From positions 1-64,000 of the forward strand of contig JACVZY010000031.1 in the NCBI GenBank assembly GCA_014654705.1: DNA of 64,000 nt. The letters are read 5' to 3'. The notes below the pieces were generated by a model, which saw only the letters and a program-made list of their open reading frames with translations, was not told where the DNA came from and searched no databases. Position numbers and translations under genes: made by a program. How positions within the stretch are numbered: position 1 is the stretch's first letter; each line of letters starts with the position of its first letter. Shown piece by piece: positions 1-64,000 of this stretch. Origin of the DNA: Ignavibacteria bacterium (lineage in GTDB: Bacteria; Bacteroidota; Ignavibacteria; Kapaibacteriales; UBA4661).

Positions 1-51
1 TTAAAGAATTGCTTACACCCAAAATTGCTTTTACTTGACTTTGCGAAAGTC

Positions 52-447
52 CTAAGTAATATAGTTTGGGCTGTTATTAGTAGAAACGTGGCTTACAATA
101 TTGCGATTATAAATACCCGTAAAATTTGCAACAACCTCCTTACTTAATCCCGCATCTTCGCTATAATCTAATTGCTGCCCTTCAGGGCTGAAGGTCTGGA
201 TTCCGATAAAAATACGTCCATCACTCCTCGTTCTATCTCCAATCGAAACAATATTACCAACGGGGGAGACATCCATGAGCGGACCGAAAGTAGATTTTAC
301 CCATTCAAGCGTAGGAGTGAAGGAATCGGTTTGATTCGGTGGATTGACCGGCGGAAATAAGAAGCATCCACTCAATAGCCGCACCATCACAAGAAGGAGC
401 ACAAAAGCTATACTTTGTTGGCGATAGCGGGAGAATATTGTCATCAT
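52..447 (-). CDS. Small predicted lipoprotein, unknown function
   Basis: Encodes 131 residues with a short basic N-terminus, a hydrophobic stretch (about residues 13-24) and a lipobox ending LLSGC with the cysteine at about residue 28, so it should be exported and lipidated. The mature part begins with a Pro/Asn-rich linker (FPPVNPPNQ) and then a short beta-rich domain; no known family is recognised. It is the last gene seen in a minus-strand run behind the ABC permease, about 100 bp away. That gap holds no other convincing start. It is not a typical substrate-binding protein, being far too small. Confidence 0.55.
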   Translation of the reverse strand: MMTIFSRYRQQSIAFVLLLVMVRLLSGCFLFPPVNPPNQTDSFTPTLEWVKSTFGPLMDVSPVGNIVSIGDRTRSDGRIFIGIQTFSPEGQQLDYSEDAGLSKEVVANFTGIYNRNIVSHVSTNNSPNYIT

Positions 448-543
448 TGTAAGGTATCAATTTCACCGACGCTCAAGTCCGGTGGCGTTAGAAATATCTA
501 CTGTTGGTAAGCCCATGCGTTTGAGAATGCGGGCAGAGTGCAG

Positions 544-1437
544 TTACTCGCCCACCGCTTTGTGTGCTCTGAGAAGCCACATTTGCGCCAGCGAAAAAAG
601 CAAAATAATCACAAACACAATATACGCCAAAGCACACGCATAGCCCATCATATCAGACTTGTCAAAGGCATTTGCATAAATAGAATAAATCAGCGTGGTC
701 GTCGAACCGAGAGGACCGCCGCGTGTCATAACGTAAATTTCCACAAAAATTTGGAACGCGCGAATAGAATTGACCACGAGAACAAACAGCACCGTTGGGC
801 GAAGCATCGGCAGAGTGATGTGCCGGAATTGTTGCCACGCCGTCGCACCGGCGAGCGCTGCGGCTTCGTAGAGGTCTTGCGGAATGGATTGTAGCGCGGC
901 AAGGAACAGCACCATGTAGTACCCGCTTGCAATGAGCACATCCATTGCCATAATGCTCGGCAGCGCTGTGGCTTGATCTTGCAGCCAGCCCCGCACGGGA
1001 AAGGGCACGTGCAGAAAGCGGCAAATGGCAGTCAGATATCCGTCCGAAGCGTAGATGTTGCTAAAGATGAGTGCCAGCACTATCAACGACGTAACCGACG
1101 GCAAAAACATCGTCGCCCTGAAAAGACCCTGCAAACGCGGTGTGGAATGAAGCACCACCGCTAAACACAGCGCCAACGCAGTCGTGAAAGGAATCGTTCC
1201 GAAGCTAAAAAGTGCAGTATTCTGAAATGCCTGCCAAAAGAAACTGTCATGCAAAATATGGGCATAGTTACTCAATCCCACGAAGACCGCTTCATTGCGC
1301 AGCGTGTAGTATTTCGTGAAACTCAAGTACAACGCATATCCAAGCGGATACAACCAAAAGACAACCAGCGTAAGCGCCCACGGAGCCAAGAAAAGCGGAG
1401 TACTCATATCAAGACGTTTCGCAAACGAGCGTTTCAT
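544..1437 (-). CDS. ABC transporter permease, MalF/UgpA (sugar) type
   Basis: Encodes 297 residues of an inner-membrane permease of the binding-protein-dependent sugar family. The order is an N-terminal TM (LFLAPWALTLVVFWLYPLGY), a periplasmic segment, then five further TM segments, with an EAA-like loop (YEAAALAGATAWQQFRHITL) that contacts the ATPase. The start is placed at 1437, not at the longest frame (1521), because this ATG overlaps the stop of the upstream SRPBCC gene as ATGA and the extra residues are hydrophilic and unlike the family. The usual partners (MalG-type permease, binding protein, ATPase) are not seen beside it. The next downstream gene is a small lipoprotein, so the system is either split across the genome or the permease is an orphan. 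Confidence 0.88.
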   Translation of the reverse strand: MKRSFAKRLDMSTPLFLAPWALTLVVFWLYPLGYALYLSFTKYYTLRNEAVFVGLSNYAHILHDSFFWQAFQNTALFSFGTIPFTTALALCLAVVLHSTPRLQGLFRATMFLPSVTSLIVLALIFSNIYASDGYLTAICRFLHVPFPVRGWLQDQATALPSIMAMDVLIASGYYMVLFLAALQSIPQDLYEAAALAGATAWQQFRHITLPMLRPTVLFVLVVNSIRAFQIFVEIYVMTRGGPLGSTTTLIYSIYANAFDKSDMMGYACALAYIVFVIILLFSLAQMWLLRAHKAVGE

Positions 1438-1898
1438 TTTTTGAAAACCTCCCTGTAAATTGGCTGCCGTGCGGCAAACTGACCCGATAGAACCAGGTAC
1501 ACAATGGGCAGCAAATACCACGGTGTGCGGTATTCGATGTCGTCAATAATCACCGCTCCCGCGCCGCCTTCTACCCGCAATACTCGATGCGTATGCCGCC
1601 AATACGTCAGGAAAAACGGCAGCTTGATACCCTCGTCTATAAAATACCATTCGTCGGTGAAGGTGTCGTGCCCTACGATTTCGCCTGCCTTCACGATGCG
1701 GCTTATCCATTCTTCTTTGCGATTCAGAATGGGGAGCACCATTTCGATATGCACTTCGTCGCCCTGCTTGCAGCCGTCGAAGCGCTTCAGGACAACGGGT
1801 GGGGTTTTTGGAGAAAGTTTTTCAAAAAGCTCGCGAGTGAATCCGGCAGCAACGTCTTGATACGGCTGCTCAACATTTGTTCTGAAAAGAATGTTCAT
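1434..1898 (-). CDS. SRPBCC-fold ligand-binding protein
   Basis: Encodes 154 residues of the START/SRPBCC helix-grip family, resembling cell-division-inhibitor-like or cyclase/dehydrase-type members. The segment ISRIVKAGEIVGHDTFTDEW followed by FLTYWRHTHRV is typical of that group, which binds a hydrophobic ligand in a central cavity; the ligand is unknown. No signal peptide is seen, so it should be cytosolic. Its TGA overlaps the ATG of the downstream ABC permease (ATGA at 1434-1437), so the two are translationally coupled. A coding link between an SRPBCC protein and a sugar-type permease is unusual. An aromatic stretch near the C-terminus (TPWYLLPIVYLVLSGQF) may contact the membrane. Confidence 0.75.
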   Translation of the reverse strand: MNILFRTNVEQPYQDVAAGFTRELFEKLSPKTPPVVLKRFDGCKQGDEVHIEMVLPILNRKEEWISRIVKAGEIVGHDTFTDEWYFIDEGIKLPFFLTYWRHTHRVLRVEGGAGAVIIDDIEYRTPWYLLPIVYLVLSGQFAARQPIYREVFKK

Positions 1899-1986
1899 GT
1901 GGAAGGAGCGTTTTTTGAATGTAAAAAATTCACCGAGCGACGACGAGGTTGCTGCCGCTCAGTGATAACAACAGTGGCAAGGGTAT

Positions 1987-2412
1987 TTAACTCACGAGTT
2001 GTTTTGTATAAATCATGCGTAGCACCATGTAAAGTAATAAACCAACAGGTCCCGCCATAAATGTTGCAAACAGACACGGAATGACGAGCCAATGCGAGAT
2101 GCCGCAAGTACGGGAATCCTGCACCTCCCATACGCCAACAAATAAATCAAACGCCAGATAATGTACCCAGCCTACAAGCATTACAATAGGATTTTGAAAT
2201 GCTGCGGATAAGCTACTGAGTGCCATTCCACCACCACCCATAACAATAGCAAAATTGCTAAAAAACAAAATGGCATACGTGACAGCAAGTAAAAAGATAT
2301 TGCCCATCAGAACAACTCGCCGCGTGTACCGCCATCCCGGAAAAACAGCCAACATAAGCCAGCCAAGCATGGCGAAGATGTTCGCCGCCTGAAAAAGAGC
2401 GTCGTTTATCAT
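1987..2412 (-). CDS. ABA4-like (DUF4281) membrane protein
   Basis: Encodes 141 residues with four hydrophobic segments. The central motif (GWVHYLAFDLFVGVWEVQDS) followed by a segment ending in AGPVGLLLYMVLR is the signature of the ABA4/DUF4281 family, known in plants for a role in neoxanthin formation and present without a defined role in many bacteria. It starts at ATG 2412 in front of an AT-rich upstream region and ends 88 bp before the SRPBCC gene, which could be in the same transcript. No carotenoid gene is visible in the window, so a link with carotenoids is only a guess. Confidence 0.72.
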   Translation of the reverse strand: MINDALFQAANIFAMLGWLMLAVFPGWRYTRRVVLMGNIFLLAVTYAILFFSNFAIVMGGGGMALSSLSAAFQNPIVMLVGWVHYLAFDLFVGVWEVQDSRTCGISHWLVIPCLFATFMAGPVGLLLYMVLRMIYTKQLVS

Positions 2413-2754
2413 AATTCTCCTTTGAAATCAAATGGTACGCAAAAATGGTGCGCAAAAAGAGATGCGAAGAGCTATATACTCGTTGGTGGTTATAGCTAAA
2501 TGCGAGTGGCAGATAAGAGGAGCATGACCGTAAAGAATAGTGGACAGATTGGCGTAAACTGCAAGTGCAATTTACAAAAGAATGTTTGAAAAGTGCACCT
2601 CAAAACCCTTACTGGGAAAGTATCAATATTTTTGTAGATTCCGAACGGGACTTTTTTCGGAAAAAATCGCAGAAAGTTTACGAAAATATGTATTTTGCCG
2701 TGTTTGAAACTGATTATCGCTTGTACTATACTTTAGTTTGATTACCCCCAACGA
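2413..2754. other. Divergent intergenic region upstream of metG
   Basis: About 340 bp between the ABA4-like gene (minus) and metG (plus). No convincing ORF or RNA gene. It is AT-rich close to metG and must carry promoters for both directions. A possible Bacteroidota-style promoter lies at 2703-2736: TTTG followed after 22 bp by TACTTTAG. Confidence 0.4.
2703..2736 (+). promoter_or_regulatory. Possible metG promoter (TTTG ... TACTTTAG)
   Basis: TTTG at 2703-2706 and TACTTTAG at 2729-2736 resemble the -33 TTTG and -7 TAnnTTTG elements of Bacteroidota sigma factors, with a 22-bp spacer, 18 bp before the metG ATG. The match is imperfect and the region is AT-rich, so chance is a real alternative. 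Confidence 0.25.
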
Positions 2755-5037
2755 ATGAAACGAACACTTGTTACTTCCGCTCTTCCCTACGCAAACGGTT
2801 ATCTGCATTTAGGACACGTCGCCGGATCGTTTTTGCCCGCCGACTTATACGTGCGGTTTTTGCGCCTTGCCCACGAAAACGTCCTTTATATCGGCGGTTC
2901 GGATGAATACGGCGTTGCTATTTCCATCGCCGCAGAAAAAGAAGGCGTTACCCCAAAGGACATCATTGACCGCTACCACACAGCGAACAGTGAGGCTTTG
3001 CAGGCGTTTGGTATGAGCTTTGACATCTACTCGCGCACGTCCATTCCGCGCCATGTTGAGACCACGCAAGAATTCTTTCTTGATTTGCTCGAAAAAGGCT
3101 TCATGGCTGAAAAAGAAGAAGCACAATTCTACGATGCCGACGCAAATATGTTCTTGCCCGACCGCTACGTGGAGGGAATTTGCCCGAACTGTGGCTATGA
3201 CAAAGCACGGGGCGACCAGTGCGACCGCTGTGGTGCATACTACAACCAACTCGATCTCAAAAGCCCGCGCAGCCTCGTTTCGGGCAAAACACCGGTCGTA
3301 AAAAACACGACGCATTGGTACTTCAAACTAGGCGATTTTCAAACGATGCTAGAAGAGTACATCGCAAGCAATAGTGCTGCATGGAAAGATAACGTCGTGC
3401 AGCAAACGCGCTCATGGCTGAAGCAAGGACTGAGCGACCGTGCCATCACGCGCGACTTGACGTGGGGCGTTCCTGTACCCCTTGCCGAAGCAAAAGGCAA
3501 GGTTATTTACGTCTGGTTCGATGCGGTCTTGGGCTATATTTCGGCAACGAAAGAATGGGCGGCTTTGAAAGGGAAACCGGACGAATGGAAAGACTGGTGG
3601 ATTCTGCCCGACGGCAAGACACAAACCGAAGCTGAAATGCGCTATATTGCTTTTTTGGGCAAGGACAACATCGTGTTTCATACCATTATGTTTCCGGCAA
3701 TGCTTCAAGCACGCGGTAATTACGTGCTTCCGACGAATGTTCCTGCGAACGAGTTTTTGAATCTGGAAGGCGAAAAGTTCTCCAAGTCGAGGAATTGGGC
3801 AATTGATTTACGGGAGTATTTTGTGGAATTTCCCGAGCCGCAGCACGTGGACGCGCTTCGCTACACACTGGCAATGAATATGCCCGAAAATAAAGATGCA
3901 GACTTCACTTGGCGCGACTTCCAAGCCCGCGTCAATAATGAACTTGCTGCCATTCTTGGTAACTTCGTCAACCGCGTAGCGCAGTTTATGCAGAAAAATT
4001 TTGCAGGACGTGTTCCGGTGCTCCCTGCAAACCTTGCAAAACTGCCCGAAGCATGGAAACTACTCACGGGCGACATCATCGCTTATAATGCCGAAACCGC
4101 CGACGCTGCCGTCGAAGCGCTCCATGCCAAATATCTGCACTATTTCTCGACGGACGATGTACGCATGATTGCAGCACTTGCACTCGGCACACGAAAGATT
4201 GAGACCGGGTACCGCACCTTCCGTTTCCGCGATGCGGTGAGCGAGACTATGAACATTGCCCGCGCCGCGAACAAATATTTCAACGACGCTGCACCCTGGA
4301 AAACGATAAAAGACAATCCCGCAGAAGCCGCAAAGACACTCTACGTCTGCGCACAACTCATCCGCTCGCTCGGCATTGCATTTGAGCCAATTCTCCCCAA
4401 TTCTTCAGCATCGCTTCTGGCACTCGTGAGCGCCCAGACAAGCGAAAAAAGCTGGCAGTCGCTTGTGCTGCCACTTGTCGGCGAAAATGCCGTGCTGCAA
4501 GAACCCAAAATTTTATTCAGCAAAATTGAGGATGACGTCGTTGCTCGGCAAGTAGCAAAACTCGGTGCCGTGCCCGCAAATGCGTCATCACAACCTTCTC
4601 TTCCAATGACTATTTCTACCTCCACGACCGAACCGTTACACTCTGCAACGAATACCGCCTTGCCAGCAACCGCTTCCGCAGCACCCACTCCGGCAGTAAC
4701 CGCAAACAACCTGATTTCGATAGATGATTTTAAAAACGTGCAGCTTCGCACGGGTAGAATCCTCGAAGCCGAGCGCGTTCCGAAGTCGGATAAGTTGCTC
4801 AAACTACAAGTTGACCTTGGTTCGGAAAAGCGTCAAATCCTTGCGGGCATCGGCAAATACTACACGCCGGAGGAAATGGTCGGCAAAATTGTTACCGTCG
4901 TTGCTAATCTGAAGCCCGCGAAACTAATGGGTTTGGAGTCGCAAGGGATGTTGCTTGCTGCCAATATGCCCGATGGCTCGCTCTCGCTCGTCACGCCCGA
5001 AAAACCAGGCATTGCAGCGGGCGCTGAAGTACGATAG
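2755..5037 (+). CDS. metG: Methionine--tRNA ligase with C-terminal tRNA-binding domain
   Basis: Encodes 760 residues of class I methionyl-tRNA synthetase, which charges tRNA-Met in the cytosol. The HIGH motif reads HLGH at about residues 18-21. A zinc knuckle of two CxxC pairs lies near residues 143-159, and the KMSKS loop reads KFSKS at about 341-345. An anticodon-binding helical domain follows to about 600. A Ser/Thr/Ala/Pro-rich linker then leads to an OB-fold tRNA-binding domain (about 653-760), the usual dimerising appendix of long bacterial MetRS. The start has the N-terminus KRTLVTSALPYANGYLHLGH expected for the family. It is followed closely by the TPR kinase gene. Confidence 0.97.
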   Translation: MKRTLVTSALPYANGYLHLGHVAGSFLPADLYVRFLRLAHENVLYIGGSDEYGVAISIAAEKEGVTPKDIIDRYHTANSEALQAFGMSFDIYSRTSIPRHVETTQEFFLDLLEKGFMAEKEEAQFYDADANMFLPDRYVEGICPNCGYDKARGDQCDRCGAYYNQLDLKSPRSLVSGKTPVVKNTTHWYFKLGDFQTMLEEYIASNSAAWKDNVVQQTRSWLKQGLSDRAITRDLTWGVPVPLAEAKGKVIYVWFDAVLGYISATKEWAALKGKPDEWKDWWILPDGKTQTEAEMRYIAFLGKDNIVFHTIMFPAMLQARGNYVLPTNVPANEFLNLEGEKFSKSRNWAIDLREYFVEFPEPQHVDALRYTLAMNMPENKDADFTWRDFQARVNNELAAILGNFVNRVAQFMQKNFAGRVPVLPANLAKLPEAWKLLTGDIIAYNAETADAAVEALHAKYLHYFSTDDVRMIAALALGTRKIETGYRTFRFRDAVSETMNIARAANKYFNDAAPWKTIKDNPAEAAKTLYVCAQLIRSLGIAFEPILPNSSASLLALVSAQTSEKSWQSLVLPLVGENAVLQEPKILFSKIEDDVVARQVAKLGAVPANASSQPSLPMTISTSTTEPLHSATNTALPATASAAPTPAVTANNLISIDDFKNVQLRTGRILEAERVPKSDKLLKLQVDLGSEKRQILAGIGKYYTPEEMVGKIVTVVANLKPAKLMGLESQGMLLAANMPDGSLSLVTPEKPGIAAGAEVR

Positions 5038-5154
5038 CATTTGCCGATAGTCGTCCCAGAAGCTCTATATCGCTCGTGCGATGATTCAACACAAAATGTC
5101 AAACTACTGCCCAGTTTTCTGCAAGTCTGTACTACGCGATTATTACCTGTGTCT

Positions 5155-7251
5155 ATGAGCAATCACAATCTCTTTTTTCGAGCCTTTGCTGAAATGCGCC
5201 CGCTGAGGATTTCTTCTTCTGCACGGGTGATTGCTTGCTCTTGGATACTGATTATTGCCAGTGTCGCATCTGCCCTCGGTATGCCGCGTATAGACAGCCT
5301 CAAATCTGTGTTGAATATCGCCACCGACAAAGAACGTGTACAGATTCTGAACAATCTTTCGCGTGAATATCGCTACATAGCGCTTGATTCCTCGTTCATG
5401 TACGCACGGCAGGCACAAATGCTGGCGGAAAAACTGGACGACAAGCTCGGCATCGGCTTCGCACTACGCAGCATTGGACAAGTCTATGAGAATCAGGGTA
5501 AATACGATCTGGCGTTGGACTATCAACTTCAGGCGCTGGCAGCTTTCGAGCAGGCGGAGCACCTGCCGGGTATTGCGAGTTCATCGAACCTTATCGGCGA
5601 CATCTACCGCGCTCAGGAAAAATATGAAAAAGCACTCACAAGCTACCGCCGTGCGCTTGAAATTCACCGCTCTATGCAAAACAAAGAGCGCATTGCGACC
5701 GTGCTGAACAATATTGCGGTCTCGTATATTCGCCAGAAAAAATTTGATAACGTACTGGACACGCTTCTTTATACCGAAAAATTATTCAAAGAAGTGGGCA
5801 GCCCGAACATTGCGTGGGCGTGGCTGAACATTAGCGAATATTACGTTCAGCAACGGGCGTACTCAAATGCAAGAGTGTACGCACTGCTCGCTCTTGATGC
5901 TACGCAGCAATCGCAAGATCGCCGCTCTATGGTGAGTGCCTTGCATACGCTGGGATTAAGTTATGGTCGGTTAGGACGCGCCGATTCTGCCTTGCAGTAT
6001 GCACTTCGTGCCGAATCCGTTGCTCGGCAGTTTGGTTTCCGCGAAGAACTGAAAACTTCCTATATCGTGCTGTCAGAAATTTACGACAGTGCCAAGCGCT
6101 ATGACAGCGCACTCTACTACTACAAGCATTATTCTGCCTTGCGCGATTCCTTGCTATCTGCCGAAATGCAGAATAACACGATGAACCTCCAAATGCAGTT
6201 GGAATCCTCTAAGCAGGAAGCTCAAATTAAACGTTTGTCGCTCTTGCGGAACTCCCTTTTGGCAGGCGTTGGGCTGTTGGTCGTACTGGCACTTCTTATT
6301 GCGAATCGCTATCGTCTGAAAAAACGATCGGAAGACGAACTCAAGCGCACCAACGACGAAATCTTGCGCCAGCAGTCCATTTTGGAGAAGCAAGCAACTG
6401 AAATTGAGCTGACCAATACAGAATTACAAACATCTATTGAATCTGTTCATCAGCGCAATTATGAGCTTGCCGAGCTCAATCGGGAAAAAAATGAGATTCT
6501 GGGCATCGTCGCGCATGACCTTAAGAATCCCGTCTCGAATATACGTATGCTTTCAAAACTGCTTCGGGATGACGCGGAGACATTAACCAAATCCGAAATT
6601 GTCGAATTTTCGGGTGACATTTACACCGTTTCCGAGCGGATGTTTGAACTTATCACGACTCTCTTGGACGTGAGCGCGATAGAGCAAGGAACGTTACGCT
6701 TCAACTTCTCCGTGTTTGAAATTGCCTCACTTGCGGAAAACGTGGTTAATAATTACAAAGGTCGTGCTCAGGCGAAAGAAATTACACTCCATTTTGAGCA
6801 AAACCAGAACACAGAAGGCTTAGAGCGTTATACGCTGGTCGCTTACGCCGACAAAAATGCCACGCTGCAAATATTGGACAATCTTCTTTCCAATGCCGTC
6901 AAATACTCGCCCTACGGCAATAATGTATGGGTACGTGTCTTGGACGATTATGAAGCGCTTCTCAATGATTCTACGCCGCGCGGCAGCTTGCTTGCGCCTT
7001 CGCAAGAGTATGTTCGTATCGAAATTCAGGACGAAGGTCCCGGACTGACAGAAGAAGATAAAGAAAAGCTCTTCGGCAAGTTCACACGACTTTCTGCAAA
7101 GCCCACCGGCGGCGAACATTCAACGGGATTAGGGCTGTCCATTGTGAAAAAGATGGTCGAGGGAATGAGCGGCAAAGTATGGGTAGAGAGCGAATACGGC
7201 AAGGGAGCAACATTTGTGGTGCTGCTCCCTAAAGGCGATGCTATTCTTTAA
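5155..7251 (+). CDS. TPR-repeat sensor histidine kinase
   Basis: Encodes about 698 residues. An N-terminal signal or TM segment (about 20-40) is followed by at least six tetratricopeptide repeats (about 60-330), a TM helix at about 363-385, a coiled coil (EKQATEIELTNTELQTSIES) and a HisKA domain with phospho-acceptor His at about residue 454 in AHDLKNP. The HATPase domain has N box LLSNAVKYSP and G boxes DEGPGL and STGLGLSIVKK. The TPRs are probably periplasmic. The start at 5155 (MSNHNLFF) is preferred over 5041, which would add 38 residues of atypical sequence; 5194 is also possible. It follows metG by about 117 bp. Its kinase half is closely similar to the one at 56248-57576, including LFGKF.RLSA.PTGGE.STGLGLSIVK, so the two are paralogues. 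Confidence 0.88.
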   Translation: MSNHNLFFRAFAEMRPLRISSSARVIACSWILIIASVASALGMPRIDSLKSVLNIATDKERVQILNNLSREYRYIALDSSFMYARQAQMLAEKLDDKLGIGFALRSIGQVYENQGKYDLALDYQLQALAAFEQAEHLPGIASSSNLIGDIYRAQEKYEKALTSYRRALEIHRSMQNKERIATVLNNIAVSYIRQKKFDNVLDTLLYTEKLFKEVGSPNIAWAWLNISEYYVQQRAYSNARVYALLALDATQQSQDRRSMVSALHTLGLSYGRLGRADSALQYALRAESVARQFGFREELKTSYIVLSEIYDSAKRYDSALYYYKHYSALRDSLLSAEMQNNTMNLQMQLESSKQEAQIKRLSLLRNSLLAGVGLLVVLALLIANRYRLKKRSEDELKRTNDEILRQQSILEKQATEIELTNTELQTSIESVHQRNYELAELNREKNEILGIVAHDLKNPVSNIRMLSKLLRDDAETLTKSEIVEFSGDIYTVSERMFELITTLLDVSAIEQGTLRFNFSVFEIASLAENVVNNYKGRAQAKEITLHFEQNQNTEGLERYTLVAYADKNATLQILDNLLSNAVKYSPYGNNVWVRVLDDYEALLNDSTPRGSLLAPSQEYVRIEIQDEGPGLTEEDKEKLFGKFTRLSAKPTGGEHSTGLGLSIVKKMVEGMSGKVWVESEYGKGATFVVLLPKGDAIL

Positions 7252-7288
7252 CGAAAGTTTACACGCTGTTTCTACCCCCGATACAGTG

Positions 7289-8629
7289 TTATCGGAGGTC
7301 TTTACTGTTAATGCTATATGTCCAAATTTCTTTCCCCGTTGGGTTATAGACACTGCATTTGAGCGTACGGTCTTTGAGTGCGCCACTAAACTCAAATACG
7401 GCAAAATTATGTTCAGCGGTGAATGTACCCGGGACGCGCAACGGATTTGCTTCGTTCACAGCACCAGGATTCGTGCCTGCGGTAAGGGAGGAAATAGTAA
7501 AATCGTATAGTGGATATGTACCTTTTCGCTCCAATTTACTCAGTTCTGTGTGGTGGCGGTCTCCTGTTACAAAAATCACGCCCTTGATGCCTTCCTTCTC
7601 AATCAAATCCAAGACTTTCTGCCGCTCTTCCGGATACGTTGAATAATTTTCATAGATGGAAAGCGGATTCAAGACTTGACCGCCGACAGCCACAATCTTG
7701 AACGTTGCTCGGCTGGTCACAAGTGCATCAATAAGCCATTGCACTTGCCATTCGCTCAACATCTCACGTGTGCCCGTTTTTCGGTTGTTTGGCGAACGAA
7801 ATGTGCGGTTGTCCAGAAAGAAAAATTCTGCGTCGCCCCACTCGAATTGGGTTACACAGCTTGCTTTACCCATCACACCATAACTTGGGTTTGCCCAAAA
7901 CAGCTTAAACGCCTCCAAGGTAAAATCTTTACCCCAGAACGAACGGTCGGCATCATTGGGACCGTAATCGTGGTCATCAAAAATCGCATAGTTGTGCGTA
8001 GAGGCAAGCAACGGCTGCATTTCGGGCAAGGAACGTGTGTGGGTGTACCGCTTCAAAACCCCGGAGCGCGAACTCCAATCTACCTCGCGAGTATAGACAT
8101 TATCACCAAGCCAGAGCATTGCGTCGGGGCGCTGGTCGTGCACAGCCTTAAAAATCTCATAATCGCTACCGTACAGGCGGTCAGGGCGTTCATACGGAGG
8201 CTGATTGACATATGTGCAGCTCCCCAAAGCAATCTTGAAGGTAGGTGGGTCGCCGCGCCACTGCCAGAGCTTGAGTGTTTGGAATTCCAGAGGATAGGGA
8301 CGAGGAACTTTTTTACCATTGATATAGAGCTCGTAGGTATATTTGCGCCCCGGCTCCAATTCGGTAGCAATAAGATGTGCGGTGTAAGCAGCGTTTTTCA
8401 TTGTTACCACTTCGTCCGTTTCATAGCGAACAGAAGCGTTAGTAGTTTCGTAATAGACAAATTTCACACGAGCAGATTGCTTTGTCTGCGCCCAAAGAGC
8501 AACTTCACGCATTTGTGCATAACCAAGCATTGGACCGGATTGCAGGAGGGAACTGGGACCTTGAGCAGAAGCGGCGCTCAACGTCATCCCCAGAGTGAGC
8601 GCGGCAAGAATCCATCGAACAAGACTCAT
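7289..8629 (-). CDS. PhoD-like alkaline phosphatase / metallophosphoesterase
   Basis: Encodes 446 residues with a cleavable signal peptide (LAALTLGMTLSAASAQ). A fibronectin-like N-terminal domain is followed by a PhoD metallophosphatase domain. Metal-binding signatures are visible in order: GDNVY (aspartate), FDDHDYGPND and GDRHHTEL (histidines). The family hydrolyses phosphomonoesters or diesters outside the cytoplasmic membrane. It runs convergent to the TPR kinase gene, with about 37 bp between stops. An imperfect hairpin at 7278-7295 overlaps the stop. No Pho regulon genes are next to it. Confidence 0.88.
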   Translation of the reverse strand: MSLVRWILAALTLGMTLSAASAQGPSSLLQSGPMLGYAQMREVALWAQTKQSARVKFVYYETTNASVRYETDEVVTMKNAAYTAHLIATELEPGRKYTYELYINGKKVPRPYPLEFQTLKLWQWRGDPPTFKIALGSCTYVNQPPYERPDRLYGSDYEIFKAVHDQRPDAMLWLGDNVYTREVDWSSRSGVLKRYTHTRSLPEMQPLLASTHNYAIFDDHDYGPNDADRSFWGKDFTLEAFKLFWANPSYGVMGKASCVTQFEWGDAEFFFLDNRTFRSPNNRKTGTREMLSEWQVQWLIDALVTSRATFKIVAVGGQVLNPLSIYENYSTYPEERQKVLDLIEKEGIKGVIFVTGDRHHTELSKLERKGTYPLYDFTISSLTAGTNPGAVNEANPLRVPGTFTAEHNFAVFEFSGALKDRTLKCSVYNPTGKEIWTYSINSKDLR

Positions 8630-8714
8630 AGCGGTAACGTAAGGAAGGAATAATTGTAGTGATTATGTGGTAATAATGCTATGATAAGCGGTATTCAACC
8701 CGTAGAAGGTGCCA

Positions 8715-9314
8715 TCAATCCACAAACTTACGGAATGATGATTTGAAATAGACATACACTGAATCGTATTTTTTGCCAATAGACGCATCACGAAACTTAA
8801 AACCATACACCAAACGTCGTCCCGCCATAAAAGCAATCGTATCTTCAAAGATTCGTATATAAGAACCATCTTTGGCTTTGATGCGAACGGTGCGGATACG
8901 CACACCGTCTTTTTCTTCAATCGTTTGGCTCAGCTGCTCTTCGGTCTCGCGGTTCAATTCAATATCCGTAGGTTTGCCACTATAACGCGGGCAATAGACA
9001 TAAAATTCAGCCGTGCTGTCCGGTGCGGTAAAAAACACACTATCGTCCTCACCCTTATTTCCTCTGAGCGACGGTCGTACAAACCAGCCAAGCGGGAAAT
9101 ACAGACCATACCACATTCCGCGATAGGCTTCGTATTGAACGGAATCTTTTCCAGATTTCCGTGAGGTATTGCCGACTTTTTGCGTTTTTTTTGTCTTCGT
9201 CTGCGCAGAAATCGAATCTGGTGCATGACTTGAGGCGGAAAGATTGCCGGTAAGCAGTATTGCAGCAACAAGCAGTATCAAATAAAGATTCAAACGACAA
9301 CGATAGAGATTCAT
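8715..9314 (-). CDS. Secreted protein of unknown function
   Basis: Encodes about 199 residues. The start at 9314 (MNLYRCRLNL) gives a clean hydrophobic signal segment (LYLILLVAAILLTGNLSASS), while the longer frame from 9407 would place 31 hydrophilic residues before it. A Lys/Ser/Thr-rich linker follows. The C-terminal domain of about 140 residues is rich in aromatic and beta residues (WYGLYFPLGWFVRP, FFTAPDSTAEFYVYCPRYSG). That pattern is like small exported domains of the PsbP/DUF1795 kind, but I do not claim membership. It lies between accD and the PhoD gene on the same strand, 31 bp behind accD, and may be co-transcribed with it. Confidence 0.6.
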   Translation of the reverse strand: MNLYRCRLNLYLILLVAAILLTGNLSASSHAPDSISAQTKTKKTQKVGNTSRKSGKDSVQYEAYRGMWYGLYFPLGWFVRPSLRGNKGEDDSVFFTAPDSTAEFYVYCPRYSGKPTDIELNRETEEQLSQTIEEKDGVRIRTVRIKAKDGSYIRIFEDTIAFMAGRRLVYGFKFRDASIGKKYDSVYVYFKSSFRKFVD

Positions 9315-9345
9315 AGTATGATCAAAATGAAAATACAACATCACA

Positions 9346-10191
9346 TTAGTCACACAAGAGACCAAGCACTTGTGATAACGTTTTGCGGAGTTCTTTGCGA
9401 TGAACAATCATGTCCAAAAAGCCGTGCTCAAGGACAAACTCTGAGCTTTGGAAGCCTTCGGGCAATTTTTTGCGAATGGTCTGCTCTATCACGCGCGGTC
9501 CGGCAAAGCCAATAAGTGCGCCGGGTTCGGCTATATTCAAATCACCAAGCATGGCAAATGAAGCGCTCACACCGCCGGTTGTGGGGTCGGTGATGATAGA
9601 AATATACGGAATACCAGCTTCCGAGAGCTGCGCCAGTTTTGCGCTCGTTTTCGCCATCTGCATCAGCGAGAGTGCTGCTTCTTGCATCCGTGCACCGCCG
9701 GAAGCCGAGATAGATACCATTGGGATTCGTTCTGCCAGCGAAAGGTTTGCTGCACGGGCAAATTTTTCCCCAACGACCGACCCCATGCTACCACCAACAA
9801 AGTTAAAGTTCATGCTGGCAAACGAGATTTTACGCTGCTCAATAGTGCCATAGCCCGTGGTGAGAGCGTCGGCGGCATCTGTCTTTGCATATGCTTCTTG
9901 CAAGCGCTTGGTGTAGGGCTTGGTATCAACAAATTCCAGTGGGTCAGCCGAGCGCACATTTCTATGCGTTTCCACAAAGCTACCTTCATCAAAAATAACC
10001 TCAATGTATTCATGTGTAGAAATGCGAAAGTGGTTACTGCATTTAGGGCAGGTGTAGAGCGCCTCTTCAAGCTGTTTTTTGTAAATAATTTCAGCACACT
10101 GATCGCATTTTGTCCATAAGCCGTCGGGCATATTTGTTGTTACTTGCGAACGTTCGGCAAGCGATGTTTTGGGTCGAAAAAACCAAGCCAT
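9346..10191 (-). CDS. accD: Acetyl-CoA carboxylase, carboxyltransferase beta subunit
   Basis: Encodes 281 residues of the carboxyltransferase beta subunit, which with AccA moves the carboxyl group from biotin to acetyl-CoA in the first step of fatty acid synthesis. A zinc ribbon with cysteines at about 29, 32, 48 and 51 (KCDQC and TCPKC) is followed by the crotonase-like carboxyltransferase domain with SMGSVVGEKF, SASGGARMQE and TDPTTGGVSASFAMLGD. The start at 10191 (MAWFFRPK) matches the family; the longer frame begins 52 codons earlier in unrelated sequence. accA is not in the window. Confidence 0.96.
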   Translation of the reverse strand: MAWFFRPKTSLAERSQVTTNMPDGLWTKCDQCAEIIYKKQLEEALYTCPKCSNHFRISTHEYIEVIFDEGSFVETHRNVRSADPLEFVDTKPYTKRLQEAYAKTDAADALTTGYGTIEQRKISFASMNFNFVGGSMGSVVGEKFARAANLSLAERIPMVSISASGGARMQEAALSLMQMAKTSAKLAQLSEAGIPYISIITDPTTGGVSASFAMLGDLNIAEPGALIGFAGPRVIEQTIRKKLPEGFQSSEFVLEHGFLDMIVHRKELRKTLSQVLGLLCD

Positions 10192-10386
10192 ATCTGGTCT
10201 CGTGAAAATGTTGTGATTCGTTAGTTGTTGACAGCTGAATAGCGTTGAGCGTTGAATACTCCGTCTTGGTCTTGAACTCTCAATCGCTGAATTTCTTTCT
10301 TGTAGAGCGCCAAATTTACACAATTCATCCGCTTTTTTTGCAGACAATCTCTTACCTCACAGCAAGCATCGGCAGAAAGCAAGCAT

Positions 10387-11169
10387 TTATGCGCTCTTGT
10401 CGGTTTGGTCTGTTTTCGGTGCAAGGCTATCGGACACACTTTTGGCAAGGTGAATAAACTCCGACGGCATCATCACGATCGTTGTCGTGTTGTTCTCCGC
10501 GCCGATTTCTGATAGCATCTGCATTCTCCGCAGTTCAAGCGACGCGGGGTTTTGGGCAATTTGCCGCGCTGCTTCGGTAAGTTTCTGCGAAGCCTCCAGT
10601 TCTGCTTCCGCCTTGATAATCCGCGCTCGTTTCTCGCGCATTGCTTCTGCCTCACGCGCCATAGCGCGTTGCATCGCCACAGGGATTTCTACATCGCGCA
10701 TTTCGACCATCTCAATTTTTACACCCCACGGCGCAGTTGCTTGGTCCACAATGCCTTCCAGCATATCGTTGATTTTATCGCGCTCCTTCAGAACTTCATC
10801 CAAATCGTGCTGCCCGATGATATTCCGAAGCGAAGTCTGGGCAATTTGATAGACCGCCTGCTGATAATCCGCCACACGCACAATCGCATTTTCAGGGTCA
10901 GCGATACGATACCACAGGACGGCATTCACCTTTACAGTTACACTATCTTTGGTAATGGTTTCTTGCTGCTCAATAGAAACCGTCTTTGTGCGAATATCCA
11001 GCCCACTGGAGGATTCCAGCAGTGGTATCACGTAGTAAACGCCCGGTCCGCGAGTGGAATGATACCGTCCCAGACGAAAAACGACATTGCGTTTGTACTC
11101 CTTTGCCACCCGAAAACCCGATAACAACACAGGTACAGCAAGAGCCACGAGAGCATATATAATTTCCAT
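10387..11169 (-). CDS. Slipin / stomatin-like SPFH (Band 7) protein
   Basis: Encodes 260 residues. An N-terminal membrane anchor (YALVALAVPVLLSGFRVA) is followed by a Band 7 domain with YKRNVVFRLGRY, the core RTKTVSIEQQETITKDSVTV and the family motif WGVKIEMVEMRDVEIP, then an Ala/Glu/Arg-rich coiled coil. These proteins oligomerise at the inner membrane and organise proteases or lipid microdomains. The start is put at 11169 (MEIIYALV) because upstream codons lack the family pattern. The usual NfeD partner is not adjacent. The 195 bp between this gene and accD hold no gene. Confidence 0.9.
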   Translation of the reverse strand: MEIIYALVALAVPVLLSGFRVAKEYKRNVVFRLGRYHSTRGPGVYYVIPLLESSSGLDIRTKTVSIEQQETITKDSVTVKVNAVLWYRIADPENAIVRVADYQQAVYQIAQTSLRNIIGQHDLDEVLKERDKINDMLEGIVDQATAPWGVKIEMVEMRDVEIPVAMQRAMAREAEAMREKRARIIKAEAELEASQKLTEAARQIAQNPASLELRRMQMLSEIGAENNTTTIVMMPSEFIHLAKSVSDSLAPKTDQTDKSA

Positions 11170-11234
11170 GACGATATTCTCCAAAGTAAGTATGACAACT
11201 ATACGAGCGAGGATTAAATTTTCAGCGAAAGTAA

Positions 11235-12308
11235 TTATTGCCCCTTGAGTGCTCCGTTCACAGCAGAAACAAAGCCAGTCGTGCCGCCACTCTGCGGAAG
11301 AGACCAATTTGTGAGGTCAAACGTGCCGTTGCCTTGCGAGGAACCGGAAACAACGTAAGAGCGCACTGCCTGACCGTTATTGTTCCACGTGAGCGGCATT
11401 CCTGCTTGTATCACTTCGGGCATCGTTTGAGCGCCATTTTGCCAGAGGAAAAACGCTCTCCCGCTTCCGAAAACAGTTGCTTTGCCCTCAGCATTAATGG
11501 CTACTGCTGTGCGCTCCTCCACGCCGATTCCCTGCACGGGCGCACCAAGAGCCGTGTCCTTGACAATACGCGCCATAAACGCCACGTGCCGCCCCAAGCG
11601 CTCTGGATTGTCATAATGGGTATCGGTAATCGTGTTCGCCAGATACGGCATCATTAAAAAGTCGTTTCGCCCAAGTGTAACACGAGCATCAAAGGGATTT
11701 GCCAATGCCTCTTCGGAGCGAACCGTACCTTGCAGCGCACTGAAATACAAACGCCCCAGAACTGCACACCCCGCACTTGTGCCGCCTATTGGTATTTTCT
11801 TGACATTCGCCAGATAGTTCAAAGCCTCATGCAATCTCGTATTGCGCCAATAATTCACGTAATTCGCCTGATCACCACCGGCAATGAAAAGCATTTCGGC
11901 ATTCCGCACGCGGCGCTCTATTGCGGGGTTATTAGCAAGCTCACGCGAATTGATCAGCAACGTTTCGACGGAATTAACTTTCGCGCCAAGCGTGAAAAGA
12001 TAATCGTTATAGCCGTTGCCACCACTTGCGCGAATAATTACCACGTCGCCGCCACCTGCCCGCGAGAGCATCCAGCGCATAGCCTCGTCCACGTCGGTGC
12101 TACCACCCATGAGTACCGTTGCGGACTGCGTCGTGCCTTGTACGTCAGCAGTGTCGCCCACTAGTCCAAGCCAAACAGACTGCCCAGAAGTGGTTCCCGC
12201 AGTCATTGTGGTTGTTTGAGCGTTGGTATTGTTCGCTTGCTGGCAAGCAAGCATCCATGCGCTTGCCACAATGACAAACATCATCACGAAAGGAGGTCGT
12301 AACGGCAT
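11235..12308 (-). CDS. Cyanophycinase-like S51 peptidase, predicted lipoprotein
   Basis: Encodes 357 residues with a lipobox-like WMLAC (cysteine about residue 22), so it is probably an exported lipoprotein. The peptidase S51/class I glutamine-amidotransferase-like fold shows FIAGGDQANYVNYWR and the nucleophile elbow IGGTSAGCAVLG with catalytic Ser at about 178. Typical cyanophycinases cleave the Asp-Arg storage polymer; exported relatives in organisms without cyanophycin presumably cleave other aspartyl peptides. No cyanophycin synthetase is seen here. It lies 65 bp upstream of the slipin gene on the same strand. Confidence 0.85.
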   Translation of the reverse strand: MPLRPPFVMMFVIVASAWMLACQQANNTNAQTTTMTAGTTSGQSVWLGLVGDTADVQGTTQSATVLMGGSTDVDEAMRWMLSRAGGGDVVIIRASGGNGYNDYLFTLGAKVNSVETLLINSRELANNPAIERRVRNAEMLFIAGGDQANYVNYWRNTRLHEALNYLANVKKIPIGGTSAGCAVLGRLYFSALQGTVRSEEALANPFDARVTLGRNDFLMMPYLANTITDTHYDNPERLGRHVAFMARIVKDTALGAPVQGIGVEERTAVAINAEGKATVFGSGRAFFLWQNGAQTMPEVIQAGMPLTWNNNGQAVRSYVVSGSSQGNGTFDLTNWSLPQSGGTTGFVSAVNGALKGQ

Positions 12309-12344
12309 AATCGTATCTGCGAAATATTGTTGATATTTTACGGG

Positions 12345-14480
12345 TTAATTACCAAGATACTTCTTCAGCCATGCCTGTACTTCTTGGTAGAAATAACGGC
12401 TGTCTTCGGGTTTCAAAATCCAGTGATTTGCATCGGGAAAAACAATCAGTTTGCTCGGAATCTGAAGACGCTGCAAGACGCTCCAGTTCTCAAGTGTCTG
12501 GTTGATTGGTACTCGGAAGTCATTCTCACCGACCGTCAGCAAAATAGGCGTTTTGAAGTTTTTAGCGAAGCGAATCGGATTTTGCTCACGCCAGACTTTG
12601 CCCTGCTCCCAGACCGGACCTCCGGCATTGACTTCGCGATGATAAATAGCATCGCTTGTTCCCCACTGCGATTCCACATTGATGAGTCCCGCATGAGAGA
12701 TAAGACATTTGTAGCGAGTGGTCGTAGCCTGCATCCAATTCGCTAAGTGACCGCCGTAGCTTGCGCCGCCAGCCACCTGCCGTGATGCGTCAATGAATGA
12801 AAAGCGCTTTATAGCTTCGTCGGCTGCTTGATTGATTTCGTTCCCGGGCGTTACAAAGGGGTCGCCTTGAATCTCTTGCGCAAACTTCTCGCCAAAGCCC
12901 GTCGAACCGGTATAATTTGTGAGAAGCACCACATATCCTTGCTGCGCGAGCAAATGATAATTCCAACGCAAACCAAACGCATCCCGATACATAATCGAAG
13001 GACCGCCGTGCATGAGCACAAAAAGCGGATATTTTTTCTTTTCGTCGAAAGCAGGCGGCAGCGCAAGCATATTGTGAATCGCCTTACCGCCGTTACTCGT
13101 AAAGGTAAAATGGCGCAAAGGCTGCCAATCAATGCTCTTCAGCGCCTCTGCATTGAAGTCAGTAAGCGTATTCATGCGCTTTGCAGATACATCCACGCGC
13201 ACCAGTTCATTCGGCGAAACGGCAGTTTCGTATTGCGCTATGAGCACCGTCGTTTTCTCACCACCAATACTAAAACCATTGAAACAGCCTGCGGTTTGCT
13301 CCAACACAGGTTGAATTTTCTCACCCGTGCTACTCATGCCGTAGAGCCGCACTAAACCTGCATCTTCGGCACTAAAATAAATCGTACCGCCGTCGGGCGA
13401 AAACTCAAAACTTTCTACAGAGCGGTCAAAGCCTGATGTAATCATAGTGCGCTCACCATTTTCGGGGTTGATGAGCGCAATGCGCGTGAGGTTATAGACT
13501 TTATCATTATTCGGATTGAACGAGCAGTAAAGCCGTCCATTGGGGGCAAATTTTGCACCTCCATAGCTGTCTTTCCCTTTCGTAATTTGTTTGGGTTCGC
13601 CGCCTGTCGCCGGAACGCTCCAGAGGTGATATGATGCCTCTGCAAAAGCAGTCGTGTTGCGCTCAGTTGTGGCAGTAAAAACAATCGTCTTCCCGTCCGG
13701 CGACCACGTGGGCTGTACGTCATAACCACTATTGCCCGGAACGCCTGCAAAACCTGCTTGCTTAACAAGTACTGTATTTGCCAGAAGGTCTTTTGGCTGC
13801 GCAGGCTTGCTCATGAGTGCGTCGTCTAGAGGCAGCACAAATACGTGCGCCTGCATATCGTCCAACCAATGATCCCATTGGCGAATCGGGAAGGATTCGT
13901 ACACACGGGCTTTGTATTTGCGGGCTTTGCGCTCGGCAGCAATTTTTTTATTTGCCTCGTCGTCCGGAGCACCCGGATACACGGTGCTTTGAAAGAGCAA
14001 TGCTTTTCCATCGGCACGCCATTCGGGGCTTGATGCGCCCGTAGAGAGTGTTGTCAAGCGCTGCGCCTCGCCGCCACCTGCAATATCAAGCAGATACAGC
14101 TGACTCGTTTCATCACCCTCACGCTTGGCAGCAAAAACAATTTTTGTGCCGTCAGGGCTCCATGCCATGCCGCTTTCGCCGCCCTTTGTTGCTGTGATGC
14201 GTCGCGGTTTCTTACTCCCGTCTGAGGGAACCAGCCAAATGTCCGTGCTTTGCTCTTTTTCGTCGTAGCTGGGTTCTGTTACCGAAAAGACCACCCATTT
14301 CCCGTCAGGACTTACCGCAGGCGCACCAACGCGCTTCATCAACCACATGGTTTCATGCGTAATAGGCTGTTTGCCTTTTGCCTCATTTGCAGCGGGCGCA
14401 GGTGATTTGGTGATTTGGCTCACAAGCGTTGTAGAAGCAAGCGAGAGAAGGGTTGCGAAGAAGAGGAGGTGACGTTTCAT
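12345..14480 (-). CDS. S9 family prolyl-oligopeptidase-like serine peptidase
   Basis: Encodes 711 residues with a signal peptide (LLFFATLLSLASTTLVSQ), so it is periplasmic. The N-terminal half is a beta-propeller with TolB/PD40-like blades (AVSPDGKWVVFS, AWSPDGTKIVFAA, TWSPDGKTIVFT, EFSPDGGTIYFS). The C-terminal half is an alpha/beta hydrolase with nucleophile GGASYGGHL (Ser about 575), acid GENDFRVP and His in PDANHW. This arrangement is that of acylaminoacyl-peptidase-type S9C enzymes, which release N-terminal residues or dipeptides from short peptides. The start is placed at 14480 (MKRHLLFF), where the signal peptide begins, instead of 14513. Confidence 0.93.
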   Translation of the reverse strand: MKRHLLFFATLLSLASTTLVSQITKSPAPAANEAKGKQPITHETMWLMKRVGAPAVSPDGKWVVFSVTEPSYDEKEQSTDIWLVPSDGSKKPRRITATKGGESGMAWSPDGTKIVFAAKREGDETSQLYLLDIAGGGEAQRLTTLSTGASSPEWRADGKALLFQSTVYPGAPDDEANKKIAAERKARKYKARVYESFPIRQWDHWLDDMQAHVFVLPLDDALMSKPAQPKDLLANTVLVKQAGFAGVPGNSGYDVQPTWSPDGKTIVFTATTERNTTAFAEASYHLWSVPATGGEPKQITKGKDSYGGAKFAPNGRLYCSFNPNNDKVYNLTRIALINPENGERTMITSGFDRSVESFEFSPDGGTIYFSAEDAGLVRLYGMSSTGEKIQPVLEQTAGCFNGFSIGGEKTTVLIAQYETAVSPNELVRVDVSAKRMNTLTDFNAEALKSIDWQPLRHFTFTSNGGKAIHNMLALPPAFDEKKKYPLFVLMHGGPSIMYRDAFGLRWNYHLLAQQGYVVLLTNYTGSTGFGEKFAQEIQGDPFVTPGNEINQAADEAIKRFSFIDASRQVAGGASYGGHLANWMQATTTRYKCLISHAGLINVESQWGTSDAIYHREVNAGGPVWEQGKVWREQNPIRFAKNFKTPILLTVGENDFRVPINQTLENWSVLQRLQIPSKLIVFPDANHWILKPEDSRYFYQEVQAWLKKYLGN

Positions 14481-14552
14481 AGAACTTAGTTTGGTTGGGG
14501 GTGGCATATTCAAAAAACGTGATAAACGGGATATTTTTCCACTATACGGTTG

Positions 14553-14747
14553 TTACTTATTTTTCTCCTGAAGCTGGGGAAAGCGGCGACGCATCACGGT
14601 TATAAATATCAATAGAATGAGCGATGCCCCCACAAAAATCCAGCCGCATAAGTTCAGGAGGGCGTTCTGAGAAAGAATTCCTGTTGTAAAAAAGACAGCT
14701 GCGGCAGAGAGATTCCCCGCGATAAGGATATAAAAGGCTTTAACCAT
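14553..14747 (-). CDS. Small two-helix membrane protein
   Basis: The frame starting at ATG 14747 encodes 64 residues with two hydrophobic segments (AFYILIAGNLSAAAVFFTTG and CGWIFVGASLILLIFITVM) and a basic tail RRRFPQLQEKNK. A longer frame reaches 15086 but overlaps the opposite-strand lipoprotein gene, and that part is not convincing. No family is recognised. It lies 72 bp upstream of the S9 peptidase start on the same strand. Confidence 0.5.
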   Translation of the reverse strand: MVKAFYILIAGNLSAAAVFFTTGILSQNALLNLCGWIFVGASLILLIFITVMRRRFPQLQEKNK

Positions 14748-14807
14748 AGCGAACACAACAAATGACAATTTGAGAAATGCGTAAGGATGCGTAATTTGGA
14801 GGTGTAT

Positions 14808-15410
14808 ATGAACCCACAAAATACATACGAAAATACAAATTCTCTGAGGAATTTTCTCATGCGACATATCCACATCATACTCCACCGATACGGACAGCTG
14901 ATAGTAGCATTGGCGATAACGCTGGTCATCGCCATTAGCTGTGACGGAGGTTTGCGTCCGCCTGAAATCCCACCTCTTACAAGCATATCCGGCACTGTCC
15001 GCTACGTGGGCGGGAAAGCAAGTTGGCCCCGCCGCGATAGCGTCTGGACAGTCCGCGTGGTAGGTTTTAAGCAATTTCCACCGCAAGACCTTATTGGCGA
15101 TTTGCTACAAGGTCGTGCTTTTTTCACACCCGCAGCGTTACAACTGGACAGCACTCTTGAGCTTTTTTCTGATTCTGCACGATATTCTCTCGTCTTTGGC
15201 GATTCTATCCCGACAAGCATCAAGTATTTATGCGTTGCCATGCTGACCGATACAACACGATTGCTGACCACTCAGGGCTGGCGCGTCATCGGAGTTTACA
15301 GCACCAGTGGCAATCAAGCACAGCCAACGCCTATAGCCATCACAGCCGGCAAAGACCATCGTGCCGACATCAGGGTTGACTTTAAGAACCCACCCCCACA
15401 GCCGTTTTAG
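14808..15410 (+). CDS. Predicted lipoprotein, unknown function
   Basis: Encodes about 200 residues. The ATG at 14808 has a strong Shine-Dalgarno GGAGG 5 bp upstream (14799-14803), so it is preferred over 14787. A hydrophobic stretch ends in a lipobox ITLVIAISC, then DGGLRPPEIPP. The mature protein looks like an immunoglobulin-like or carboxypeptidase-regulatory-like beta domain (SISGTVRYVGG, WTVRVVGFKQFPP). No known family. It faces ftsI convergently, 49 bp from its stop. Confidence 0.65.
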   Translation: MNPQNTYENTNSLRNFLMRHIHIILHRYGQLIVALAITLVIAISCDGGLRPPEIPPLTSISGTVRYVGGKASWPRRDSVWTVRVVGFKQFPPQDLIGDLLQGRAFFTPAALQLDSTLELFSDSARYSLVFGDSIPTSIKYLCVAMLTDTTRLLTTQGWRVIGVYSTSGNQAQPTPIAITAGKDHRADIRVDFKNPPPQPF

Positions 15411-15459
15411 CGTGTGGCTTTTTCAACTTGTGCTTTGTTGGCAAGATTGAGGCAGCGCG

Positions 15460-17688
15460 TCACTCTCGCACACAATCTAAAACGCAGAGCGGCTCTTTCC
15501 CATTGCGGAATTCCTGCCGCACCACGACTCCGCCCTGCCCAACGACTTTGGTCTTGATACCGGCAGCGTGAAGTAGCGTCAATGCTCGCCGGATGCTCAT
15601 CCCACGCACGTCAGGTATCGTTGCGGCGGTGATTTTTTCGGCAACAAAGTCCGGCTGTAATGTACCGACAGGAATTTCTGTACCCGATTTAACTTCCGCT
15701 CCGGGCTTGATTTTCTGGCTACTGATGATGATTGCACCCGTTTTGGGATTCGGGGAAATGGGTTTCAATTTCAGTCCAAGATTTTGTGCAATATCCAGAG
15801 CATCCGCCCACATCAGCCCACGCAAGTCAGGCACTTCGACCGTATTAGTTTCCTTGGGGTTGCTTGTAGCGGTATCGCTCGAATGAGCAGAGGCGTTGGC
15901 ACCGCTTACAGAAACTAGCCCCGACGAAACAAATTTTTGTGCAATACGCTGAAAAATAGGTGCTGCCACATCGCCTCCGTAGTACCCCTTGCGTGGTTTG
16001 TCCATACGCACCACGATAACTACTTCCGGCTTATTTGCAGGAAAATACCCCACAAATGAACCGTTGTAATCCCGCTTAGAATACTTGCCTTCCGTGATTT
16101 GCTGCGAAGTTCCGGTCTTTCCGGCAATTGCCAAGCCCGGTATTCGTGCAGGCATACCTGTTCCGCGTTCCACCACACCGCACAGCAGTTCTGTCATAGT
16201 CGTTGCTGTTGCCTCCGACACCACGCGGCGAACGCGTTGTGGCTCAAATACTTGCACGTCCTCACCTTGAGCATTGATAATGCGCTGCACCAGAAAGGGC
16301 TTCATCATCACGCCGCCGTTAGCAATGGTTGCGTAGGCATTGGCAAGTTGCAGAACGGTCGAAGAAAGCTCGTAGCCGTGCGCCATGTAGATCTTTGTCG
16401 TATAATCAAATTCATGCGGCTTCTTCACGGTACCGCGCACTTCGCCCGGCACGTCAATTCCCGTGAAAATACCAAAACCAAAATCGCGCGTATATTTGTA
16501 AAACTTGGGAGTAGGAATTCGTTGCGCAAGCGTGGACATCACAACGTTACTCGATTTTTCCAGCGCCCGCGCAAATGTTACCGTTCCGACGGGATGCTCA
16601 TCGCGTACCACCACCACACCGTCACGTCCGGTGATAGTCTCCGCGCCCGTTACCATTTCGTTCGGCGTAATTTTTCCCTCTTCTAAAAGCGCGGCAGCAG
16701 TTATTAGTTTGAACGTAGAACCGGGTTCGTAGGTGTCGGTAAAGCACGCATTTCGCGTAAGTTCAGGCGTGGCGCTGAGGAGATTATTGGGGTTGAAGGT
16801 AGGATAGCTTGCCATAGCAAGAATTTCGCCTGTTGTGGGATTGAGCGCAATGACTGAGCCGGAGACAGCCTCAACGCTTTCGACGCCCTGCTTGAGTTCA
16901 TTTTCGACAATGGTTTGCATATCCATATCAAGCGTCAGCACAAGTGAGTATCCGGGCTGAGGCGCAAGCATCGGCGCGTCAGGGACGGGGCGTTTTTTTC
17001 CGCGTCCGTCGCGCTGAAGAAACATATAGCCATTTTTGCCCGAAAGTACGGAATCCCAGCCCAACTCAAGCCCGCTTGCACCCTGACTATCGGAGTTCGT
17101 AAAACCTAGTATTTGTGCGGCAAGAGAGCCGTAGGCAAAGCTCCGTCGCGGCTCGCGTATTTTAATAAGCCCCGATGCTTCGAGGGTGTCTAATGTAGCG
17201 TTCATGACGCTTGAGGGGGAGTCAATTGCCCGCTCAAGCCAAACAAAACGCGAGGACGTATTGCGAATTTTTGCAATGTAGCTTTCCACCGACTTGCCCG
17301 TCACGGCGGCAATAGCACGAAAAACACGGAGGGTATCGTCAAGCATCTTGGGGTCAACAGCGAGCGATGTTTTTTCAACGGTTGTGGCAATAAGTCGCCG
17401 CTTACGGTCATAAACCTTCCCACGCTCGGCTGCCAATTCAATTTTGGATTCATATTGCTTCCGCGCAATGTCCTGATAGTAATCACTCCGAATCACCTGA
17501 ATCATAAACAACTTCGCCAGCACAAGCACAAAAGCGAGCAGAAACAACAAAAAGATGATCTTCACTTTAGTATTCATGCGTCGCGTAGTGCGGTCATCAC
17601 GCTCCGGCGCCTGCCCGACGGTTGCATCGCGAAAAGTTTGCTCCGGCGGTGCATTGCGCATATACTCAGGGTCTATCGGCTGAATCAT
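15460..17688 (-). CDS. ftsI: Penicillin-binding protein 2 / FtsI-type transpeptidase with PASTA domains
   Basis: Encodes 742 residues: a short cytoplasmic tail, one TM helix (KIIFLLFLLAFVLVLAKLFM), a PBP dimerisation domain and a transpeptidase domain. The nucleophile motif is STFK (Ser about 323), followed by SSN and KTGT (about 523), with two C-terminal PASTA repeats (VEVPDLRGLMWADALD and ATIPDVRGMSIRRALTLL). It cross-links septal peptidoglycan in the periplasm. The second PASTA unit is short and ends with CVLDCVRE. The start at 17688 (MIQPIDPEYM) is chosen; the longer frame adds 17 residues. The usual dcw neighbours (mraW, ftsL, murE) are absent, so this copy lies outside a dcw cluster. 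Confidence 0.93.
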   Translation of the reverse strand: MIQPIDPEYMRNAPPEQTFRDATVGQAPERDDRTTRRMNTKVKIIFLLFLLAFVLVLAKLFMIQVIRSDYYQDIARKQYESKIELAAERGKVYDRKRRLIATTVEKTSLAVDPKMLDDTLRVFRAIAAVTGKSVESYIAKIRNTSSRFVWLERAIDSPSSVMNATLDTLEASGLIKIREPRRSFAYGSLAAQILGFTNSDSQGASGLELGWDSVLSGKNGYMFLQRDGRGKKRPVPDAPMLAPQPGYSLVLTLDMDMQTIVENELKQGVESVEAVSGSVIALNPTTGEILAMASYPTFNPNNLLSATPELTRNACFTDTYEPGSTFKLITAAALLEEGKITPNEMVTGAETITGRDGVVVVRDEHPVGTVTFARALEKSSNVVMSTLAQRIPTPKFYKYTRDFGFGIFTGIDVPGEVRGTVKKPHEFDYTTKIYMAHGYELSSTVLQLANAYATIANGGVMMKPFLVQRIINAQGEDVQVFEPQRVRRVVSEATATTMTELLCGVVERGTGMPARIPGLAIAGKTGTSQQITEGKYSKRDYNGSFVGYFPANKPEVVIVVRMDKPRKGYYGGDVAAPIFQRIAQKFVSSGLVSVSGANASAHSSDTATSNPKETNTVEVPDLRGLMWADALDIAQNLGLKLKPISPNPKTGAIIISSQKIKPGAEVKSGTEIPVGTLQPDFVAEKITAATIPDVRGMSIRRALTLLHAAGIKTKVVGQGGVVVRQEFRNGKEPLCVLDCVRE

Positions 17689-17794
17689 GGCAAAAAAATT
17701 CAGGAAAGAAAATTCAGTAGCGGTCTTTTTTATGCCCAAAGCGCACTGCTGCTGTGCGCTTTGAGGAGGAAACGGCTCTGTGTAGTGGAAAATT

Positions 17795-18601
17795 TTATTT
17801 CTTCATCTGTTGCGCTTGCTCGACCATGAGTATCCACCATGGCTTGCTGTAATCAACTTTGTTAGCCGGCACAACTACGGCTTCTTTTGGTACATCGAAC
17901 ATTTTCCAAAAGTTCTTTTTGTAGGTTGCATCAAGAATTTCAAAGGACTTCCCTTTTTCTTTGTCTTCGAGAAACTTCTTGTATGCGCCAATTGGCTCAA
18001 AAGGATTTGCCTGCTTCATCACGACTGTTCCGCCAAATTGCTTGTAAAGCGACTGGTCGAATTTCCAGACCTGTACCGTGCGCTGAGCAAAATCTTTTTC
18101 CTGCTGCGAAGGGTCGGGGAGTGGTTTGGAAAGCTGGGTGAGCGCGTCTTGAAATTGTTTTTTGAGTGCTTCGCCCTGCTGCTTTTGCTGGGCGGTCAAC
18201 TGACCACTTTGCATCTGAGCGTTGAGCTGTTGAAGGTTCTGCTGAAATTGCGTTTTCTGCATTTCACGTGCTTTTTTGGCATAATCGAAGAATGTGGTTA
18301 CTTCATTCGGTGCAACGGTGATGTTTTTTTCTTTAAGAAATTGCTGCTGAAGCGGTTCCCAAATAAGTGCCGCCATTTTGACATAGCGTATTTGCGTAAG
18401 CCATTCGTTGTATTTGCCCTTGAGTGCTTGTTTTGCTTGTTGCTTCGTTTTGTCGTCGGGTTCGAGTTGTGAGGCGACAATGGGTTGCTGTAAAACTCGT
18501 GCAAGTGGTTTTTCGGTCGAAGCGGCTGGCGCTTTTTGCGCTAATGCCGCCAAAGGCATAGTAAGAAGCGCGATAAAAACGGAAAAGAATGTTGATTTCA
18601 A
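17795..18601 (-). CDS. Exported Gln/Lys-rich coiled-coil protein (TTG start)
   Basis: Encodes about 268 residues from a TTG at 18601 preceded by GGAG at 18607-18610. This gives a proper signal peptide (LKSTFFSVFIALLTMPLAALAQ), whereas the ATG frame from 18769 would bury it behind 56 residues. The mature protein is rich in Gln and Lys, with a coiled-coil-like stretch (QFQQNLQQLNAQMQSGQLTA) and KYNEWLTQIRYVKMAAL. The size and helical content recall periplasmic chaperones of the SurA N-terminal type, but no PPIase domain is present and I do not assign a family. It lies 107 bp upstream of ftsI on the same strand. Confidence 0.6.
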   Translation of the reverse strand: MKSTFFSVFIALLTMPLAALAQKAPAASTEKPLARVLQQPIVASQLEPDDKTKQQAKQALKGKYNEWLTQIRYVKMAALIWEPLQQQFLKEKNITVAPNEVTTFFDYAKKAREMQKTQFQQNLQQLNAQMQSGQLTAQQKQQGEALKKQFQDALTQLSKPLPDPSQQEKDFAQRTVQVWKFDQSLYKQFGGTVVMKQANPFEPIGAYKKFLEDKEKGKSFEILDATYKKNFWKMFDVPKEAVVVPANKVDYSKPWWILMVEQAQQMKK

Positions 18602-19011
18602 GAGGTCTCCAGAAAAATAACGGTCAGAAAATAACGATAAGCAATGCGCCGTGCCGGATAGTGAACTGCGAAGGCAAGCGGATGGCGCTAAGTTACGAAT
18701 TTTCCGCCAAAAAACGTTGCGCCAAAATAGCAGGACAGCGATAGACCTATCAAGCGTACAAAGCCGCACCGTTTTAGGTCGGCGATAAAAATACGCTTGC
18801 TATGTCATAAAATTTTCCCATTTTAGCGGTCTTGTTAATTCAACGTTGAGCGGCTGCTTCTAATGGTTTCATTCTTGTTTGATGTACAATTCGGACAAAG
18901 ACTTGCGATTTTTGGAGAAACGCGCGAAGCCAAAAAAATTGCTTTTTCCGGCAATGTGTAAAGAACGTCGCACTATCAACGAATCTCCACTTTCTTTTTT
19001 CCTATTCAATC
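18602..19011. other. Divergent intergenic region upstream of rpsD
   Basis: About 410 bp with no convincing gene. It separates the exported coiled-coil gene (minus) from rpsD (plus) and is AT-rich over 18780-18960, so promoters and a possible S4 leader would lie here. I saw no clear hairpin or known ribosomal-protein leader. Confidence 0.35.
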
Positions 19012-19617
19012 ATGTCCAATTATACAGGACCAAAAATCCGCCTTTCGCGCAAGCTGGGTATAGCACTGACCGCTAAATCCGGCAAGTACATGGAGCGCAA
19101 ACCGAATCCGCCCGGACAACACGGTGGAAATAAGCGCCGTGCCAAAGTCTCTGACTACGGCAAGCAGCTTTTTGAAAAACAGCGTCTCCGCCTTCAGTAC
19201 AACGTCCATGAGCGCCAACTGCGCCGTTACGTTGACCAGGCACAACGCTCGCTGGGCAATACCGGTGAAATTCTCGTGCAACTGCTTGAGTCTCGCTTGG
19301 ATGCTGTTGTGTTTCGTGCAGGTCTGGCTCGATCAGTATATGCTTCGCGCCAGTACGTCACGCACGGACACATATTGGTTAATGGCAAGCGCGTGAACAT
19401 TCCTTCCTATCGTGTCAAAGTTAATGATGTGATTACCGTCCGCGAAAAAAGCCGCAAACTCGTCTGCTTCCAAGAAGCTATCCGCACTTCCGCTCCTCCG
19501 GCATACTTAGAGGTATCAAAATCGAACTTGAGCGTGAAAATGCTCTATGTTCCGCCGCGCGAAGAAGTACCGATTATCTGCGAAATGCCGCTTGTCGTTG
19601 AGTACTACTCACGGTAA
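19012..19617 (+). CDS. rpsD: 30S ribosomal protein S4
   Basis: Encodes 201 residues of the 16S rRNA-binding assembly protein S4. It has the N-terminal GPKIRLSRKLG segment, then QHG and KQRLRLQYNVHERQLRRY, and an S4 RNA-binding domain (LLESRLDAVVFRAGLARS, RQYVTHGHILVNGKRVNIPS). The zinc-binding cysteines found in some S4 proteins are absent, so it is the zinc-free form. It stands alone with its own terminator; its usual partners rpsM, rpsK and rpoA are not adjacent. It could be the sole copy or a second paralogue. Confidence 0.96.
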   Translation: MSNYTGPKIRLSRKLGIALTAKSGKYMERKPNPPGQHGGNKRRAKVSDYGKQLFEKQRLRLQYNVHERQLRRYVDQAQRSLGNTGEILVQLLESRLDAVVFRAGLARSVYASRQYVTHGHILVNGKRVNIPSYRVKVNDVITVREKSRKLVCFQEAIRTSAPPAYLEVSKSNLSVKMLYVPPREEVPIICEMPLVVEYYSR

Positions 19618-19695
19618 TCCAGCTAGAGAGAACAAAACCGCGACAACAAGACATTTTAGGCAAAAATATTTTATTTTTGCTACGCAATTTGCGAC

Positions 19696-19744
19696 AAAAA
19701 GAACGCTTCACTGGAAATATTTTCTAGGGAGCGTTCTTTTTTTT
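19696..19744 (+). terminator. Rho-independent terminator after rpsD
   Basis: A 12-bp stem pairs AAAAAGAACGCT (19696-19707) with AGCGTTCTTTTT (19730-19741) across a 22-nt loop and runs into a continuous T tract to 19744. It sits about 80 bp past the rpsD stop. Confidence 0.8.
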
Positions 19745-20162
19745 GAGACCTCCACAGAAGAACTCATCTGCATTGTGAAAGACTATTTTTACCATCCAAA
19801 GAGCAATTCTACATTTTGCGGATGCCGTAACTGCTCATTGTGTCATCGCCAAAGGTGGTATTTCGACCCCGCAACGCCTACAAAGCAGACAACATCTGAG
19901 ATTCGAGGGACTGGGAAACAGTTTTTGTTGATTTTTCACCGGATAATTTATCATTCCCCAGTATTGGTAGGACTTGCGGGAGATGGTCGGCAAAAAATAT
20001 AGAAAACAGCTCAAACAGCATGTTTATCTCTCAGAAAATTTCTTTCCATCAATACTCCTGACAGACCTTTGTCAGGAGTGTACAGTATATTTGCTATTAT
20101 TTGAATTGAGAAGTCGCCTCCAAAGCGACGTCAATTATCTACACCAAATAGAAAGCAACATT
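19745..20162. other. Intergenic region before the MATE gene
   Basis: About 420 bp. Open frames run through it, but their products (Cys/His-rich or low-complexity tails) have no start with a ribosome site and no family resemblance. The only clear structure is the hairpin at 20054-20079. Confidence 0.4.
20054..20079. repeat. Perfect 10-bp inverted repeat upstream of MATE gene
   Basis: ACTCCTGACA (20054-20063) and TGTCAGGAGT (20070-20079) form a 10-bp stem with a 6-nt loop, 84 bp before the MATE start. There is no T tract on the plus strand, so it may be a regulator site, a leader hairpin or an imperfect terminator. Confidence 0.5.
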
Positions 20163-21548
20163 ATGGCAAGGCACACAGCATCAAGCACGTGGGAGATTAT
20201 CAAGCAATCGCTCAAAGGCGAGGAACAAGACTACACACAAGGAAGCATACGGAAAGCCGTTTTTTTGCTGGCAATACCCATGATGCTGGAACTCTGCTTG
20301 GAAAGCGTCTTTGCGGTTGTGGACATGTTTTTCGTCGGCAAGTTAGGTGCAAACGCTATTGCAACTGTTGGAATGACTGAATCGGTGATGTTTCTAGTCT
20401 ATTCGCTCGCAATGGGAATCAGCATCGCCGCAACGGCTATTGTTGCGCGCAGAGTTGGTGAGAAAAATCCTGAAGCAGCCGCACACGCGGGAACACAGGC
20501 AGTGGCGCTCTCCGTTCTTGTTGCGGCAGTGTTTAGCGTTATCGGGGTAGTCTTTGCGGGTGAGATTTTAGCGCTCATGGGCGCTGCTCCGGCGGTTGTT
20601 GCCGAGGGCGCTCCCTTCACACGCACGATGTTTGGCGCTTCGGTGGTGGTGGTACTGATTTTTGTCATCAACGGCATATTTCGCGGTGCCGGCGATGCAG
20701 CAATGGCAATGCGTAGCTTGTGGATTGCCAGCATTATCAACATTATTCTTTGCCCCATCTTTATTCACTTTTTCGGACTTGTTGGCGCAGCAATGGCTAC
20801 GGTCGTCGGGCGCAGCGCGGGCGTGGCATATCAAGTGTGGCATTTGCAAGCGGGGCTGGGCATATTGAAATTCGATCTGCGTCGGTTCAGAATAGATGTT
20901 GAGACGCTGCGTTCAATTATTACGATTGCGATGCCGGCAGCATTTCAAAATATCATCGCAAGCGGCAGTTGGGTTTTTCTCGTGAAACTTGTCGCAGAAA
21001 CAGGCGGCACGGCTGCTTCGGCGGGCTACCAAATTGCCGTGCGGAATATCATGTTTTTTATGATGCCGGCATGGGGATTGAGCAATGCCGCCGCAACACT
21101 CGTGGGGCAGAATCTGGGCGCAGGACACATCCAACGCGCAGAGGAAAGCGTGATGCTGACCACAAAGTATAATATCGTGTTCATGGGCTTCGTTACCGTT
21201 CTTTTTGTTGTGGCAGCCACTCCGATTGTGGGAGTATTTACCCAAGATTCTGCTGTGTTGCAGTTTGGGGCGCTTTCGCTTCAAATCATCGGCTCCGGAT
21301 ATATTTTCTATGGTATCGAAATGGTGATGATACAAGCACTGAACGGGGCGGGCGACACTAAAACACCGACCATGATTCATATTCTGGGCTTTTGGTTCTT
21401 CCAGATTCCCTTTGCCTATTTTTTATCGAAGGGCTTACAGTGGAATGCGACGGGCGCATTTGCTGCCGTTCCGGTAGCTGAAACGCTCATGGCAATTATT
21501 GCATGGTATTATTTCAAAAAAGGCGCTTGGAAAGAAGTGAAAATATAG
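20163..21548 (+). CDS. MATE family multidrug efflux transporter
   Basis: Encodes 461 residues of an inner-membrane antiporter of the MATE family (NorM/DinF-like), which exports cationic drugs with Na+ or H+. Twelve TM helices form two bundles. The first begins IRKAVFLLAIPMMLELCLES and is followed by VDMFFVGKLGANAIATVGM. The second has TIAMPAAFQNIIASGSWVFL and GLSNAAATLVGQNLGAG. The start at 20163 (MARHTASS) is chosen because the family begins near here; the longer frame from 19974 runs across the upstream hairpin. It is the first of several co-directional genes with short gaps up to 24.8 kb. Confidence 0.93.
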   Translation: MARHTASSTWEIIKQSLKGEEQDYTQGSIRKAVFLLAIPMMLELCLESVFAVVDMFFVGKLGANAIATVGMTESVMFLVYSLAMGISIAATAIVARRVGEKNPEAAAHAGTQAVALSVLVAAVFSVIGVVFAGEILALMGAAPAVVAEGAPFTRTMFGASVVVVLIFVINGIFRGAGDAAMAMRSLWIASIINIILCPIFIHFFGLVGAAMATVVGRSAGVAYQVWHLQAGLGILKFDLRRFRIDVETLRSIITIAMPAAFQNIIASGSWVFLVKLVAETGGTAASAGYQIAVRNIMFFMMPAWGLSNAAATLVGQNLGAGHIQRAEESVMLTTKYNIVFMGFVTVLFVVAATPIVGVFTQDSAVLQFGALSLQIIGSGYIFYGIEMVMIQALNGAGDTKTPTMIHILGFWFFQIPFAYFLSKGLQWNATGAFAAVPVAETLMAIIAWYYFKKGAWKEVKI

Positions 21549-21628
21549 CACTATGGGAAGGAGGTGTACACTGTTTTTGCAATTTTATATTCGACAATCA
21601 AATACCCCACTTTTTTTAACACAGCAAT

Positions 21629-22099
21629 ATGAATAGTACCCACACACATACTCCAAGCCTGTTTCAGGCGGAAGACAACCAAACATTTATCAACCGCATT
21701 CGTGCGCTCACATCCGATTCCATGCCGCTCTGGGGCAAAATGAATGTTGCGCAAATGCTTGTTCACTGCCAGCAACCACTCAAATCGGCACTGGGAGAGC
21801 TTCCAACAAAACGGCGGCTCATCGGAAGACTTTTGGGCGCATTTGCGAAAAAGAGAATTTTGGGCGAAGGCGGTTTTGGGAAAAATTTGCCGACCGACCC
21901 AATGTTCCTTATCTCGGACAAACACTCGTTTGAAGAGGAAAAGTATAATCTCATCATGCTTCTTGAGCGCTTTCTGCAAAGCGGTCCGGGCGCAATCACT
22001 CAAGAACCACATCCGTTTTTTGGGAAACTTACCTCCGAGGAGTGGGACACCCTCCAATCCAAGCACCTCGACCACCATTTACGGCAGTTTGGAGTGTGA
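21629..22099 (+). CDS. DUF1569 (DinB-like) protein
   Basis: Encodes 156 residues with the DUF1569 signature WGKMNVAQMLVHCQQPLKSA, conserved histidine included, then PFFGKLTSEEWDTLQSKHLDHHLRQFG with the HxDHHL-type end of DinB-fold four-helix metal-binding proteins. The function of the family is not established; related DinB proteins include thiol-dependent transferases. Cytosolic. It lies 80 bp after the MATE gene in a co-directional run of small proteins. Confidence 0.8.
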   Translation: MNSTHTHTPSLFQAEDNQTFINRIRALTSDSMPLWGKMNVAQMLVHCQQPLKSALGELPTKRRLIGRLLGAFAKKRILGEGGFGKNLPTDPMFLISDKHSFEEEKYNLIMLLERFLQSGPGAITQEPHPFFGKLTSEEWDTLQSKHLDHHLRQFGV

Positions 22100-22178
22100 T
22101 GAACTTCATGGAAATCTACTTTTTATGTGAGTGAAGAGCTTCACAGAACCATTTTTTGTACCTCAAAAACATAACAAT

Positions 22179-22556
22179 ATGGATAAAAAATTTCCAATCT
22201 GGATATCTATTGGTTCAATGGCAATTGCAATATTGGGTTTATTTGTCGGTTTCTCACTTTATATTTCGCCCGATACATTTGTCGAGAAAACCAATTTTTC
22301 TGAGCCGACAGTCCGATTCTTGTCGAATATGTGGGCTGCACGGCAAATAGCCATTGCGCTTATTATTGGGTACTCGGTCATAAAAAAGTCGGTGCCGATG
22401 CTCACAATTGCTCTTGCGGCTTACTGTCTGATGAATATTCAAGACCTGATTATTGGTATCATCAGCCATGACTTTGGCTTGGCGACCGGCTCCGGTTTGT
22501 TTTCACTGCTTACGGGAATTATGATTGTCGTTCTCAATAAACAAAAGGTGTCTTAA
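22179..22556 (+). CDS. Small four-helix membrane protein, unknown function
   Basis: Encodes about 125 residues from ATG 22179 (MDKKFPIW). Four predicted TM helices include WISIGSMAIAILGLFVGFSL and the pair around MWAARQIAIALIIGYSVIKK. The internal motif AARQIAIA resembles small DUF4267-like proteins, but the match is too weak to name. A longer frame to 22131 adds 16 residues without a ribosome site. It sits between DUF1569 and AHSA1 genes in the same orientation. Confidence 0.6.
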   Translation: MDKKFPIWISIGSMAIAILGLFVGFSLYISPDTFVEKTNFSEPTVRFLSNMWAARQIAIALIIGYSVIKKSVPMLTIALAAYCLMNIQDLIIGIISHDFGLATGSGLFSLLTGIMIVVLNKQKVS

Positions 22557-22607
22557 ATTGAAGTGTAAGCCTTTTTCTTTTGTGTCCTTTTATTTTTCAA
22601 AACAACT

Positions 22608-23054
22608 ATGAACTCTACACAATCCACATATTTTATTGCAGAAGCAAACATTGACCTTGCCGCCAGCCGTTCGATAATTTGGGATGCTCTTACGAATCCA
22701 GCTATTATCAAGCAGTATTTTTTCGGTACGGAAGCCGACAGCGACTGGCAACTTGGTAAAACCATCACCTTTCGGGGCGAGTGGGATGGCAAGCCATACA
22801 AGGACAAAGGTGTTATTCTGGAAATAACGCCTGAATACTTTGTGAAATACAATTATTGGAGTTCAATGTCGGACAAAGATGATAAAGCAGAGCATTACAG
22901 GGCGGTCAGTTATGAAATCAAGGAATCTGAATCAAAGAGCGGGTGTCACACATTAAGTATCACACAGGAATGTGATACAGCCGCGCAACGAGACGATTCC
23001 TCGAATAATTGGGCGTATATTCTCAAGAGTTTGCAAACACTCCTTGAATCTTAG
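22608..23054 (+). CDS. AHSA1 / SRPBCC (activator of Hsp90 ATPase homologue-like) protein
   Basis: Encodes 148 residues of the AHSA1-like START superfamily. The N-terminal AEANIDLAASRSIIWDALTNPAIIKQYFFG and the central ITFRGEWDGKPYKDKGVILE are characteristic. Bacterial members are cytosolic, probably bind a small hydrophobic ligand, and are of unknown role. It lies 52 bp after the small membrane protein and 48 bp before the YdeI-like gene. Confidence 0.85.
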   Translation: MNSTQSTYFIAEANIDLAASRSIIWDALTNPAIIKQYFFGTEADSDWQLGKTITFRGEWDGKPYKDKGVILEITPEYFVKYNYWSSMSDKDDKAEHYRAVSYEIKESESKSGCHTLSITQECDTAAQRDDSSNNWAYILKSLQTLLES

Positions 23055-23101
23055 TCATAAATGAGTCTCAATTGTCAATGAATCTCAATCATAAAGGTGT
23101 G

Positions 23102-23662
23102 ATGAAAACATCCTCTCAAAGCTCTTTACAACAAGGCTCGTTCGGTTTCGAGGCTACACTTCAATCCTCAGAAAGCAAAATTTACCAAACACACGTGGTC
23201 GTGCCAAACGAGATAGCCTCGCATTTCCTTGCAGAAGGCACAAAGCGTGTCGTGGCAATGCTCATTGCCGAGAATATGAGCGTGGAGTATCAATGCGGCT
23301 TAATTCCTCGTGGCAAAGGGAAAACGGTCATCATGGTCAATAAAGACTATCGTACAAAGCTCAACATTGATGCCGGAAGCAAGGTGATTGTGCAGTTGCG
23401 TAAAGACGACAGCGAATACGGTTTAGAAATGCCCGAAGAACTGGCAGAATTGCTGAGACAAGACGCGGAGGGCGACCGCTTGTTTCATACCTTGCCGGAA
23501 GGCAAACAAAGAACACTTCTATACATTGTGTCATCCATGAAAAACCCTACACGCCGCATTGAAAGAGCGATTGCAGTCGTGGAGCATCTGAAAGCGCGAG
23601 AAGGAAAAATAGATTATAGACAGCTTTACAACGACCTCAAAGTATCCAAAAGATTTGAGTAG
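23102..23662 (+). CDS. DUF1905 / YdeI-like (OmpD-associated) protein
   Basis: Encodes about 186 residues. An N-terminal DUF1905 beta domain (FGFEATLQSSESKIYQTHVV to LNIDAGSKVIVQLRKDDSEYG) is followed by a YdeI/OmpD-associated C-terminal helical region (LPEGKQRTLLYIVSSMKNPT). Members have been linked to bacteriocin or stress protection, with no known biochemical activity. The ATG at 23102 has AAGGTG just upstream and is chosen; TTG 23072 and ATG 23078 are in frame and give eight to ten extra residues. Confidence 0.8.
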   Translation: MKTSSQSSLQQGSFGFEATLQSSESKIYQTHVVVPNEIASHFLAEGTKRVVAMLIAENMSVEYQCGLIPRGKGKTVIMVNKDYRTKLNIDAGSKVIVQLRKDDSEYGLEMPEELAELLRQDAEGDRLFHTLPEGKQRTLLYIVSSMKNPTRRIERAIAVVEHLKAREGKIDYRQLYNDLKVSKRFE

Positions 23663-23766
23663 TATTTTTTGGGGGATTTGCTTTACGGCTCTTTTTCATT
23701 ACTTTTGTACACTTGCCAGCCGAGGCTCATTCCAAGAATAATTTACTAACTGAATTCGCTATTTCT

Positions 23767-24264
23767 ATGGTTGAAAAATTGCTTTTTCCTTTAACACTCT
23801 GTAGCACACTCGGAAGCGGTATGGTTGCGGGATTGCTGTTTGTATTTTCAAATTTTATGATGAAAATTCTCGCCCGGATGTCGCCTGAAAACGGTATTTC
23901 TACAATGCAATCCATAAATACAGCCATTGTCAACCCGCTTTTTTTGTTGATATTTCTCGGTTCTGCCCTTGCCTGTGTTGCCAATGTACTCTATTGTTTT
24001 ATACACTGGAGCCAGCCCGGAATCTTCTTTTTGCTTGCCGGAAGTGCGACCTACCTTATTGGAACATTCGGGGTAACGATTATGTTCAATGTTCCACTCA
24101 ATGATACTCTGGCAGGTTTAGATGTCTCGAACCCCTCATCTGTACAGGTCTGGAAAGACTACCTTGCTGCTTGGGTTGTCTGGAATCATGTCCGAACTAC
24201 TGCTGCGATTGCTGCGACAGGACTATTCATTATAGCAGTTTATCAGTTGCGTCCAATAAATTGA
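23767..24264 (+). CDS. DUF1772 (anthrone oxygenase-like) membrane protein
   Basis: Encodes about 165 residues with four TM helices. The first is LTLCSTLGSGMVAGLLFVFSNFMM; the conserved block FGVTIMFNVPLNDTLAG and W..Y...W..WNHVRT fits DUF1772, whose fungal relatives act as anthrone oxygenases and whose bacterial role is unknown. The start at 23767 (MVEKLLFP) is preferred to a TTG at 23713. It continues the small-protein run on the plus strand. Confidence 0.82.
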   Translation: MVEKLLFPLTLCSTLGSGMVAGLLFVFSNFMMKILARMSPENGISTMQSINTAIVNPLFLLIFLGSALACVANVLYCFIHWSQPGIFFLLAGSATYLIGTFGVTIMFNVPLNDTLAGLDVSNPSSVQVWKDYLAAWVVWNHVRTTAAIAATGLFIIAVYQLRPIN

Positions 24265-24347
24265 AAACACTTCTATCGAAAGCTGGGTACCGATTCGATG
24301 CGCATAAACTCCTTTGTCATTCATAACCAATTACCAAGAGAAAACTC

Positions 24348-24833
24348 ATGGAGCAACAGTTTCTACCATTGGGCAAAACACCCACAAGCCTTATCACGGC
24401 TATTCTTCAGGCATGGCTGGTAGTGGGAAGTCTGGATATTACAGCGGCAATAATTCACTTTTTGCTACGCGGCGGCACAAGCCCTTTGCGTTTGTTGCAG
24501 TTTGTGGCAAGTGGTGCAATGGGGCAAGATGCTTTTACGAGTGGTATGACATCCGGGGCTGTGGGGTTGCTGCTCCATTATTGTATCGCGCTTATCTGGA
24601 CGACTCTGTTTTTCCTTGCCGCCGCGAAACTGCCGATTCTCGTCGAGAACGTTGCTGTGAGCGGTGTTCTGTATGCAGTCTTTGTGTGGGTTGTCATGAG
24701 TTTTGTCGTTCTTCCACTTTCCAACACACCTAAATCACCCTTTAATCCGATACAAGCCGCCATTGGTGCGTGCATTCTCATCGTTTGTATTGGGCTGCCG
24801 ATAGCGTATTTTGCACGAAAATATTTTTCATAA
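24348..24833 (+). CDS. Four-helix integral membrane protein, unknown function
   Basis: Encodes 161 residues with four predicted TM segments: ITAILQAWLVVGSLDITAAI, VGLLLHYCIALIWTTLFFLA, VLYAVFVWVVMSFVVLPL and a last one before FARKYFS. A HYCIALIW..L motif and PxSNTPxSPFNP are notable and recall DUF1440-like proteins, but I would not name a family. Its stop lies 20 bp before the MFS pump start, so the two are probably co-transcribed. Confidence 0.65.
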   Translation: MEQQFLPLGKTPTSLITAILQAWLVVGSLDITAAIIHFLLRGGTSPLRLLQFVASGAMGQDAFTSGMTSGAVGLLLHYCIALIWTTLFFLAAAKLPILVENVAVSGVLYAVFVWVVMSFVVLPLSNTPKSPFNPIQAAIGACILIVCIGLPIAYFARKYFS

Positions 24834-24853
24834 CATATTTTATTGGACTATCA

Positions 24854-26083
24854 ATGACCAATCGCAAAGCCGCATTACCGTTCATTTTTACCACAATTTT
24901 GCTGGACGCTATCGGCTTGGGAATTATCATTCCCGTCTTCCCGAAGTTAATTGCCGAAATGACAGGCGGGAGTGTAAGTGTCGCTGCGGAGTACGGAGGC
25001 TGGCTGTCGTTCACCTATGCAATTATGCAGTTCGTGTTCGCGCCAATACTCGGAAATTTAAGCGATAGTATTGGTCGTCGTCCGGTGTTACTTATTTCTC
25101 TCTTGGGCTTGGGGGCAGATTATGTGCTGCTTGCGCTTGCGCCGAATCTTGCGTGGCTTTTTGTGGGACGAGCATTGGCAGGCATACTGGGTGCGAGCTA
25201 CACGACGGCTTCAGCATACATAGCCGATGTCAGTACACCGGAGAATAAAGCACAAAATTTCGGTCTCATTGGTGCAGCATTTGGTATTGGATTTGTGCTG
25301 GGACCTGTGCTGGGCGGTGTGGTGGGGCAGTTCGGTGTCCACGTGCCGTTTTGGGTGTCGGCTGGATTGACGTTTACCAATTTGCTCTATGGTTATTTTG
25401 TTGTGCCGGAATCATTGCCACAAGAACGTCGGCGCTCTTTCGATTGGAAACGTGCCAATCCACTTGGTTCGCTGGCACATTTGCGCAAATACCCGATGGT
25501 GGCAAGTCTTATCGCAGCACTGCTTCTGCTGTATGTGAGCAATCACGGTCTGGAATCAACGTGGACATATTATGTCATGGAAAAATTTCACTGGAACGAG
25601 GCAGAAATAGGTTATTCGCTCGGTACGTTTGGCGTGATGATGATTCTGGTGCAAGGCTTTTTGATTCGTGTTGTGATGGCAAAACTGGGTGTGCGGCTTG
25701 CGGTAATTATCGGCTTTTCACTGCGTGTGCTGGGGAATATTCTTTTTGCTTTTGCCTCGCAAGGCTGGATGCTGTATGCGATTATTGTTCCACACGTACT
25801 TGGCTTTGTTGCCACGCCCGCATTGCAAGCAATCGTCTCCGATAATGTTCCCGCTAACGAGCAAGGAGAATTGCAAGGAGTTCTGGGAAGCATGATGAGC
25901 GTGAATCAAATTATGGGACCACTCTTGATGACCAATGCTTTTGCTCTTTCTACCCGACCGGGTGCCGCAATATATTTCCCCGGAAGCCCATTTCTTGTTG
26001 CGGTGGTGCTGGTTTTATGTAGTTTATTTTTGGTGGAGCGGTTTTTACGGACACATGACCCAGTAGCCAAAATGTCTTCATAG
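24854..26083 (+). CDS. TCR/Tet-type MFS transporter
   Basis: Encodes 409 residues with 12 TM helices. The MFS signature loop reads GNLSDSIGRRPVLLISLLGL, with the antiporter-type motif C region FGLIGAAFGIGFVLGPVLGG, both typical of the tetracycline-resistance (TetA) family of proton-drug antiporters. The start at 24854 (MTNRKAAL) matches the family; the longer frame from 24770 overlaps the previous gene. Substrate cannot be told from sequence, and chromosomal members are often not tetracycline pumps. Confidence 0.9.
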   Translation: MTNRKAALPFIFTTILLDAIGLGIIIPVFPKLIAEMTGGSVSVAAEYGGWLSFTYAIMQFVFAPILGNLSDSIGRRPVLLISLLGLGADYVLLALAPNLAWLFVGRALAGILGASYTTASAYIADVSTPENKAQNFGLIGAAFGIGFVLGPVLGGVVGQFGVHVPFWVSAGLTFTNLLYGYFVVPESLPQERRRSFDWKRANPLGSLAHLRKYPMVASLIAALLLLYVSNHGLESTWTYYVMEKFHWNEAEIGYSLGTFGVMMILVQGFLIRVVMAKLGVRLAVIIGFSLRVLGNILFAFASQGWMLYAIIVPHVLGFVATPALQAIVSDNVPANEQGELQGVLGSMMSVNQIMGPLLMTNAFALSTRPGAAIYFPGSPFLVAVVLVLCSLFLVERFLRTHDPVAKMSS

Positions 26084-26245
26084 ATATTTCCTTAGTTCAC
26101 TGCCCTTCTTCACACTATTTGCTAGTACTTGATGTGCTACTGTCACTTTCTCAATTTTTCTACGCTCACAGCACGGGAACGAGAGTCATTCTCTCTTTCA
26201 TGCTGATGATGCTCTTTAATTATTTTCATTTTTCCGTTTGGTCGC

Positions 26246-26677
26246 ATGGGAACGTTCGTGAACCCGATGGATATGCGCTTTGGTTTTACGGAGAACGACG
26301 TGCTGTCATTTTTTACGCTACTGGGTGCAGAAGGGCGCTCGGTCTATCTTTTTGTCGAAAGCGTTATGGATGTTCTGTATCCGCTGGTGTACACAGGTTT
26401 TTCCGTGCTGGTTTTGAGCTTTTTCTACCGTTCACTGCTTCCCGAGAATACTCTTTGGCGGCTCATGAACGTTGTTCTGCCCTTGGTGGTAATGATCAGT
26501 GATTTTGCAGAGAATGCTGGGATTATACTCATGCTGCAAGGTTTTCCAAGCGCAATCGCGATGCACGTGGGCTGGACTTCCATTGCGAATGAATGCAAAT
26601 GGACAGCATTTGTATTCTTGATTGGAAGCGTTATTGTTGGCGGTATTCTTTGGCTTATCAAAGGTCGTCGGTCGTAA
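26246..26677 (+). CDS. Membrane protein, probably frameshifted at its N-terminus
   Basis: The intact frame from ATG 26246 gives 143 residues with MGTFVNPMDMRFGFT, a TM region (VMDVLYPLVYTGFSVLVLSF) and two more hydrophobic segments. No family is recognised. The beginning looks lost. The preceding frame encodes a TM-like stretch (VILSFMLMMLFNYF, from about 26184), and removing one T from the run at 26223-26226 joins the two frames as LFNYFIFPFGRMGTF without interruption. The real start would then be ATG 26200 or earlier. This is either a true frameshift or a sequencing error. It follows the MFS gene and is followed by a terminator. Confidence 0.6.
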   Translation: MGTFVNPMDMRFGFTENDVLSFFTLLGAEGRSVYLFVESVMDVLYPLVYTGFSVLVLSFFYRSLLPENTLWRLMNVVLPLVVMISDFAENAGIILMLQGFPSAIAMHVGWTSIANECKWTAFVFLIGSVIVGGILWLIKGRRS

Positions 26678-26745
26678 AAAATCCTCCCACACTTTACCTC
26701 AAGCGGTACTCAAGTCGTTTGTGTAGAAAGAAACAATACTTCAAG

Positions 26746-26790
26746 AACAGCCCTCAAAGCATGATACATTGTAACTTTGAAGGCTGTTTT
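26746..26790. terminator. Probable bidirectional terminator
   Basis: AACAGCCCTCAAAG (26746-26759) pairs with CTTTGAAGGCTGTT (26775-26788) over 14 positions with one mismatch and a 15-nt loop, followed by TT. It lies between convergent genes (membrane protein at 26677, HNH gene at 26830) and can serve both. Confidence 0.65.
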
Positions 26791-26829
26791 CGCATTGTGC
26801 AAACAAGATACTTTTTGGCGTGATGGTGC

Positions 26830-27540
26830 TCACGTCATAAACAAGTAAGGTTTCCAGCTTTCGTCCAGTTCACCACCGATATTTTTGATAAATGTGACGT
26901 GGCTTGGTCGGCGCGGCGTTTTGAGCAATTTCATTCCTGCTTCGTCGGGCGTACGATTGCCTTTTTTCGTATTACACTTCACGCAGGCGCAAACAAGGTT
27001 TTCCCACGTATCCGTGCCTGCGCGAGACTTCGGCAGCACGTGGTCGATGGTGAGCGGTGCTTTGGGTGTGCCGCAGTATTGGCATTGGTGATTGTCGCGG
27101 CGCAGAATATTCTTCCGCGAAAGTTCTACTTTTTTCACCGGTACGTGGATATAACGACGGAGCCGGATGACGCTCGGACACGCGAAAATGCTGCGGATGG
27201 AGCGCACCTTCCGCTTGTCGTTGGTGACGACAATTTCCGCTTTCATCAAAAACAGCAGCGTCATTGCCTTTTTGATATTGCAGACGCTTATCGGTTCATA
27301 GCTTTGGTTCAGTACGAGTACGCGCCCGCCAAGCGAGTACGGTGGCGGCTCAGAAGAAGAAGCACGATTCTGCGACGGAGCAAGGGAGGCAGTGAGCGTG
27401 GTCGCTGCGGCTCTACCCGGAGTGTGGAAGGCGAACTTTGGGAAGGCAACACCTTTTGTCGAAAATGGTTGACAAATCGGTAACTTACGATGCTTCTGTA
27501 AGTTACATAGCAATTTGCTCAAAGTCAAGTCTTTCGCCAC
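26830..27540 (-). CDS. HNH endonuclease family protein
   Basis: Encodes 236 residues. The C-terminal half is an HNH nuclease domain: NHQCQYCGTP with CxxC, then LTIDHVLPKSRAG, WENLVCACVKCNTKKGNR. The two CxxC pairs bind a structural zinc, and the H-N-N/H core cuts DNA or RNA. Ahead of it is the conserved RVLVLNQSYEPISVCNIKKA segment with which homologues normally begin. Here about 70 additional residues precede it and no start codon lies between, so either the start is GTG 27540 or initiation occurs at one of the nearby TTG codons. Housekeeping members are common in Bacteroidota-Chlorobiota; the cellular role is unclear. It is followed by a bidirectional terminator. Confidence 0.85.
   Translation of the reverse strand: MAKDLTLSKLLCNLQKHRKLPICQPFSTKGVAFPKFAFHTPGRAAATTLTASLAPSQNRASSSEPPPYSLGGRVLVLNQSYEPISVCNIKKAMTLLFLMKAEIVVTNDKRKVRSIRSIFACPSVIRLRRYIHVPVKKVELSRKNILRRDNHQCQYCGTPKAPLTIDHVLPKSRAGTDTWENLVCACVKCNTKKGNRTPDEAGMKLLKTPRRPSHVTFIKNIGGELDESWKPYLFMT
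27481..27507. repeat. 9-bp perfect inverted repeat inside the HNH 5' region
   Basis: GTAACTTAC (27481-27489) and GTAAGTTAC (27499-27507) are perfect inverted copies 9 bp apart. They lie within the N-terminal extension of the HNH gene, so they may be an operator if translation starts later than GTG 27540. Confidence 0.45.
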
Positions 27541-27575
27541 CTACCGAGGAAAGTTTATGAAAAAATAATCTCGCA

Positions 27576-27614
27576 TCGTGGTCACTGACGGCGGTCACCG
27601 ATGGTGGTCAATGA
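27576..27614. repeat. Three tandem 13-bp repeats upstream of HNH gene
   Basis: Units TCGTGGTCACTGA, CGGCGGTCACCGA and TGGTGGTCAATGA follow one another without gaps (27576-27588, 27589-27601, 27602-27614), sharing the core GGTCA with GA at the end. They sit 36-74 bp upstream of the HNH GTG, a plausible regulator-binding position. Confidence 0.5.
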
Positions 27615-27679
27615 TACTCGACCAAATGCAGCTTTAAGCGATATTCCATTATTGGTGTTGTGGTGGGTGAGATATGGTT

Positions 27680-28954
27680 TTATGAACGAGTCGCCATGCG
27701 CTTCCTGCGCAAATTCCACATTGACGCAGCAACGAGCATCACATACACAGCTGAAATGACGTAGGATAAGGCAATGAAAAATTCCAGATAATTGATGCTT
27801 TTCTGAAAGAAGTTTTTGTAAAATAATACCGCAATGCTCCCCGAATACGCATAGTAATCGGCGTAGGTGATGAGAAAGCCCACCGTTCCCGGTTGCTTGA
27901 ATGCAGCTATCATACGTTCAAAATACAGACTATTGCACATTGCATATGCCATATACACACCCAAGCCCAGCGTGGTAAGCCATACAACAGGCGAAAAAAT
28001 TTGCTGTTGAAATAAAAGCGTACTCACACCAATTATCAACCCGCCCACAAGCATCAACACTTGAATAAGAACAAAAGCTCTATCGTTATTCTGTACCCAT
28101 CGCATTGCCGCCATCATAAGCAACACGGCAATAGCAATCGGCGTTTCGGTCTGCGTAAAAATTGTGGAATTATTGCCATAACCAAGCAGTTTCCATATCT
28201 CCGGCGTAAAATTATCTCTGAACTCTCGAAACGTCGTGAGCAGGATATAGGAGAGAACAAAAATAGTCATACTGAGGGCAAACTCTCGTAGAAAGGCTTT
28301 ACGGTCTGCCTTTTGCATCGGTTTTCGCTCGGTTCGGTGCACTTTGTCGTCGTCCGTTGGCGATGGGATCTGCCCCATTAGCCATGAGCAAATGCCGAAA
28401 GGAACAATCATTATCGCCCCGGCGACAAACGGCATCCAGAATTGCGTCACGGCAAGGTCGGTCATCACCCATTTGCCAATGCTTTTCGCAAAACCTGACC
28501 CCAAAATAAACGATGCTGTCAACACTGCAACGAGTAAATCGGTTGCTTTGCGCCCCTCCAAAAACCCCAATATCGTGCCATAGACCATGCCAAGCGGAAG
28601 ACTTGCCAGAAAGATGAACACGAGATTATAGGGCGCAGGAGTAAGCGCAAAAAAGAAATATGCACTCCACGAAAGAACTATCATCACAAGTAAATTTCGT
28701 GAACGATGCTGCGGTAACATTTCCGATACAAACTTGATTCCCAAGCCTTTGGAAACAGCAAAGCCCAACACCTGTGCCGTAATAATGAGAATTTTGAATT
28801 GTACCCCCAAAAACACCAATTCATCATACGTCGCAGCAGTGTACGCCCGCCGAAACGGATAGAAACACATATAGGTAAAAAACGCCGTTACCGAAGCAAA
28901 AACCGTGAATGCGACTGGGCTACGGGCAAGGAGGGCGCTGAGTTTGATAAGCAT
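27680..28954 (-). CDS. DUF5690 family membrane protein (MFS-like)
   Basis: Encodes about 424 residues with roughly twelve TM helices. The signature FTYMCFYPFRRAYTAATYDE near the N-terminus and GYGNNSTIFTQTETPIAIAV in the middle are typical of DUF5690, a family found in Bacteroidota and related phyla that resembles MFS sugar-phosphate transporters. The start at 28954 (MLIKLSAL) is preferred over 28996. It lies alone, 139 bp upstream of the HNH gene on the same strand. Substrate unknown. Confidence 0.85.
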   Translation of the reverse strand: MLIKLSALLARSPVAFTVFASVTAFFTYMCFYPFRRAYTAATYDELVFLGVQFKILIITAQVLGFAVSKGLGIKFVSEMLPQHRSRNLLVMIVLSWSAYFFFALTPAPYNLVFIFLASLPLGMVYGTILGFLEGRKATDLLVAVLTASFILGSGFAKSIGKWVMTDLAVTQFWMPFVAGAIMIVPFGICSWLMGQIPSPTDDDKVHRTERKPMQKADRKAFLREFALSMTIFVLSYILLTTFREFRDNFTPEIWKLLGYGNNSTIFTQTETPIAIAVLLMMAAMRWVQNNDRAFVLIQVLMLVGGLIIGVSTLLFQQQIFSPVVWLTTLGLGVYMAYAMCNSLYFERMIAAFKQPGTVGFLITYADYYAYSGSIAVLFYKNFFQKSINYLEFFIALSYVISAVYVMLVAASMWNLRRKRMATRS

Positions 28955-29709
28955 AGAATAGGTGTGTGGCGATGAAAAATGAACTAACTTCAGCATAAAA
29001 ATCCACCCAAGAACAGTATCAATGCAACTTCATGGCGGCGTATAGAAAGTCGGACAGACAAATCTTAACGGGGAAAATGATATTTTGGTGGCAATATCCT
29101 GCATCGGCAATATACCGAAGCACATAGATTCTTGCAAACGACGTGGCGCATGATTGCTGAAAACTGCTATCAATTAGCCTGCTGCAATTTCACACAAAAT
29201 ATCGGATAACTCCCCGGGTTGACTAAAAAAGGGGCTTGAATCCACTGGTTAATAAATGCATCATGTACTCGCTGGACAAGCCGATACCGTTTTATTTTTT
29301 GCTGCACCTCGGCTTCCACAATCTTCCGCTTCAACAGCAGCTTTTCGGCTCGTTGTTATTCTTTCGCGGACAGAAACCGTAATTTCTCGTTCGATGGTGA
29401 ATGTGCCAGCCATAACGTATTCTTGCGGTGTAATTTTTTGTCTATCTTGAAAGCTGACTTGTTCCGTGCGTGACGGAGATAGTAAAGCAAAAACATCTTT
29501 CCAACGACAACCAATGAGAACCGAAAAGCAAAATGCGCATTTGACGATGTAAATACATCTATCGAATGCGCATTTTGTTTGGGTACTGGTTGCTTTAGTA
29601 CGAGCAAAGTCTAAAGCATCAGTGCAATGGGGATTTTCTGAGGTATTCGTCCAACACTTGCTTGATAATCACGGCTTGCTGAGTGCTCGCGACTCCTCCG
29701 TGATTGCTC
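28955..29709. other. 755-bp region without an intact gene; possible degenerate coding sequence
   Basis: No intact gene was found. On the minus strand, two frames over about 29180-29500 read like protein. One gives FQDRQKITPQEYVMAGTFTI then EREITVSVRERITTS. The other continues after a shift as KRKIVEAEVQQKIKRYRLVQ, RVHDAFINQWIQAPF and ends at TGA near 29180. This suggests a decayed short gene, though AT-rich chance coding cannot be excluded. A terminator-like hairpin is listed separately at 29529-29577. Confidence 0.35.
29529..29577 (-). terminator. Probable terminator of the tonB gene
   Basis: CAAAATGCGCATT (29529-29541) and AATGCGCATTTTG (29565-29577) form a 13-bp perfect stem, with a nested GATGTA/TACATC pair in the loop. 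It lies about 130 bp after the tonB-like stop; on the minus strand it is followed by CTTTTC, a weak T tract. Confidence 0.55.
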
Positions 29710-30768
29710 TTACTTTATAATAAAGATGACCGGAATACTCACCCAGCACGTTACGGGCTGGCTGTTTTGTAATGCGGGCGTAAAGACCGATTTCATAATT
29801 GCTTTCGTGGCTGCCGGGTCGAGCAAATCCGAATCGCTGCTCTGAACACTACATTTTATTGGAATGCCATTTTTACCGACCAGAACCCGTACCAGAACTT
29901 TGCCCTGTATGTTTGCTCTTCGTGCAATGTCGGGATATTCTACGCGGCTTTGGAGTTCCTTGATGTCAAGGTAGGGTTCTTTTTCGACCGGCACAAACTC
30001 ATACATATCCGGTGTTTCTTCATCATCGCGAACTTCAATTTTGATGTCGTCATTTGCCAGTCCTAGTATGCCTGTATCGGTACCATCGCCGCCTTTGGTC
30101 GATGCCCGCGAGATTTGGTCGATGTTTGCAAAATCTTTTACATCCGGCGCGACAAGTGCGTCAGGCACCGGCACAGGCGTACCTGCACGAGCGGCTGGTC
30201 CGTGATTGTCTGTGGGCGGGGGAGGAGGTGGAACCGCTAAGGGGTCGCTTGCGGCGGGCGGCGGAGGCAGTTTCGACAAATGAATAACCGCCGAATTGAA
30301 TCGCCTACCTCCTTCTACGTTTGCCTTCACCGCAAGCCATGTAGCATATCCGCCAAGCAAAACACCTGTAAAAGCCAGCGCAGTTACAAAGCCAACAAGA
30401 GCAGCTTTTGTTCTGAAGCGCTGAATCTGCACAAAGCTGTACGGTTTCCAACCAAATTTTTCATTTTCGCGCTCAGCTATAAATAGCAGCATTTTCGGTA
30501 CTTCATGTCCGTTTATTATTGCCGCCTCGCTCACCGAACGGTAGTCTTCTTTGGTAATAAAGGTACGTTCCATTGCTGGTAAGGCACCATTTATAGCAGG
30601 TTTGGGCGTTTCAGTTTTTTCAAGAATTGGCTTCTTGTTTACTTCGCCATTTCCACCTGTGTGATTGTGTTTATATTCCGCACAGATTGTTTCTTGCAGA
30701 ATATTCGTCGTCTCGGCGACGGTCTCTTTTGCGTCGTCAACGACTGGTTGCTCGTATGTCGTTTCCAT
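29710..30768 (-). CDS. tonB: TonB-type energy transducer
   Basis: Encodes 352 residues. A long acidic cytoplasmic N-terminus (about 120 residues, with TYEQPVVDDAKETVAETT) is followed by a TM helix (AALVGFVTALAFTGVLLGGY), a proline-rich periplasmic linker (KLPPPPAASDPLAVPPPPPP) and a TonB C-terminal domain (EYPDIARRANIQGKVLVRVL, FTPALQNSQPVTCWVSIPVI). TonB transmits the proton-motive force to outer-membrane receptors. The extended cytosolic tail is longer than in classical TonB. It is divergent from the YfiR/receptor genes, 340 bp away, which makes it the likely dedicated partner of that receptor. Confidence 0.9.
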   Translation of the reverse strand: METTYEQPVVDDAKETVAETTNILQETICAEYKHNHTGGNGEVNKKPILEKTETPKPAINGALPAMERTFITKEDYRSVSEAAIINGHEVPKMLLFIAERENEKFGWKPYSFVQIQRFRTKAALVGFVTALAFTGVLLGGYATWLAVKANVEGGRRFNSAVIHLSKLPPPPAASDPLAVPPPPPPTDNHGPAARAGTPVPVPDALVAPDVKDFANIDQISRASTKGGDGTDTGILGLANDDIKIEVRDDEETPDMYEFVPVEKEPYLDIKELQSRVEYPDIARRANIQGKVLVRVLVGKNGIPIKCSVQSSDSDLLDPAATKAIMKSVFTPALQNSQPVTCWVSIPVIFIIK

Positions 30769-31108
30769 TGCCGTACCCTTGCAAAGATGAAGTAGAAAAA
30801 TTATTGCTTTACTGCTCGTAAATTTTGCCAGACTTAGATTTAAGAGTCTTTTGTCTTAATTAAACTTACAGAAAATATTTTCTTCTTGCAAATAATTCGC
30901 CCTAAGCCAGTTTCTATCAGCTCTCCAGGCAATAGACAGTTTGTGCTTTTTTGAGGTGTTCTTTCATTGATGTTGACACCCTGATTTATGTTGAGAAATG
31001 GTGTGATTACAAAAAAAAATCCTAACTTTGTTGAGCAAAAATTAATTGTGAAATCTAATTTTCACACTTCTGCTCTCTCATAAATTGGCTATCCTGATAA
31101 GGACAGAC
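30769..31108. other. Divergent promoter region between tonB and yfiR-like gene
   Basis: About 340 bp, strongly AT-rich, with no ORF that looks real. It must hold promoters for both directions. The inverted repeat GTGAAA/TTTCAC at 31048-31065 is the only obvious regulator-site candidate. Confidence 0.45.
31048..31065. promoter_or_regulatory. Possible operator (GTGAAA-N6-TTTCAC)
   Basis: GTGAAA at 31048-31053 and TTTCAC at 31060-31065 form a 6-bp inverted repeat, about 45 bp upstream of the yfiR-like GTG start. Short and AT-rich, so chance occurrence is possible. Confidence 0.25.
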
Positions 31109-31639
31109 GTGAAGCGGCATCGTTCTATCATATTGTCGTATTGCATCTTTTGCGAACTTCTGCTTTTCGGTGTGAGCGCATCGAACCTTCAGGCACAGCA
31201 GCAGGGGCTTTTTGAAGCATTATACATTTTCAAGTTTTGCGGCTTCGTTACATTTCCTTCCGAGCGGCAAAGCGGTGATTTTGTGATTGGGGTTTTGAAT
31301 GCGCCTGCCATTGCTACGCAGCTTGAAAAAGCAGTTTTGGGAAAGTACGTCGGCTCACAGCCCATCATCGTACGGAATATAAGCGACATCGGCGATTTAA
31401 GCGGTTGCCACATCGTTTTTGTACCGGACAATATGAGCAAAAAACTCCCGAAAGTGCAGGAGCTGGCACGTGCCAAAGCTATGCTCATTGTTACGAAGGG
31501 TGCGGGCATGGCGAAAGAAGGCGGGCATATCAACATTTTCACCAATGGGGATAAAAAATTTGAAATTAACCGAACCGCCGCAGAGTCTATCGGACTCAAA
31601 CTATCGGCAGATCTTCTGAAACTGGCGGTGGTGCTATGA
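31109..31639 (+). CDS. YfiR-like (DUF4154) periplasmic protein
   Basis: Encodes 176 residues from GTG 31109, which has AAGGA 5 bp upstream (31099-31103). The N-terminus VKRHRSIILSYCIFCELLLF then forms a signal peptide ending near NLQAQQ. The longer TTG frame (31085) lacks a ribosome site. The mature domain is DUF4154/YfiR: LYIFKFCGFVTFPSE, LSGCHIVFVPDNMSKKLPKV, MAKEGGHINIFTNGDKKFEI. In Pseudomonas YfiR restrains a membrane diguanylate cyclase; no YfiN is adjacent here. Its TGA overlaps the receptor ATG (ATGA, 31636-31639), so the two are translationally coupled, as is common for YfiR-receptor pairs in this clade. Confidence 0.87.
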   Translation: MKRHRSIILSYCIFCELLLFGVSASNLQAQQQGLFEALYIFKFCGFVTFPSERQSGDFVIGVLNAPAIATQLEKAVLGKYVGSQPIIVRNISDIGDLSGCHIVFVPDNMSKKLPKVQELARAKAMLIVTKGAGMAKEGGHINIFTNGDKKFEINRTAAESIGLKLSADLLKLAVVL

Positions 31640-33798
31640 CAACAATCTTTTCATATCAAACATCATCGCGTTGCCGTGCCATTCTCTGCGCAATCGTTCT
31701 TCTCTTTACTTTTACGGCTTTTACAGATATTTTTGCGCAAGACGCATCACACAAAAACAAGAAAAAACTTACCCGCAGCGAAATTCTTCGCATGAACATT
31801 GAGAGTTTGCGCGATCTTTCGCTGGAAGAACTTACCGATTTAGCCGATATTGTCGGCGTATCCTCCATTGAGGAATTATTTGATTTGGTAATAACAACAG
31901 CATCGAAATCAGAAGAAAAAATCATCGACGCACCCGGCGTAGTCTCCGTGTTGACAGCACGTGAAATAAGGCTCTTCGGTGCACAAACGCTTAAGGACGC
32001 ATTGAACTACATGACGGGCGCGGCAGTGCTGGTGAGCTTCAGCAACCGCAATGGCATTTCCATTCGTGGCGACCAACAAGGCACACTTTACAGCAATCAC
32101 GTCCTGATAATGATAGACGGTCGTCCTGTGCGGGAAAGCCTGTACGGAGGCGCATATTCTGCCATATTGGCGACGTTCCCCCTCGCAGGAGTGGAACGGA
32201 TTGAGCTTATTCGCGGTCCTGGCTCGGTGCTGTATGGCACAGGCGCGTATTCGGGTGTGGTGAATATCATTATGAAAAAAGCTACGAAGTCCGCGCTAAA
32301 TCTCTCTGCGAATGGTGGCTCATTTGGAACGGCAGTTGCGGCGCTGGATGGCGGCGTTTCTGCGGGTGATGTCTATATTTCAGGCAGCGCACAATACCTC
32401 AACCAAAACGACTGGAAACAAACTCTTCAGACCGAGACCACACGAAACGACACCACGATCACTTATCGTCAAAATGGCATCGGCGCTAACGTTGGTCTGC
32501 AATACAGCCCCAGCGCGGAAAACAATCTTACCGCAAATCTGACGTGGATGCGCTACAATCCCGACATATATGGCGGGGAAATACGACTGCCGCTTGCAAT
32601 GATTCGTGAAACATATCTGAATGCTGACGTTGGCTACACACGCCAGATTACAGATGCTTGGAAAACGTCGTTGAACTTCACAGCGACATGGTACGAGAAT
32701 ATTGATGCCCGACAGCAGCAACCTTCACAGCCACCATTACAGTTGGGACCGACACGGCAATCAAGCGATTATGTTATTGAACTAACCAATTATATCAAAC
32801 CCTTGCGCGGCTTGAATGTTATCGTTGGTGGCTTGGCAAACGTACAAAATGGCTCAGTAACGCAGCAACGCCCGATGAATGTTACCTTTGCTTCTGTGCC
32901 CTACTACGAACGCACGTGGTGGAGCGCTTACGCGCAGGCTGACTACACGCCGATTGAGCAACTCAAACTGATTGCCGGAGCACAATTCAACGCCTTCGAC
33001 CCCGGTCGCCCTCCTTCGGTTGTACCGAGATTAGGCGCACTCTGGAGCATTACGAATGATTTCACCCTCAAGCTGCTTTACGGGCAAGCATTCCGTGCGC
33101 CAAGGGCAACTGAGAGCGATGTTCTACTCGAACCGAACACCCCCGGGCTTCAGGGAAATAGGGAGTTAAAGCCCGAAAATGTTTCTACCTTTGATGCAGA
33201 GCTCCTTTACAAACACGATAATTTTCAGGCATCCCTTGTTTATTTTAACAGCATCCAGCGTGATATTATCACAGCCGGATTGCGTACAATGGGCATGAAT
33301 CCTAGGTTTGTCAATGCCGATTCTTATCGCTCGCAAGGCATAGAATTTGAAACAAAATATGTTCCCCTTGAGCCGCTGTATTTCACAGGTTCGCTTTCGT
33401 ATCAGACCAATATATTCAGAGAGCGAATTACCGACGGCTCACCGGTGCCTAATTGGATTGCGCGGCTTGGAGCTGGCTACACCAACGCCGATGCCGGATT
33501 GTCCGTCGGCATAATGAACATTTTTTACAGCAAAGTGGATAATGGTGTACCCACGCCGGGAGTCCGCTTTGTGAATCCCCGAACCGAAGCATATAATCTT
33601 TTGAGCGTAAATATCAACTGGGATATAACCGACGCGTTCGATTGGACGATTGCCGGAGCGCATATCATCCTGACTGCCCGCGTTGAAAATGCCCTTGATG
33701 CTGCAGCGTGGCAGTTGGAATGGGTGCGGCGCAACATTAATTCTTTACCCGCAGCTCCCGGACGCGGTTTTTATGGCGGCTTGACACTTAGATTTTAA
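31636..33798 (+). CDS. TonB-dependent outer-membrane receptor
   Basis: Encodes 720 residues. A signal peptide (AILCAIVLLFTFTAFTDIFA) is followed by a Ser/Leu/Glu-rich region, a plug domain (IDAPGVVSVLTAREIRLFG, DALNYMTGAAVLVSF, IDGRPVRESLYGGAY, VERIELIRGPGSVLYGTGA) and a 22-strand beta-barrel (WMRYNPDIYGGEIR to the terminal RGFYGGLTLRF). It resembles BtuB/CirA-type receptors. The residues LEELTDLADIVGVSSIEEL before the plug are an extra N-terminal segment. The barrel binds a substrate that cannot be named from sequence. It is coupled to the YfiR-like gene and followed by DUF4198. Confidence 0.93.
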   Translation: MTTIFSYQTSSRCRAILCAIVLLFTFTAFTDIFAQDASHKNKKKLTRSEILRMNIESLRDLSLEELTDLADIVGVSSIEELFDLVITTASKSEEKIIDAPGVVSVLTAREIRLFGAQTLKDALNYMTGAAVLVSFSNRNGISIRGDQQGTLYSNHVLIMIDGRPVRESLYGGAYSAILATFPLAGVERIELIRGPGSVLYGTGAYSGVVNIIMKKATKSALNLSANGGSFGTAVAALDGGVSAGDVYISGSAQYLNQNDWKQTLQTETTRNDTTITYRQNGIGANVGLQYSPSAENNLTANLTWMRYNPDIYGGEIRLPLAMIRETYLNADVGYTRQITDAWKTSLNFTATWYENIDARQQQPSQPPLQLGPTRQSSDYVIELTNYIKPLRGLNVIVGGLANVQNGSVTQQRPMNVTFASVPYYERTWWSAYAQADYTPIEQLKLIAGAQFNAFDPGRPPSVVPRLGALWSITNDFTLKLLYGQAFRAPRATESDVLLEPNTPGLQGNRELKPENVSTFDAELLYKHDNFQASLVYFNSIQRDIITAGLRTMGMNPRFVNADSYRSQGIEFETKYVPLEPLYFTGSLSYQTNIFRERITDGSPVPNWIARLGAGYTNADAGLSVGIMNIFYSKVDNGVPTPGVRFVNPRTEAYNLLSVNINWDITDAFDWTIAGAHIILTARVENALDAAAWQLEWVRRNINSLPAAPGRGFYGGLTLRF

Positions 33799-33847
33799 CG
33801 TGTTTTTTTGAACTATTCTTCTTTTTGAACTATTCTTCATCGTTTGC

Positions 33848-34669
33848 ATGAATAAACACACTGGCAGTATTTTGAGCGTGATAATCTGCTTCTTAGCACT
33901 GAATACCGCATCAGCACACGATACGTGGCTTCTTCCCAAAGTATTCCGTATGAAGCCCGAACAGCGCTCACAGCTTATGCTCACAAGCGGTATGATTTTT
34001 CCTCAAAATAATCACGCCATCAAGCCGGAACGAATAGAGAACGCTTTCGTACTGCTTGCAGGCGAAAAAACACAGATGGCGAAACGAAATTTTGCCCCAA
34101 AAGCACTGGAAATAAGCGTCATGCCGCCTAATGTCGGCGTAGCAACTGCGTTTGTGGAACTTGCGCCGAAAGTGCTGGAACTGACACCAAAACTTGTGCG
34201 CGAGTATCTGGGCGAAATCGGGGCTTCGGATTCCTTAAAATCTGTTTGGAAAAACGTCAAAGCTGGCACAACGACGCTCTGGCGGGAAAGCTACAGCAAA
34301 CACGCAAAAACGTTCTTTTTCATCGGAAACGAGCAAGAAGTAGCGCGAGATTCATCGTGGAAAATGCCCTGCGGAATGAAACTCGAAATTGTCCCCGAAG
34401 CCCATCCGGGCTTGCTTCGCGCAAAGGGACAGCTTCCTGTGCGGGTGCTTCTGGACGGCAAACCCCTTGCGAATTTTCCGCTCGGCTACCACCGCGAAAA
34501 CAGCAAGAACGCGACATTACAGACAACCGATAGCGAAGGGCGCACGACCTTTAATCTTCCCAAAGCAGGGCGCTATCTTCTGCGCGGAACGCTTCTGCAG
34601 CCCGTACAGACCGATAGTTTGGAATGGCAAAGCAATTTTACCACACTCACTGTCGAAGTGCGACCGTAA
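33848..34669 (+). CDS. DUF4198 periplasmic protein
   Basis: Encodes 273 residues with a signal peptide (ILSVIICFLALNTASAHDTW). The mature end starts with the DUF4198 hallmark AHDTWLLPKVFRMKP. Further on come beta-strand segments (LPVRVLLDGKPLANFPLGY, TDSEGRTTFNLPKAGRYLLR). The family is associated with periplasmic Co/Ni transport components and copper-related proteins; whether it binds metal here is not shown. It follows the receptor by 49 bp on the same strand and shares its context with a redoxin. Confidence 0.82.
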   Translation: MNKHTGSILSVIICFLALNTASAHDTWLLPKVFRMKPEQRSQLMLTSGMIFPQNNHAIKPERIENAFVLLAGEKTQMAKRNFAPKALEISVMPPNVGVATAFVELAPKVLELTPKLVREYLGEIGASDSLKSVWKNVKAGTTTLWRESYSKHAKTFFFIGNEQEVARDSSWKMPCGMKLEIVPEAHPGLLRAKGQLPVRVLLDGKPLANFPLGYHRENSKNATLQTTDSEGRTTFNLPKAGRYLLRGTLLQPVQTDSLEWQSNFTTLTVEVRP

Positions 34670-34718
34670 GAGCCTTTCGCTGTTGCATTTCTCTTCACCT
34701 TCATTATCCTAAAATATC

Positions 34719-35345
34719 ATGCTCAAGCAAGTTCTCAAACGCCTCGGAACCGCCATGGCGCTCGTTGCCCTAGGTTTGGTTTCGCTTATCTATTTTATGA
34801 AATCCTCCAAGCCCGACGTACCTGCAAATGCGTCGCACAAACACGCCACAAGTGAAGACCACAAAGAATGCGCCGCCAAAATCGCGGGCAAAGAACTACC
34901 ACCTCTTTCACTCCGAAACACCGATAATACCGCGATTTCCGTTATGGCGCTCTCGCAAGAGCAATCCGTGATTGTGATTCGGTATTTGGGGTATGGTTGC
35001 TCACACTGCATTGAGCAGCTTTTGGCATTACAAAAACTTTCCCCAGCCCTGAAAGAGAAGCATATCCGCGTCATTGCCTTTAGCGACGACACGCCGGAGC
35101 AAAACCAAACCGTGATGACGAAATATAACTTTGACCCCACACTTTTTACACTGGCTTCCGACCCCGCTAAAGCCTCGGCATATAGCCTCGGTGCGGTCTA
35201 TCCTGAGGCAGACGGTACAACGACAGAGTTGCACGTTTCAATGGTCGTACAGCGTGGGCGCGTAAAGTTCGCGCACTTCGATTCCAAGCCAATGATGGAC
35301 GTACAGTCGCTCCTAGCGCAGGCGAGCGGAATCGTACAACTCTAA
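34719..35345 (+). CDS. Thioredoxin-like redoxin (AhpC/TSA type), membrane anchored
   Basis: Encodes 208 residues. An N-terminal hydrophobic anchor (LGTAMALVALGLVSLIYFM) is followed by a thioredoxin-fold domain: LPPLSLRNTDNTAISVMAL, VIVIRYLGYGCSHCIEQLL with CSHC as the active-site pair, and VIAFSDDTPEQNQTVMTKYN. It should be a periplasm-facing thiol oxidoreductase or peroxiredoxin. It is 49 bp after the DUF4198 gene and probably in the same transcript, suggesting a redox or metal-handling link. Confidence 0.8.
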   Translation: MLKQVLKRLGTAMALVALGLVSLIYFMKSSKPDVPANASHKHATSEDHKECAAKIAGKELPPLSLRNTDNTAISVMALSQEQSVIVIRYLGYGCSHCIEQLLALQKLSPALKEKHIRVIAFSDDTPEQNQTVMTKYNFDPTLFTLASDPAKASAYSLGAVYPEADGTTTELHVSMVVQRGRVKFAHFDSKPMMDVQSLLAQASGIVQL

Positions 35346-35417
35346 TAGTCCTTGAAACATCTATAAAGAGCAGCCGCCACTCACGGTGTATTGCTATTGT
35401 ATTGAGAGCTGTATAGT

Positions 35418-36488
35418 ATGAAAAATCGTCGTTTACTCTGGATTGCAGCCCTGTTTGCTTTGTATGCACATCTCTTCATTGTGCTCGTGCAAGTGGAAAA
35501 GCATCACGAGCGTTCTGCCATTAAAGATTACGGCGACGCGGCGTGGTATATTCTTGTTACCCTCACTACCGTTGGCTACGGGGATATGTATCCCGTTACT
35601 ACTCCGGGTAAAATTATCGGAGCAGTATTTTTGATAAGCAGTCTTGGGATAATCGGCTTTCTCATCGGCTTTATTTCTACTTCTGTCAATGAATTTCGAG
35701 AGAAAAAAAATATGGGCTATAATGGTACTTCCTTCAAAAATCACATTGTCATTATTGGCTGGGATAGCTTCGGCAGAGCCGTTACCGAATGCCTTTTGGC
35801 AGCTGGACGGCAGGTGGCAATTGTCGTTAATGACAAAACCATCATTGAGGATATTTATGAAGACTTTCCCCGAAAAAGTATCTTCTTGCTATATTCGCCA
35901 TACGAACATATCCACAACCTTACGAAGGTCAATCTTGCCTCAGCAGCGCTCGTCTTTGTGAATTTATCTAATGATACAGATAAACTTATCACGATTCTGA
36001 ACATCAAGCAGCAATACGCGCACGCAAAATTTCTAGTTGTATTGGAGCAAACCCGCCTCAAAGAAACATTCCAGAGTGCTGGTGTAAGCTACGTTCTGTC
36101 AAAAAACGATATTGCTGCAAAGCTCGTAGCAAGCTATATTTTTGAACCTGATGTCGCCCACTTCAATAACGACCTGCTCTCGCACGCCTTGTCAAAAAAC
36201 GATTACGATGTCCAAGAGTACAAGGTTCTTCCCACAAATCCGTTTGCAGGCAAGTTATACAGCGAAGTTTTCGAGAATATGAAATTGCGGTATGGATGCC
36301 TTACTATTGGACTGGTCAAAATTCAGGACGGGCAGAGAGTTCTACTCAAAGTACCTCCCGATACTACGCCGATTGAGGTAGGCGACTATCTCATTTTCAT
36401 TCTTAATGGCGAGCAAGCACCCGTAGTAGCGGAACTTTTTCATGTGCAGGAAGGCGTAATGCCCGATGATGCTGAACCTCTGAAATGA
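35418..36488 (+). CDS. Potassium channel with RCK (TrkA-N and TrkA-C) domains
   Basis: Encodes 356 residues. Two TM helices flank a pore helix (AAWYILVTLTTVGYGDMYPV) with the K+ selectivity filter TVGYGD, followed by a cytosolic RCK domain: TrkA-N with HIVIIGWDSFGRAVTECLLA (nucleotide-binding GxxxxG variant), and TrkA-C with KLRYGCLTIGLVKIQDGQRV and IEVGDYLIFIL. The architecture is MthK/Kch-like and ligand gated. It starts 72 bp after the redoxin and ends at a strong hairpin. Confidence 0.92.
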   Translation: MKNRRLLWIAALFALYAHLFIVLVQVEKHHERSAIKDYGDAAWYILVTLTTVGYGDMYPVTTPGKIIGAVFLISSLGIIGFLIGFISTSVNEFREKKNMGYNGTSFKNHIVIIGWDSFGRAVTECLLAAGRQVAIVVNDKTIIEDIYEDFPRKSIFLLYSPYEHIHNLTKVNLASAALVFVNLSNDTDKLITILNIKQQYAHAKFLVVLEQTRLKETFQSAGVSYVLSKNDIAAKLVASYIFEPDVAHFNNDLLSHALSKNDYDVQEYKVLPTNPFAGKLYSEVFENMKLRYGCLTIGLVKIQDGQRVLLKVPPDTTPIEVGDYLIFILNGEQAPVVAELFHVQEGVMPDDAEPLK

Positions 36489-36521
36489 GTGTGTGCAGAA
36501 AGAAAGTATGCCTCAATACAG

Positions 36522-36557
36522 AAGAGGCGCGACAACCGTGTGTTGTCGCGCCTCTTT
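36522..36557. terminator. Bidirectional hairpin terminator
   Basis: AAGAGGCGCGACAAC (36522-36536) and GTTGTCGCGCCTCTT (36542-36556) form a perfect 15-bp stem with a 5-nt loop between the convergent channel gene and ccmE. T runs on either side are short, but the stem is very stable. Confidence 0.8.
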
Positions 36558-36582
36558 GCATTGTGCTCATTTCAATCAACAA

Positions 36583-36975
36583 TTACGAACCGGATTGCTT
36601 TACCTGCTGACCATTGCCTTCATATTTCGATGGGCATTTAGTCAGAATGTTGTCAGCCATCATCACACCATTTTCCACGCGCCCTTTGACGACGATACTT
36701 TCAGCAAGCTCGAAGTTGTTAGGGCGGGGACCGTTATGAATGACTTTTACTTCGGTATTCGCATCGTCACGCATGACAAACGTGAACGTGTTTTCGGCAC
36801 TGTTGTACGTGCAGCCTTTATCTTTCACCCATGCGCCCTTGACCTGAACGCGCTTGCCGCTTGATTGAGCATAACCGAGATTGGTGTATTCAATCTTGCT
36901 ATTGTCGAGCGAAAGTGCTGCTATGACCACAAACACCAGCGCGATTGCGCCGCCGATAAGATAACGGGTTTTCAT
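36583..36975 (-). CDS. ccmE: Cytochrome c maturation protein CcmE, CxxxY type
   Basis: Encodes 130 residues: an N-terminal TM anchor (YLIGGAIALVFVVIAALSL) and the OB-fold periplasmic heme chaperone domain (KRVQVKGAWVKDKGCTYN, ESIVVKGRVENGVMMADNIL). The heme-attachment motif reads TKCPSKYEG, i.e. cysteine 114 and tyrosine 118. This is the CxxxY form (CcmE') known from Desulfovibrio and archaea in place of the classical HxxxY. It carries heme covalently and passes it to CcmF. No other ccm genes are nearby. It ends a long minus-strand gene run. Confidence 0.9.
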   Translation of the reverse strand: MKTRYLIGGAIALVFVVIAALSLDNSKIEYTNLGYAQSSGKRVQVKGAWVKDKGCTYNSAENTFTFVMRDDANTEVKVIHNGPRPNNFELAESIVVKGRVENGVMMADNILTKCPSKYEGNGQQVKQSGS

Positions 36976-37029
36976 AATCTTGGGGGAAATGAGAGTGAAA
37001 GACTTGAGTAAAAGACTTGGGAGAAGAGC

Positions 37030-37488
37030 TTACTTTTTCTTCTCGACTTCGATTTGGTTGTCCACTTTTTTCACGCCGGCAATTTTCTTTGCAGCGTTGG
37101 TAGCTACGCCTTTCAAGCCGGCTTTGTCAACTTTACCTTTGAGCGTTGCTACGCCACCGCTTACCATGACATCAATATTTTTGTCTTTGAGCGAAGGCAA
37201 GGAAGCAAGTTTCTCTTTGACAGCTTTGGTGATGCTTGCATCGTCCATAGCGCCAGCAGCTGATTTTGCTTCGCTTTTCACTTCTTTAGCTGTTTCTTTT
37301 GCTTCTTTTTTAGTTGCTTTTGCTTCTTGGTTTGCTTCTACGGCTGCTTTAGCAGGTGCTGCTGCGGGCGTAGGTGTGGCTTTGGCAGGTGAAGCGGGAG
37401 AAGGTTTTGCCGCATCCATTTTGGTCTGAGCAAAAAGGCTAAGGCTTGCGCTTGCAGTAAAAAGCGCGGCGATGATCATTGAACGCAT
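37030..37488 (-). CDS. BON-domain periplasmic protein
   Basis: Encodes 152 residues from ATG 37488, with AAGGA about 7 bp upstream. A signal peptide (MIIAALFTASASLSLFAQ) precedes a long Ala/Lys/Glu/Pro-rich segment (about 40-90, e.g. AAPAKAAVEANQEAKATKKE). The C-terminal BON domain (SITKAVKEKLASLPSLKDKN, VSGGVATLKGKVDKAG, VKKVDNQIEVEKKK) is a phospholipid-binding envelope fold. Located 54 bp upstream of ccmE on the same strand. Confidence 0.87.
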   Translation of the reverse strand: MRSMIIAALFTASASLSLFAQTKMDAAKPSPASPAKATPTPAAAPAKAAVEANQEAKATKKEAKETAKEVKSEAKSAAGAMDDASITKAVKEKLASLPSLKDKNIDVMVSGGVATLKGKVDKAGLKGVATNAAKKIAGVKKVDNQIEVEKKK

Positions 37489-37532
37489 GTTGTAATCCTT
37501 GGAAAAATAATAAATGAGAATGAATAACAATG

Positions 37533-37904
37533 CTATGACGCGGATGAAGTGCCAGAGGTTGAATCGGATGATGACGTTGGCGAAGAATTTTTTGATTCGC
37601 CACCGGAAGAGCCGGAGGAATCTGACGAAGCGCTTGAGGCTTCTGTATTTTTGCTGGCGCTTTTGCTGCTTACGCTCTTCGAGGATTCTCCACCTTTGTG
37701 GACATAATCAGTCAAATAAAACCCATCGCCATTGAACACCAAACCCGCACCACCGCTAATTTTACGGATGACGGTTCCCTCGCCTTTTGCCGTAGCGGAG
37801 GAGCAAAGGTTTTCCGGACAAGTGGTCAACTTTGGGGAAGACATTGATTGAAAGTACTCAAAGTCCTGACCGCAGGTTTCGCAATGATAATCGTATGTAG
37901 GCAT
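37533..37904 (-). CDS. FmdB-type zinc ribbon protein with serine-rich tail
   Basis: Encodes 123 residues from ATG 37904, preceded by an AAAGGAG ribosome site. The N-terminal FmdB/CxxC zinc ribbon reads MPTYDYHCETCGQDFEYFQS, then CPENLC, and GGAGLVFNGDGFYLTDY is a typical family end. About 53 C-terminal residues are roughly half serine, a low-complexity tail rarely this long in the family. The function is unknown beyond a putative regulatory role. Same strand as ispG and the BON gene. Confidence 0.87.
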   Translation of the reverse strand: MPTYDYHCETCGQDFEYFQSMSSPKLTTCPENLCSSATAKGEGTVIRKISGGAGLVFNGDGFYLTDYVHKGGESSKSVSSKSASKNTEASSASSDSSGSSGGESKNSSPTSSSDSTSGTSSAS

Positions 37905-37961
37905 AGTTCGTATCTCCTTTCTGAGAGAAAAGAATGTACACGAAAAAATAAACATCTGGTT

Positions 37962-39113
37962 TTATGCGTGTGCCGGCTCTTCGCTCGGCACAAAGTTTTG
38001 AATTTCTTCCAAAAGTGCCGGAACAATTTCTTCTTCCTTAATCTTACGCACCACAACGCCTTTGCGGTAGAGAATCGCCACGCCTTTTCCGGCTGCAATA
38101 CCAATATCTGCTTCGCTGGCTTCGCCCGGACCATTGACCACACAGCCCAAAAGTGCTACTTTGACAGGCTTTTTGATGCCCTTTACTGCTTCTTCGAGCT
38201 GGGCGGTGATGCTGAACAAATCTACTTCCAAGCGTCCGCACGTCGGACAGGCGATGATTTCCACGCTGCGCTGTGCCATACCAAGCGAGCGCAAAATTTC
38301 TTTGCCCACTTCGACTTCTTTTTCCGGCTCGTCCGTGAGCGATACGCGGATAGTATCGCCAATACCTTCGGCAAGCAGCGTTCCGATGCCGACTGCGGAT
38401 TTAATTGTTCCCACGCGCGTCGTACCGGCTTCGGTAACGCCCAAGTGAAGCGGGAAATCTGTACGCTCGGCAAGCATACGGTATGCCTCAATCATCAAGC
38501 GCACATCGGTTGATTTTACCGAAATGACAACATCGTCAAATCCGAAATCCGCAGCAATTTCGGCGTGACGCATAGCACTTTCAAACAGTGCTTCGGGCGT
38601 GGGGTAGCCGTGTTTCTCCAAAATATCTTCTTCCAGCGAACCGGAATTTACACCGATACGAATCGGTACTTGGCGTTCTTTCGCTTTCGACAGCACCTCG
38701 TGAATACGCTCTTTCGAGCCGATATTGCCCGGATTGATACGCACCTTTGCAACGCCGCCTTCAAGCGCTTTGAGAGCAAAAATATGATTAAAGTGAATAT
38801 CTGCCACAATCGGAACAGGCGAACCCTTCACAATATCGGCAATAGCTTCGGCAGCGTGCTTGTCGTTGATAGTAACGCGCACAATATCTACGCCCGCCTC
38901 GTGGCAACGACGAATTTGCTCCAGCGTGCCTTGCACGTCGGCAGTTTTGGTTTTGGTCATGGTCTGAACGCTAATCGGCGCATTCCCGCCAATTTGAACG
39001 CCGCCGACCATGACGGCACGAGATTTTCTGCGGCGAAAAGGAGCAGTGGCGTAGGGCTGTTCGTGTGAGCCATTTTTGCCGTTCATGACGGGTAAATCAA
39101 ACGTTGTGGACAT
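37962..39113 (-). CDS. ispG: 4-hydroxy-3-methylbut-2-en-1-yl diphosphate synthase
   Basis: Encodes 383 residues of GcpE/IspG, the [4Fe-4S] enzyme turning MEcPP into HMBPP in the methylerythritol phosphate isoprenoid pathway. The TIM-barrel half has VQTMTKTKTADVQGTLEQI, VPIVADIHFNHIFALKALEG and KVRINPGNIG; the C-terminal half binds the cluster with CPTCGRLEVDL and LGCVVNGPGEASEADIG (Cys ligands). Length is that of the short bacterial form. It lies in a minus-strand run with fmdB 57 bp downstream. Confidence 0.97.
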   Translation of the reverse strand: MSTTFDLPVMNGKNGSHEQPYATAPFRRRKSRAVMVGGVQIGGNAPISVQTMTKTKTADVQGTLEQIRRCHEAGVDIVRVTINDKHAAEAIADIVKGSPVPIVADIHFNHIFALKALEGGVAKVRINPGNIGSKERIHEVLSKAKERQVPIRIGVNSGSLEEDILEKHGYPTPEALFESAMRHAEIAADFGFDDVVISVKSTDVRLMIEAYRMLAERTDFPLHLGVTEAGTTRVGTIKSAVGIGTLLAEGIGDTIRVSLTDEPEKEVEVGKEILRSLGMAQRSVEIIACPTCGRLEVDLFSITAQLEEAVKGIKKPVKVALLGCVVNGPGEASEADIGIAAGKGVAILYRKGVVVRKIKEEEIVPALLEEIQNFVPSEEPAHA

Positions 39114-39169
39114 ACAGTTGGTGATTCAGTGAAAAGAAGAATATAGGTTTTATGCGATTTATAGTGGTG

Positions 39170-40189
39170 TTATCGTTTCGGTAATTCAAGAACAAATTTT
39201 GCAATACCATCCACAAGTGCCGGAACAACAGGTAGCATCGGGTTGCTGTACGACGCAACCTGTTCTTTCATATCCGCCGAAACTGCTTTCAGCACGTGGT
39301 TCATACCATTGACGAGAATCATGGATGCTTTCGTATTAGCAGCAGCAAGGCTTTGTGCGTCTTCCACGCCGACCTGAACATCGGTCATGCCTTGCAGAAT
39401 GAGCGCGGGGCAGGAAAGTCGCTTGATTTCCTCGCGCGGGTCGTAGCGGAGCCACGAAATCATATATGGCTGCACACTTGGGCGGAAGAGGCTTGCGAGC
39501 ATTATCGGTGGCGGAGTGGCGGCGGTTCTTCCGGCTTCGAGTTCACTCAGAATTTTTTCACTTTCTTGCATCACATTCGGCGGCAGCTGCTTCGCAAGTT
39601 GTTTGCGCAAGATTTGTCCTGCCGGAAAGCCTGCACCTGCGAGCGATACAAAGCCCTGTACCCCCGCTTTCTGCGCCGCTACCATGCCAATAAGCGAACC
39701 TTCGCTATGCCCGACGATGGTAACAGACGAATATCGCGCATTTGATTGTATTTGGCGAATAATCCCAACAGCATCATCAATATACGTCTCGAAGCGCAAG
39801 TCGGATTCGCTCACCATTGCTTTCGCGCTTGCTGCTATGCCGCGTTTATCATAGCGCAGAACGGCTATTCCACGCTTCACGAGCGCATCGGCAAGTAGTT
39901 TGAGGCTATTGTTCGAGCCAGCCATGGTGTTATTGCCATCGCGGTCGGTCGGACCGGAGCCTGCAATCAGCAACACCACGGGTATTCGTTGCCCTGCCGT
40001 CACCTGCGGTTCTTCGAGTATGCCGTAAATAGTGCCGTTTGTACTGACGTAATTGAACGGCGTACTGGTGGTTTGAGGCAACAATGCTTGTGCAGAAACT
40101 CCCTGCACACAGCAAAGCGCCACAAAAAACAGACTAATACCGAAACATCGAAAGATAAAAGAATGAGATGACATTGATTTGGGCTTCAT
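39170..40189 (-). CDS. Alpha/beta hydrolase, exported
   Basis: Encodes about 339 residues with a signal segment (CFGISLFFVALCCVQGVSAQ). The alpha/beta hydrolase core has VVLLIAGSGPTDRDGNN, LADALVKRGIAVLRYDKRGI and the nucleophile elbow VGHSEGSLIGMVAAQKAGV (Ser of GHSEG), then LQGMTDVQVGVEDAQ and MNHVLK with the catalytic His. Probably an esterase or peptidase of the periplasm; substrate unknown. The start at 40189 overlaps the preceding stop as ATGA, so it is translationally coupled. Confidence 0.85.
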   Translation of the reverse strand: MKPKSMSSHSFIFRCFGISLFFVALCCVQGVSAQALLPQTTSTPFNYVSTNGTIYGILEEPQVTAGQRIPVVLLIAGSGPTDRDGNNTMAGSNNSLKLLADALVKRGIAVLRYDKRGIAASAKAMVSESDLRFETYIDDAVGIIRQIQSNARYSSVTIVGHSEGSLIGMVAAQKAGVQGFVSLAGAGFPAGQILRKQLAKQLPPNVMQESEKILSELEAGRTAATPPPIMLASLFRPSVQPYMISWLRYDPREEIKRLSCPALILQGMTDVQVGVEDAQSLAAANTKASMILVNGMNHVLKAVSADMKEQVASYSNPMLPVVPALVDGIAKFVLELPKR

Positions 40190-40665
40190 AAATGTTCGCG
40201 CAACACTGCTGCTGCGATGCCCCACAAAAAGTAGAGCGAAAAAAAGAGAAATAGGACAACAGAAGTTATCCGTGATGCGCTGACCTGCATAGTACGCAAA
40301 TACACAAAAGAATAGGGCAAGGCAATCATGTAACCCAGAACTCGTTCTACTTGCGATTCTAATGCGCCGCTCCGATAGGGTTCAGGAAGTGAAATTTGTG
40401 TCACAGCAAACCATAGAAAAAACGCAACGATAGCAGGTAGAATTTGCAATGCTGGTTCGCTTATCCGCGGCAAGAAAAGAACACTCGCAAGAGCAAGAAC
40501 GACTGCCACCAAAGACCACATCATAAAATGCGAAGGTACAACCCACTCTTGACCAATGTACCAGCCTCTGGCAGCCGAGAAAATCATCAACAATGGCAGT
40601 ACAATATCCCAAAGCGAGATGTTTATACTCCGAGTGCTCATGAGAACTGCATCTTTAATGAACAT
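40186..40665 (-). CDS. Integral membrane protein, unknown function
   Basis: Encodes up to 159 residues with about four hydrophobic segments (SLWDIVLPLLMIFSAARGW, MMWSLVAVVLALASVLFLP, ILPAIVAFFLWFAVTQIS, SVVLFLFFSLYFLWGIAAAV). No family recognised. ATG 40641 (MSTRSINISL) is an alternative start. Its TGA overlaps the ATG of the alpha/beta hydrolase, and it lies 28 bp after the rhomboid gene, so these three are probably co-transcribed. Confidence 0.6.
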   Translation of the reverse strand: MFIKDAVLMSTRSINISLWDIVLPLLMIFSAARGWYIGQEWVVPSHFMMWSLVAVVLALASVLFLPRISEPALQILPAIVAFFLWFAVTQISLPEPYRSGALESQVERVLGYMIALPYSFVYLRTMQVSASRITSVVLFLFFSLYFLWGIAAAVLREHL

Positions 40666-40693
40666 AGCGTTTCGCTGAGTGAATGAAAGTATG

Positions 40694-41650
40694 TTAGAGT
40701 TTTTTACTCGCCTCCATCAGTATCCGCTTTTCTTCTTCTGTAAGACTTGCATAACCTGTTTTTGCGATTTTATCCAAGATTGCGTCTATGTCTTCTTGCG
40801 TTATGGTACGATTGCCGTCGGAACTTGTTTTTGCGCGGAACCATGACGACATGCCTATTTCAGGCTTTTCCGCAGCTCGGTAGCTTTCTGCTTCGCGGAT
40901 GTCGTAGATCTTGCGTTTTGTGCCAAAGACCTTTCGTCCACCGCCCCCGCTACCACTAAGCATATCACGAATTTTGTCGAAGAAGCCGAAAACACCTACT
41001 TGGTCGCCATACCGCAGGAGCAGATACCCCGTGAGTGCGCCGCCCAAGTGTGCAAAGTGCGCAACACTATCATGTCCACTGCCTAAAAGTCCGGACAGCA
41101 CGTCCATTCCAATCCAGAAAAGCACCAGTATCTTTGCAGGAACAGGAAAGAATATTGGGAACATCAGTATCGGTCGGTTGGGAAACATAAAACCAAAGGC
41201 AATCATCACACCTTGAATTGACCCCGATGCGCCAACGGTCGGACCACCGTAATCTGGAAAGAAAGAACTGACGGCAATTTGTGCCAAACCTGCGCCAATA
41301 CCAGCAAGCAAGTAAAACACAAGAAATCGGCGTGCCCCCCAGATAGATTCCAGTTCCGCACCAAACATCCAGAGAGTGAACATATTGATAAACAAATGCC
41401 AAACGCCACCGTGCATGAACTGGTACGATATGAGCTGCCACGGATAGAACATACCTGTTTCGAGAGGCTGCAAAGCAAAATACGCCATCACAAAGCGCTG
41501 CACCGACACCCCACCAATGGTGAGAAAGCCAAGAAAAACATATTGCAGCACAAAAACTGCAACATTCGTGATAAGCAACGCCTTAATGACCGGCGGAAAG
41601 AGCGAGAAACCGCCACTGCTGTATGTTGACCGAAAAGAATAATTTGCCAT
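40694..41650 (-). CDS. Rhomboid-family intramembrane serine protease
   Basis: Encodes 318 residues with six TM helices. Catalytic Ser is in GASGSIQG at about 142, and His in AHFAHLGGALTGYL at about 201. The family motif SYQFMHGGVWHLFINMFTLW (loop 1 to TM2) is clear. Rhomboids cut single-pass substrates within the membrane. The C-terminal tail (about 240-318) is charged and hydrophilic and ends with EEKRILMEASKKL. It lies between pgk and the small membrane protein on the same strand. Confidence 0.93.
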   Translation of the reverse strand: MANYSFRSTYSSGGFSLFPPVIKALLITNVAVFVLQYVFLGFLTIGGVSVQRFVMAYFALQPLETGMFYPWQLISYQFMHGGVWHLFINMFTLWMFGAELESIWGARRFLVFYLLAGIGAGLAQIAVSSFFPDYGGPTVGASGSIQGVMIAFGFMFPNRPILMFPIFFPVPAKILVLFWIGMDVLSGLLGSGHDSVAHFAHLGGALTGYLLLRYGDQVGVFGFFDKIRDMLSGSGGGGRKVFGTKRKIYDIREAESYRAAEKPEIGMSSWFRAKTSSDGNRTITQEDIDAILDKIAKTGYASLTEEEKRILMEASKKL

Positions 41651-41733
41651 GAAGCAAAAGGGAAAGTTATCGAAAGGAAAAGTTTCTCTGCGTTACGTGT
41701 TAAGACGCAAAGGGAGTAGAATCATTGCTTGAG

Positions 41734-42924
41734 TTAGCTATCGAGCGCCGCCACACCAGGCAATTCCTTCCCTTCCAAGAACTCCAGCGATGCGCCGCCG
41801 CCTGTCGAGACGTGGCTCACGGACTTGACCAAGCCAAACTGCTCAATCGCTGCTGCCGAATCGCCACCGCCTACAATCGTGATTGCTCCGTGTTTCGTCG
41901 CTTCGGCGAGTGCTTCGGCGACGGCTTTTGTTCCGGAAGCAAAATTACTCATCTCGAAGACACCCATCGGACCATTCCACACGACAGTTTTCGAGGTGGT
42001 AATTGCTTTGGAGAACGCCGCGATAGACTCTGCACCGATGTCCAGCCCGCGCCAGCCTTTTTCGATGGCATCAATGCTGACCGTCTTACGAGCAGCATCA
42101 TTGCTAAAAGCATCGGCAACGACGGCATCGGTCGGAAGCATGAAATTGATATTTTTCGCTTTTGCTTGAGCAATAATTTCTTTCGCAAGCTCAATTTTAT
42201 CCTCTTCCACAAGCGAATCACCGATTTCTTTGCCCATTGCTTTGAAGAACGTGAAAATCATTCCGCCACCGACCAAGATGGTATCACACTTGTCGAGCAG
42301 ATTCGTAATGACATCAATTTTGCCGGAAATCTTGGAACCGCCCAAAATTGCCGTAAAAGGGCGCACAGGGCTTGCGACTGCCTCGCCCAAATACTTGAGT
42401 TCTTTTTGCATCAAATAGCCCGCAGCCCGCTCGGGAATAAATTTCGTCACACCGTGCGTACTTGCATGGGCGCGGTGCGCCGAGCCAAAAGCATCGTTCA
42501 CATACACGTCGCCAAGCGCGGCGAGTTTGCGGGAAAAATCTTCGTTATTCTCTTCTTCTTGCCCATAAAATCGAACATTTTCGAGGAGCATTACATCGCC
42601 ACTCTTCATCTGCGAGACAATCGTGTCCACCTCGCTGCCAATGCAATCAGGAGCCATTGTAACCGACTGACCCAAAAGTTCTGCAAGGCGCACTGCAACA
42701 GGTTGTAGCGAGTATTTTGCATTCACTTTACCCTTCGGACGACCTAAATGCGACATGAGTATTGCTTTGCCGCCCGCGCTCACAATTTTTTGAATCGTTG
42801 GGAGTGATTCACGGATGCGAATGTCATCGGTGATAGCGCCCGCGTCGTCTTGCGGCACGTTGAAATCTACGCGCACGAGTACGCGCTTTCCGGCGAGGTC
42901 GAGCTCATCAATGGAATGAATCAT
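41734..42924 (-). CDS. pgk: Phosphoglycerate kinase
   Basis: Encodes 396 residues of the glycolytic enzyme that transfers phosphate between 1,3-bisphosphoglycerate and ADP. Motifs: [20 protein letters not shown] near the N-terminus, [44 protein letters not shown], and the C-terminal [16 protein letters not shown] and [20 protein letters not shown]. The start at 42924 ([10 protein letters not shown]) matches the family; the frame to 42972 is not needed. It heads a long minus-strand series divergent from holB. Confidence 0.97.
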
Positions 42925-43084
42925 AATGACTTGAAGAAATGCTGTTGTGAAAGTGGTTTGTTGTTTACTCAATTACACAAATATACGCCAAGCACCGCAC
43001 TTTTTACTGAATTTTTACGCAAAGAAGGCGTATTTTGGGCGTTCAGTTGTCGTACAAATTGTCGTGCAACCTCACTCATAGACT

Positions 43085-44272
43085 ATGGCTTGGCAAGCAA
43101 TCATTGGGCAGCAGCGTGTGAAAAATATTCTTGGTAGAGCAATCGCCGAGAAGCGCATCGCCCATGCCTACTGCTTTTGGGGTGCGGAAGGTATTGGCAA
43201 AGACGCTCTGGCGCTGGAGTTCGCCAAAGTGATGAATTGCGAACAGCCCCGCCCCAACGGAAATGGCATACTGGAAGCCTGCGACACGTGCAAAAGTTGC
43301 CTTCAGGCATCACATTTACAGCATCCGAACATTCAGTTTATCTTCTCGCTGCCAGCCGCAAAATCTTCCTCTGGCGGAGGCGAAAAAGACGGAGCAATGG
43401 GTGTTTCACCAATTTTGAAACTCTCCGACGATCAAATTCAGCTCATACAAGAGCAGCTGCGCATCAAAGCGACGAACCCCTACCATAACATGACGATTCC
43501 GAATGCGGCTCAAATCCGCATTGCGTCTATCCGCGAGGTCAAAAAGCAAATTTCAATGAGTTCTTCGCAGCCCGGACGGCGCTTTGTGATTATCTCGGAA
43601 GCGGACTCAATGAATCAGGAAGCTGCAAACGCCTTCCTCAAAACGCTGGAAGAACCTACATCGCAGGTAACAATTATTCTGACCACCTCGCGCCGCGAAC
43701 AGCTTCTTTCCACCATTCTTTCGCGCTGCCAGCAAATACGCTGCGACGCGCTTTTCGACGAAGACATTGCTCATGCACTCGTGGCGCATCACGGGATTCC
43801 GCTCGAAGAAGCCCGTCTCGTTGCTCGCTTGGCAGACGGCAGCTATTCCAAAGCAACCGAACTTCTGGGCGAAGACCTGCGGCAACTGCGCATCGAAATC
43901 GTGAATTTGCTGCGTCTGATGCTCACGCCGCGATTCGTGCTCAAATTTGCCTTTGAATTGGACGGTCTGGTCGGCAAAGGTTCCGGCGACCGTGACCGCA
44001 CAAAGCTAGAGCGAATGCTAATTCTGCTCCTAACGTGGATACGCGACGCATATGCGCTTTCGGTCTCCGACCGCGAAGACACGATCATCAACATAGACCA
44101 AATTGAAGATTTGAAGCGCTTTGTGGGGCGTTTTGGTGTGAGTGGTAATCTGGATGCAGCCGCCCGCGCTATCGAACAAGCCATAGAACGCCTGCGCCGG
44201 AATATCAATGTAACGCTGATTCTGACAACGCTTGCGCTGGATGTGCGGCGAATTTTATACCGAACATCATAG
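43085..44272 (+). CDS. holB: DNA polymerase III, delta-prime subunit
   Basis: Encodes 395 residues of the clamp-loader stator subunit. AAA+ domain: IGQQRVKNILGRAIAEKRIA, CFWGAEGIGKDALALEFAKV (Walker A-like, with Asp in place of Ser/Thr), a cysteine-rich zinc module (ACDTCKSC), FVIISEADSMNQEAANAFLK, LEEPTSQVTIILTTSRREQL and STILSRCQQIRCD (SRC motif). It works with the other clamp-loader subunits to load the sliding clamp. It is divergent from pgk across 160 bp. Confidence 0.92.
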   Translation: MAWQAIIGQQRVKNILGRAIAEKRIAHAYCFWGAEGIGKDALALEFAKVMNCEQPRPNGNGILEACDTCKSCLQASHLQHPNIQFIFSLPAAKSSSGGGEKDGAMGVSPILKLSDDQIQLIQEQLRIKATNPYHNMTIPNAAQIRIASIREVKKQISMSSSQPGRRFVIISEADSMNQEAANAFLKTLEEPTSQVTIILTTSRREQLLSTILSRCQQIRCDALFDEDIAHALVAHHGIPLEEARLVARLADGSYSKATELLGEDLRQLRIEIVNLLRLMLTPRFVLKFAFELDGLVGKGSGDRDRTKLERMLILLLTWIRDAYALSVSDREDTIINIDQIEDLKRFVGRFGVSGNLDAAARAIEQAIERLRRNINVTLILTTLALDVRRILYRTS

Positions 44273-44298
44273 TACAGGGCAAAAATCTTTCCTCGGTG

Positions 44299-44320
44299 GC
44301 ACAGTTCATTCTTGTCTGTG
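44299..44320 (+). repeat. Interspersed hairpin repeat, copy 1
   Basis: A 22-bp element beginning GCACAGTTCATTCTTG and ending CTGTG; a copy at 50889-50910 differs at one base. The ends GCACAG and CTGTG pair as a short hairpin. It lies in the noncoding gap between holB and cdd. Confidence 0.6.
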
Positions 44321-44376
44321 AGGTTTGAAGCGGTGTTCAGAGCGCCTTGAGCTTTATGCTTAGGCTCAGAGGACTA

Positions 44377-44406
44377 CACGGGCAGGAATGCCTGCGACAC
44401 CGAAGC
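44377..44406 (-). repeat. Related degenerate repeat copy
   Basis: CACGGGCAGGAATGCCTGCG followed by ACACCGAAGC matches the reverse complement of the copy-1 region (CACAGACAAGAATGAACTGT then GCCACCGAGG) at about two thirds of positions. It contains its own GCAGG/CCTGC hairpin (44382-44395). Confidence 0.4.
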
Positions 44407-44479
44407 TAGTTCACAAACTATCTGTAATTTTTTTCTACTCAGCTAAGCATAAATTTTTATCAACTCGACTTCAAGCATC

Positions 44480-45064
44480 ATGAACACGCATCAAACCTTT
44501 CTCCACGCCGCTGAAGCATTTTTGAATGCTCAAGATACGCTTGCTGCAGGCTTTTATGCGGAAAGCGCTTTTGCCTTGCATGGCAAACACGACGGTAGTA
44601 ATGCGGACTATGCGCTGTCCAAGAGCATTGATACTTTTGTAGAACGCCTCCCAAAGCCGCTTGCACACTATACGCAATTACTCAAGCAAGCGAAACTCCG
44701 TGCGCTGGAAACGCGCCTTCATGCTCACGCGCCTTTTTCGCATTTTCTCGTGGGAGCGGCGCTCATTGCCGACGACGAAACGCTCCACATCGGCTGCAAT
44801 GTGGAATGTAGCAGCTACGGACTGACGATTTGCGCCGAGCGCACAGCGCTTGTTTCAGCAGTGTCGCATGGGAAAAAGCGCTTTCTCGCCATAGCTGTCG
44901 CTGCCGATACCAACGAACTCACACCGCCTTGCGGAGCGTGCAGGCAGCTTTTGTATGACTTTGCGCCGGATGCAATCGTGGTGCTGGTGAACCCACACGG
45001 TGCAGAGAAGCGTTTCACGATGAAAGAACTGCTACCCGAAGCGTTCACAGCGGCATTTTTGTAA
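44480..45064 (+). CDS. cdd: Cytidine deaminase
   Basis: Encodes 194 residues. The C-terminal part is a tetramer-type cytidine deaminase: SHFLVGAALIADDETLHIGC, then NVECSSYGLTICAERTAL with the zinc Cys and catalytic Glu (CAE, Cys about 118), and PPCGACRQLLYDF with the other two zinc cysteines. It converts cytidine to uridine in pyrimidine salvage. About 60 extra N-terminal residues, helical and rich in Ala, precede the usual start and are unexplained. Same strand as holB and hbd, with a 36-bp gap to hbd. Confidence 0.92.
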   Translation: MNTHQTFLHAAEAFLNAQDTLAAGFYAESAFALHGKHDGSNADYALSKSIDTFVERLPKPLAHYTQLLKQAKLRALETRLHAHAPFSHFLVGAALIADDETLHIGCNVECSSYGLTICAERTALVSAVSHGKKRFLAIAVAADTNELTPPCGACRQLLYDFAPDAIVVLVNPHGAEKRFTMKELLPEAFTAAFL

Positions 45065-45100
45065 AAAACTTCATCTACTTTCTATTTTCAAGGCAAAACT

Positions 45101-45976
45101 ATGACGATTGGCATTTGCGGGGCAGGTACGATGGGCGCAGGTATTGCGCAGGCGTGCTTGCAAGCGGGTTATACGGTTATTGTGTACGATAGCTTTGAAG
45201 CCGCACGTCATCGGGCTTCGGGGTTTATTCAAGAAATGATGAACAAAGCCGTTCAAAAAGGTATCACAACGCCGACTGATGCTGATGCGGCACTTGGGCG
45301 CTTTACCATAACGGGTGAACTTGAAACACTAAGCGCTTGCGATATTGTCATTGAGGCAATTATCGAAGATGCGGCTGCAAAGCATAGTCTTTATGCAGCA
45401 TTGGAAAATATTTTGTCACCGACTGCCATTCTTGCTTCCAACACCTCATCCATTGCTATCACTGCACTTGCAGCGAAGTTGCGTCATCCTGAGCGCTTTG
45501 TGGGACTACACTTTTTCAATCCTGCGCATATTATGAAACTCGTGGAAGTGATTTGCGGCATGAAAACTGCTCCCGAAACTATCGCCGCCATGAATACGTT
45601 TGCCGAAAAACTTGGTAAAACGGCTGTGGAAGCGAAGGACGTGCCGGGATTTATCGTCAACCGTGTTGCACGAAATTATTACTTGGAGGCAATGCGTATC
45701 GTTATGGAGAACGGTTCAACTATTCCGCAAGTGGATGCACTCATGCGTTCTGCGGGCTTCAAGATGGGTCCTTTTGAACTCGTTGACCTTATCGGCGTGG
45801 ATGTGAATTTTGCCGTTACGATGTCCGTCTGGGAACAATATTTCCGCGAACCCCGCTTTGCGCCGGCACTTCTGCAAAAAGAATATGTTGACGCAGGACT
45901 CTGGGGCAAAAAAACAGGCGAAGGTTTTTATCAATACAACGACAAAGGCGAAAAGATTCTGCCTCGGAACGAATAA
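45101..45976 (+). CDS. 3-hydroxyacyl-CoA (3-hydroxybutyryl-CoA) dehydrogenase
   Basis: Encodes 291 residues with an N-terminal Rossmann NAD-binding fold (GICGAGTMGAGIAQACLQAG, VIVYD). Substrate motifs include ILASNTSSIAITALA, FVGLHFFNPAHIMKLVEV with the catalytic His, PGFIVNRVARNYYLEAMRI and the C-terminal GPFELVDLIGVDVNFAVTMS. It interconverts 3-hydroxyacyl-CoA and 3-ketoacyl-CoA; it resembles Hbd/PaaH single-domain enzymes. Neighbouring beta-oxidation genes are not present. The symbol hbd or paaH cannot be settled by sequence alone. Confidence 0.9.
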   Translation: MTIGICGAGTMGAGIAQACLQAGYTVIVYDSFEAARHRASGFIQEMMNKAVQKGITTPTDADAALGRFTITGELETLSACDIVIEAIIEDAAAKHSLYAALENILSPTAILASNTSSIAITALAAKLRHPERFVGLHFFNPAHIMKLVEVICGMKTAPETIAAMNTFAEKLGKTAVEAKDVPGFIVNRVARNYYLEAMRIVMENGSTIPQVDALMRSAGFKMGPFELVDLIGVDVNFAVTMSVWEQYFREPRFAPALLQKEYVDAGLWGKKTGEGFYQYNDKGEKILPRNE

Positions 45977-46036
45977 ATCGGAACGAATACAATTGTGCAC
46001 GGTTGAGAACGAGTTAATATGGTTTCACTCGACAAC

Positions 46037-46067
46037 AAAAAAGCCGCTGCAGAATTGAAGCGGCTTT
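46037..46067 (-). terminator. Rho-independent terminator of tRNA-Leu
   Basis: AAAGCCGCT (46040-46048) and AGCGGCTTT (46059-46067) make a 9-bp stem; on the minus strand the hairpin is followed by TTTTTT (46042 down to 46037), just after the tRNA 3' end. It may also stop plus-strand transcription from hbd. Confidence 0.7.
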
Positions 46068-46081
46068 GAAGATATTTTATG

Positions 46082-46167
46082 TGCCCGGGGCGGGACTTGA
46101 ACCCGCACGCTCCTTACGAAACTCAGGATTTTAAGTCCTGTGCGTCTGCCGATTCCGCCACCCGGGC
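46082..46167 (-). tRNA. tRNA-Leu (UAA anticodon)
   Basis: On the minus strand the 86-nt molecule starts GCCCGGGTGGCGGAATCGG (acceptor and D arm) and has anticodon arm AGGACTTAAAATCCT, giving anticodon TAA. A long class II variable arm (GAGTTTCGTAAGGAGC) follows, then T arm GCGGGTTCAAGTCCCGC and acceptor 3' side CCCGGGC with discriminator A. The seven acceptor pairs are perfect. CCA is not encoded. Class II shape plus TAA supports leucine. Confidence 0.93.
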
Positions 46168-46326
46168 TACAGTTTGTGCATATCAAGAAATGTAAGCGGA
46201 AAACAAGACTGCAAAGATGCGAGATTTTGGGCGAATATGCAATCACTTTTTACATCTCCTTTGCCTTTTTGTACCAAAGGTCGTAGATTGTGTTTTTTCT
46301 CTCCATTTTTCACAAAAGCAGAATTC

Positions 46327-47508
46327 ATGCGCCCACTCGAATCTCTTCTCCGAAAACATATTCTGAGCGTGAAGCCCTACTCTTCGGCACGTTCCGAGTA
46401 CCCTGCCGGTAATGCGGAAGCTCCATTGCTAAGTCCTGCACAACAGACTTTTTTGGATGCTAACGAAAATGCCTTTGGCTCTCCCAATGGGCTGGCGTTC
46501 AATGGCAATGCCGTCAACCGCTATCCCGACCCTCTGCAAATAACACTCAAGCGACGTATTGCCGAAATAAAAGGGCTTCCACCGGAGCGTATCAATTCGA
46601 TATTTTTGGGCAATGGCAGCGATGAGCCGATAGACCTCATCATTCGCGCGTTTTGCGAACCCAATGTTACGGCGGCTTCCGGCGACGAAATATCGGGCGA
46701 TGAAATCATTATTACGCCACCAACCTACGGGATGTATGAAGTAAGCGCCGCCATCCATAACGTCACGGTGCGTCGTGTGCCGCTTGTGCGAACAATGGCT
46801 GATGCTAGTGGTACTTTTGCACTTGATGTTGCATCTATTCTTCAGGCTATTACGCCACGCACAAAACTTATTTTTCTCTGTTCGCCCAATAATCCGACTG
46901 CGAATGTCTTTGAGCGAGAAGCGATAGAAAGCATCATTGCAGGATTTGATGGGATTGTTGTTCTCGATGAAGCATACATTGATTTTGCAGTGGAGCAAAG
47001 TTTTCTGCCGCGCCTTGCTGCGTATCCGAATGTCATTATTTTGCAGACCTTCTCCAAAGCGTGGGGCATGGCTGCCCTTCGGCTGGGGATGGCATTTGCC
47101 GATGAGCGCATCATTGCTGTTTTGAACAAGATCAAGCCACCGTACAACATCAACATCCTGACCCAAGAAACGGCATTGCAAGCGCTTTATCACACCGAAT
47201 GGAAAGACCGAACCGTCAATACAATTGTTCGTGAACGTGAGCGACTGGCGACGGAACTAGAACAAATCCATATTGTCGAGCGGGTATTTCCGTCCGACGC
47301 AAATTTTATTCTCGCCCAGTTTCTGGATGCCCGCGCAGTATATGCCGCTTTGGTACAGCGCAATATCATCGTCCGCGACCGCTCCGGCGTTACGCTATGT
47401 GATGATTGCTTGCGCATAACCGTTGGCACAGCGGCGGAGAACAGGCATTTGCTGGATGCTTTAGCGGATATTGCGCGGAAGCCCGTTGTTACAAACGTTG
47501 CCGCTTGA
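46327..47508 (+). CDS. hisC: Histidinol-phosphate aminotransferase
   Basis: Encodes 393 residues of a fold-type I PLP enzyme: LDANENAFGSPNG and NRYPDPLQITLKRRIAE, IFLGNGSDEPIDLIIRAFC, LIFLCSPNNPTAN, VVLDEAYIDFA, and the PLP-lysine motif LQTFSKAWGMAALRLG (Lys about 244). It transaminates imidazole acetol phosphate in histidine synthesis. The ATG at 46327 (MRPLESLLRK) is chosen over 46174, whose extra codons overlap the tRNA promoter area. The other his genes are absent nearby. Confidence 0.93.
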   Translation: MRPLESLLRKHILSVKPYSSARSEYPAGNAEAPLLSPAQQTFLDANENAFGSPNGLAFNGNAVNRYPDPLQITLKRRIAEIKGLPPERINSIFLGNGSDEPIDLIIRAFCEPNVTAASGDEISGDEIIITPPTYGMYEVSAAIHNVTVRRVPLVRTMADASGTFALDVASILQAITPRTKLIFLCSPNNPTANVFEREAIESIIAGFDGIVVLDEAYIDFAVEQSFLPRLAAYPNVIILQTFSKAWGMAALRLGMAFADERIIAVLNKIKPPYNINILTQETALQALYHTEWKDRTVNTIVRERERLATELEQIHIVERVFPSDANFILAQFLDARAVYAALVQRNIIVRDRSGVTLCDDCLRITVGTAAENRHLLDALADIARKPVVTNVAA

Positions 47509-47663
47509 TTCCTCGCGTCCATCGAAATTTGGTGTGTGCTTGATTTCGGGCTTCATTTGTTCCAGCACGCATCTTTTTTAGGTATATTTGCAATGCCTTC
47601 GGTACATTTCTCAAGACCGCAAGCAATCTACTACTTTTCTGATTGTTCAGCCTAACGACCATT

Positions 47664-48179
47664 ATGAACCGTATTTTCATTCTCGCCGGAGTACTCGCCT
47701 CTCTGCTGGCTTTCGGTTGTGGAAAACAATCTGCCGATAACAAAACCGCAGGGACCGCCGCACAAGAGACGACAAAGCCGCAAGAAACCTTATACAAGGC
47801 TTTTGGTGATTCCGTACAGTCCACTTCTCTGCCACTTGCTCTTGCCGATGCGGTACGATCACCCTCGACGACCAATGTTGTACGTGTCATGGCAAAGGTG
47901 ACGGAAGTGTGCCAGAAAAGAGGCTGTTGGCTGATGCTGACCGACGGCAGTTCAATGGTGCGGGTTACTTTCAAGGACGACGGTTTTTTCGTTCCCAAAG
48001 ACATCGCGGGGAAAACAATTATTGCCGAAGGACTCGTAACCGAAGAAATTATTCCTGAAAGTGATGCTCGTCATCATGCTGAGGATGCGGGAAAAAGCAA
48101 GGCGGAGATTGAAAAAATCAAAGGCGACCAAAAGCGTATTACCATGCTTGCCCAGTCGGTCTTTCTGCCAGTGAACTAA
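47664..48179 (+). CDS. DUF4920 lipoprotein
   Basis: Encodes 171 residues from ATG 47664 with signal sequence ILAGVLASLLAFGC and a lipobox cysteine (FGCGKQSADN), so it is a lipoprotein. The DUF4920 core shows VMAKVTEVCQKRGCWLMLTD with its conserved paired cysteines, and VRVTFKDDGFFVPKDIAGKT. The role of the family is unknown; the paired cysteines suggest metal or redox chemistry. It follows hisC by 156 bp. Confidence 0.87.
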   Translation: MNRIFILAGVLASLLAFGCGKQSADNKTAGTAAQETTKPQETLYKAFGDSVQSTSLPLALADAVRSPSTTNVVRVMAKVTEVCQKRGCWLMLTDGSSMVRVTFKDDGFFVPKDIAGKTIIAEGLVTEEIIPESDARHHAEDAGKSKAEIEKIKGDQKRITMLAQSVFLPVN

Positions 48180-48522
48180 GGATGTGAAGGAAGAACCGGC
48201 TTCTAACTGAAGCTACACTTTCTGAAGTTCCCCTTCACTGCGCGAAGGTGTGTCAACCGTAGCGAAGCAACGACTCACGGGGTAGCCTCCCGATAATGTA
48301 TAATGCCCCCTGTCCTCGTTGCCATTCGGAAACCCCATCTTCGTTCCAAAGTGGGAAGTATCTTGACAAAGCGTAGATTATTGGAATAAACGAGAGATCT
48401 AAATCTTGTTTTTTTAGCAGCCCCTCCGGTAAGAATTATTCACCGCACTTTTCGAGAAACTTTCCACACGAGCCTGCGTAGTAGTGTCCATTAGCGAACA
48501 CTTTTTGCAAAGAGCAATCACG
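48180..48522. other. Intergenic region without a clear gene
   Basis: About 340 bp between the DUF4920 gene and the SpoIIE phosphatase. No ORF worth annotating. The segment near 48230-48300 (including CGTAGCGAAGCAACGACTC) has a GC-richer, repeat-like appearance unlike its surroundings, but I found no second copy in this window. Confidence 0.3.
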
Positions 48523-50712
48523 ATGAAACACTTTTTCAAACGTTTATTCGGCAGTCTTGGCGCTCATCGGTACACCGGCGCTTTCGCAGCAACGCTTTTG
48601 TGCGCCGCGCTGATGGCATTTGTTGATACTGCATTTCTGGCGCAAGAGGGTTCGCTGCTACATAATATCTCACTCGGCTTTACGGCACTCCTCAAAATTA
48701 CGATTGCTGCGCTTTTCGGCGGACTTTTTGCCACAACCTTCCCTATTCTCCGCGAAAGCGACGACCCGCAAATCATATCCGTTGCCAAGCCCTTTGCTGA
48801 ATTAAAGCAGGGCGGAATGTTCGTCATTGTTACCACCGTGGCTATGCTTGCCGTATCGCTGCTTGTTGGCGACCGTCTGCGTCTTGGCGATGACATTCTG
48901 GTACGGTTTGGCATTTCCGTCGCGTCGCTGTTGTTTGTGGCGGTGATTGTCCGTCAGTTGCAATGGCTGGATGTACTCATTCAGATTCGTCGCACCACGT
49001 TTACAGCTCAGTTCCGCATCATTGCGCTTGTGATTGGAATTTTGCTCGTCGTCATGCAAGTCTTTTCGGTCGTAACGAAGATAGATACAACGTTCGGCGT
49101 TGTTATTGGACTGGCGATTTTGGGTATGCTGCTGCTTGTGTCGTCCTCGCGTATTTCGTGGATTTCTTCTTTCAGCCGCGACCAAAAGTGGAAAGCATTT
49201 GGCATTGCCTCTATCGCGCTTGCCATCAGTATTACTTTTATGGTTCGCCAAGAAAGTAACGAACAGTTTGTGCAGTTCATGGAAAATCTGCTGCCGGGAG
49301 CGCGTAATTTCTCCATGTTTTCTTCGCTTATCTCTGCGATTTTCTTCCTGCGCATTGCCTTTTCTCTTGGGTTGGCACTACCAACGGCGGCAGTGGTGGA
49401 CAGGAAAATCAACGAAGTGCGCTCGCTTGCCTATTTGAGTCGTACGATCTCGCAGGTCTATGATTTGGAAAGACTCTTGGGGATTGTTACCACCATGATA
49501 CGCGATGTTTGTGGCGCTACGTCGTCGTGGGTAGAGCTTGAAGACAGCGAAAGCAAAACTATGAAGATTGCTTCTCAGCTTAAAATTTCCGAACAAGAGT
49601 TGCAAATCTTGTACAAAGACGGCGTTCTGAGAGCGCTTCTGGCGCAGCAGGGCGCACAAGCAATGCACTTTGAGGCGCTCGACGAAGAGCCTGCCTTTAT
49701 GCCTATTTACCCCTACGCCCGCGATTTTGCGCAATCGCTTATCGCCGTACCACTTACGCTGGACAATAGACGCATTGGGACGCTTTTTGCGGCACATCGT
49801 GATAAATTTCTCTTTGAGACCGAAGACATTTCGCTCCTTTCTGCCTTTGCCAACAACATTAGTATCGCCATTGAAAACGTCCGGCTCTTTGAGAATTCTC
49901 TGGAGCAGGAGCGCTTCAAACGCGAGATGCTGCTCGCCCGCGAAATGCAGCACAAGCTCCTGCCGAAGCAGCAGCCGGAATTGAAGAAGTTCGATATTGC
50001 TGCCTACACCTCGCCTGCGATGGAAGTCGGCGGTGATTACTACGATTACGTGAAGCTCAAAAACGGCATGAACTGTGTCATTATCGGCGATGTGTCCGGT
50101 AAGGGCATATCGGCTGCGTTCTACATGGCAGAACTCAAGGGCGTTGTACTCGCCGTGGCAACTGAAAGCGAATCGCCGAAAGATGTTCTTTGCCGCATCA
50201 ACACTGCTCTGAAAGGCAACATTGAGCGTGGTTCGTATATTGCCATGACGGCGGTGGCAATTGATGAAGAGAAAAGCGAGTTAATTATCGCCCGCGCCGG
50301 ACACACGCCCATTGCGCTTTCGCACAACGGGAAAATACACCTTCTGCAACCCAAAGGTATCGGCGTAGCGCTGGCAGAAGCGTCAAAGTTCCGGCAGTTT
50401 ATGGAAGAAATTCGCGTCCCGATGGGTTACAAAGATGTGTGCCTTCTTTTCACCGACGGCGTAAATGAAGCGATGAACGCCCAACAAGAAGAGTTTGGCA
50501 TGGAGCCATTGCACGGCGTACTCATGCAAAAAAATCCCGAAGCCCGCTTTGTGGTAGGCGAAGTTGTTCGCCGCGTCTCCGAATTCTCCGAAGGAATGCC
50601 TCAGCACGACGATATGACGGTCATCGCCATCGTTGCCGAAGCCGCGCCCGCACCGTCTGAATTACCTACTTTCAACGACCGTGCTGAAAATGTCGTTGTC
50701 GTAACGGGCTGA
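48523..50712 (+). CDS. Membrane-anchored SpoIIE/RsbU-type PP2C phosphatase with GAF domain
   Basis: Encodes 729 residues. Eight or so hydrophobic segments occupy about 15-290, followed by a GAF domain (about 310-460; LSRTISQVYDLERLLGIVTT), a short coiled coil (LEQERFKREMLLAREMQHKL) and a PP2C/SpoIIE domain (MEVGGDYYDYVKLKNGMNC with metal Asp, IIGDVSGKGISAAFYMAEL, YIAMTAVAIDEEKSELIIAR, FTDGVNEAMN, PQHDDMTVIAIV). Such phosphatases dephosphorylate STAS anti-sigma antagonists. The start at 48523 (MKHFFKRLF) is preferred over GTG 48484. A STAS protein and a serine-kinase-like ATPase occur at 62.5-63.4 kb. Confidence 0.92.
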   Translation: MKHFFKRLFGSLGAHRYTGAFAATLLCAALMAFVDTAFLAQEGSLLHNISLGFTALLKITIAALFGGLFATTFPILRESDDPQIISVAKPFAELKQGGMFVIVTTVAMLAVSLLVGDRLRLGDDILVRFGISVASLLFVAVIVRQLQWLDVLIQIRRTTFTAQFRIIALVIGILLVVMQVFSVVTKIDTTFGVVIGLAILGMLLLVSSSRISWISSFSRDQKWKAFGIASIALAISITFMVRQESNEQFVQFMENLLPGARNFSMFSSLISAIFFLRIAFSLGLALPTAAVVDRKINEVRSLAYLSRTISQVYDLERLLGIVTTMIRDVCGATSSWVELEDSESKTMKIASQLKISEQELQILYKDGVLRALLAQQGAQAMHFEALDEEPAFMPIYPYARDFAQSLIAVPLTLDNRRIGTLFAAHRDKFLFETEDISLLSAFANNISIAIENVRLFENSLEQERFKREMLLAREMQHKLLPKQQPELKKFDIAAYTSPAMEVGGDYYDYVKLKNGMNCVIIGDVSGKGISAAFYMAELKGVVLAVATESESPKDVLCRINTALKGNIERGSYIAMTAVAIDEEKSELIIARAGHTPIALSHNGKIHLLQPKGIGVALAEASKFRQFMEEIRVPMGYKDVCLLFTDGVNEAMNAQQEEFGMEPLHGVLMQKNPEARFVVGEVVRRVSEFSEGMPQHDDMTVIAIVAEAAPAPSELPTFNDRAENVVVVTG

Positions 50713-50888
50713 TATAATGATGCTTCCGGTCTGACGGCTTAGGATTGGTGGAATAATTAGTGCTCGGACGGAGTACGAACGAACGTTCGCAGGCATTCAA
50801 AGCTATTGCGCACAAGTTGCTTATCGTAATGTCATTGACTTCAGTACCATACAAAAATTTGTAGGCAGCATAGATACAGGCTTCCCTA

Positions 50889-50910
50889 GCACAGTTCATT
50901 CTTGCCTGTG
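50889..50910 (+). repeat. Interspersed hairpin repeat, copy 2
   Basis: A 22-bp element beginning GCACAGTTCATTCTTG, then CCTGTG; it matches 44299-44320 except for C in place of T. Flanking TA and TA extend the inverted repeat TAGCACAG/CTGTGCTA (50887-50894, 50906-50913). Confidence 0.6.
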
Positions 50911-50972
50911 CTACCGGAAGGAAGCATCCACTTTTACCACTATCGAAAAAACTTCCCCTTCCACGAAAGCAA

Positions 50973-53093
50973 TTACCGTGCGAGAATTACTCCTGCTCTC
51001 GCCGGAGCGATCAACCGTGCGGATGCCGTACCAAGCGGCATCACGGGTGAAACCTTTTCTGCATTGGCAATGATATTCCAGTTGCCATCGGGAAGCGTGA
51101 TTTCAAGAGTCTTGTCGGGGCTACCATTCAGAACGACAATAAAATTTTTCGGCTGCCCCTTCACGGCGCTGTTATTGCGAATCTGAAAGGCAATCGCATG
51201 GTCGCTCGCGGTCTCCAAAAACTCAATATCCTGCTTTGTAGCGCTGCCGAAGGCGTTGGGAAAAACACGCCGAAGCGCAATCAAACCCTTGTAGTAACTG
51301 AGCAAATCTTTGTTCGCTAAAGCATGAGCGTAGTTGAGGTAGTTCGTAGCATCGTCTTTGTTATAGCTGTTGCGGTCTATCATGCCGACGCGCTTTTCGA
51401 GCGGTGTGGAGGGCGCAACGACCTTGCTTCGTGCATATTCCTGCCCTGCGTGAAGCATGATAGGACCCTGCGAGGCAAAAAGAAACATCGCGGCAAGTTT
51501 GTTCAACGCAAGCTGATTGGGCGTGAGTTTGGCGTGTTTGTTCACGTCCTTTATCACCGTGTTCATCGTGCAATCGCCCAGCGCAAGCCGTATGAAGTCG
51601 CCCATCGTCTCGTCATCGTGGGATTCCAGATAGTTCATGCTGTGCTCTTTCTGCACGAACAGCCCGCCGTCTTCGCGGAGCGTACCCGTGATAAATGCTT
51701 GTTCGGTGCGCTGCGTGTTGCGTCCCTGATGCTTGCCGAAGATAAATCCTAAGCCGTCTTTGGGGTTTTGCCCTTTCACACCATTGCGAATTTGATCGTT
51801 CCATGCCGCCCAGCCAATATCGCTGAATTTGTCGGGTCCGTACTTATTCCCGCCCCACGGTTCGGCTATGAGTATCACATTCGGATTGATTTTTCGCGCT
51901 TCGCGGAGGATTTCTTCGCACGTCTCGCGGTCAATCATCGTGGCGAGGTCGAAGCGAAAGCCGTCGATGTGATACTCCGTCATCCAATACTTGACGCTTT
52001 CCACAATAAGCCGCCGCGCCATTTTGCGCTCAGTCTTGAAGTCGTTGCCGCAATATGATGTATTGATGTAGTTTCCGGCACTGTCGGTGCGAAAGTAGTA
52101 GTATTTATCAATGTATTTGAAGGAGTTTGCATCAAAATCGGACACGTGATTATAGACCACATCCATGATTACCGCAATCTTCTCACGGTGCAGCGCCCGC
52201 ACGAGGTCTTTGAGTTCCGTCACAGCCCGTCCGTCCGCACCGCACCATTTGCCGGAAGCCAAGGACGAACCACTTGCGTAGTACGATTCCGGCGCAAAAT
52301 AAAAACTGGTCATATAGCCCCAGTGATTGCGCTCTTGCGGGTTGCCGTCGTTGAAAACGCGAAATTTCGCAATGGTCGAACTATCGCGGTACGGTAATTC
52401 CAGATTTGCAAATTCATGGAGTGGCAAAAACTCGACCGCATTTACGCCCAAATCTTTCAAATACCGCAGACCGCCCGTCTTTCCTTGCTGCATGAGACCT
52501 TTGTACGAACCCTTTTCTTTCACGCCGGAGGTCTTGTGCGCCGTCATATCGCGCACGTGTGCTTCATAGACGACAAGCGTGTTGTGGTTTGCCGGAATGA
52601 CGTATTGGTCGCCTTTCCAGTCATATTTACTGTCTGCTTTCGGGTCAAGAATAAGCGTCCGTGCTTCGTGACGAAAGGTGTTTTTGGTAACGACAGCACG
52701 AGAATACGGGTCGGCAATAAGCATCGTTTCGTCAAATGCCTCGCCCTTCGCCTTTCCGCCCGCTACCCGATACGCATAATACGTACCGATAAGCTCTTGT
52801 GAGGGTTTCGTCTCGGTGTGTTCCCACGTTCCGTCGCTGTTTTTCTGCATCGCAATTGTGCGCCCTTCCGCGTCGTCATATTTTTTGAGCAGAACGAGCG
52901 ACACGGCGCTTGCACGAGGAGCAAAAAGACGAAATGTCGTGGCATTCTCGCCAAGCAAGCATCCGAGCGGTTTGTCGGAATACAGCGCGTCAAGTTCGGC
53001 GGAATTAGGTTGAGCAAAAGTGCTTTTGGGCAAACCAAGAAAAGCACACGCAGCAAGCACGAATGCGCCGAAGACAGTAGAAATACGCATCAT
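50973..53093 (-). CDS. pulA: Type I pullulanase (GH13, exported)
   Basis: Encodes about 706 residues with a signal peptide (GAFVLAACAFLGLPKSTFAQ). A CBM48-like beta domain (LGENATTFRLFAPRASAVSL) leads to a GH13 TIM barrel: VVYNHVSDFDANSFKYIDKY, nucleophile Asp in GFRFDLATMID (about 381), general acid Glu in ILIAEPWGGNKYGPD (about 408) and transition-state Asp in ESHDDET (about 492), then a C-terminal beta domain. It debranches alpha-1,6 links in pullulan or glycogen. The start at 53093 (MMRISTVFG) or 53090 is taken because the longer frame begins with TTG and adds no signal sequence. Confidence 0.92.
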   Translation of the reverse strand: MMRISTVFGAFVLAACAFLGLPKSTFAQPNSAELDALYSDKPLGCLLGENATTFRLFAPRASAVSLVLLKKYDDAEGRTIAMQKNSDGTWEHTETKPSQELIGTYYAYRVAGGKAKGEAFDETMLIADPYSRAVVTKNTFRHEARTLILDPKADSKYDWKGDQYVIPANHNTLVVYEAHVRDMTAHKTSGVKEKGSYKGLMQQGKTGGLRYLKDLGVNAVEFLPLHEFANLELPYRDSSTIAKFRVFNDGNPQERNHWGYMTSFYFAPESYYASGSSLASGKWCGADGRAVTELKDLVRALHREKIAVIMDVVYNHVSDFDANSFKYIDKYYYFRTDSAGNYINTSYCGNDFKTERKMARRLIVESVKYWMTEYHIDGFRFDLATMIDRETCEEILREARKINPNVILIAEPWGGNKYGPDKFSDIGWAAWNDQIRNGVKGQNPKDGLGFIFGKHQGRNTQRTEQAFITGTLREDGGLFVQKEHSMNYLESHDDETMGDFIRLALGDCTMNTVIKDVNKHAKLTPNQLALNKLAAMFLFASQGPIMLHAGQEYARSKVVAPSTPLEKRVGMIDRNSYNKDDATNYLNYAHALANKDLLSYYKGLIALRRVFPNAFGSATKQDIEFLETASDHAIAFQIRNNSAVKGQPKNFIVVLNGSPDKTLEITLPDGNWNIIANAEKVSPVMPLGTASARLIAPARAGVILAR

Positions 53094-53150
53094 AGAACAC
53101 ACAAAAAGTTGATGAGTAAACAAATTTTGAATTACTAGAGAATTTTGGGG

Positions 53151-54437
53151 CTACTTTGTGTCATTTTTCAAGGCTTGTGCGAAGCCGATACCTAACCGAA
53201 TTGTTACGCCTTGGGCTAATGGTTCGCTCTGTACAAAACCCCGTGTTTTGTAGCCCGCGTGTAGTGTCAAGCCAACGCGATATCCGTTTTGCTCTGGAAG
53301 CCACACATTTGCTAAAGCGGTGGCAGAAATTCCGGGGCGGGTTTTTTCGGAAACTCTGTCCTCTGTGCCGAGTTGCATTGTTGATTGCAGCCATGCGTCA
53401 CATTTCACGCCCAATGTTAGCCATGAATTGATGCTTACATTACGGACTTCCATACCGACACCATATGCAGGAAGCGGTGAATCAAGTGTTTGCCGATAAT
53501 ACACCAGACCACTTGCGCCCGCATACGATAAAAAATTCTCAATGTACCCTTCCACCCCAAAAACTCCTAACCCACAGCGCAGAGATGGTAAATAGCCGAC
53601 TTCGCCAAAACGAATCATCGGAAACGCCCATTCTTCCTTAGCATCCCATGTGTACTCCTTGGCATACGCATACGCAATAAAGTATTGCCAAGGGTTCAGA
53701 AGATTAAGCAAAACCTGACGTTGGATGTCCTCAAGCCTAACAGTTTTGTCAATGTTTCTATTGCGATAAAAAGCATTGAGCTTATATCGGTAAGAATCTA
53801 TATCCGCATTGTCGCCAGAAGTTGTTGTGAGAGCGTATAATGTGATGTTGTGCATGGAAAGTATTGCGGTGAGCATTTCTCGATAGTGCATCTGTCCATG
53901 CTGAAGCCATTGTAAAAAAGTGGTCTGCGCCATCCGTTGATTAGCTTCCACACCTCCTATCCAAGCTGCAATATCTTCGGTTTCAGTCAGAGAGCGCTTG
54001 TTTCTGCCCCATACAGCGAAACCACTCGCATTTCCGTAGGGTGGTCCCAAGTTAATATTGTACGACGAACCCTGAAAGCCAAATTCACGAAATCTTGCTC
54101 CATGCCCGAATACCTCATGCTGAAGAATCATCGGCAAATACTCAATGTTGTTATCCAGCAAAATCGCCTTGCTTAATCGGTACGCAATACCAGCAGCTTT
54201 TGTCCAATCCGAAGATTCGTCGAACAGTTGAGCTGGTAAAAATTTGCCCTGAACTTCAACAACAGCCCGATGCAAGGTGAGCAAATTTTCTGCTCCGGCA
54301 ATCTGCGACCACGAAGGTTCATACAGCAAAGAATAGACGGGTTGCGCCGTAAGCCGTACAGACAAGGTAATAAGCCAAATTGCAACAATGATGACAGCTT
54401 TTATCAACCCGACGATATGCTTCAGAGAATTTTGCAT
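53151..54437 (-). CDS. Exported membrane protein with HEVFGHG (HExxGH) motif
   Basis: Encodes 428 residues with a signal sequence (VIIVAIWLITLSVRLTAQ). The notable motif is MILQHEVFGHGARFREFG: His107, Glu108 and His112 in the spacing HExxGH, known from M49 dipeptidyl peptidases, here followed by a Gly. A Glu at about 164 (AAWIGGVEANQRMAQ) could be the third zinc ligand. The C-terminal half has alternating beta-strand sequence (VGLTLHAGYKTRGFVQSEPL, TIRLGIGFAQALK), as in outer-membrane barrel proteins. No known family is recognised. It lies 21 bp downstream of the ABC permease gene on the same strand and 28 bp upstream of the pullulanase stretch. Confidence 0.6.
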   Translation of the reverse strand: MQNSLKHIVGLIKAVIIVAIWLITLSVRLTAQPVYSLLYEPSWSQIAGAENLLTLHRAVVEVQGKFLPAQLFDESSDWTKAAGIAYRLSKAILLDNNIEYLPMILQHEVFGHGARFREFGFQGSSYNINLGPPYGNASGFAVWGRNKRSLTETEDIAAWIGGVEANQRMAQTTFLQWLQHGQMHYREMLTAILSMHNITLYALTTTSGDNADIDSYRYKLNAFYRNRNIDKTVRLEDIQRQVLLNLLNPWQYFIAYAYAKEYTWDAKEEWAFPMIRFGEVGYLPSLRCGLGVFGVEGYIENFLSYAGASGLVYYRQTLDSPLPAYGVGMEVRNVSINSWLTLGVKCDAWLQSTMQLGTEDRVSEKTRPGISATALANVWLPEQNGYRVGLTLHAGYKTRGFVQSEPLAQGVTIRLGIGFAQALKNDTK

Positions 54438-54457
54438 GGTACTTTTCGCATAGTGCT

Positions 54458-55774
54458 TTACGTGATAGGCGCAAGATTCTCCGCTACATCCGTACTATAC
54501 GCATTCAGCGCAGGCAAAAGCGCCACCAGCGCCGTGAGCGCCAGCACCCCCGCCAGCAACGGCGCATCGAAGCTGTACCACAGCGCAAAATCCAGCTTTG
54601 CGCCGAGTTGCTGTTGCAGTGCGGACTTTGCCAGATTGAGTCCAATGCGTGAAAGTACGAGTCCCGCAACACTTCCCACAAAGCCGATGATAACTGCTTC
54701 GGCAAGCATTAGTCCTACGATAGAACGCCGATGCGCACCCAGCGACCGTAAAATCGCAATCTCTCGCCTGCGCTCGTTGAGCGAGGTGTACATTGCCACC
54801 ACGATAGAAATTGCGCCAACAATAATGACCAAATACGAAATGCCGAGCAAAATACCGTTCACATTCCCGACAATTTGGAATAAGCCCATAATCTCACGAA
54901 TCGGCATGGCTGCTTGTGCTGACGTACCGTCGTTCACACTGCGCGTGAAACTGTCGTAAAAAACTGGGCTTTTGAGTTTCACGGCAAGCGCGGTAACGGT
55001 TGTAAACTCCGGCGGAATCGGGTGTTCGTGGTGTTCTTCTTTGTGTTCTTCAGAATGTTCGGATTTCGCTTCGGATTTTTTCTCACCATTGGCTGTGGCA
55101 AGTGCTTGTTCAGCGGCTTCCCGTGCTTCTTCGTACTCGTCGTAATGCGTGTCCCAGACGGTTCGCATCGTCATATACACGCCTTTGTCAACGGCAGTGC
55201 CGGTGGCAGCAAGCGTCCCCACGATAGGCATTTTTCCGTGGTCGTGTGCGCCCTGTTCATTTGTTTCCAAGCCGTGCCGGACGGTAATGGAATCGCCTGT
55301 TTTGAGGCGAAGATTCTGTGCGACTTCTGCGCCAAGCACTGCTTCAAAATCGCCCGTAAACGGCTTACCGTCTGCCATACCAATTTGCAAACCTTTGCGA
55401 TATTCAAACTTCGTAAAAAAATCTGCTGTCGTACCAATGACTTTGAAACCGCCGACATTATCACCAAAAACCATCGGGAGGCTTGATTTGACACGCTTGT
55501 CGGCTTGTATGCGCTCGCAATCGGCAAGCGGAAAATTGCCGACAGGAGCGCCAACATGATAGAGCGTGTTCAGCACAAGCTGAAGCGGGCTACCCTTCGC
55601 GCCGACAATAATTTCAAACCCCGTGTCCTTTTGTGAAAACGAGCGCTCTGCTTCAACGCGCAAAGTGAGAATCGCTGCCGTGAGCGCTACGCCGACAGCA
55701 ACCGATACCATCGTGAGTGCCGTTGCGACCGAGCGCTGTTGTAAAAAACGAAGCAGAAGTTTGAACGTGTTCAT
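54458..55774 (-). CDS. FtsX/MacB-type ABC transporter permease
   Basis: Encodes 438 residues: an N-terminal TM (SVATALTMVSVAVGVALTAA), a large periplasmic MacB-PCD-like domain (ADCERIQADKRVKSSLPMVF) and three C-terminal TMs (VNGILLGISYLVIIVGAISI, SIVGLMLAEAVIIGFVGSVA, LLAGVLALTALVALLPALNA) with the FtsX loop LNERRREIAILRSLGAHRRS. A charged His/Glu-rich stretch at about 225-260 (SEHSEEHKEEHHEHPIPPEF) is unusual and might bind metal. No ATPase gene is adjacent. Such permeases work in lipoprotein or drug export. Confidence 0.87.
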   Translation of the reverse strand: MNTFKLLLRFLQQRSVATALTMVSVAVGVALTAAILTLRVEAERSFSQKDTGFEIIVGAKGSPLQLVLNTLYHVGAPVGNFPLADCERIQADKRVKSSLPMVFGDNVGGFKVIGTTADFFTKFEYRKGLQIGMADGKPFTGDFEAVLGAEVAQNLRLKTGDSITVRHGLETNEQGAHDHGKMPIVGTLAATGTAVDKGVYMTMRTVWDTHYDEYEEAREAAEQALATANGEKKSEAKSEHSEEHKEEHHEHPIPPEFTTVTALAVKLKSPVFYDSFTRSVNDGTSAQAAMPIREIMGLFQIVGNVNGILLGISYLVIIVGAISIVVAMYTSLNERRREIAILRSLGAHRRSIVGLMLAEAVIIGFVGSVAGLVLSRIGLNLAKSALQQQLGAKLDFALWYSFDAPLLAGVLALTALVALLPALNAYSTDVAENLAPIT

Positions 55775-55908
55775 GGGGAATTATTATGGAGTATAATGGT
55801 AATTTTTGAAGCAATTTTTGCAATGTTTTTGCATAACAAACAAAGCAGAAGGAACGCTCGTTATTTATTTTCGCACAAATACTCGTTTATGTGCGTAAAA
55901 AAACGCTC

Positions 55909-56226
55909 TTATCGTACAGAATTGTGAATCCAAATCAAAAACGGATCGTAGCCGCGTTCTATGGGTAGCGCCACGATGCACGGGCAGTCGTAGCTGTGCA
56001 TTTCCGATGCCTTGTCTATGAGCGCGGTCAGACGCTCGTCATTTGTTTTGGCGATGAGAACGGCTTCTTGACTTGTTTCCATCGCACCCTCCCACCAGTA
56101 GATTGATTTCATGCCGGGCAGGATATTGACGCAGGCTGCAAGGCGCTCCTCGACAAGAGCCGCGCCGATACGCTCGGCTTCTTCGGTGCCGGAGGTGGTG
56201 ATATAGACGAAATGTGCTTTGGGCAT
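55909..56226 (-). CDS. cutA: Divalent cation tolerance protein CutA
   Basis: Encodes 105 residues of the trimeric CutA1 family: FVYITTSGTEEAERIGAALV, ERLAACVNILPGMKSIYWWE, then SQEAVLIAKTNDERLTALID and the end YDCPCIVALPIERGYDPFLI. The role in copper or other cation tolerance is based on E. coli and is debated. It lies 22 bp behind the hybrid kinase gene on the same strand and may share its transcript. Confidence 0.95.
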   Translation of the reverse strand: MPKAHFVYITTSGTEEAERIGAALVEERLAACVNILPGMKSIYWWEGAMETSQEAVLIAKTNDERLTALIDKASEMHSYDCPCIVALPIERGYDPFLIWIHNSVR

Positions 56227-56247
56227 AACAATTTTTCTTGAAATAGG

Positions 56248-57576
56248 TTAGTGTGGCGGTGCATTTTGCGGCAGAGACACGACGAATGCGGCTCCCTTGC
56301 CAACTTCGCTGATGAGCCAAATGCTGCCTCGCATAGCCTCCACGTAGCGTTTGACAATCGAAAGTCCAAGCCCCGTCGAGCTTTCGCCGCCCGTTGGCTG
56401 CGCGGAAAGGCGGGCAAATTTGCCAAAAAGACTGCTTTTATCATTCTCTGTGAAGCCCGGTCCCTCGTCCTCGACGATAATATAGGCGCTATCGGGCATA
56501 AGCACTATCTGGTCGGGTTCGGGCAAATACTTCGGTTCGAGACGGGTAGAAACTTTTATCCAAACGTTTTTGTTCAATGGCGAGTATTTGATGGCGTTAG
56601 AAAGCAAATTGTCCAATATTTGATGCAGCGTTTGCGATTCCACAAAAGCATTGAGCGAAGCAGGTTGCTCCAAATGAAGACGAATAGATTTTTGCTCGGC
56701 AATCGGCTTATAGTGGTGTACGAGCGCTTCAATGATGCTTGCAATCTCCAGCGCCTCGCATTCAATCGTTACGCTGCCTTGCTCCATAGCCTCCAAGCTC
56801 AGGAGCGTCTGGATGAGGTCGAGCGCACGAGTGGCGGCATCGTTGATAAGTTGAAGAAAATCATCGTGCTCCTCTTTAGAAAATTCACTTCCTTGGTGAA
56901 TCATCATGTCAGAAATCGTCTGAATCGCACCCATCGGATTTTTCAGATCGTGAGCGACAATACCCATCAATTCAGTCTTGTCGCGGTTTAGTTCCTCCAG
57001 CTGCGCCAGTGCATCGGCAAGTTCTTTATTACGGGTGGAAATATCGTGATGCTCAAAGCTGATGCGGACGGTTTCAAGAAGTTCTTCGGGGTTCCACGGC
57101 TTGGTGATAAAACGATAGACATGACCAAGATTGATACTGGCGATAATATCTTGCACGTCGGTATAACCCGTCAGAATAATACGCACTGCCTGCGGCACAA
57201 AGCCGCGACTTTGCGCCAGAAATTCGGGTCCCTGCATACCGGGCATTCGCTGGTCGGCAATAATCACCTCCGGCATAATGCCTTGCTGCAAGAGTGCCAG
57301 CGCTGCGTCGCCCGATTCGGCTGTGTACACGCGGTAGTGTTCGTTGAAAAGCCGCGCCAGCATCTCGAGCAGCATCGTTTCATCGTCCACAATGAGCAAA
57401 GTGCGACGTTCTCCCGCGCCCGATGTCTGTTTGGAGTCGGCGCTGGCAGAGAGATCGCCATCCAGCAGCGTGAGCGGCGTATCGTCGTCGTCGCTCAGAT
57501 GCAGCAAACTGTCCGGCGCGTCGGCGTGGTCGGATAAGGACATATTGCCAGAGTGCTTCATATCGCTTGCGTTCAT
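56248..57576 (-). CDS. Response regulator-histidine kinase hybrid (REC-HisKA-HATPase)
   Basis: Encodes 442 residues. A low-complexity acidic leader (about 1-55) is followed by a receiver domain (LLIVDDETMLLEMLARLFNE; phospho-Asp about 108 in IIADQRMPG), then HisKA (His about 209 in GIVAHDLKNPMGAIQ) and HATPase (NLLSNAIKYSP, EDEGPGFTENDKSSLFGKFA, GESSTGLGLSIVK). It lacks a TM segment. Its ATG overlaps the stop of the upstream membrane kinase (ATGA, 57573-57576), so this is a coupled phosphorelay pair. Its kinase core is paralogous to the TPR kinase at 5155-7251. Confidence 0.92.
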   Translation of the reverse strand: MNASDMKHSGNMSLSDHADAPDSLLHLSDDDDTPLTLLDGDLSASADSKQTSGAGERRTLLIVDDETMLLEMLARLFNEHYRVYTAESGDAALALLQQGIMPEVIIADQRMPGMQGPEFLAQSRGFVPQAVRIILTGYTDVQDIIASINLGHVYRFITKPWNPEELLETVRISFEHHDISTRNKELADALAQLEELNRDKTELMGIVAHDLKNPMGAIQTISDMMIHQGSEFSKEEHDDFLQLINDAATRALDLIQTLLSLEAMEQGSVTIECEALEIASIIEALVHHYKPIAEQKSIRLHLEQPASLNAFVESQTLHQILDNLLSNAIKYSPLNKNVWIKVSTRLEPKYLPEPDQIVLMPDSAYIIVEDEGPGFTENDKSSLFGKFARLSAQPTGGESSTGLGLSIVKRYVEAMRGSIWLISEVGKGAAFVVSLPQNAPPH

Positions 57577-59252
57577 GCTGTTCGCGGAAAAGTGAGTGTA
57601 AAGATTGTGCCCTTGCCAATGCTTGATTCAACGTGCAACGAAGCACCGTGCCGCTCAATAATTTGCTTGGAAATACTTAGCCCCAAGCCACTATTGCCCG
57701 TACCTTTGGTGCTAAAAAACGCTTCAAAGATATGCTTTTTTACCTTCTCGTCCATACCTTGTCCGTTGTCGGCTATTTCAAGCGTGATCGTGTGCTTGTC
57801 GTCATTCTTTCTACCGCGCACGTCAATAGTGCTTGCGCCGGCTTGTGCGGCGTTGACCATCAAATTCAGAAAGACTTGGTTCAGTTCGCCCGCATTGCCC
57901 GTCATGCGAATATCGCTTTCCACCTCCACGTGGACGGCGATTGCTTTGAACTGGTATCGGAAAATCTCGACGGTCGAAATAATTTCTTCGGGGAGATTGA
58001 CGGTGTACATCCCGTCGCGCTGGTGTTTGGTGAAGTTCTGCAAGTTTGCCACGATATTTTTCACACGTTGTGCGGCTTTGTTCGCTACAGCAAGCGTCTG
58101 GTCAGCATCGGCGCAGAGTGCGGCAAAATTTTGCGCTCGCTTCGTCTGTTTGCTGCTTTCGTCCAATAGCGCAAAGAAATACTCGTGAATTTTCTGAATC
58201 GTTTGCTCTGTCTCGTAGAGTGCCGAAAGAATGGCGGCGTTAGGGTTATTAATTTCGTGCATCACCCCTGCGGTCAGCATACCGGCTGCGTTCATGCGTT
58301 CACTTTGCACAAGTTGGCTTTGAGCGGCTTGCAGCTCTTTCATTGCCTCGTCGAGTGCCATGTTTTTTTCTTGCAGTTCGGTATTTGCCAATTCGATTTC
58401 CCGTGCTTGCTCGGTCTGCACTTCGATTTGGCGCTGAATCTCCTCATTGGCGGCAGCAAGGTCGAGATTGTTGTCCTTGAGCTGATAGTTCAGTGCGCTC
58501 AGTTCGCGGGTTTGCTGCTGGATTTGAGCTATGTACACACGCAAATTACCGACCATCTGGTTAAAAACCTGCGTGAGCGTTCCGATTTCATCAGGCGAGG
58601 CAATCGGCACATCGGCAATATCCAATTCTCCCCGTGCGACTTTGCTGGCAGCCGCCTCCAACGTTTGAATCGGACGGACGAGGCGTGAGGTCTGCCAGAA
58701 AAACACCAGCCCGCCACAAAGCAAAATAGCGATGCTCACCATAATTCCCAAGCGGCGGCTTTTGCGAACGTCTTGCATCAGAAAGGTGCGCGTAAGCCCC
58801 AGCGCAAGTTGCCCGTGCATTGCGCCTTGCAGCATTATCGGGAGCACAACGATGGTTACGTCGGAGGTTTCGTGCGTCAGATGGGTGATACCTTGAAAGT
58901 CTGATGAACACAAGCGCTGAATGATGTCACGAAAGGGAACAGCGTTGTGTTTGTTAATAGCGCCCATCTGCACGCCTTGCGTGTTGAAAGCAAGAACAAA
59001 TTGCACGTCAGGAAGTGTTTTCAGTCCCTCAAGAGCGTTTTTCACTGAAACGGTATCGTCGAACATCATACCCGATGCCGTACCATAAGCGGTTACCTGT
59101 GCCAGCACGAAGGCTTTTTGATTGAGGTAGGACGACATTTCGCTCTCTTGATGCATCGGGAAAAACCACGCCACAAATACCGATACCGCCAATAACAGCA
59201 CCAATGCCAACGTAATAAATTTTTGCTTGATACCGAAGAACGATTGGTGCAT
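57573..59252 (-). CDS. Membrane sensor histidine kinase with HAMP
   Basis: Encodes 559 residues: TM1 (KFITLALVLLLAVSVFVAWF), a periplasmic sensor region (about 35-185), TM2 (LGIMVSIAILLCGGLVFFW), a HAMP domain (LVRPIQTLEAAASKVARGEL), a coiled coil rich in Gln/Glu (IQRQIEVQTEQAREIELANT), a HisKA-like His (GVMHEINNPNAAI, about 332) and HATPase (LNQVFLNLMVNAAQAG, DNGQGMDEKVKKHIFEAF, TKGTGNSGLGLSISKQII). The start at 59252 (MHQSFFGIK) gives a normal TM1. It is coupled by ATGA to the REC-kinase gene. Confidence 0.93.
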   Translation of the reverse strand: MHQSFFGIKQKFITLALVLLLAVSVFVAWFFPMHQESEMSSYLNQKAFVLAQVTAYGTASGMMFDDTVSVKNALEGLKTLPDVQFVLAFNTQGVQMGAINKHNAVPFRDIIQRLCSSDFQGITHLTHETSDVTIVVLPIMLQGAMHGQLALGLTRTFLMQDVRKSRRLGIMVSIAILLCGGLVFFWQTSRLVRPIQTLEAAASKVARGELDIADVPIASPDEIGTLTQVFNQMVGNLRVYIAQIQQQTRELSALNYQLKDNNLDLAAANEEIQRQIEVQTEQAREIELANTELQEKNMALDEAMKELQAAQSQLVQSERMNAAGMLTAGVMHEINNPNAAILSALYETEQTIQKIHEYFFALLDESSKQTKRAQNFAALCADADQTLAVANKAAQRVKNIVANLQNFTKHQRDGMYTVNLPEEIISTVEIFRYQFKAIAVHVEVESDIRMTGNAGELNQVFLNLMVNAAQAGASTIDVRGRKNDDKHTITLEIADNGQGMDEKVKKHIFEAFFSTKGTGNSGLGLSISKQIIERHGASLHVESSIGKGTIFTLTFPRTA

Positions 59253-59592
59253 GGCTCTAACTTTGGGTTGATGTGCAGTTTTGACGGAACGCCATTCCCC
59301 GCGCAATCGCCTGAAAAGGCAGAAGGAATATGGACTCAACAACTTATCAAAAATAAAGAGATTTCCAAAGAACTTGAAATGCAAGGAACTGCTTTCGAGA
59401 ACAAATGTTTATTTTGCCTCCAGAATTTTGTTTTGCTTCGGGTGTTTCAGACAGGCAGCACAAGGCTCATTTCAAACCAAATCGTTCGCCGATGATTCAA
59501 AAAAAATACCGACAAGACGAGAATTGTGTGATTATACCACAGAAAACCCGTATTTTTGTTGCTTGCTTATTTTTTACAATGTTCACCAGAAT

Positions 59593-61770
59593 ATGTCCAA
59601 CTCTTTTGTGAGCGACGTGCGTCAACGACTTTTTTATATGATTCTGACGGTTTTGCTTTTTATGCTTGGGTCTGTCAATCACCCTTCGCAGAGCGGTTTT
59701 TCATATTCACTGTTTGCACAGACTTCATCACCTACGTCACCGCAAACACCACCGTCTCTTTCTTCGGGAAGCATTATCGTCCAAGAACCCAAAGTGCAGT
59801 GGGCATCTAAATTGGTGCGCATTACCGCCCAACTGCGTAATATCGGTGCTTATTCGGCGTATCAGTTACTTGGCAAGCCGAATATTCTTTCCCGCGCAGG
59901 CGAGACCAACCCTTGTTCGTGGGCATCCTCGAAAGACAACAACAAAATCCCGGTCAGTATTACCGATAATCTACGGGTCGGCTTTGCGGTGCCTGTTGTA
60001 GCCCGTCAGGTGGCTGTGGCGGAGAACCTCAATCCGGGCGCAATCACGGCTATCATCGTGCGCGGTACAAGCCCACAAGAATTTGACACCGTGTATAAGG
60101 CGCCAGCCCGATTGCTTCCCGTTAACTGGCGTATGCTTAATGTCTTTTTTGAGCCGCGCCCTTTCAAAGTGAGCGAAGTAGAATTGGTCGTCAATGTGGG
60201 CTTGGTACCGGGAACAAATGAGATAGACGCAATCGCGATTGGTACGACACTTGATACGATTAAGCCGGAAATTAACCTTATTTCCGGCGCGCAAACGGCA
60301 ATTACGCCGGAGAACCTTGGAGCAGGCGTAAACTCATCGTTTGACGAGCTATTTCCGATAATATCTCCCGACGGCAAAACCCTGTATTTTTGCCGAAAAA
60401 ATTATCCCGAAAATTATGGTCCTGATAAGTTTGAGGACATCTGGTATTCCGAGCAGCAAGAAGACAGCACAACGCATCAACTCATATGGGGAACAGCAAA
60501 AAACATCGGGCAGCCACTGAACAATCAGCACCCGAACTTCTTGTGCGGTATTTTGCCGGATGCAAATACGATGCTTGTTGGCAATGTTTATATGTCCAAT
60601 GGCGGCGTAAAAGGCGGTATTTCTATGTCCTACCGCACCACCGAGGGCTGGAGTATGCCGGTACGCCAGCAAATTCTTGATTACCAAGTGAACAAAGACG
60701 TTGTGAATTATTCGCTTGCACCTGACGGCAAAACGCTTTTGATGGCACTTGACCGCAATACCTCGCTGGGTGGAATGGATTTGTTCGTGAGTTTTCTGCA
60801 ACCAAGTGGGAAATGGTCGGCACCGCTCAATCTGGGGCGCGACATCAATACCGCCGGAGATGAAACGACCGTCTTTCTTGCAAGCGATGGCATGACGCTT
60901 TATTTCTCATCGGACGGACATAACGGCTATGGCAATAATGATATTTTTATGGCGCGGCGTTTGGATTCAACGTGGCAACGTTGGACGGAGCCGCAGAATT
61001 TAGGTAGTTCCATCAATACGCCCGACTGGGACGCATACTTTTCACTTCCAGCTTCGGGTGAATTTGCATACTTTGTTTCCTACAAAGACCCGGCAGCAAA
61101 AGGCGACATTTACCGAATTGCCATTCCCGATGCGCTGCGTCCACGTCCCGTTACGCTTATGTCCGGCAGAGTGCTGGATGCTCGGACAAAGAAGCCTATC
61201 GGAGCGATTATTCGCTATGAATCCCTGACCACAGGACGAGAAATCGGCGTGGCACGAAGCGACTCCTTGACAGGGGCTTATACAATCTCGCTTCCTGTGG
61301 GTGAACTCTACGGTTTTCGTGCAGAATCGGACAAATACATTTCGATTAACGAGAACATTGATCTTCGGAATTTGCAAAAATATCAAGAGGTAAAGCGTGA
61401 TTTGCGGCTTGTGAAACTTGAGAAAGGTCAGTCCGTACTGGTGAATAATATCTTTTTCGATACCGGAAAGTGGGATTTGCGCCCCGAATCTGACCCTGAA
61501 TTAAAGCGCATTGTAGAGATTTTGCAGCGTAATCCTTCGATGGCAATTACAATTGCGGGCTACACCGACAACGTCGGTGCAAAAAAGGCGAATCTCGAAC
61601 TGTCGCAGAAGCGTGCACAAGCGGTGTTTGCATACTTCACACAGTTAGGAATTGAGCAAAAGCGTCTTTCTGCCAAGGGCTATGGCGCAGATAAACCCGT
61701 AGCAAATAACAAATCGGAAGAAAGCCGCCAGCAAAACCGCCGAGTAGAGTTTGTAATTGAGGCAGAGTAA
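59593..61770 (+). CDS. PD40 beta-propeller / OmpA-domain outer-membrane protein
   Basis: Encodes about 725 residues from ATG 59593 with a signal peptide (MILTVLLFMLGSVNHPSQSG; longer by a short leader). A propeller of WD40-like PD40 blades (FPIISPDGKTLYFCRKNYPE, YSLAPDGKTLLMALDRNTSL, FLASDGMTLYFSSDGHNGYG, YFSLPASGEFAYFVSYKDPA) is followed by a carboxypeptidase-regulatory-like region (SGRVLDARTKKPIGAIIRYE). The OmpA C-terminal peptidoglycan-binding domain runs from about 610 to the end (NNIFFDTGKWDLRPESDPEL, TIAGYTDNVGAKKANLELSQ, QNRRVEFVIEAE). The architecture is common in Bacteroidota and Chlorobiota. Confidence 0.92.
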   Translation: MSNSFVSDVRQRLFYMILTVLLFMLGSVNHPSQSGFSYSLFAQTSSPTSPQTPPSLSSGSIIVQEPKVQWASKLVRITAQLRNIGAYSAYQLLGKPNILSRAGETNPCSWASSKDNNKIPVSITDNLRVGFAVPVVARQVAVAENLNPGAITAIIVRGTSPQEFDTVYKAPARLLPVNWRMLNVFFEPRPFKVSEVELVVNVGLVPGTNEIDAIAIGTTLDTIKPEINLISGAQTAITPENLGAGVNSSFDELFPIISPDGKTLYFCRKNYPENYGPDKFEDIWYSEQQEDSTTHQLIWGTAKNIGQPLNNQHPNFLCGILPDANTMLVGNVYMSNGGVKGGISMSYRTTEGWSMPVRQQILDYQVNKDVVNYSLAPDGKTLLMALDRNTSLGGMDLFVSFLQPSGKWSAPLNLGRDINTAGDETTVFLASDGMTLYFSSDGHNGYGNNDIFMARRLDSTWQRWTEPQNLGSSINTPDWDAYFSLPASGEFAYFVSYKDPAAKGDIYRIAIPDALRPRPVTLMSGRVLDARTKKPIGAIIRYESLTTGREIGVARSDSLTGAYTISLPVGELYGFRAESDKYISINENIDLRNLQKYQEVKRDLRLVKLEKGQSVLVNNIFFDTGKWDLRPESDPELKRIVEILQRNPSMAITIAGYTDNVGAKKANLELSQKRAQAVFAYFTQLGIEQKRLSAKGYGADKPVANNKSEESRQQNRRVEFVIEAE

Positions 61771-61846
61771 GGTACGCATTTTTTGCAGAAAGACTTATTT
61801 TGCAGAAAGACTATTTGAACAAAGACTTTGAGAGGAGACGTACACT

Positions 61847-62395
61847 ATGAATCTTTCGACACCACAACGAATAGCTCTCTTTCTTGCCGCCATCGGCGGG
61901 ATTATTTGGCTTGGCGGCTTGATTGTGCGGGCTGCGCTTGGGTTTGATTTATTCATAGCCGGTACGCTCACCTTCAAGCCCGATATGCCCGCACTGGCGC
62001 AAGCACAGACGCTGCGGCTCTTTGCGAGAACGTCGTTCTACACCATCTGCGGCTATGGCGCACTCTTGCTGATAGGCGGCTATTTGTGGCTGTCGCACAA
62101 GGCGATTTGGCAAGAGCGCGGCGGACTGTTTATTGGCGGGATGCTGGTGGTGCTGTATATTCCCATTGAATGTTGGCAGATTTACTACGATGTAGAACTG
62201 ATTCAGTTGGTACAATACGCTTCCTACAACGACTTTCCACTGGAAGCCGCAAAACAGCTATTAGTCAAGCGTATTACGCTTTTGAGTGGAGCCGGACCGT
62301 TTTTGTCTATGCTTGGCTACCTAAGTTCTGTTTTTTGCCTTATTGTCCAGCCGATGCGAATACAACGCACTGCACGCACAGCGCATCATTCCTAG
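61847..62395 (+). CDS. Four-helix membrane protein, unknown function
   Basis: Encodes 182 residues with predicted TM segments at about 8-33, 65-82, 93-107 and 143-165 (IALFLAAIGGIIWLGGLIVR, YTICGYGALLLIGGYLWLSH, GGLFIGGMLVVLYIPIECWQ, FLSMLGYLSSVFCLIVQPM). Preceded by a GGAG ribosome site at 61833-61836. No family is recognised. It lies 76 bp behind the OmpA-type gene on the same strand. Confidence 0.65.
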   Translation: MNLSTPQRIALFLAAIGGIIWLGGLIVRAALGFDLFIAGTLTFKPDMPALAQAQTLRLFARTSFYTICGYGALLLIGGYLWLSHKAIWQERGGLFIGGMLVVLYIPIECWQIYYDVELIQLVQYASYNDFPLEAAKQLLVKRITLLSGAGPFLSMLGYLSSVFCLIVQPMRIQRTARTAHHS

Positions 62396-62517
62396 CGCAG
62401 AAGAGGTATTGCGTATTCAAGAGCAATACTTTGCCCGAACTTGACTATATTTGCACCGCATAAAAACTGCGATTCACCTCATGTAACTTTTTGACCCACA
62501 AAGCGTATTGAACAGTT

Positions 62518-62865
62518 ATGAGTAAATTTTCTATCGAGCAGAAAACCAACGGTAGCGCCGAAGTCTTTTATTTGAAAGGCTTTTTGGACGCGCATACCGC
62601 ACCGGAGCTGGAATCGGCAATTGCCAATGCAATAGAAGCCGGTCAACATCGCCTTGTCGTAAACTTCAATGACTTGGAATACATCAGCAGCGCCGGATTG
62701 GGCGTTTTCATGGTGTTTATCGAAGAAGTCCGGGCAACCGGAGGCGATATTAAACTTACCGCTATGAAACAAAAAGTCTTCACCGTCTTCGATTTGCTGG
62801 GCTTTCCGATGCTTTTTGACATTACCGAAAAAGAAGAAGAAGCACTCGCCAAATTTTCGGCATGA
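62518..62865 (+). CDS. STAS-domain anti-sigma factor antagonist
   Basis: Encodes 115 residues of the SpoIIAA/RsbV fold: FYLKGFLDAHTAPELESAIA, RLVVNFNDLEYISSAGLGVF with the phosphorylatable Ser in ISSAGLG, and KLTAMKQKVFTVFDLLGFPM. Unphosphorylated antagonist binds the anti-sigma kinase and releases a sigma factor or other output. It lies 130 bp before a matching HATPase protein on the same strand. Confidence 0.93.
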   Translation: MSKFSIEQKTNGSAEVFYLKGFLDAHTAPELESAIANAIEAGQHRLVVNFNDLEYISSAGLGVFMVFIEEVRATGGDIKLTAMKQKVFTVFDLLGFPMLFDITEKEEEALAKFSA

Positions 62866-62995
62866 ATTTTTTATAGCACAAACGAGGGAAAAGTAAAGAA
62901 ATAAACTTTTCCCGACAAAGCATTATCGTACAAGATATTGCTCCATACGTTATCACACAGACCACCCCTTTACGTAGTACGCACACAGAATCAGA

Positions 62996-63439
62996 ATGTC
63001 CAAAACAGATTCATTCACCCACGAACGCCTTACTGCATCCGGCGACACGACCGAACTAGAGCGCATCCGCCAGTTTGTTCAGGACAAAGCGCGTGAATTT
63101 GGATTTTCTGAGCAGAACATCCACAAAATTGCCCTTGCTGTGGACGAAGCGTGCTCCAATCTTATCCGTCATGCCTACCAACTCGACGACTCCAAAGAAT
63201 TTTTTGTTGATATTAGCCCCAACGATGACGATACACTTGTGATCGAAATCCTTGATAATGGCACTGCTTTCGACCCCCTGACTGTCCCCATCCCCGACCT
63301 CAATCAATATGCTGCCCAGCATCGTAAAGGCGGCTTTGGCGTTCACATTATCCGTATGGTGATGGATGCCGTAGAATATTTCCCTGCCGACCCCACACAC
63401 CAAATGAACCGCTTAAAACTAGTTAAAAAACTAAGTTGA
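62996..63439 (+). CDS. Anti-sigma-type serine kinase / HATPase_c protein (RsbW/SpoIIAB-like)
   Basis: Encodes 147 residues of the GHKL ATPase family: IHKIALAVDEACSNLIRHAY (N box), DDTLVIEILDNGTAFDPL (G1), KGGFGVHIIRMVMDAVEYFP (G2). It lacks the dimerisation domain of histidine kinases, as expected for SpoIIAB/RsbW serine kinases that phosphorylate STAS proteins. The neighbouring STAS gene is its probable partner. Confidence 0.92.
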   Translation: MSKTDSFTHERLTASGDTTELERIRQFVQDKAREFGFSEQNIHKIALAVDEACSNLIRHAYQLDDSKEFFVDISPNDDDTLVIEILDNGTAFDPLTVPIPDLNQYAAQHRKGGFGVHIIRMVMDAVEYFPADPTHQMNRLKLVKKLS

Positions 63440-63494
63440 ACGGGTGAATGTAGCTTCGATATTCTCATTGTGATTGTTTCGTCGTATTTTTTTA

Positions 63495-64000
63495 TCACGA
63501 CTTACACGGCAGTTGCACCGTTATTGTCGTAGCTACACTGGGAATGCTTTGAATGTGTACCGTTCCGTCGTAGGCCTGCACCAGTTTTTTGACCAGTGCC
63601 AGCCCCAGTCCAATTCCCTGTTGCTCATAAATTTCGCGATCAAACTGCACATAAGCATCCACTAGTTTGATTTCTTCCTCCGACATACCACGCCCTTTAT
63701 CTGTTACAGACATCGTGTACAAGCCATTTGCAACGGATGTTGTTATCGTGATTGGTGTGCCCAGAGCAGAAAACTTACAGGCATTATCAACCAATTCTTC
63801 AATGATTTTTCGTATGTACGCGGCTGTAATCACCAGCGTCGCGCCTACAAGCGTACTTTGAACATCGTCTTGGCGTTTGTATTTGGCAGCTATTGTTGAA
63901 ACTCGCTCCTGCAAAAGATCAACCGTTAAATAAACATCATCGTTCGGAAAGATATGTGCAGCTTGCTGGCGTAGAGTCGCCACTTCAATTTGTGCAAAAA
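63495..64000 (-). CDS. Sensor histidine kinase, C-terminal part (cut by window edge)
   Basis: The frame runs open into the window end; about 168 residues are visible. It shows an N box (KIIEELVDNACKFSALGTPI), G1 (VTDKGRGMSEEEI) and G2 (QQGIGLGLALVKKLVQAYDG). Before it, LRQQAAHIF..VYLTVDLLQE resembles the end of a DHp region. The first part, including the phospho-His, lies beyond 64000. It is convergent with the RsbW-like gene, 55 bp apart. Confidence 0.85.
   Translation of the reverse strand, partial: FAQIEVATLRQQAAHIFPNDDVYLTVDLLQERVSTIAAKYKRQDDVQSTLVGATLVITAAYIRKIIEELVDNACKFSALGTPITITTSVANGLYTMSVTDKGRGMSEEEIKLVDAYVQFDREIYEQQGIGLGLALVKKLVQAYDGTVHIQSIPSVATTITVQLPCKS

Follow-up and report, generated by a model that had tools for sequence, protein, structure and literature searches.

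A protein family with a predicted zinc site, a helical domain resembling the site-2 protease core and a probable outer-membrane barrel, found in an Ignavibacteria bacterium

Site-2 proteases of peptidase family M50 (PF02163), including SpoIVFB, RseP and the M. jannaschii site-2 protease (S2P), are by definition enzymes that work inside helical membranes. Their third zinc ligand is an aspartate, and an edge strand holds the substrate as an extended strand. Other metallopeptidases carry related motifs. The M41 peptidases, of which FtsH is the type, combine HExxH with a later aspartate and form ATP-dependent complexes that include no barrel. Known barrels of the outer membrane often carry lipid hydrolases such as OMPLA, PagL and LpxR. 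The barrels of OMPLA and the porin NanC have 12 strands.

The protein described here, P0001, appears to share with the M50 site-2 proteases an HE(x)xGH helix, a beta-hairpin, a GPxx-like helix and an aspartate that opens a later helix. It differs in that its motif is HExxGH instead of HExxH, the plain form HELGH being found only in one homologue (L048). It also lacks the LDG sequence, with Asp212 falling at the place of the M50 aspartate by range arithmetic (see below), and it has no predicted transmembrane helices, is apparently exported, is joined to a probable barrel and matches no Pfam family. Because the M50 model match, the HExxH motif and the transmembrane core all failed, P0001 is not to be filed as an M50 peptidase. 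With dipeptidyl peptidase III (DPP III) of family M49 (PF03571), it shares HExxGH with the glycine that follows and a conserved glutamate about 52 residues farther on. However, its domain comprises only about 230 residues, compared with the 687-780 residues of the M49 frames that we examined, and the absence of a model match together with a glutamate that is not constant means that P0001 is not to be filed as M49 either. P0001 appears to work like the M50 fold and probably derives from it. We consider it reasonably probable that P0001 is a zinc peptidase anchored in the outer membrane, with a catalytic domain that derives from a site-2 protease core and is soluble in water.

The gene lies in a window of 64,000 nucleotides from a contig of an Ignavibacteria bacterium. 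The list of open reading frames (ORFs) and their translations place a frame of 428 amino acids at positions 53151-54437 of the minus strand, whereas the plus strand of the same interval, read from the same first base, contains many stops. All features of P0001 given below are on the minus strand. The original prediction, made from the letters of the DNA, had placed HEVFGHG at residues 107-113 and Glu164 within GGVEAN, and both were recovered there in the minus-strand translation. An AlphaFold2 model of the whole protein (mean pLDDT 91.6, pTM 0.88) divides the ORF (53151..54437) into an export segment, an S2P-like helical domain and a C-terminal beta-barrel. The hydrophobic N-terminus (residues 1-31, 54345..54437), with a helix at residues 2-24 in the model and a 19-residue Kyte-Doolittle maximum of 2.23, is a probable signal peptide, as had been proposed. 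In the AlphaFold2 model it is followed by a short strand (residues 34-39, 54321..54338). The model range begins at residue 32-36 in 29 of the 50 listed structural matches to the whole model, and in many of them this strand is aligned with barrels.

The helices of P0001 fall within residues 45-264, and the domain model together with the structural and profile ranks delimits a catalytic-like domain that resembles the M50 core at residues 41-270 (53628..54317). Conservation in 36 homologues defines the motif HExxGHGxRxRE at residues 107-118 (54084..54119), in which His107 and His112 are predicted zinc ligands and Glu108 is the predicted base. Next comes a beta-hairpin region (residues 121-145, 54003..54077), with strands at 125-128 and 139-142 in the AlphaFold2 model, that the models and profile alignments identify as the counterpart of the M50 hairpin. 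GGVEAN (residues 161-166, 53940..53957), which includes Glu164, is aligned with the M50 GPxx motif. Conservation and superposition ranges put Asp212 (53802..53804) where M50 enzymes carry the aspartate of LDG, and it is the predicted third zinc ligand. The C-terminal part has an eight-stranded region at residues 280-421 (53175..53600), delimited by the AlphaFold2 model and by column alternation.

No family name was found for P0001 and its homologues. P0001 matched no family in Pfam or NCBIfam even at E 10, and the 32 members of our alignment A2, searched at E 1, gave isolated matches of one member each (best E 0.03), none of them to M50. M50 models including PF02163 matched neither P0001 nor any of the 32 members, sequence searches of the PDB yielded no M50 entry either, and PF03571 was matched by none of these proteins and by nothing in the window's own genome. 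Thus, the profile check against Pfam that the original prediction had called for returned no named family, and this result, together with the barrel-type strands, supports its description of P0001 as an exported, putative envelope metallopeptidase of an unnamed family. Sequence matches in the PDB to SPT6 (E 0.28-0.33) and, for the A2 profile at positions 182-260, to U2 B'' (E 0.0068) were taken as chance, and a profile of the domain (A3) found no match in the PDB up to E 10. Among PHROGs, one PHROG of unknown function was returned at E 0.53. For the terms searched in an open-access library, no listed paper describes a barrel combined with an S2P-like domain; the one paper with both HEXXGH and 'outer membrane' deals with Bacteroides DPP III (PMC5667867).

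The family is patchy in its spread and divergent, with identities to P0001 of 22-34%. An initial one-sequence search of genome contigs produced no match. A single copy was found in the genome that carries the window. Among 61 genomes of close relatives, two carry the gene, one being this genome and the other represented by a small contig that is suspected to be mis-binned. In a sample of the phylum, a single-sequence search reported five of 395, of which four (the window's own included) were accepted, and a profile search reported seven, of which six were accepted. The class sample yielded the family gene in 7 of 294. Candidates rejected as homologues were L006 (22% identity, E 0.0058, with an internal stop), L049 (a 44-residue frame with two stops), and L051, L052 and L122 (short weak matches). 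A search of viral contigs and plasmids found no family member.

A scan of a collection of species genomes that required the pattern [VL][QNA]HE[VIY][FA]GHG found the family at 36 loci, spread over Bacteroidota, Ignavibacteriota, Chlamydiota, Verrucomicrobiota, Aminicenantes, Zixibacteria, Delongbacteria, Fibrobacteres and others. Five of these (L012, L015, L024, L038 and L039) are partial or frameshifted and were left out of A2. In the tree, the 12 rows from Chlamydiota form one group (96/87) and the rows from Bacteroidota are split. One locus, L031 (the same gene as L002), is on a 5.7-kb contig in an Ignavibacteriae bin and takes a place among the chlamydial rows (100/99); it is possibly mis-binned chlamydial DNA or the result of a transfer. 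Another three, L033, L035 and L036, closely resemble one another and have common neighbours, although their records are labelled Aminicenantes, uncultured bacterium and candidate division B38.

Because 31 of the 36 tabulated homologue rows came from a scan that demanded the motif, the constancy of HExxGHG in these 31 A2 rows is built in. Two other sets of observations are free of this constraint. Among seven homologues obtained without the pattern and readable in their N-terminal region (L002, L003, L004, L005, L058, L048 and L047; L057 is not among them), five have HExxGH, one has HExxH (HELGH, in L048) and one has lost the motif (L047). Three of the seven were also recovered by the scan, L002 as L031, L004 as L014 and L005 as L019, and the scan would have overlooked L058 with its motif HECMGHG. 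The second set consists of residues outside the pattern, which are nearly constant in the 36 homologues: Asp212 in 35, Arg115 in 34, Arg117 in 33 and Tyr201 in 34. His107, Glu108, His112 and Asp212 all occur in the same 35 homologues, L047 being the exception, and the motif is therefore not a chance occurrence in P0001.

These counts bear directly on the third zinc ligand. M49 came into consideration because of HExxGH, and the original prediction, which had pointed out that this spacing is that of M49, had named Glu164 as the candidate third ligand. On this account P0001 would be a gluzincin-type envelope metallopeptidase of M49-like design, and any likeness to M50 would be incidental. The HExxGH spacing is indeed present, the distance of 52 residues from His112 to Glu164 is comparable to that in M49, and Glu164 is kept in 32 of the 36 homologues. 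However, residue 164 is glycine in two homologues with HExxGH intact (L003 and L042), aspartate in one (L009) and asparagine in one, and L003 and L042, which are devoid of Glu164, nonetheless keep both histidines, Glu108 and Asp212. Since Asp212 is kept along with the histidines while Glu164 varies, Asp212 is the better candidate for the partner of both. The conservation expected of the three residues was therefore found for the two histidines, and Glu164 proved less constant than Asp212. We judge the M49-like account to be quite unlikely, and the site that we predict is His107/His112/Asp212.

Two divergent homologues extend this picture. L047, from the same order, is encoded at 1489-2757 of its locus on the minus strand. 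It has lost His107, Glu108, His112, Glu164 and Asp212 together and keeps the barrel, including Lys397 and Gly400, and judging from these substitutions it is likely a pseudoenzyme. Its existence indicates that the barrel has been used without catalysis at least once, as might be expected if P0001 were a structural or transport barrel with the helical domain as its plug and the conserved histidines serving stability or metal sensing. Such a role seems very improbable to us, given that His107, Glu108, His112 and Asp212 persist in all but one of 36 homologues despite their great divergence and that a plain structural metal site would not need Glu108. The other homologue, L048 (721-1980 of its locus), is from the window's own genus and is very divergent. 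Plain HELGH replaces HEVFGH in this protein, alongside a retained GGFEAN and a counterpart of the aspartate, and L048 may represent an intermediate stage in how the HExxxH form arose. Searches with L048 returned, beyond L048 itself, weak short matches only. The occurrence of HELGH and HEVFGH in one genus makes the origin of an enlarged HExxxH zinc motif directly testable.

The reading of P0001 as an M50 derivative draws on structural comparison of the helical domain. A structural search with the whole model was filled by barrels, and a separate AlphaFold2 model was made of residues 41-270 for this reason (pLDDT 94.7, pTM 0.90). Foldseek found no significant match to this domain in the PDB; rank 1 was SpoIVFB at E 0.34 and rank 10 was the M. 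jannaschii S2P, and the other rows listed were mostly nuclear-receptor domains. When the domain was realigned against 999 chains, the eight best rows were all M50, comprising RseP of three species, SpoIVFB and the M. jannaschii enzyme, with Z values of 9.7, 9.0, 9.0, 8.3, 8.2, 7.8, 7.4 and 7.0, which fall below the value of about 13 under which Z in helical folds may mean a common arrangement. The best rmsd was 2.8 Å over 131 residues. RseP entries with bound batimastat are among the rows listed. After the M50 rows came a Vibrio protein of unknown function with Z 4.8 and then FtsH with 4.7. M50 is thus followed, among metallopeptidases with a name, by FtsH-type M41 (Z 4.7 to 3.7), at half the Z of M50. 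No M49 chain was among the best 50 rows of the 999 realigned chains, an absence that in itself proves nothing. Among viral predicted structures, rank 1 for the domain was a weak match (E 0.088) annotated as Peptidase M50.

The ranges of these superpositions also suggest which residues correspond. Provided that no gap separates the motif from the end of the range and that the chain numbering is not shifted, the first histidine of M50 falls at domain residue 66-67 in all five RseP rows (the actual histidine is H67), and the LDG aspartate falls at domain residue 169-173 in all eight M50 rows (the actual aspartate, D172, is Asp212). The M50 motif positions used were counted in alignments, that of the first histidine by hand; for SpoIVFB, Glu44 was read from the entry title, and the zinc-binding aspartate we take to be Asp137.

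In hydropathy, P0001 departs from intramembrane M50 enzymes. The highest 19-residue value in its domain is 1.02, and 31 of the 32 members reach at most 1.6, whereas three M50 proteins, one from this genome and two from relatives (L071, L082 and L089), have 39-59 windows above 1.6. By this measure no transmembrane helices were found in the P0001 domain. Their lack would make sense, since such helices would hardly get past the inner membrane as part of a barrel protein that is exported.

Profile comparisons point in the same direction as the structures. For comparison, we built families of small M50, M49, M48 and RseP-type M50 proteins from genomes of the same phylum. In hhalign, small M50 proteins gave E 9e-4, followed by M49 (0.014), M48 (0.043) and RseP-type M50 (0.056), the last being no better than M49 or M48, and four reversed controls gave E 0.14-0.69. 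The hhalign probability was 23% for the small M50 family profile and at most 56% for single proteins. In a ranking of 499 single ORFs that lie outside the family and come from the window and from fetched loci, places 1-8, 10 and 12 went to ten small M50 proteins, but these look like orthologues and thus amount to one independent signal, not ten. The other leading places went to a non-peptidase ORF (rank 9), M48 (11) and M49 (14 and 15), with other M50 proteins at 19-148. The second place of M49 among the four families and its two ranks near the top speak for the M49-like account, yet the M49 profile matches span only 14-32 columns, and the top eight rows of the structural comparison all belong to M50. 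With hmmsearch, M50 accounted for six of the first 12 non-family rows, the best of them at a nonsignificant E of 0.17. The profile alignment pairs HEVFGHGARFREFG with HE-FGHYFAARKHG, and PYGNASG with PFGTMGA of the M50 hairpin. The GGVEAN stretch was aligned with the M50 GPxx helix in two of the four printed single-protein alignments (L086 and L081).

The C-terminus had been described from the sequence as barrel-like, and the model has eight strands in the C-terminal third (residues 280-421) that show hydrophobic/polar alternation of the transmembrane type. Averaged over 32 sequences, the columns of one face are mostly Leu, Ile, Val and Phe, and those of the other hold conserved Arg, Glu, Asp, Gln, Lys and Gly, with R287, E296, D347, Q351 and K397 as conserved polar residues. 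Lys397 and Gly400 are present in all 36 homologues. The last residue is Phe in 18 of the 32 members and Trp in one; P0001 itself ends in Lys. Foldseek rank 1 for the whole model, a triglyceride transfer protein, had TM-scores of 0.14 and 0.08. Among the rows listed after realignment of the whole model, porins were best, with Z of at most 7.8. P0001 is probably an exported, outer-membrane beta-barrel protein. Its loop lengths alternate in a manner consistent with a first long strand that begins in the periplasm, and the helical domain would then also face the periplasm.

The barrel region aligns with porins such as NanC and with OMPLA (1qd6; Z 6.3, 3.7 Å over 131 residues), although the P0001 model has fewer strands than these proteins and its predicted enzyme site is in a separate helical domain. 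The OMPLA entries among the barrel matches raise the prospect that the same zinc site serves a hydrolase that acts on lipid, lipopolysaccharide or peptidoglycan instead of protein and that reaches the outer membrane by means of the barrel. The conserved polar face of the barrel, with the invariant Lys397 and Gly400, might help in binding such a substrate. This appears unlikely, because proteases have the folds closest to that of the helical domain, and the resemblance to OMPLA lies in the barrel, not in an active site.

Should P0001 instead be a peptidase derived from M50, its mechanism can be sketched. The protein would be exported and its signal peptide removed, after which its C-terminal strands would form a barrel in the membrane and hold the helical domain at the periplasmic mouth of this barrel. 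Zinc would be bound by His107 and His112, in an HExxH motif with one extra residue, and by Asp212, with Glu108 activating water. The hairpin at residues 121-145 may hold an extended substrate strand, and the substrates may be segments of envelope proteins that are unfolded or C-terminal. The analyses show the gene, the family, the barrel-type strands, the resemblance to M50 in fold and profile and the conservation of the four residues; that P0001 binds zinc, cleaves peptides, resides in the outer membrane and faces the periplasm, and what its substrate is, we infer. If this scheme is true, the family shows how an S2P core can work in water, and the outer membrane gains a new kind of protease. 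We more tentatively propose, at somewhat less than an even chance, that one lineage with the S2P fold moved out of the cytoplasmic membrane. Its core would have ceased to be transmembrane, its zinc motif would have grown by one residue, and it would have come to serve as the catalytic head of a barrel in the outer membrane, in a family spread thinly across many phyla, including environmental chlamydiae.

The genomic context of the family was compared over as many as four ORFs on each side in 36 sources, namely 35 of the 36 scan loci (without L038) and the window. Among the 25 largest clusters, and setting close relatives aside, neighbour families recur in at most two distant lineages each, which is too little for naming a partner or a substrate. 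CutA1 is one such neighbour. In the window it is encoded at 55909-56226, upstream of the P0001 gene past a permease, and a relative is found in L035 and L036 at three ORFs from the family gene, on the opposite strand; its proximity is perhaps chance or perhaps a hint at metal handling. A scan for promoters and terminators gave sites no more numerous than in shuffles. Directly upstream of P0001 is an FtsX/MacB-type permease (54458-55774), which ends 20 bases before the P0001 ORF, and a pullulanase-like ORF starts 27 bases downstream, both on the minus strand like P0001. The permease carries a His/Glu-rich insertion (SEHSEEHKEEHHEHP). Elsewhere in the window, the plus strand at 47643-48179 encodes a small DUF4920 protein (Pfam E 9.2e-25) that appears to be exported.
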